Part shown: one piece after another, positions 1 to 20,261 of the stretch
How positions within the stretch are numbered: the stretch's first letter is position 1
How the letters are laid out: the number at the start of each line of letters is the position of its first letter
The notes under the pieces: generated by a model
Seen by the model: only the letters and a program-made list of their open reading frames with translations
Database searches by the model: none
Told to the model about the DNA's origin: nothing
Made by a program: the position numbers and the translations under genes
Virus record (IMG/VR): IMGVR_UViG_3300025687_000436
Location: 1 to 20,261 of that record
DNA: 20,261 bases
Reading direction: 5' to 3' (one strand)
DNA from: a virus

Positions 1-9
1 GAACACGAA

Positions 10-270
10 ATGGTTTGGAGTCGTTCTAAAACTACAACACGTGGCGGCAAAGCAAAATTAAAATGGCGTTGCACTTCTGGTAAGCGTAAAGGACGTATTG
101 TTCCTTCTGTTTCAGATTGCGATAAGCCAATTGACGTAGCCAAGCGTGAAAAAATGAAGCGCACAAGAGCACAAACTTACAAACAACAAGCCCGCAGAAG
201 CGAGCGTTCTAAAAAAATCAATACAGCAAGCAGACTAATACGTGCTTTAAACAAAGCACGTAAAGGTTGA
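10..270 (+). CDS. Small basic protein of unknown function, possibly cut at the 5' edge
   Basis: An 86-residue reading frame very rich in Lys and Arg, with two cysteines (about residues 21 and 37) and a run of charged helix-forming residues in the C-terminal half that suggests nucleic-acid binding. The three codons before the ATG are also open and reach the window edge, and no Shine-Dalgarno site is visible in the nine bases available, so the real start may lie upstream. The phrase KLKWRCTSG followed by a basic tail looks like a small protein I associate with marine T4-like phages, but I know no function for it. It ends just before the sigma70 promoter of the exonuclease gene. A virion core or DNA-compaction role is only a guess. 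Confidence 0.6.
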   Translation: MVWSRSKTTTRGGKAKLKWRCTSGKRKGRIVPSVSDCDKPIDVAKREKMKRTRAQTYKQQARRSERSKKINTASRLIRALNKARKG

Positions 271-295
271 CAACTACTCAACACTCTACTATAAT
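267..295 (+). promoter_or_regulatory. Consensus sigma70-type promoter before the exonuclease gene
   Basis: TTGACA at 267-272 and TATAAT at 290-295 are both exact consensus hexamers separated by exactly 17 bases. The predicted start, 7 nt after the -10 hexamer, is position 302, the A of the exonuclease ATG, so the transcript would be leaderless. This is the best host-type promoter in the window and would make the exonuclease an early gene beside late genes. Confidence 0.85.
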
Positions 296-301
296 ACCAC
301 T

Positions 302-826
302 ATGGACTTGATGTTGGACATAGAAACTTTGGGCTCTGACCCTGCTGCTGTAATTCTAAACATTGCAGCGTGTGCGTTTGATCCTTTTTCCGACACCATT
401 TACGACAAACACGCAATGTATCGTCGTATTGACACAGAGTCCCAACCTGATCGTGTTATTGAAGACTTAACTATTCAATGGTGGGCGCAACAAGGCGAAT
501 TAGCACAGGAAGAAGCATTTGGCGAAAAGGATCGTGTTCCGTTAAAAGACGCACTAGAAGAACTTAAAGGGCTAATGTGGCATGCTGAACGTATTTGGGC
601 TAACGGTATTGCGTTTGATATGACTATTATCGAACACGCATTTAAGAGTTATGATATGCCGATTCCGTGGCAGTATTACAAAGTAATGGACGCTCGCACG
701 GTATACAAAATGAGCCCAGACCGTGAAAAGTTAGGTAATAGCCATCACGCTTTTGAAGATGTTATACTACAAATTGGATTGCTACAACGTACACTTAACA
801 AGTTAAACGTTAAAAGTCTCGCATAA
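302..826 (+). CDS. DnaQ-like (DEDDh) 3'-5' exonuclease, DexA-like
   Basis: A 174-residue protein with the RNase-H-fold exonuclease motifs in order: Exo I as DIETLG (Asp6, Glu8), Exo II as ANGIAFD (Asp106), and Exo III as HHAFED (His148/149, Asp153), giving the DEDDh metal-binding set. Single-domain proteins of this kind in T4-like phages resemble exonuclease DexA and the small exoribonuclease-like DEDD family; they degrade DNA or RNA from the 3' end in the cytoplasm. The substrate cannot be told from the sequence. The start is fixed by the ATG directly after a perfect sigma70 promoter; there is no Shine-Dalgarno site. The 3' end overlaps the convergent minus-strand gene by 17 nt, so the two transcripts are complementary at their ends. 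Confidence 0.85.
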   Translation: MDLMLDIETLGSDPAAVILNIAACAFDPFSDTIYDKHAMYRRIDTESQPDRVIEDLTIQWWAQQGELAQEEAFGEKDRVPLKDALEELKGLMWHAERIWANGIAFDMTIIEHAFKSYDMPIPWQYYKVMDARTVYKMSPDREKLGNSHHAFEDVILQIGLLQRTLNKLNVKSLA

Positions 827-1157
827 GATCGCCTTGCTTCCAAGGCAGTTCTTGCTTATCAATTTCAACCACACAATTTAAACAAACGCTACGCAGATTT
901 GTAATCGTAGCATCGTTTAAATCGCCATTAACATGAAACACTACTATTTGTGATGGATACTTGGCTCGAAACCCACATCTGTCGCATGTAGTTTTTTGTT
1001 TATATCCTTTTTGCTTCCAGCGTGGAACATAAGGTTTCTTCCTTCTGTTAGTTCCGTTGCATTGATTACAGCGTGATCGATAGTGTGTTATACCGTCCTT
1101 AACATAATTTACAGCACAAGGTTGCTTTTCGCACACTGAACATAGCGGTCTTTCCAT
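810..1157 (-). CDS. Zinc-cluster protein with a degenerate HNH-like C-terminus
   Basis: A 115-residue protein read from the ATG at 1157. The frame stays open further upstream, but that extension has no zinc motif and no better start. Paired cysteines occur at C6/C9, C30/C33, C58/C61 and C92/C95, enough for two zinc sites. The C-terminal third has the outline of an HNH nuclease: His75 in FHVNGDLND, Asn87 in TNLRS, then CLNC. The usual Asp-His pair is replaced by Phe-His, so catalysis is uncertain. It could be a small nuclease or a zinc-dependent DNA- or RNA-binding regulator. It lies alone on the minus strand, convergent with the exonuclease and divergent from the tail sheath. On its own strand TAAATA ends one base before the ATG, a different spacing from the other genes here. 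Confidence 0.75.
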   Translation of the reverse strand: MERPLCSVCEKQPCAVNYVKDGITHYRSRCNQCNGTNRRKKPYVPRWKQKGYKQKTTCDRCGFRAKYPSQIVVFHVNGDLNDATITNLRSVCLNCVVEIDKQELPWKQGDLMRDF

Positions 1158-1218
1158 ATATTTACTTATATAAGGCCTTTGCCAAGGTCGTATAAACCGC
1201 TGATTTAATGTGAAACTA

Positions 1219-1225
1219 ATAAATA
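1219..1225 (+). promoter_or_regulatory. T4-type late promoter for the tail sheath
   Basis: ATAAATA at 1219-1225 matches the core of the T4 late promoter (TATAAATA, read by the gp55 sigma factor). By T4 spacing transcription starts near 1231, leaving a leader of about 29 nt that carries GAGGA at 1247-1251, 8 nt before the sheath ATG. Confidence 0.8.
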
Positions 1226-1259
1226 GATATAACAACAAATTATTGTGAGGACAATCAAT

Positions 1260-4200
1260 ATGGCACTAGTTTCACCAGGCGTTGAAGTTTCAATTATCGA
1301 TGAAAGCGCATACCGCTCGTCTGCTACAAATAGCGTTCCTTTTATTCTAATTGCTACAGCACAGAATAAAGTTAACGCAGCAGGCACAGGAGTTGCTGCT
1401 GGCACATTAGCTTCAAACGCTAACGCTACTTATCTCATCACAAGTCAAAGAGAACTTGTGAATACTTTTGGTAATCCATTCTTCTATAACACAACCGCTG
1501 GTACTCCAATCAACGGTTATGAATTAAATGAATATGGCTTACTAGCTGCTTATTCAGTACTAGGTGTTAGCAACCGCGCTTATATTCAGCGTGTCGATGT
1601 TGACTTAGCTGAACTAGCTGCTAGTCTATCACGCCCAACTGGCAACCCAGACAACGGTACTTGGTGGTTAGATACCTTATCAACACAATGGGGTATTTTT
1701 GAATGGAGCTCATCGACAGCAACATTCACTAACAAAACACCATTGGTTATTACTAACTCTAGCGACTTAACCGCTGGTGTTCCTAAAGATTCTCTAGGAA
1801 CAATTGGTAGTTACGCTGTTGTTGCTACAAATGTAAACAATCCAATTTACTATAAGAATTCAAGTAACGATTGGGTACTAATTGGCTCAGATGATTGGAA
1901 AGCAAGTTTAAATACAATTTTAGGATCTACCAGCTCGCCAACTGTAACAGCAGGTAATAGTATTGTTATTAACGGTACTACAATCAGCCTAACTGGAACA
2001 ACACTTGCAACTACCGTTGATGATATCAACGGTGCTGCTATTACAGGCGTTACCGCTTCGGCAGTAAGCAGTAAACTAGCAATTCATGTTGAAACTGGTG
2101 CAGGCGATGACTTGAGTTCAGAAGATATTAGCGTTACTATTGCTAATGGTTCAGGTACTCCGCTAGCTAGCTTAGGTATTACAGCAGGTACTTATTATGC
2201 TCCTGTATTGCAACAATCAGCACATACATCAATTCCACGTTGGAGAAGCACAGATTCTGTACCGCGTCCAACTGGATCAGTATGGATTAAGACAACTAAC
2301 GTTAACCTAGGTACTAGCCTAGCAGTTAAAAAATACGACAGCACCATTGGTAGCTTTGTATCGCAGAGTTGCCCAGTGTATGCTAACGACGAAACTGCTA
2401 ACTACGGGTTAGATCCAAGCAATGGTGGTAGTGCATTAGCAGTTGGTGCAACTTATGCACGTTACGATATTAACGAAAATAATACTGCAACATTAAAACT
2501 ATTCCAACGTCAAGCAAGCGGTTCTACTGCAATCGTTGGTAACACAACTAGCCCAACTTTTACTTCAGCTGAAACATTTACTATTAGTGCAAGTGTTAAG
2601 GGTAGTTCAACAATGACAAGCCCTGTTACTGCTACATTAGCAGGTACTGGTGCAGCAGACTTTGTTGCAGCATTCTTAGCAGCAGGCGTAGCAAATACTT
2701 CTGCTGAAGTTTTAACAACAGGTGCTATCCGTATTACTCATACACAAGGTGGTGTAATTCACCTAGTTGATGCGACAGGTACTCCTGTTGCCGATGCTGG
2801 TTTTGCAACAACTGTTGATGGTATTACTACACGTGTTGTTGACGGTGCTAACGAAGGTATTATTTTAAGTAACTGGATTCCAATGGAAGACCCAGACGGT
2901 ACTTCATACTCAGCTAATAGCACTGCTCCAGGACAAGATCCAACAGACGGTACTTATTGGTATTACAGCACAATCAACGAAGTTGATATTATGATCCACG
3001 ATGGCAGTAACTGGAAAGGTTATTTAAACGTTTCTAATGATGTTCGTGGGTTTGATCTAACAGCAACTGATCCAGCAGGTCCGCAGATTTCTGCTAGCGC
3101 ACCTACTACACAATCAGACGATACAGCACTTGTATATGGTGACTTGTGGATCGACAGCTCGGATCTAGAAAACTATCCAATGATTAAGCGTTGGGAAGCA
3201 GTTGATGGAGTTGATCAATGGGTATCAATTGATAACACAGATAGCACAACTGAAAACGGTGTTGTATTTGGCGACGCTCGCTGGGGTACAGCAGGAACAA
3301 TTGATCCTATTACAGATAGCATTCCAACTATTGCTAGCTTACTATCTAGTAACTATCTAGATCTCGATGCACCAGAAGCTGCTAACTATCCAGCAGGTAC
3401 ATTATTGTTTAATACACGTCGTTCAGGTTACAACGTTAAGCAGTTTGTACTAAATCACTTTAACGCAACTGATTACCCAGGCGAAACTCTACCAACAGAA
3501 ACTAACTGCTGGGTAAGTGCATCTGGTAACAAGAATGATGGCTCAATGTATGCAGGTCGTCAAGCACAGCGTCGTATTGTTACTCGTGCAATGCAAAGCG
3601 GTGTAGATGCTAATACAGAGATTCGCGAAGAACAGCGTGTGTTTAACATTATTGCTGCTCCAGGTTATCCGGAATTAATTCCAAACTTGGTATCTCTAAA
3701 CAACGATCGTAATAATACTGGTTTCGTTGTAGGCGACACTCCGCTACGTTTAGATGACTCAGGTGCAAGCCTAATTGACTGGGCAACTAATAACTCAGGT
3801 AATGGTTTAAGCACAGGCGATGGTTTAGCAGTAGCTGATAGTTACTTAGGCGTTTTCTATCCATCAGGACAGACTAATGACCTAAGTGGCAACACAGTAG
3901 TTGTTCCAGCATCGCATATGATGATTCGCACATTGGTACGTAATGACGAAATTGGTTACCCATGGTTAGCACCAGCAGGCACACGCCGTGGTACAATTGA
4001 TAACGTCAGCTCGTTAGGATATGTAAATGCACAAACTGGTGCGTTTGTACAAATTGCTAACCGTTCAGCAGTACGTGACACACTATACGAAAATAATGTT
4101 AACCCATTAACCTTTATTCCAGGTACTGGTCTAGTTAACTATGGTAACAAGACTACACTTAGCGGTACAGCATTAGATCGCATTAACGTTGCACGTTTAG

Positions 4201-4496
4201 TAGCATTTGTACGTGATCAAGTTGAATCGATCGCTAAAGGATTCATCTTTGAACCAAACGACAAGCTAACACGCGACGAAATCAAGAACCAGATTGAAGG
4301 TTTAATGAATGACCTAATCGCAAAACGTGGTATTTACGATTATCTAGTTGTGTGTGATGAATCAAACAACACAGCAGCACGTATTGATCGTAATGAGCTA
4401 TATGTTGACATTGCTATTGAACCAGTTAAGGCAGTCGAATACGTCTATATTCCAGTACGTATTAAGAACACCGGTTCTATTGCAGCAGGCTTATAA
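1260..4496 (+). CDS. 18: Tail sheath protein (gp18), greatly enlarged
   Basis: Contractile tail sheath subunit that polymerises around the tail tube and contracts during infection. The start MALVSPGVEV and the C-terminal part (about residues 690-1078, with EPNDKLTRDEIKNQIEG and the final YVYIPVRIKNTGS) are characteristic of T4-like sheaths. ATG 1260 is chosen over an in-frame GTG at 1245 because GAGGA lies 8 nt before it. At 1078 aa it is far longer than T4 gp18 (659 aa). The extra sequence, about residues 121-750, has Trp/Gly-rich modules near 133-160, 339-367, 564-588, 627-657 and more weakly 712-755. Between them are two stretches (about 230-312 and 436-517) resembling the IN motif of flagellar hook and filament proteins. 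These probably form domains on the sheath exterior. It has its own late promoter and ends at a strong terminator. Confidence 0.93.
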   Translation: MALVSPGVEVSIIDESAYRSSATNSVPFILIATAQNKVNAAGTGVAAGTLASNANATYLITSQRELVNTFGNPFFYNTTAGTPINGYELNEYGLLAAYSVLGVSNRAYIQRVDVDLAELAASLSRPTGNPDNGTWWLDTLSTQWGIFEWSSSTATFTNKTPLVITNSSDLTAGVPKDSLGTIGSYAVVATNVNNPIYYKNSSNDWVLIGSDDWKASLNTILGSTSSPTVTAGNSIVINGTTISLTGTTLATTVDDINGAAITGVTASAVSSKLAIHVETGAGDDLSSEDISVTIANGSGTPLASLGITAGTYYAPVLQQSAHTSIPRWRSTDSVPRPTGSVWIKTTNVNLGTSLAVKKYDSTIGSFVSQSCPVYANDETANYGLDPSNGGSALAVGATYARYDINENNTATLKLFQRQASGSTAIVGNTTSPTFTSAETFTISASVKGSSTMTSPVTATLAGTGAADFVAAFLAAGVANTSAEVLTTGAIRITHTQGGVIHLVDATGTPVADAGFATTVDGITTRVVDGANEGIILSNWIPMEDPDGTSYSANSTAPGQDPTDGTYWYYSTINEVDIMIHDGSNWKGYLNVSNDVRGFDLTATDPAGPQISASAPTTQSDDTALVYGDLWIDSSDLENYPMIKRWEAVDGVDQWVSIDNTDSTTENGVVFGDARWGTAGTIDPITDSIPTIASLLSSNYLDLDAPEAANYPAGTLLFNTRRSGYNVKQFVLNHFNATDYPGETLPTETNCWVSASGNKNDGSMYAGRQAQRRIVTRAMQSGVDANTEIREEQRVFNIIAAPGYPELIPNLVSLNNDRNNTGFVVGDTPLRLDDSGASLIDWATNNSGNGLSTGDGLAVADSYLGVFYPSGQTNDLSGNTVVVPASHMMIRTLVRNDEIGYPWLAPAGTRRGTIDNVSSLGYVNAQTGAFVQIANRSAVRDTLYENNVNPLTFIPGTGLVNYGNKTTLSGTALDRINVARLVAFVRDQVESIAKGFIFEPNDKLTRDEIKNQIEGLMNDLIAKRGIYDYLVVCDESNNTAARIDRNELYVDIAIEPVKAVEYVYIPVRIKNTGSIAAGL

Positions 4497-4524
4497 AAAG
4501 TAGATCATTCTTTCTACTAACTTC

Positions 4525-4553
4525 AAGGGGGTCTTAATTGACCCCCTTTTTTT
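4525..4553 (+). terminator. Rho-independent terminator after the tail sheath
   Basis: A perfect 9-bp stem (AAGGGGGTC at 4525-4533 with GACCCCCTT at 4540-4548), loop TTAATT, and a T run to 4553. It lies 28 nt past the sheath stop and just before the next late promoter, so sheath and tube levels are set independently. Confidence 0.93.
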
Positions 4554-4568
4554 GCCTCCTGGTTCAGG

Positions 4569-4575
4569 ATAAATA
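4569..4575 (+). promoter_or_regulatory. T4-type late promoter for the tail tube operon
   Basis: ATAAATA at 4569-4575 gives a predicted start near 4581 and a leader of about 27 nt with AGGAG at 4594-4598, 9 nt before the tube ATG at 4608. It is the only promoter seen before the gp19 to gp4 run, apart from read-through. Confidence 0.8.
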
Positions 4576-4607
4576 ATAACATATAAACTTATTAGGAGAA
4601 ACATAAT

Positions 4608-5225
4608 ATGGCGGTTTCATCATTAACTAGAATGACAGTACCTTTAGCGAGTGATCAATCATCCTCGACTCAAGGTCTATTAATGCCAAAGCTAAAATAT
4701 CGCTTTCGCATTATTTTTGAAAACTTTGGTGTATCAACACCACGTACAGAACTAACAAAACAAGTAATTGACTTTGCTCGCCCAAGCGTAAGTTTTGATG
4801 ATATTACAATCGATATCTACAACTCAAAAGTACGCATGGCTGGTAAGCATTCTTGGGAAGATACTACAGTTAATTTACGTGACGATGCTGCTGGCAACGT
4901 TTCTAAATTAGTTGGCGAACAGCTACAGAAACAATTTGACTTTATGGAAATGAGTTCAGCTGCTTCTGGTATTGACTACAAGTTCATTACACGTTGTGAA
5001 ATCTTAGATGGTGGCAATGGTGCTAACGAAGCAAACGTACTAGAAACTTGGGAACTATATGGTTGCTATCTAACCAGCGTTAACTACAACGATTTAGCAT
5101 ATAGCGAAAGTGCTCCTGTTACAATGGGATTAAACATCCGCTTTGATAACGCACTACAAACTCCGCTAGAAAGTGGTTTAGGTACAAATGTAGGACGTAC
5201 ATTAGGTTCAGTAGTTACTGGTTAA
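4608..5225 (+). CDS. 19: Tail tube protein (gp19)
   Basis: Subunit of the inner tail tube, through which DNA passes. The 205-residue protein has the T4-like gp19 layout: a short N-terminal arm, the beta-rich core starting at KLKYRFRIIFENFG, the segment VSFDDITIDIYNSKVRMAGKHSW, and a C-terminal part with ETWELYGCYLTSVNYNDLAYS. It is somewhat longer than T4 gp19 (163 aa). Its position directly after the sheath gene is the usual T4-like order. It has its own late promoter and a good Shine-Dalgarno site, consistent with a need for many copies, and is followed 6 nt later by a second tube-like gene. Confidence 0.93.
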   Translation: MAVSSLTRMTVPLASDQSSSTQGLLMPKLKYRFRIIFENFGVSTPRTELTKQVIDFARPSVSFDDITIDIYNSKVRMAGKHSWEDTTVNLRDDAAGNVSKLVGEQLQKQFDFMEMSSAASGIDYKFITRCEILDGGNGANEANVLETWELYGCYLTSVNYNDLAYSESAPVTMGLNIRFDNALQTPLESGLGTNVGRTLGSVVTG

Positions 5226-5231
5226 TAAACA

Positions 5232-6515
5232 ATGGGATTTGGTAGCACACTTAGTAATTTACTAAGTGGTTCTGGCAGTGGTTTTGTACAAGGACTATTT
5301 GGCAGCGACTACTTAAAGGATTATAAGCACGCAAGTAAAACGTTCTTGTCGGACGGATATGCACTTGCGCCGCAAACCAAATACCTATTCCACGTTTATT
5401 TTACAATAAACACTGATGTGATTCCTGGTTTAGCTCAGGCCTTAGGGTCCTCGGCTACTGATAGAGCTACTATTGGTATGATGGTCAAAACCGCCGACTT
5501 GCCGCGGTTCAATATTGAAACATCTGAGCTAAACCAGTACAATCGCAAACGTCATATACAAACTAAAATTGAATACTCGCCGTTAAATATTTCGTTCCAC
5601 GACGACGGCAGTGATTTAGTACGCAGTATGTGGTATAATTATTATACCTATTACTTCTCTGACGCAAAACACAGTTATGATGGTATTGGTACAGACACCA
5701 GTACTGGTTTAAGTAATGGCCCGTTTGATTACAACCGCAGAGACATTTACGATAATTTACGTAGTGTTAATGAATGGGGTTATCAAGGAACTGGGCCAAG
5801 CGATTATAAACCAAATTTCTTTAAAGACATTAAGATATACGGCCTTAACAGAGGCAACTTTGTACAGTACACATTAATTAATCCTACTATCATTGAATGG
5901 GCACATGACCAATTTGATTATTCAAATGGCGGTGGCACAATGACTAATCAAATGACTATTAAGTACGAAACAGTTAAGTATCAACGTGGTCAAGTTAAAG
6001 GCGGTGCTGTACGTGGGTTTGCAGACGGCGCAATGTACGATACAGAGCCAAGTAAACTTTCAAAGCCTGGATCAACTAATACAATATTTGGCCAAGGTGG
6101 ATTGATTGATGCAGGCGCTGACATTATTAGTGACTTGCAAAATGGTAATATCTTAGGTGCTGCATTAACAGCAGGTACGGCTTGGAATACATATAAAGAT
6201 TCTGACTTAGGAAGTATGTTTGCAGAAGAAGGTGTTGCACAAGTTGGTCTTGCAGCAGTAACAGCATTAAACAACCAAAATGTACAAAATGCAGTTAGTA
6301 ATTTTGTTTTTCCAAAAGCAGAAGGCGCAACAAATAGTGTGCCTCAAGTAACGCAGACTATAACTAGTAATAACGGATACACAAGTTCAACAAATTGGGT
6401 TAATCCTAATACAGGTTCAACCTGGGTTAATCCTAATGATGCACAACCAAAAGCTAATCGTCCAACTGATGTATCTAGCAATGGTAGTGTAAGTAATTAC
6501 TTCTGGGAAGAATAA
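5232..6515 (+). CDS. Tube-fold-like virion protein of marine T4-like phages
   Basis: A 427-residue protein. The N-terminal two thirds (about 30-260) contain TKYLFHVYFTIN, a middle segment with VKTADLPRFNIET and IEYSPLNISFHDD, and NPTIIEWAHDQFDYS. Phrases of this kind occur in a family common in marine T4-like phages, and their order resembles gp19-type tube folds. That suggests a tail tube initiator, terminator or tube-associated component comparable to T4 gp54, gp48 or gp3; which one cannot be said. The last third is Ala/Gly/Asn-rich and low in complexity, with a WVNPN direct repeat (15 identical bases at 6396-6410 and 6423-6437). There is no Shine-Dalgarno site and translation is probably coupled to gp19. 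The stop overlaps the next start by one base. Confidence 0.7.
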   Translation: MGFGSTLSNLLSGSGSGFVQGLFGSDYLKDYKHASKTFLSDGYALAPQTKYLFHVYFTINTDVIPGLAQALGSSATDRATIGMMVKTADLPRFNIETSELNQYNRKRHIQTKIEYSPLNISFHDDGSDLVRSMWYNYYTYYFSDAKHSYDGIGTDTSTGLSNGPFDYNRRDIYDNLRSVNEWGYQGTGPSDYKPNFFKDIKIYGLNRGNFVQYTLINPTIIEWAHDQFDYSNGGGTMTNQMTIKYETVKYQRGQVKGGAVRGFADGAMYDTEPSKLSKPGSTNTIFGQGGLIDAGADIISDLQNGNILGAALTAGTAWNTYKDSDLGSMFAEEGVAQVGLAAVTALNNQNVQNAVSNFVFPKAEGATNSVPQVTQTITSNNGYTSSTNWVNPNTGSTWVNPNDAQPKANRPTDVSSNGSVSNYFWEE

Positions 6516-6868
6516 TGGCAACTGTAAACATACAACGTTCGACTAATACTACAAAAATATACGATAAATTTTATAATGTAGAACTTGTTGTAAGTACATC
6601 TGAATACGATCTGGCAGTTTCTTTCTTTAAGAAAATGATGACTGACCCAGAGTTGGCTGAACAATTTGCTGCTAGTATTTTTCAAATTGCACGCGACACA
6701 GGAGTATCTGTGCAAACATATTTAGACAATCTTAAAGGTCAAAATGAAATGCAACTAACAATGAGTATGGCGTATTATTTAAATAGTACCCGCTCTAATT
6801 CAACATTGTTAGGTGTAGGACACGTTATTACTCCTGACTACTATGCTGCGAGAAACGTAGCAATCTAA
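6515..6868 (+). CDS. Small conserved virion-region protein, function unknown
   Basis: A 117-residue protein whose ATG shares its A with the stop codon of the preceding gene, implying coupled translation. The body looks helical, with FFKKMMTDPELAEQFAASIFQIARDTGVSV near the middle, and it ends with MAYYLNSTRS and TPDYYAARNVAI. I recognise this general pattern as a small protein found beside tail and head genes in marine T4-like phages, but no role is known to me. There is no signal peptide, membrane segment or cysteine. Position suggests a minor virion component or an assembly partner of the tube-like protein before it. Confidence 0.7.
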   Translation: MATVNIQRSTNTTKIYDKFYNVELVVSTSEYDLAVSFFKKMMTDPELAEQFAASIFQIARDTGVSVQTYLDNLKGQNEMQLTMSMAYYLNSTRSNSTLLGVGHVITPDYYAARNVAI

Positions 6869-6872
6869 TATA

Positions 6873-7301
6873 ATGGCCAAACCTAAATTCTCACAAGGAG
6901 TTTATGAAGTTCGCAACGCTAACAAATATGTAGGCAAAGGCAAACCTCGATACCGCAGTTCGTGGGAACTTGCCTTTATGAATTTCTGTGACAATAACGA
7001 ACACATATTACAATGGGCAAGTGAAAGCATTTCTATCCCATATAGACATCCATTAACAGGCAAGCAAACTATATATGTTCCTGATTTTTTTGTTGTTTAC
7101 AGAACTAAAAATAACAAACAAGTAGCAGAAGTTGTGGAAATCAAACCTAAAGGTCAGTCAATGCTAACTGAAAAGCAAAACGCACAGCAACGTGCTACGG
7201 TAGCAGTTAATTACGCCAAATGGGAAGCAGCACAGCACTGGTGTAAACGTCAAGGATTAATCTTCCGTGTAATTACTGAAGACCAAATCTTCCATCGCTA
7301 A
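6873..7301 (+). CDS. 4: Head completion protein, gp4-like, TnsA/PD-(D/E)xK nuclease fold
   Basis: In T4, gp4 (with gp2 and gp50) acts after DNA packaging to finish the head before tail joining. This 142-residue protein has the family signature SSWELAFMNFCDNN, then WASESISIPYRHPLTGK, IYVPDFFVVY and VVEIKPKG. Glu32, Asp71 (in VPDF) and Glu89-x-Lys91 fit the PD-(D/E)xK active site of TnsA-type endonucleases, so the nuclease centre looks intact. It starts 4 nt after the preceding stop without a clear Shine-Dalgarno site. Its stop codon TAA forms the first half of the TAAATA core that precedes gp16. Confidence 0.82.
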   Translation: MAKPKFSQGVYEVRNANKYVGKGKPRYRSSWELAFMNFCDNNEHILQWASESISIPYRHPLTGKQTIYVPDFFVVYRTKNNKQVAEVVEIKPKGQSMLTEKQNAQQRATVAVNYAKWEAAQHWCKRQGLIFRVITEDQIFHR

Positions 7302-7304
7302 ATA
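7299..7304 (+). promoter_or_regulatory. Late-type promoter core 5 nt before the gp16 start
   Basis: TAAATA overlaps the gp4-like stop codon (7299-7301) and ends exactly 5 nt before the gp16 ATG at 7310. With T4 late spacing the transcript would begin on the A of the ATG. The base before the core is C, not the A found in leadered promoters of this window. Confidence 0.6.
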
Positions 7305-7309
7305 TCTAT

Positions 7310-7798
7310 ATGACTAAAAAATTAGAAGCCTTATTTGATTTACCTACCTCAGATGACTCTGAATCAGAAGGTCTCGTTGAACAAGACACAGAAGAAACGT
7401 TTAATATACCGCAAACTTACGAAGGATACAGCAACCTAGAAAAGATTGATGCTGCATTACCTGCGGTTCGAGGATTAGAGGCAAGTGATAAGGAAATGGA
7501 TCAACTTGCTGAAATGGCAACTGGAACATATAAAGATTTGGTTGATCTAGGTATGAATGTAGAAGCACGTTTCAGTTCAGAAATATTCTCAGTGGCAGCA
7601 ACAATGCTTGGACACGCTATTACTGCTAAGACTGCTAAAATGAATAAAAAACTTAAAATGATTGATTTGCAGTTAAAGAAAGCAAAGTTAGATCAAGACA
7701 ACGGCGACGAAACCGGTGCAACTGCATCCGGGCATGTACTGGATCGCAACGAACTTCTCGACAAACTATTGAATCCAAATAAAAACAACGACGCATAA
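7310..7798 (+). CDS. 16: Terminase small subunit (gp16)
   Basis: DNA-recognition and regulatory subunit of the packaging motor, acting with gp17. The 162-residue length is close to T4 gp16 (164 aa). The N-terminal 60 residues are acidic and probably flexible. Residues 60-131 form long helices (KEMDQLAEMATGTYKDL, then VEARFSSEIFSVAATMLG and a Lys-rich coiled-coil-like stretch), matching the oligomerising core of T4-like small terminases. The tail is short and acidic with DRNELLDKLL. No Shine-Dalgarno site is present; the start sits 5 nt after a TAAATA core. Unusually, gp17 is not next to it but about 4.5 kb downstream. Confidence 0.82.
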   Translation: MTKKLEALFDLPTSDDSESEGLVEQDTEETFNIPQTYEGYSNLEKIDAALPAVRGLEASDKEMDQLAEMATGTYKDLVDLGMNVEARFSSEIFSVAATMLGHAITAKTAKMNKKLKMIDLQLKKAKLDQDNGDETGATASGHVLDRNELLDKLLNPNKNNDA

Positions 7799-7801
7799 AT
7801 A
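7795..7801 (+). promoter_or_regulatory. Late promoter overlapping the gp16 stop codon
   Basis: ATAAATA contains the gp16 stop TAA (7796-7798). T4 spacing places the transcript start near 7807, inside the 5' arm of the hairpin that follows. Confidence 0.75.
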
Positions 7802-7803
7802 CA

Positions 7804-7821
7804 CTTAACTCAGGAGTTAAG
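7804..7821 (+). promoter_or_regulatory. Inverted repeat covering the Shine-Dalgarno site
   Basis: CTTAACTC at 7804-7811 is perfectly complementary to GAGTTAAG at 7814-7821 with only AG between. The Shine-Dalgarno AGGAG (7812-7816) lies in the loop and 3' arm, 8 nt before the ATG at 7825. Read-through RNA from gp16 could hide this site, whereas RNA from the promoter at 7795-7801 would lack the outer part of the 5' arm. This resembles the known arrangement before T4 gene e (lysozyme). Confidence 0.65.
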
Positions 7822-7824
7822 TAA

Positions 7825-8352
7825 ATGCGCTCGCTACAAGAATTTTTAACAGAATCTAAAAAATCATATGAATACCGCATCAAGTATGTTGGTGACTTTA
7901 CAAAAGAAAAGCAAGATATCTTAAAGAATATTCTTGCTAAATTTAATCCGCAGTCATACGGTGCTATTAAAACTAGCCCTGTTATGAAATGCCCGTACGA
8001 TTTTCCAAATTATGAAAATGAATCTGTAAGCTCAATGGATGTAGTATTGGAATACCCAGCATCTACATCACAAATTATTGAATTAGCATCATCTAAGGGT
8101 TGCGACATTAATCGCTTAAAGATTATGGACAAGCGTTTCTTAGACTCAGTTGATGCAGAACACACTGCAAAAGAACACGAAGGCGCACTTTTAGATGATG
8201 CAGAGCTTCCTGCACAAACTCCAGAACAAAAAGAAGCGTCAGAAGCATACGGTAATAGTTTCCAAGATGTAGTTAGTAGTATGGAAAAACGTAAGTACGA
8301 ATTTGAAAAAGGTACTGACACAGCAACCGCTGGCATTATGGATAACAAATAA
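7825..8352 (+). CDS. Unknown protein with a capsid-targeting-like N-terminus
   Basis: A 175-residue protein I do not recognise. It begins MRSLQEFLTESKK, very close in form to the start of T4 internal head proteins (Met-Lys-x-Tyr-x-Glu-Phe-Ile-x-Glu, a capsid-targeting sequence cut by the gp21 prohead protease after Leu/Ile-x-Glu). Here LTE then Ser would be the cut. Residues 15-110 look like a compact alpha/beta domain (YRIKYVGDF, MDVVLEYPASTSQIIELAS, INRLKIMDKRF). Residues 115-175 are acidic and probably disordered. The start is supported by AGGAG and the upstream late promoter. A packaged internal protein is an inference. The next gene starts 1 nt after its stop. Confidence 0.75.
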   Translation: MRSLQEFLTESKKSYEYRIKYVGDFTKEKQDILKNILAKFNPQSYGAIKTSPVMKCPYDFPNYENESVSSMDVVLEYPASTSQIIELASSKGCDINRLKIMDKRFLDSVDAEHTAKEHEGALLDDAELPAQTPEQKEASEAYGNSFQDVVSSMEKRKYEFEKGTDTATAGIMDNK

Positions 8353-8353
8353 C

Positions 8354-9823
8354 ATGAACCTATACTCGTTGTTTGAAAAATCAAACGATAAGGCTCGTTT
8401 AGACGAGCTTCCAAAGTGGCTTACGGATAAGGCAAAAGGACTTCTTGGCAAGGACGATAAAAAAAGTTCTGAACCCAATTACGTAGACGTTGAACAAGAA
8501 AAGCAAGCAGCACAAGTTCGTGCAGCTGGCGGCAAATTTGCACAATCTACACAAGGCGAAGAACAGACAACCGGCTGTGAACCTGGCGACGATGATTGTA
8601 TTCGCAAATTGCAACATCCTCATCATCGCGGCGATGATGACCAACCAATTGTAAACCCTGAACGGAAAAAAGAATCATCGTTTCCAGACTATATGAATCC
8701 GTTTGATAAGCATCTTATGCATCATTTTAAAAGAGCTAGTTGGGTTCCAGCAGCCGCGGTAATTGTAAATGTCGCACTCGGTCCAGGTAGAAACTGGATC
8801 GAAACATACCCAGAATCTGCGTTTAGTGCAATTTATAGAGCAGCAAGATACACTGCGATTGATTGGCTTGAGAACACTATACCAACAAACAAAAATTCAC
8901 ATGCAATTATAGCAGAAGACGGAACTCAGTATTACATTCCAAATACAGAAGTGTCTAGAGAGTTATTTAACAAGGTAGTAGAAAAAGTTGGACCAGCAAG
9001 ACGTTATTGGGAAGAAGAAGGAATGTACGAAAGTATCGACTCGATGACAGAAGCAGATGTTTCGGATACTGATAAATTAACAGCAACGATTGCTGACGAA
9101 GCATATAAAAATCATCCAGAATTATTTAAAGAATATGGCGACGAATATGTTATGTCTGCAATCGATGAAGTTGCAGCACAATATATTAATAGCGATGTTA
9201 GTATTGATGAAATGCTATATGCACTAGTTGAAAAACTTGATAGCAATGATGAAATTACAGAAGGTGCTGCGACCGTATTCAGTGACGCAGTAGGACATCA
9301 TTTAAAGAACGCAGATGGAACGGTAGTACAATCGTTTCCAAAAACTGCTGAAGGATTACGTGCAGCACGTAATGCACTATACGCAAACTTTAATTCACTA
9401 AGCGTAGAAACACCTAAGGAAAGTGTTATGAAAGAATATGAAGAACAATTTAATGCAGCTCTCAATGAGTCAATGACAGTTAACACAACAGCCAGTACAG
9501 ATAACCCGGACACAGTTAACGTTACTGCTACAGATGAAGATGCACATACATTAGTTGCTATTCTAAAAGCAGCAGGTTTGCCATACAAGGAGCATGAAGC
9601 AAAAATTATTGCAGCAACTCCATGTGGAGAACAGGTTGAAGAAGAATACGCAAATGAACCTAACGAAGTAACTATGTCAACTGATTTTATGGTTAACAAG
9701 TTAGCAGGCGGCCTAAACCGTGCTAAGTCTCAGTATAAAAAGGAATATCCTGGAGATAATCCAATGGCTGTTAACGAAGAAAACTTAATGCGTGGTCTTT
9801 GGGACCTATACAAAAAGGTATAA
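8354..9823 (+). CDS. Unknown modular virion-type protein with a possible internal start
   Basis: A 489-residue acidic protein beginning MNLYSLFEKSND, 1 nt after the previous stop; an upstream in-frame ATG at 8303 would overlap the previous gene and add an unlikely N-terminus. Residues 30-110 are charged and disordered with a His/Asp-rich stretch (HPHHRGDDD). A short hydrophobic segment (WVPAAAVIVNVALG) lies near residue 135. The middle is helical. From about residue 359 (MKEYEEQFNAALNES) comes a module with AHTLVAILKAAGLPY, YANEPNE and LAGGLNRAK...GDNPMA, phrases I associate with large marine phage structural proteins. Codon ATG 9428 there is preceded by AAGGA at 7-nt spacing, so a separate 131-aa product is possible. 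Leu/Ile-x-Glu before Ser/Gly occurs at LNE-S and ITE-G. Confidence 0.72.
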   Translation: MNLYSLFEKSNDKARLDELPKWLTDKAKGLLGKDDKKSSEPNYVDVEQEKQAAQVRAAGGKFAQSTQGEEQTTGCEPGDDDCIRKLQHPHHRGDDDQPIVNPERKKESSFPDYMNPFDKHLMHHFKRASWVPAAAVIVNVALGPGRNWIETYPESAFSAIYRAARYTAIDWLENTIPTNKNSHAIIAEDGTQYYIPNTEVSRELFNKVVEKVGPARRYWEEEGMYESIDSMTEADVSDTDKLTATIADEAYKNHPELFKEYGDEYVMSAIDEVAAQYINSDVSIDEMLYALVEKLDSNDEITEGAATVFSDAVGHHLKNADGTVVQSFPKTAEGLRAARNALYANFNSLSVETPKESVMKEYEEQFNAALNESMTVNTTASTDNPDTVNVTATDEDAHTLVAILKAAGLPYKEHEAKIIAATPCGEQVEEEYANEPNEVTMSTDFMVNKLAGGLNRAKSQYKKEYPGDNPMAVNEENLMRGLWDLYKKV

Positions 9824-9825
9824 CA

Positions 9826-10077
9826 ATGGATTCTATTTACAAGATTTTAGAAAATTTAAAGTCTGTAACAGAAGCTCCTGCAAATGAGAAGCGTTATCTA
9901 GTGTCTATTGAAATGTATATGTATGCCGAAGACGATAATGCAGTACAAGCTCAAGCAGAAGATCTTGCTGAGCAGCTAAGAGATACATACGATAACCAAG
10001 CAAAGGTAATGTCAATTCATGAACAACCATTTGCAACATTAGGCAGTCGTAAATTGTTTAACAAGTTTGAAGATTAA
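9826..10077 (+). CDS. Small unknown protein of the head-region cluster
   Basis: An 83-residue protein, MDSIYKILENLKSVTEAP at the start, then one small alpha/beta domain (YLVSIEMYMYAEDDNAVQAQAEDLAEQLRD) and a short tail. The pattern of a beta strand, an acidic turn, a long helix and a strand (AKVMSIHEQ) suggests a ferredoxin-like half domain, but I cannot assign a family. The start two bases after the previous stop is favoured over an upstream ATG at 9799 inside the previous gene; AAGG lies about 8 nt before it. The N-terminal ILE and VTE-A are possible gp21-type cut sites. Its stop and the next start share one base. Confidence 0.65.
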   Translation: MDSIYKILENLKSVTEAPANEKRYLVSIEMYMYAEDDNAVQAQAEDLAEQLRDTYDNQAKVMSIHEQPFATLGSRKLFNKFED

Positions 10078-11063
10078 TGAAAAAGTTAGCCAGCTACATT
10101 AATGAATCATCTAGCCAAGTATTAAACGTTGGCAGTAAGGTTGTAATCAGCGTCAATGAAGAATATGTAATTGAAAGCAGTATTGAGAAAATTGATGAAT
10201 CTGTTACAATTACGCTTGACGCTGTTACATTAGAAGTATTAAAACACGCAAAAGCAAATCCACTAAACGAAGCTGGTAAAGTAGTCGACTTTGACCGTAT
10301 TGGTCGTTACAGCAAATGGGGTCAAGCATTACTTCAGGTACTAAAATGGTCTAGTAACCCTAAGGTTATGTCTAAGATGACAACCGAAAACGACATTGTA
10401 CTTGTTATTCAGGATCATATTTTAAATCAAATTTTAGAAAAAGAAGCTCCGGGGATTACGTCTAACCATATTGCAATGTATGCTAAAGCGATTCCAGAAC
10501 TAGATTACCAATGGGCACCTAAAAGTAAGCAACACGTAATTACGATGCCTAAAGATTTAAAACTAGCAAAGTTAGCTAGACCTGAACAGACCAAAGAAAG
10601 CGAACTAACGTTTGAAAACAATGCCTGGTATTTAAAAGTTTGGACTAGCAAACCTGTTAATAAAATTGTTGCAGAAGTTAAACAAGAAATTAAACAAGTT
10701 ATTGCAGAAGCTAAAGTAGGTAAGATGCCACTAAACTATTGGGAAGCTAACCCTGGTTCAGTATATACGGCAGACAAGTATTATGATATGTATCGTGCTT
10801 CAATGCTGATGGGACGCTTGTCTGACAAGAAGGTCAATGACGAATTTGGCGATATTGACGCATATAGTTGGATCAATAATGCTCCAATGATGGTCACATA
10901 TACTCCTGAAGAATATGAAATGGCTAGAAGAGCGTTTGCATTTATGGGGGTTCCAATGAAAGCACATGTTCCATTGGGAAGCGATGAACCAAGTGCAGTT
11001 AATAAAACTTCGCCGTTTAAACCATTTAAAGGATATAAGGGAGCGGAACGACGCTCTAAATAA
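10077..11063 (+). CDS. Unknown protein, capsid-targeting-like start
   Basis: A 328-residue protein beginning MKKLASYINESSSQ, with Ile-Asn-Glu before Ser as a possible gp21 cut. Further Leu/Ile-x-Glu sites followed by Ala are at PLNEAG (residues 62-67) and VIAEAK. A domain of mixed helix and strand spans about 70-230, and a second (ADKYYDMYRASMLMGRLSD to YTPEEYEMARRAFAFMGVPM) about 245-300. The tail is basic. The phrase PEQTKES (169-175) recurs in the 1327-aa protein at about residues 449-455, hinting at a shared module or linker. I do not recognise the family. Its ATG shares the A of the preceding stop, and the gene is followed by the structured RNA region. Confidence 0.7.
   Translation: MKKLASYINESSSQVLNVGSKVVISVNEEYVIESSIEKIDESVTITLDAVTLEVLKHAKANPLNEAGKVVDFDRIGRYSKWGQALLQVLKWSSNPKVMSKMTTENDIVLVIQDHILNQILEKEAPGITSNHIAMYAKAIPELDYQWAPKSKQHVITMPKDLKLAKLARPEQTKESELTFENNAWYLKVWTSKPVNKIVAEVKQEIKQVIAEAKVGKMPLNYWEANPGSVYTADKYYDMYRASMLMGRLSDKKVNDEFGDIDAYSWINNAPMMVTYTPEEYEMARRAFAFMGVPMKAHVPLGSDEPSAVNKTSPFKPFKGYKGAERRSK
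11057..11062 (+). promoter_or_regulatory. Possible late-type promoter for the structured RNA
   Basis: TAAATA spans the last codons of the preceding gene. By T4 spacing a transcript would start at about 11068, within the first bases of the five-hairpin region. There is only the hexamer to support it. Confidence 0.4.
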
Positions 11064-11064
11064 A

Positions 11065-11190
11065 TGTGCCTTAGGACCTTATAGGCACGGCCTGTGGCAA
11101 AATCCACAGGCGTCGTGGTGCTAACTACCATGAAGCAACTCTCGCTACCATTGCTTTTAAAGTGAGAAGCCCGTGTAAGCGGGCTTTTTT
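11065..11190 (+). ncRNA. Candidate structured non-coding RNA of five hairpins
   Basis: The 141-nt gap between genes is filled by consecutive stems. Stem 1 is GTGCCT/AGGCAC (11066-11071 with 11083-11088). Stem 2 is a perfect 8-bp GCCTGTGG/CCACAGGC (11090-11097 with 11104-11111, loop CAAAAT). Stem 3 is 7 bp with one G-U (11113-11119 with 11127-11133, 7-nt loop). Stem 4 is AGCAA/TTGCT (11134-11138 with 11151-11155). Stem 5 is the terminator hairpin. The stems abut with almost no linker, more than a terminator alone would need. There is no tRNA cloverleaf, no TTCGA arm and no ORF. It could be a regulatory small RNA or a structured 3' end protecting the upstream mRNA. Confidence 0.6.
11167..11190 (+). 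terminator. Rho-independent terminator closing the structured RNA
   Basis: AGCCCG at 11168-11173 pairs with CGGGCT at 11180-11185 (one more A-T pair possible), loop TGTAAG, then a T run to 11190. It ends transcription from the gp16 cluster and separates it from the GIY-YIG gene. Confidence 0.88.
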
Positions 11191-11193
11191 ATG

Positions 11194-11199
11194 TAAATA
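11194..11199 (+). promoter_or_regulatory. Late-type promoter core 5 nt before the GIY-YIG start
   Basis: TAAATA, preceded by G, lies between the terminator T run and the ATG at 11205 with exactly 5 nt between core and start. As there is a terminator just upstream, this gene needs a promoter here. The predicted transcript is leaderless. Confidence 0.6.
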
Positions 11200-11204
11200 A
11201 TATT

Positions 11205-11735
11205 ATGAAAATTAATGAAGTATTTCCTCCACTGGGCAAGTCTGTAAGATATAATTTTTTTGATATCTTTAGCTTTGTGCGTGTTAAGGAAAACGGAAAA
11301 TTAAAAATTTCACTGAACCGTAATCGTCCTGCTGAAACAAAACGCTCTGGCATCTATGTGTGGTATCATCCTGATTGGGGATATTTTTATGTAGGTATTG
11401 CAGCGGCGGACAACTTTACGGAACGTTGGAATAAGCATATTCAAAAACTATTAGATAACTGTTCTAGCGCAAAACAAATGAAAAACTGGAAGGTATTTGC
11501 TGACAAATTTAAAGCAGCAGGGTATGGCATTGATGACTTAAAAGATATTACATTACGTTTCTTTCCTGTAGCAAGCCGCACAGAATTTCCAGGCGAAGAA
11601 GAAGAGTTTAAAAAATATTTGTCTGATATCGAAACACGTATTGTTAGTATTATTAACCCTGCGTGTAATAAAGAATACAACCCAGAACGTCGTAGTGCAA
11701 CACGTTTCCCTACAGCAAAATTTAACGCTGATTAA
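11205..11735 (+). CDS. GIY-YIG family endonuclease
   Basis: A 176-residue nuclease-domain protein. The motif pair is GIY (49-51) and YVG (62-64), followed by the catalytic-type Arg74 in TERWNKH, and Glu143 (DIETRIVSIINP) with Asn155, as expected for the metal-binding Glu and final Asn of the family. Nothing resembling a homing-enzyme DNA-binding tail follows, so this is a compact enzyme: a stand-alone homing-type nuclease, a DNA-repair nuclease or a host-DNA degrading enzyme such as T4 DenA (also GIY-YIG). It sits between a terminator and a convergent HNH gene, overlapping the end of the latter by 14 nt. No Shine-Dalgarno site is seen. Confidence 0.85.
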   Translation: MKINEVFPPLGKSVRYNFFDIFSFVRVKENGKLKISLNRNRPAETKRSGIYVWYHPDWGYFYVGIAAADNFTERWNKHIQKLLDNCSSAKQMKNWKVFADKFKAAGYGIDDLKDITLRFFPVASRTEFPGEEEEFKKYLSDIETRIVSIINPACNKEYNPERRSATRFPTAKFNAD

Positions 11736-12264
11736 TTACAATAGGTTCTTGTTCTAGATTTAAGTATTGTGCCCAAGAAGGATGATTGATACGTATCTGA
11801 GTCTTGCGTATTGAATTTGCTAATTGGTAATAGTCCGGTGTAAATGGTGCCCGCTTAGGTTTGATTAATTTATCGCTCTTATCCCAATTACAAGGCTTAC
11901 AAGCAGTGACACAATTATCCCATTCTGTTTTACCACCGTGACTTTTTGGAACAACATGATCTATAGTTAATTGTGTAGGTGTAAAAGTATCACCGCAGTA
12001 TTGGCACTGAAACATATCTCGAATATATAGATTAGTTCTGCTAAACGTTTTTGTTTTACGTTTAGTATATCCAGACTTTAGTGCAATTACACTAGGAACA
12101 CGCATAATAGTCTTTTGACTATGAATGCTCCAATCGTCGTACCACTCAAGGACATGTACTTTGTCGAGAAATAATAATTTAATTGCTTGTTGCCAGTGGA
12201 CAGCACTAAGCGGGATATAACTTAGTGGTTGATAATCCGGACCTAAAACTAATGTATGAGCCAT
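11722..12264 (-). CDS. HNH endonuclease, bacterial free-standing type
   Basis: A 180-residue protein with a complete HNH site: zinc pair C87/C90 (FQCQYCGD), Asp102-His103 (TIDHVVPKSHGG), Asn117 (EWDNCVTAC), second zinc pair C122/C125 and Asn126. The N-terminal part (LVLGPDYQPLSYIPLSAVHWQQAIKLL) is the usual leader of widespread bacterial HNH proteins. It acts on double-stranded DNA; the target is unknown. It is the only minus-strand gene inside the late block, divergent from gp17 with only 24 bp between the two ATGs, and convergent with the GIY-YIG gene. HNH proteins beside the large terminase assist cos cleavage in lambdoid-type phages, but T4-like packaging is headful, so a homing or competition role is as likely. 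Confidence 0.9.
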   Translation of the reverse strand: MAHTLVLGPDYQPLSYIPLSAVHWQQAIKLLFLDKVHVLEWYDDWSIHSQKTIMRVPSVIALKSGYTKRKTKTFSRTNLYIRDMFQCQYCGDTFTPTQLTIDHVVPKSHGGKTEWDNCVTACKPCNWDKSDKLIKPKRAPFTPDYYQLANSIRKTQIRINHPSWAQYLNLEQEPIVINQR

Positions 12265-12266
12265 TG

Positions 12267-12286
12267 TTGTATTTACGTAAATACAA
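12267..12286 (+). promoter_or_regulatory. 20-bp perfect palindrome with divergent promoter cores
   Basis: TTGTATTTACGTAAATACAA is its own reverse complement and fills almost the whole 24-bp gap between the HNH and gp17 start codons. Each strand carries TAAATA (plus strand 12278-12283; minus strand 12275-12270) ending exactly 5 nt before its gene's ATG. It looks like a symmetric divergent late promoter or an operator for a dimeric regulator. Confidence 0.7.
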
Positions 12287-12288
12287 TT

Positions 12289-13854
12289 ATGTCTAAATCT
12301 TTAGAAGGCGTTTTAGTTAAAAAAGCACATAGCAAAATGAATTATACTTCTGAGCAAATTCAGGAGTTTGTGAAATGTGCTGATCCTACAACTGGCGCCA
12401 TTTATTTTATGGATCGTTTCTTTAATATTCAGCACCCTACCAAGGGTAAAATGATATATCATCCGTTTGAATATCAAAAAGAACTGATTAATACGTATCA
12501 TAACTATCGTTTCTCTATCTCGCTGATGCCACGGCAAACAGGTAAATCTACAAGTGCTGCTGGTTATTTGTTATGGTATGGAATGTTTAAACCGGATTCA
12601 ACTATTCTTATTGCTGCACACAAATATTCTGGTGCACAAGAAATTATGCAGCGTATTCGTTATGCGTACGAATTATGTCCTGATCATATACGAGCTGGGG
12701 TTACATCATATAACAAAGGTTCTATAGAGTTTGATAATGGATCACGTATTGTAGCCCAAGCAACTACTGAAAACACTGGACGTGGTATGTCCATTACGCT
12801 ACTCTATTGTGACGAGTTCGCTTTTGTACGACCTACTATTGCAAAAGAATTCTGGACTTCAATTTCGCCCACACTATCAACAGGTGGTAAGGCAATTATT
12901 ACCTCTACACCAAACTCAGATGAAGACCAATTTGCGTTAATTTGGAAACAGGCTAATAAAACAGAAGATGAGTTTGGCAACGAAACAGAACTAGGCATCA
13001 ATGGATTTCGTGCTTATAGATCCTACTGGAGAGATCATCCGGACAGAGATGACAAGTGGGCAGAAGAAGAACGTGGACGCATCGGCGAAGAACGCTTCCG
13101 ACGTGAAATGGATTGCGAATTTATCATTAACGATGAAACTCTTATTAATGCAACTACCCTGGTAGACATGGAAGGTATTGAACCAACATATAAAACAGGG
13201 CAAGTACGTTGGTATAAAGAGCCACAACCGGGTCGTGTGTATGTAGTAGCACTCGATCCATCGTTAGGAACAGGCGGTGACCCTGCTGCTATTCAAGTGT
13301 TTGAAGCAAATACTACAACACAAATTGCCGAGTGGAAACATAACAAAACGCCTATTCCAACACAGATACGTATTCTAAATGACATTGTAAAATCAATTTA
13401 CGAAAAAACACAAGACGGTACTTCTATATATTACTCTATTGAAAACAACACAATTGGCGAAGCAGCACTTATTAGTTTAGCAGAGTTCGGCGAAGACAAT
13501 TTTCCAGGTATGATGTTATCTGAACCTAAGTCAGCAGGATCAGGTAGACGTTTCCGCAAAGGATTCAACACTACTAACAAATCTAAGATTTCTGCGTGTG
13601 CTAAACTTAAAAACTTGGTTGAAACTAAAAAGATGATTGTTAATAGTAAGAGTTTGATTTCTGAATTTAAAACATTTGTAGCACATGGTACAAGTTATGC
13701 TGCTAAAATTGGTGAAACAGACGACTTAGTAATGGCGACTGTTCTCGCTGTGCGCATGATGCAAGTACTACAAAACTATCACGCTGAACTTAACACACAG
13801 ATTGCTGACTTTGGCGACGAAGTAATCGAACCAATGCCTTTTATAATGTTCTAG
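12289..13854 (+). CDS. 17: Terminase large subunit (gp17)
   Basis: ATPase and nuclease of the headful DNA packaging motor, docking on the portal. The 521-residue protein has Walker A PRQTGKST (81-88), Walker B LLYCDE (Asp175, Glu176), the coupling motif ITSTPN (204-209), and an RNase-H-like nuclease with Asp323 (VALDPSLGTGGDP), Glu385 (YSIENN) and Asp478/479 (ETDDLV), corresponding to T4 Asp401, Glu458 and Asp542. It is shorter than T4 gp17 (610 aa), mainly at the ends. ATG 12289 is preferred to an upstream in-frame ATG at 12256, which would overlap the HNH gene and palindrome; no Shine-Dalgarno site is present. The radical SAM gene follows after 1 nt. Confidence 0.95.
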   Translation: MSKSLEGVLVKKAHSKMNYTSEQIQEFVKCADPTTGAIYFMDRFFNIQHPTKGKMIYHPFEYQKELINTYHNYRFSISLMPRQTGKSTSAAGYLLWYGMFKPDSTILIAAHKYSGAQEIMQRIRYAYELCPDHIRAGVTSYNKGSIEFDNGSRIVAQATTENTGRGMSITLLYCDEFAFVRPTIAKEFWTSISPTLSTGGKAIITSTPNSDEDQFALIWKQANKTEDEFGNETELGINGFRAYRSYWRDHPDRDDKWAEEERGRIGEERFRREMDCEFIINDETLINATTLVDMEGIEPTYKTGQVRWYKEPQPGRVYVVALDPSLGTGGDPAAIQVFEANTTTQIAEWKHNKTPIPTQIRILNDIVKSIYEKTQDGTSIYYSIENNTIGEAALISLAEFGEDNFPGMMLSEPKSAGSGRRFRKGFNTTNKSKISACAKLKNLVETKKMIVNSKSLISEFKTFVAHGTSYAAKIGETDDLVMATVLAVRMMQVLQNYHAELNTQIADFGDEVIEPMPFIMF

Positions 13855-13855
13855 T

Positions 13856-14893
13856 ATGTTTATATTACCTTACGTAGAGTTCTATATTACTAACGTCTGT
13901 AATTACAGTTGTTCAAACTGTAATAGATTTAATAACTTTAACTTTAAAGGCCATCAAAAATGGGATGAGTTTAAAGAAGTATACGCTAATTGGGCAAAAA
14001 TTATAGATTTTCAAAATATTGGTATTTTAGGTGGCGAACCATTTCTAAACCCAGATTTTTTAAAATGGGTCATTGGAATATACAATTTGTGGCCAAATGC
14101 AGTAATTACAGTAACCACTAACGGTAGTCAATTACATAAATCTCCAGAATTTTTTAATTTATTAAAGGAAGCAAAAGGGAGAATACGTCTAGAAATTAAC
14201 CCACATGATCACGCACAGGTCCATCATATCATTGATGATATAACTAAAAATTATGATTTAGAACTATTGCACTCAAACGATAATATTAAAGAAATACAAA
14301 GATTATCTGGGTTCTGGTATTTTGTTCAGGGATATAATAACGTAAAAGACCCAACTTGGCCAAAATTAAATAGCATCGACGATTACGACAAGTTACCGAT
14401 AGAAATTATTAGAGAATGCGCTAATATACACAATTTAGAATTAAAAAATTTTTCAAATATACCTAAAAATACAATTGTTGATAAAAGTGGTGCACAGATA
14501 ATGATTGATGCAACTGATGTGTTTGTGTCGTCAACTGTAATATTTAATGGTAATAATCAACCTTTAACATTGCATGATAGTAATCCTACTAGTGCATTTT
14601 TGGTGTGCTATCACAAACAATGTCATCATTTTATTAAAGGAAAATTGTACAAATGTGGGCCAATTGCTGTTTTGCAGGAATTTATCGAACAGTTTCCGGT
14701 AGATATAAATTCAAATGATAAAGAATTATTAACATCGTATATACCAGCAGAATGTAGTTGGAGCAAAGATAAGTTAGCTAAGTTTCTAGATGATTTAGCA
14801 TATCCAATTCCCCAATGTAAGTTCTGCCCGGAGCAATTTTCTCATTATAAGTTAGATCCTAGACTGAAAAAAATAAAAATTAAACTAACATAA
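13856..14893 (+). CDS. Radical SAM enzyme with a SPASM-like C-terminal cysteine set
   Basis: A 345-residue enzyme with the 4Fe-4S motif C15-x3-C19-x2-C22 (NVCNYSCSNC), GGEP at 59-62 (ILGGEPFLNPDF) for S-adenosylmethionine binding, and strand motifs such as ITVTTNGS. The C-terminal half has further cysteines C251, C256, C267, C300, C321 and C324 (CYHKQC, YKCG, CKFCPEQF), suggesting auxiliary iron-sulfur clusters as in SPASM/twitch proteins, which modify peptides or sugars. The substrate is unknown and no small precursor peptide is obvious next to it. The DNA is visibly more AT-rich than the flanking virion genes, as is the SGNH gene downstream, consistent with acquisition. It starts 1 nt after gp17 and its stop is part of the next late promoter. 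Confidence 0.88.
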   Translation: MFILPYVEFYITNVCNYSCSNCNRFNNFNFKGHQKWDEFKEVYANWAKIIDFQNIGILGGEPFLNPDFLKWVIGIYNLWPNAVITVTTNGSQLHKSPEFFNLLKEAKGRIRLEINPHDHAQVHHIIDDITKNYDLELLHSNDNIKEIQRLSGFWYFVQGYNNVKDPTWPKLNSIDDYDKLPIEIIRECANIHNLELKNFSNIPKNTIVDKSGAQIMIDATDVFVSSTVIFNGNNQPLTLHDSNPTSAFLVCYHKQCHHFIKGKLYKCGPIAVLQEFIEQFPVDINSNDKELLTSYIPAECSWSKDKLAKFLDDLAYPIPQCKFCPEQFSHYKLDPRLKKIKIKLT

Positions 14894-14896
14894 ATA
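14890..14896 (+). promoter_or_regulatory. Late promoter overlapping the radical SAM stop codon
   Basis: ATAAATA includes the stop TAA (14891-14893). The predicted start is near 14902, with a leader of about 19 nt and a weak purine-rich GAAGAAG 4-5 nt before the ATG at 14921. Confidence 0.75.
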
Positions 14897-14920
14897 CAGT
14901 ATCGTTAACGAAGAAGAACA

Positions 14921-17900
14921 ATGGATAATACAGCAACAGACCTTTTTAATCTATTAGTCAGCCGTGACTATACCGTAAAAACACTAAACAGTCAAGGTAA
15001 ACCTGTGGTCAAACCAGAAGATGCTGAGATGTTTAGCTTTGATTTTGAAACTAAAAACAACAATTACGGTACTGTAGTTATTTTGCTCGATGATGAAAAT
15101 AACTTTGAATGTTATTATGGCGATAATGTAGGCAAAAATATCGAAGGCGAAGACAAAGATACCTGGTATGATTTTTTACTACAGCTAAAAACTTTTGCAA
15201 CACGCAACTTGTTAAGTTTCAATTTAAAGGATTTAGACAAGTTAAAGTATAGTATGCAAGGTATGGCTGCTATTAATGAAGGTTTGTTTGAGGGCTGGAA
15301 TGGAACTAAACATACTAGTTATAATAATAAACCTGGTACAACACGTTTAAAGATTGTACATAGCAAGGCAATTGAAGAAGGCGAACAACGCTTCCGCAAC
15401 ATTGAAAAGTTATATGTTGAAAACGCCGAGGGCGAACGCTTTAAGTTGCCATTTACATCATTGGTTGCTGGTCGTGCAATGGCTCGTCACGTAGCAGAAG
15501 GTGGTACACCGTACGACGTATTTGGATTACACATTGTTGAAACAGTTCGAGAAGCAAACGTGCTTGCTAAGTTTACACAAGCAACTCGGGCTATTACAGA
15601 AGAAGATGGCGAGCAGTTTGATGTAGTTGAAGCAGGTCGCGAACGCTATAAAACTCTACGTCAACGTTTAAAAAGTTTAGCAGGTAAGCGTGGATATCAC
15701 GCTTACAAAGAAAATTGGAATCCAGCAACAATTGACGAAGGTGTTGCTGATATGGATAAACTACACAAAATGTTCACACGCGAAACGATTGACTCGCGAA
15801 TTGAAGAAGCATTTCCATTTTTAGCTGCACAATTAGCAGAAGCTGGATTCGCAAACAAATTATCACCAAGCGGAAAAGTACCAGTTGGTTTATATACGTT
15901 TGTTTATAGCGTAGTAGATCCAAGCAGAGTGCAATTTATTGCTAATTCTGCTGAAAAGCGCGGCATGGCAGTAATTGCCAAAGGTAAAAACAAATTGCGA
16001 ATCGACGGCGATGCAATGCAACACAGTAGCCTAATTTATTCTTTGCAGCAATTAGGCGTCGAAGGTGAAGTAAAAGAAAAGCATACTGCGCAAATGGACG
16101 AAGGCATCTACAAGAAAGGCAAGATTGCATTTAAAATCGCCAAAGGCGTATTGAAATACTTGCCGCCGGTACTAATCGGAACATACCTGGCAGTACAAGA
16201 TGCCGAACAACAAGAAAAACGCGATGCCGAACAAAAAGCAGGATATGCACAACAATTGCAGCAACCAGAACAAACCAAGGAATCAACTATGAAAGAATTT
16301 GACAAATTTGCCAGCTGGGCAGATCACGTAACCGAAGGCACTTGGGCGTGGCCAAGAAACGATGACCAAAGTGTTAACATGGATATGATTAAAGAACTTG
16401 CTGAAATATTCCAGAGCCCAATTCCTGCAGGCGAAGATGCAATGCACGCTGCTAGTGTGTTATACAATTATATTGGTGACGACGAGTTGTTTGATAGTCT
16501 AGCAGAGGAAGCTGAAGAAAATGGTCCGAATGCTGATGTGCGTGATGTAGTATTAAATTTCTTAAACACCACTGAAGGATGGGAAGATATCGGCGAAGCA
16601 TTATCGAATGAATTAAGCAGCGGAAATTTTAACGAAGCAGAAGATTTCGGTGCACGTGGAATGAACAAATATGGTATGAGTGCTGTTAAAGGCCCTGATG
16701 GTTTCTACGCTTTAGTAAATGGCAAAGTAGTTGCTGGCCCATTTGATTCCTTAGAAGAACTAAAAGCATATCAAGAAGAAGAATTAAACAAAGATGTTAA
16801 TGAGCAATTAGACATTGATTCTGGTGAAGAACAACGCAAAGTTGAACGCGATTCGATGCTAGAAATGAATGCGTGGCGTAAACTAGCTGGTATGCAAGAA
16901 AAAGTCTATGAAGACTTTACTGCGTTTCAAGAACCACAACAGCAAGTAACAGAAAATTTTAGCGATACTCCATTGCGTGATCGAGAAGACTATTTAGAAA
17001 AAAGTAAAGCACTATATGATTTACTTCGCGATCCGAGTTTATTTGATGACGAAGAAGCACAACAGGCAATTCAACAGCGCATTTTACGTTTAAATGACGA
17101 AGCACGTGAAATGGGCTTAATTGAAATGTCCGAGACAGAGTATGCTTCTAAATTAGAACAAGATATTTTAGAAGACTGGGGTTCAAGTGACGGCACAGTA
17201 TTAGTTAAAGGTATTGACGATGCTATTGAAAAACACGGCTTAAATCCTGACGTTATTCGTCAAGCAGCAGAAAGTTTAGCTGAATTTTATGGCGAAGACA
17301 TGGGCTACGGTGATGATATTGAAGCTGCAACTGATGCAGTTCTTGACACATGGGCACGTCGTTCAGAAATTGGTAAAAGATTGGCAAAATTATTTTCAGA
17401 AGATTTAGACGAAGCAGACGCTGGTAAGTTTGGACAGCAAGACGACGAAATTATCGATCCAGATCAAATTGTTCCTGGCGATGCTGGCCCAGATGGTGGT
17501 ATGGCAGATCCAGAAGCAGCAAATAAAAAACAAATGGACGAAGCACCGCGCAGCGAACAATTACCTCCGGGTTATTCGCGTGTAGGCCCTAGGGGTGTTT
17601 TAGTAGGTCCGTCAGGTAATTTATCAAACTGGAGAGATCCAAACATGGATCCAGATTACTGGGCCAGAGATAATATGACCAAGTATGACATGGATGCCGA
17701 CAATGAATGGGACGAAATCGAAAACTGGTTAACTAGTGGTTCGTACAAGGCAGGTAACGATCTACGTAGATCAATGATGCTTAAAAAATACGGATTAGAT
17801 CAAGGCGTCACCCCAGAAAAACTAGCAAAAGCAAGAGCAAAAGCAGATGCTATCAAGAAAGCATCACAAGACAAAGAAGACAAGTTCTATAAAGACATGG

Positions 17901-18904
17901 AAATTGCTCGCATCTTAGGACGCGATGCAGGGTCTACTGCTGACCTAGAAAGAAACCGTGCCGAGACAGAAAAAGAACTCGCTGGTCTTAGAAAGAATGC
18001 TGGACTAGCTACTTCTATTAAAGCAACACCATTGAGCAAGACTGGTTCTAAGGGTTCTGTTAACGTAGGCCAAGGCTGGAGCGATCAGATGGACATCGAT
18101 GATCTAGATCGTGTGAGTGCTAAGTATGGCACTAGTCCTGCTTCAGATCAGACCGCAGCACTAGCACACCAAGAGCGTGAATTTGCTCCAGGTAGTGATG
18201 AAGCGTGGGATCAATACGTAGCGAAACACGGTAGCAAGAGCAAAGTTCCGACTACCAGAAAGATGGGTATGGACGTAATGGATCTAGGTCTAAAGGGCGA
18301 AAGCAAAGTTAGTGAAGCAGGTAAGCCAGATTATCTAGACCTAGATAAAGATGGTAACAAAAAAGAGCCAATGAAGCAGGCTGCTAAAGACGCCGAGAAG
18401 AAAGGTGATAAAGAACTTGACGAACGCTCATTAACAAAAGGCGAAGAAAAGAAACGCGAAAAGTATGTTAAGGGCATGAAAAAATCAAAAGCAGACTTTA
18501 GCAAGCGTTATGGTAAGCGTGGCGAAGAAGTAATGTACGCAACTGCTACTAAAATGGCAAAAGAAAGCGAAGGAGCAACAAACGTGTTTGGTAAAGGAAT
18601 TTATGAAAGTTTAACAGAACTTGAAGATGATTTAGATATAGCACTAGGTAATGGTATTACGGCTACTAGTCAATTAGACAAACCAAAAAATTCAGTTGGT
18701 ATGATTGAGCCAGATGATATTATTGGGGTAGCAGGTAGTTTAGATGCAGGTGAACCAGAAGGTGTAGCAGGTAGTTTAGATGCAGGTGAACCGGGTGTCG
18801 AAAAGAACTTAGGTGATAAGATTGCTGATAAAGGCGCAGAATTAAGTGCTACAATCAATAAAGCGTTATCCGATATTAAACGTTTAGCAGGAATGGGCAA
18901 CTAA
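14921..18904 (+). CDS. Large acidic modular virion-type protein, 1327 aa
   Basis: Probably a structural or packaged protein; no enzyme motif is recognised. Residues 1-110 form an alpha/beta domain; 115-230 contain AAINEGLFEGWNGTKH and LYVENAEGERFKLP, phrases I associate with large marine phage proteins. A short hydrophobic stretch (VLKYLPPVLIGTYLAV) lies near 410-425. A new unit appears to begin at MKEFDKFASWADHVTEG (457), whose ATG (16289) has AAGGA 7 nt upstream, so an 871-aa internal product is possible. The rest is Glu/Asp/Ala-rich and helical, with LAGM phrases near 648 and at the C-terminus. An EF-hand/excalibur-like loop DLDKDGNKKE lies near 1143-1152, followed by a basic unit YVKGMKKSKADFSKRYG...MYATATKMAKE. 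Near the end is a 12-residue tandem repeat. Leu/Ile-x-Glu before Gly/Ala recurs (INE-G, IDE-G, IEE-A, LAE-A, LDE-A), compatible with prohead protease processing. Confidence 0.75.
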   Translation: MDNTATDLFNLLVSRDYTVKTLNSQGKPVVKPEDAEMFSFDFETKNNNYGTVVILLDDENNFECYYGDNVGKNIEGEDKDTWYDFLLQLKTFATRNLLSFNLKDLDKLKYSMQGMAAINEGLFEGWNGTKHTSYNNKPGTTRLKIVHSKAIEEGEQRFRNIEKLYVENAEGERFKLPFTSLVAGRAMARHVAEGGTPYDVFGLHIVETVREANVLAKFTQATRAITEEDGEQFDVVEAGRERYKTLRQRLKSLAGKRGYHAYKENWNPATIDEGVADMDKLHKMFTRETIDSRIEEAFPFLAAQLAEAGFANKLSPSGKVPVGLYTFVYSVVDPSRVQFIANSAEKRGMAVIAKGKNKLRIDGDAMQHSSLIYSLQQLGVEGEVKEKHTAQMDEGIYKKGKIAFKIAKGVLKYLPPVLIGTYLAVQDAEQQEKRDAEQKAGYAQQLQQPEQTKESTMKEFDKFASWADHVTEGTWAWPRNDDQSVNMDMIKELAEIFQSPIPAGEDAMHAASVLYNYIGDDELFDSLAEEAEENGPNADVRDVVLNFLNTTEGWEDIGEALSNELSSGNFNEAEDFGARGMNKYGMSAVKGPDGFYALVNGKVVAGPFDSLEELKAYQEEELNKDVNEQLDIDSGEEQRKVERDSMLEMNAWRKLAGMQEKVYEDFTAFQEPQQQVTENFSDTPLRDREDYLEKSKALYDLLRDPSLFDDEEAQQAIQQRILRLNDEAREMGLIEMSETEYASKLEQDILEDWGSSDGTVLVKGIDDAIEKHGLNPDVIRQAAESLAEFYGEDMGYGDDIEAATDAVLDTWARRSEIGKRLAKLFSEDLDEADAGKFGQQDDEIIDPDQIVPGDAGPDGGMADPEAANKKQMDEAPRSEQLPPGYSRVGPRGVLVGPSGNLSNWRDPNMDPDYWARDNMTKYDMDADNEWDEIENWLTSGSYKAGNDLRRSMMLKKYGLDQGVTPEKLAKARAKADAIKKASQDKEDKFYKDMEIARILGRDAGSTADLERNRAETEKELAGLRKNAGLATSIKATPLSKTGSKGSVNVGQGWSDQMDIDDLDRVSAKYGTSPASDQTAALAHQEREFAPGSDEAWDQYVAKHGSKSKVPTTRKMGMDVMDLGLKGESKVSEAGKPDYLDLDKDGNKKEPMKQAAKDAEKKGDKELDERSLTKGEEKKREKYVKGMKKSKADFSKRYGKRGEEVMYATATKMAKESEGATNVFGKGIYESLTELEDDLDIALGNGITATSQLDKPKNSVGMIEPDDIIGVAGSLDAGEPEGVAGSLDAGEPGVEKNLGDKIADKGAELSATINKALSDIKRLAGMGN
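18725..18796 (+). repeat. Two tandem 36-bp copies coding GVAGSLDAGEP(E/G)
   Basis: Units 18725-18760 and 18761-18796 are nearly identical and in frame near the C-terminus of the 1327-aa protein; a 29-base core recurs exactly at 36-bp distance. It looks like a recent duplication in a flexible acidic tail and may vary in copy number between relatives. Confidence 0.92.
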
Positions 18905-18929
18905 ACCCAAGCGATATACGCTAAAATAC

Positions 18930-18960
18930 AACGGGCTTAATTAATTTAAGCCCGTTTTTT
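18930..18960 (+). terminator. Rho-independent terminator after the 1327-aa protein gene
   Basis: ACGGGCTTAA at 18931-18940 pairs with TTAAGCCCGT at 18946-18955 (one more A-T pair possible) around loop TTAAT, followed by T to 18960. The stem is AT-rich on its inner side and G/C at the base. It insulates the SGNH gene from read-through. Confidence 0.9.
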
Positions 18961-18967
18961 ATGATAT

Positions 18968-18973
18968 TAAATA
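18968..18973 (+). promoter_or_regulatory. Late-type promoter core 5 nt before the SGNH start
   Basis: TAAATA, preceded by T, lies just after the terminator and ends 5 nt before ATG 18979. This spacing is identical to that before gp16, gp17, HNH and GIY-YIG, and it argues for 18979 rather than 18961 as the start. Confidence 0.55.
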
Positions 18974-18978
18974 AACGC

Positions 18979-19797
18979 ATGAGTATTTTAGTCTCTGGAT
19001 GCAGCTATACAGAAAACGCAAAATGGGTTGACGAATTATTTACTAATGTTATTAATTACGGAAAATCTGGCGCCGGAAATACATATATATCAAATAGCAT
19101 TATCTACAATATTGATTTATTAAATCCACCATCGTATGTGTTTATATTATTTTCTGGAGTTAACAGAATTGATTTATCTGTTCCAAAAACGCTCGACACA
19201 CAAAAACTTGCAATTGAATTGAAATATTATGGAATAGTCAACGATATACTCTATTTGTTTACAGGTAGTGATAAAATCAATATACAAATATGCAGAAATT
19301 ATAGAAATATTAAATCCTTGGCCTGGCCAGAAATTTACTGTATCGACGATTTCCTTAAATTACCAAAAAAGATTAAAGATGAATGTATTGAAAAACAGAT
19401 ATTCTATTTTGGACTTGAAAATTCTGATTTAATGTCAATGATTAACACATCAATGATGTTGAATTATTTAAACGATACTAACTATCTACAAACACTTACA
19501 TATCAGAATATATTAAATTGTCAAACTTTTTTAGAACGTCATTTAATTCCTTATAATTTTAGTTTTATTAGTAACGTTTTTGATACAAATAACAAAACTC
19601 AGTTTGGGGTTCTTAACAAATCGCACCCGCTATATAAAAGAATTAATTGGAGTAATTATATCAATGATACGCCGTATGAATTTGCAGTAAAATATAATTG
19701 TTTAGCCGACGACCAGTTTCATTTATCGCATCACGGTCAACGATTATGGGCACAAAAAATACGTAATAAAATACCCAAAAAAATATTGACACGCTAA
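18979..19797 (+). CDS. SGNH/GDSL-like hydrolase family protein
   Basis: A 272-residue protein starting MSILVSGCSYTENAKW. The SGNH blocks are visible in order: GCSYT (Ser9 as nucleophile, Cys replacing the Asp of GDS), NYGKSGAGN (block II Gly), SGVNRID (Gly60-x-Asn62), and D245-x-x-H248 in DDQFHLSHHGQRLW. Such enzymes remove or transfer acyl groups on sugars and lipids, so it may act on host surface glycan or a virion glycan; the substrate is unknown. An ATG at 18961 in frame would lie in the terminator T run and before the promoter core, so 18979 is preferred. There is no signal peptide. The gene is AT-rich like the radical SAM gene, suggesting both are accessory acquisitions. It stands alone between a terminator and the gp32 promoters. 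Confidence 0.75.
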   Translation: MSILVSGCSYTENAKWVDELFTNVINYGKSGAGNTYISNSIIYNIDLLNPPSYVFILFSGVNRIDLSVPKTLDTQKLAIELKYYGIVNDILYLFTGSDKINIQICRNYRNIKSLAWPEIYCIDDFLKLPKKIKDECIEKQIFYFGLENSDLMSMINTSMMLNYLNDTNYLQTLTYQNILNCQTFLERHLIPYNFSFISNVFDTNNKTQFGVLNKSHPLYKRINWSNYINDTPYEFAVKYNCLADDQFHLSHHGQRLWAQKIRNKIPKKILTR

Positions 19798-19815
19798 ATA
19801 CTTTTGTGTTATACT
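19786..19815 (+). promoter_or_regulatory. Sigma70-type promoter overlapping a late-type core, before gp32
   Basis: TTGACA (19786-19791) and TATACT (19810-19815) are 18 nt apart (17 if TTATAC is taken). TAAATA (19795-19800) lies in the spacer and contains the SGNH stop codon. An inverted repeat, ACTTAC/GTAAGT (19813-19818 with 19822-19827), overlaps the -10 and start site and could be an operator or a 5' hairpin. Early plus late transcription would match T4 gene 32. Confidence 0.72.
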
Positions 19816-19861
19816 TACTTGGTAAGTGTAGCAATTTTTGTTTGTTTTAGTAAAAACATTC

Positions 19862-19911
19862 TAGGCATACACTTAGGCATAAGGTAAAAAACATAGGCAT
19901 AAGGCATAAGG
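19862..19911 (+). repeat. Repeated TAGGCATA units in the gp32 leader
   Basis: TAGGCATA occurs at 19862-19869, 19874-19881 and 19894-19901, and GGCATAAGG recurs at 19903-19911, its last part being the Shine-Dalgarno AAGGAG before ATG 19923. The stretch is A-rich and poor in self-complementarity, as expected of an mRNA site for cooperative gp32 binding and translational autoregulation. Confidence 0.75.
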
Positions 19912-19922
19912 AGAAACTTACT

Positions 19923-20261
19923 ATGGCATCTTTAGCAGATATTCGTGCCCGTTTAGCGGCAGCAGAAAACAAGAGCACTGGCTCTACATTCCAAGGCGAT
20001 AACGCCATTTACCCACACTGGAACATTAACGAAGGGGATACCGCAACTGTCCGCTTCCTTCCAGATGGTGACACTTCCAACCCATTCTTTTGGATCGAAC
20101 GCCAAATGATTCGTTTGCCATTTAACGGCGTGGTAGGCGGAGATAACAAGCAGGTTGTTGTGACAGTACCCTGCGTAGAAATGTGGAACGAAACGTGTCC
20201 AATTTTGACAGAAGTTCGCACTTGGTTCAAAGATCCTTCGCTAGAAGATATGGGTCGCAAA
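19923..20261 (+). CDS. 32: Single-stranded DNA-binding protein gp32 (5' part)
   Basis: The first 113 codons of the replication, recombination and repair protein that coats single-stranded DNA; the gene runs off the window. MASLADIRARLAAAENKSTGS is followed by IYPHWNINEGDTATVRFLPDGD and FFWIERQMIRLPF, typical of the gp32 of T4-like marine phages. KST at 17-19 resembles the LAST cooperativity motif (KRKST in T4). Cysteines 84 and 92 (VPCVEMW, ETCPI) are probably part of the zinc site. The ATG has a strong Shine-Dalgarno site (AAGGAG at 19908-19913). A leader of about 100 nt with repeats precedes it, fitting the autogenous translational control known for T4 gp32. Confidence 0.93.
   Translation, partial: MASLADIRARLAAAENKSTGSTFQGDNAIYPHWNINEGDTATVRFLPDGDTSNPFFWIERQMIRLPFNGVVGGDNKQVVVTVPCVEMWNETCPILTEVRTWFKDPSLEDMGRK

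Follow-up and report, generated by a model that had tools for sequence, protein, structure and literature searches.

Start codons at a fixed distance from TAAATA

The window, a complete IMG/VR contig of 20,261 bases and the whole stretch of DNA analysed here, raises the question of why the hexamer TAAATA stands at one exact distance before several start codons, and whether such elements could be late promoters whose transcripts begin at the start codon itself. In T4, the core of a late promoter is placed at -13 to -6. The first-pass annotation had read five TAAATA-N5-ATG arrangements as late promoters that give rise to leaderless mRNAs, and all five are present with the coordinates and spacers that it gave:

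7299-7312, plus strand: TAAATA-tctat-ATG upstream of the gp16-like ORF; the core at 7299..7304 is a predicted T4-type late promoter (-11 to -6)
11194-11207, plus strand: TAAATA-atatt-ATG upstream of the GIY-YIG ORF; the core at 11194..11199 lies directly 3' of an intrinsic terminator hairpin and T-run
12275-12262, minus strand: TAAATA-caaca-ATG upstream of the HNH ORF
12278-12291, plus strand: TAAATA-caatt-ATG upstream of gp17
18968-18981, plus strand: TAAATA-aacgc-ATG upstream of the SGNH-like ORF; the core at 18968..18973 lies directly 3' of an intrinsic terminator

No Shine-Dalgarno (SD) sequence is found upstream of any of the five, as had also been claimed. Their existence is secure, but they amount to only about four independent sites, because the HNH and gp17 sites each occupy one half of a single palindrome and count as one event. 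The hexamer itself occurs at chance level in the window (28 found against 31.6 expected), so that the signal lies in the spacing: five of the 28 are separated by exactly 5 nt from the ATG of an ORF that is 50 or more codons long, and before such ORFs the hexamer stands at none of the other spacings from 2 to 22 nt. Read backwards, the pattern has no match in the window. In-frame ATGs also lie further upstream of gp17 and of the SGNH-like ORF, at 12256 and 18961, respectively; for gp17, the start proximal to TAAATA agrees with the starts in relatives.

The window comes from an uncultivated relative of the jumbo phages of the T4 superfamily. Its large terminase (TerL) shares 53% identity with that of PA5oct and its relatives, and 72-99% with those of 80 IMG/VR contigs, and the neighbouring genes encode a tail sheath, tail tubes, a gp4-like head-closure protein, an exonuclease and an ssDNA-binding protein. 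A collection of named phages contained no match to the window at the DNA level, and a host search of GTDB contigs found no relative of TerL.

Genes behind the sites and their orthologues

The following genes are predicted to be expressed from leaderless messages, two of them across a shared element:

7310..7798, plus strand: gp16-like ORF (phrog_16202)
11205..11735, plus strand: GIY-YIG endonuclease ORF (PF01541, 4.7e-6)
11722..12264, minus strand: HNH endonuclease
12267..12286: perfect 20-bp palindrome TTGTATTTACGTAAATACAA with halves TTGTATTTAC and GTAAATACAA, holding two divergent TAAATA cores
12289..13854, plus strand: gp17, large terminase
18979..19797, plus strand: SGNH-like ORF

Two of the names assigned earlier lack confirmation: the only match of the 'gp16' ORF at 7310 is a PHROG of unknown function, and the 'SGNH' ORF matches no family. 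In orthologues of HNH, gp16 and gp17, motif and distance are preserved despite diverging flanks. TAAATA lies 5-8 nt before all 13 HNH starts, nine of them at exactly 5 nt, and is kept at 4-5 nt in 17 of 25 distinct gp16 starts. Among 36 distinct regions upstream of gp17 relatives, 19 carry TAAATA (5) or its variant TAAGTA (14) at 4-5 nt, and nine carry an SD.

The palindrome fills the 24-nt divergent gap between the start codons of HNH and gp17. Close relatives keep a near-palindrome here, and the version in the window is a perfectly palindromic, bidirectional predicted promoter. At gp16, the TAA of the core doubles as the stop codon of the preceding gene (6873-7301). In three related loci (L027 at ~2127, L031 at ~2196 and L036 at ~2773), the region upstream of gp16 reads GCGGTAAATACCGC, a perfect short palindrome that ends at the gp16 ATG and places TAAATA in the loop. 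Hairpin arms of this kind were considered as a general feature and rejected: of 95 near sites, 11 are surrounded by them, where 3.9 would be expected, and they are mainly confined to the regions upstream of gp16 and of radical-SAM genes. A radical SAM gene adjoins the large terminase in the window (13856-14893) and in relatives, and further radical SAM/SPASM-like genes of relatives are likewise of leaderless type. In the long relative G001, a 680-aa CHASE2/adenylate cyclase-like protein, identified by eye, also has a leaderless-type predicted late promoter (106039; L094).

A spacing peak in related genomes

A sharp peak at 5 nt, set against controls, had been named beforehand as the test of the leaderless reading, and relatives of the window contain it. 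In the 80 related IMG/VR loci, we counted distinct TAAATA sites by their spacing to the start ATG of ORFs with 60 codons or more. There are 15 sites at 4 nt, 52 at 5 nt, 9 at 6 nt and 22 at 7 nt, then a trough over 8-14 nt, with about one site per position at 8-13, and a second, broad peak at ~17-25 nt that includes 18 sites at 23 nt. Among ten control hexamers of equal composition in the same loci, none has a comparable peak except ATAAAT at 6 nt, which largely represents the TAAATA sites themselves. In many of the sites at 7 nt, position 5 of the spacer is a conserved A.

Each of four long relatives (G001, G006, G003 and G004) contains the peak by itself, with 10, 14, 11 and 9 sites at exactly 5 nt (Poisson P of 2e-8, 4e-16, 5e-10 and 1e-5). 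The start codons at this distance are ATG in 10, 14, 11 and 9 cases versus GTG or TTG in 0, 0, 4 and 1. An unsupervised scan covered every 6-mer at every offset upstream of 1,311 called genes; it ranked TAAATA at a gap of 5 just after the SD motifs (37 versus 3.6 expected), and also returned TAAGTA at a gap of 5 (12 versus 0.6) and TATAAT at a gap of 6 (16 versus 1.6). Among the predicted leaderless genes of these four genomes, 59 protein families are represented, and 45 of them have the late-type motif.

Leaderless-type and SD-led genes

Many TAAATA promoters precede ordinary leadered, SD-led genes, so that the predicted leaderless mode is specific to particular genes. The window itself contains such contrasting sites:

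1220..1225, plus strand: TAAATA 34 nt before the ATG (1260) of the tail sheath gene
4570..4575, plus strand: TAAATA 32 nt before an SD-led tail tube gene (AGGAGA, ATG 4608)
7796..7801, plus strand: TAAATA 23 nt before an SD-led gene (AGGAG, ATG 7825)
14891..14896, plus strand: TAAATA 24 nt before ATG 14921

In the four long genomes, an SD precedes 66 of the 97 genes with TAAATA at 15-30 nt (68%), 38% of genes with no TAAATA nearby, and one of the 66 genes (2%) with TAAATA at 4-7 nt, an exclusion that is partly geometric because the hexamer fills the position of the SD; other AT-rich hexamers at a gap of 5 coincide with an SD in 2 of 29 cases (7%). Of the ssb orthologues, 19 of 23 are SD-led, as are all 13 of tail tube gp19. 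Both modes occur for the ORF at 14921: it is leadered in the subclade of the window, and of 34 distinct starts of orthologues from distant relatives, 29 have TAAATA 5-7 nt upstream.

Probable identity of the sites as promoters

TAAATA is enriched at set distances upstream of genes for terminase, for structural proteins and for other products, and several features point to a promoter. A gp55-like sigma factor is encoded in G003, G004 and G006 (phmmer to T4 gp55, 4e-8 to 1e-5), with matches to the late-sigma PHROG in G004 (E 1e-73) and G006 (E 3e-76); the window and G001, which are both fragments, yielded none. Intrinsic terminators lie just upstream of 7 of the 66 late-type sites versus 15 of 1,244 other genes, a tenfold difference (p 6e-5), and both the GIY-YIG and the SGNH-like sites of the window are so placed. 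Together with the 24-nt divergent gap and the recurrence of the hexamer 17-30 nt before SD-led genes, these observations argue that TAAATA acts as a promoter. Searches of the clade by phmmer with T4 gp33 and gp45 gave no match, which divergence may hide, and the gp45 clamp family (PF09116) matched only in the cultured Pelagibacter phage HTVC008M, not in the window clade.

The same geometry recurs in an unrelated class of promoters. Most genes with TATAAT at a gap of 6 have TTGAC or a close match ~17 bp further upstream (TTGAC-N17-TATAAT-N6-ATG), which puts the predicted +1 on the A or G that begins the start codon. The leaderless geometry is thus not restricted to late promoters. One such case lies in the window and was absent from the first-pass list:

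267..295, plus strand: consensus sigma70 promoter TTGACA-N17-TATAAT, 6 nt before ATG 302; predicted leaderless, early-type
302..826, plus strand: 3'-5' exonuclease (Rv2179c-like / phrog_255)

The exonuclease homologue of G004 likewise has a sigma70 promoter at leaderless distance. By sequence reading, the class includes a clamp-loader ATPase, an SMC-like recombination protein, a helicase and the exonuclease family.

Distribution across lineages

In a TerL tree, the window clade groups with PA5oct, GAP32 and Atu_ph07; fine placement in the tree is uncertain owing to long branches. These three phages are leadered, with no clear excess of sites at 5 nt (for PA5oct, five sites, P 0.05). T4 has its TAAATA peak at 28 nt, and 4-8 nt is not above background. 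By contrast, 12 sites in HTVC008M lie at exactly 5 nt (P 1e-10), and Mosig has a weaker peak of six sites (5e-4). IMG/VR relatives of HTVC008M contribute 24 distinct 5-nt sites, among them one before a 510-aa gene recognized, by eye only, as that of the portal. The lineage of HTVC008M and Mosig is placed together with T4 and the cyanophages and away from the window clade, and so at least two lineages acquired or retained the geometry. Late promoters are reported not to have been found when pelagimyophages were surveyed with the methods used for cyanophages (PMC7029224); promoters immediately before start codons would fit this failure, and the present geometry offers a reason for it.

A phage-encoded ribosomal protein bS21 was considered as the cause of the geometry and rejected. 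The gene is present in G001, G002, G003, G008 and HTVC008M, but also in the leadered PA5oct and Atu_ph07 and in Phosso and Vibrio 2.275.O, neither of which has an excess of the N5 pattern, and it was not detected in the leaderless-type G004; there is therefore no clean association. In G001 (~98968-99200; L223), the bS21 gene is itself preceded by TAAATA-N6-ATG. Large tRNA sets occur in G006 (~32 genes; L101, L102) and G003 (~26 genes; L119, L120), and these two genomes also encode permuted tmRNAs with the tags ANDEVYALAA and ANDELYALAA.

Mechanism and alternative explanations

We consider it probable that a subset of late promoters is phased onto start codons and yields leaderless mRNAs to whose AUG the ribosome binds directly. 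TAAATA, or its variant TAAGTA, would be the -10-like core of a T4-type late promoter, recognized at -11 to -6 by RNA polymerase that carries a gp55-family sigma factor. In a gene-specific subset, the +1 would fall on the A of the ATG or within ~1-3 nt of it; sites at 4, 6 and 7 nt, which exist beside the modal 5, require either a sliding start site or a leader of 1-3 nt. The resulting messages would be translated without an SD by ribosomes that bind the 5'-terminal AUG, a route reviewed in PMC9031893. Other late promoters, 17-35 nt upstream, would serve ordinary SD-led genes, and some sigma70-type promoters of these phages would be phased in the same way as the leaderless subset. Motif, spacing, conservation, exclusion of the SD and the presence of gp55 are observed directly. 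From them, activity of the promoters and the 5' ends of the transcripts are inferred, so that the sequence strongly implies the step of transcription; the mode of translation is the less firm part. The core of the first-pass interpretation is supported and stands on these grounds. It is broadened by the early promoters, the second lineage and TAAGTA, and corrected in two points: about four of the sites are independent, and leaderless-type and leadered late promoters exist side by side.

TAAATA-N5 might instead be a translation-initiation element, an A/U-rich site for the ribosome or S1, on longer polycistronic mRNAs and no promoter at all. That 55 of the 66 genes lie behind a codirectional gene, often less than 20 nt away, and that leaderless-type genes lack an SD would suit such an element, but 17-30 nt before SD-led genes, where TAAATA also occurs, is an impossible position for it. 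Several sites directly follow terminators or sit inside the 24-nt divergent gap, sigma70 -35/-10 promoters share the +1 geometry, and the clade encodes a gp55 sigma factor; base-exact spacing, moreover, suits the geometry of a transcription start more than an S1 site. We consider this explanation unlikely. Nor does it seem at all likely that transcription starts a few nucleotides upstream, with leaders of 1-5 nt and 5'-end or 70S initiation: the sites at 6-7 nt, and the A conserved in many of those at 7 nt, would agree with it, but the modal spacing of 5 corresponds to T4 geometry on the A, and the sigma70 cases too fall on the A or G of the start codon.

Coupling of stop and start, in which the preceding gene would end with the TAA of TAAATA and translation restart 8 nt downstream, is positionally true for gp16 in the window and for 11 of the 66 late-type sites of the four genomes. 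At the other 55 sites TAA is not a stop, 11 of the 66 are divergent from the neighbouring gene, and two window sites are preceded by terminators. As a general cause we rejected coupling, which covers at most 11 of 66 sites and is very unlikely to explain the pattern; it may contribute at gp16. Finally, the mRNAs could be leadered, with their true promoters at a greater distance and the 5-nt TAAATA arising by chance in DNA that is AT-rich and in which the hexamer is not over-represented overall. Against this, control hexamers of equal composition have no 5-nt peak, Poisson P reaches 4e-16, and PA5oct, T4, GAP32 and Atu_ph07 are equally AT-rich and have no peak, so that chance is hardly a credible account.

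Phasing of a late-promoter subset onto start codons, if true, would make translation of chosen late genes independent of SD pairing, and their response to initiation factors, kasugamycin and host shut-off could differ. A wider and distinctly more tentative proposal is that two T4-superfamily lineages independently built a genome-wide leaderless channel, with late (gp55) promoters phased onto starts in both and early (sigma70) ones in one of them. Terminase, homing endonucleases and some structural and replication genes would then escape SD control, with phage-altered ribosomes or large tRNA sets possibly helping. For annotation, the 5-nt geometry improves the assignment of start codons in these genomes, and HTVC008M and Mosig on Ca. 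Pelagibacter ubique HTCC1062 provide cultured test systems.

Comparison with known promoter systems

The predicted leaderless geometry is a novel variant of a known promoter system, that of T4-type late promoters. In literature on leaderless messages together with T4-like phages, cyanophages or Pelagibacter, the arrangement was not found, the sources being mainly titles and abstracts with thin coverage of subscription journals, so that prior reports are possible. T4 late transcription is a textbook system in which gp55, gp33 and gp45 act at the motif TATAAATA, and the late messages of T4 and of cyanophages are leadered and SD-led. The window clade resembles T4 in the TAAATA core, in the gp55-family sigma factor of the window's relatives and in the packaging and structural genes downstream. 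It differs in that the T4 motif lies mostly 28 nt before the ATG, whereas a large subset in the window clade lies at 5 nt; in addition, the clade does not conserve the 5' TA of TATAAATA, accepts TAAGTA, and has no detected gp33 or gp45. The cyanophage late promoters of S-PM2 and Syn9, with the motif NATAAATA (PMC2984593), share motif and T4-superfamily context, but spacings in Syn9 are 20-28 nt with none at 5, and P-SSM2 is mostly leadered. A sharp 5-nt peak is shared by HTVC008M and the pelagimyophages, a separate T4-superfamily lineage that differs from the window clade by an extended motif, ATAAATAGTA, and by having no sigma70-type leaderless peak. Leaderless genes are common in bacteria such as Mycobacterium (reviewed in PMC9031893), and there too the promoter -10 element abuts the start codon and the SD is absent; those promoters use host sigma factors, whereas a phage late-sigma motif is additionally predicted to act here. 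Among phages, the cI mRNA of lambda is leaderless (PMC9031893), but it concerns one gene, in contrast to the genome-wide promoter arrangement predicted here.
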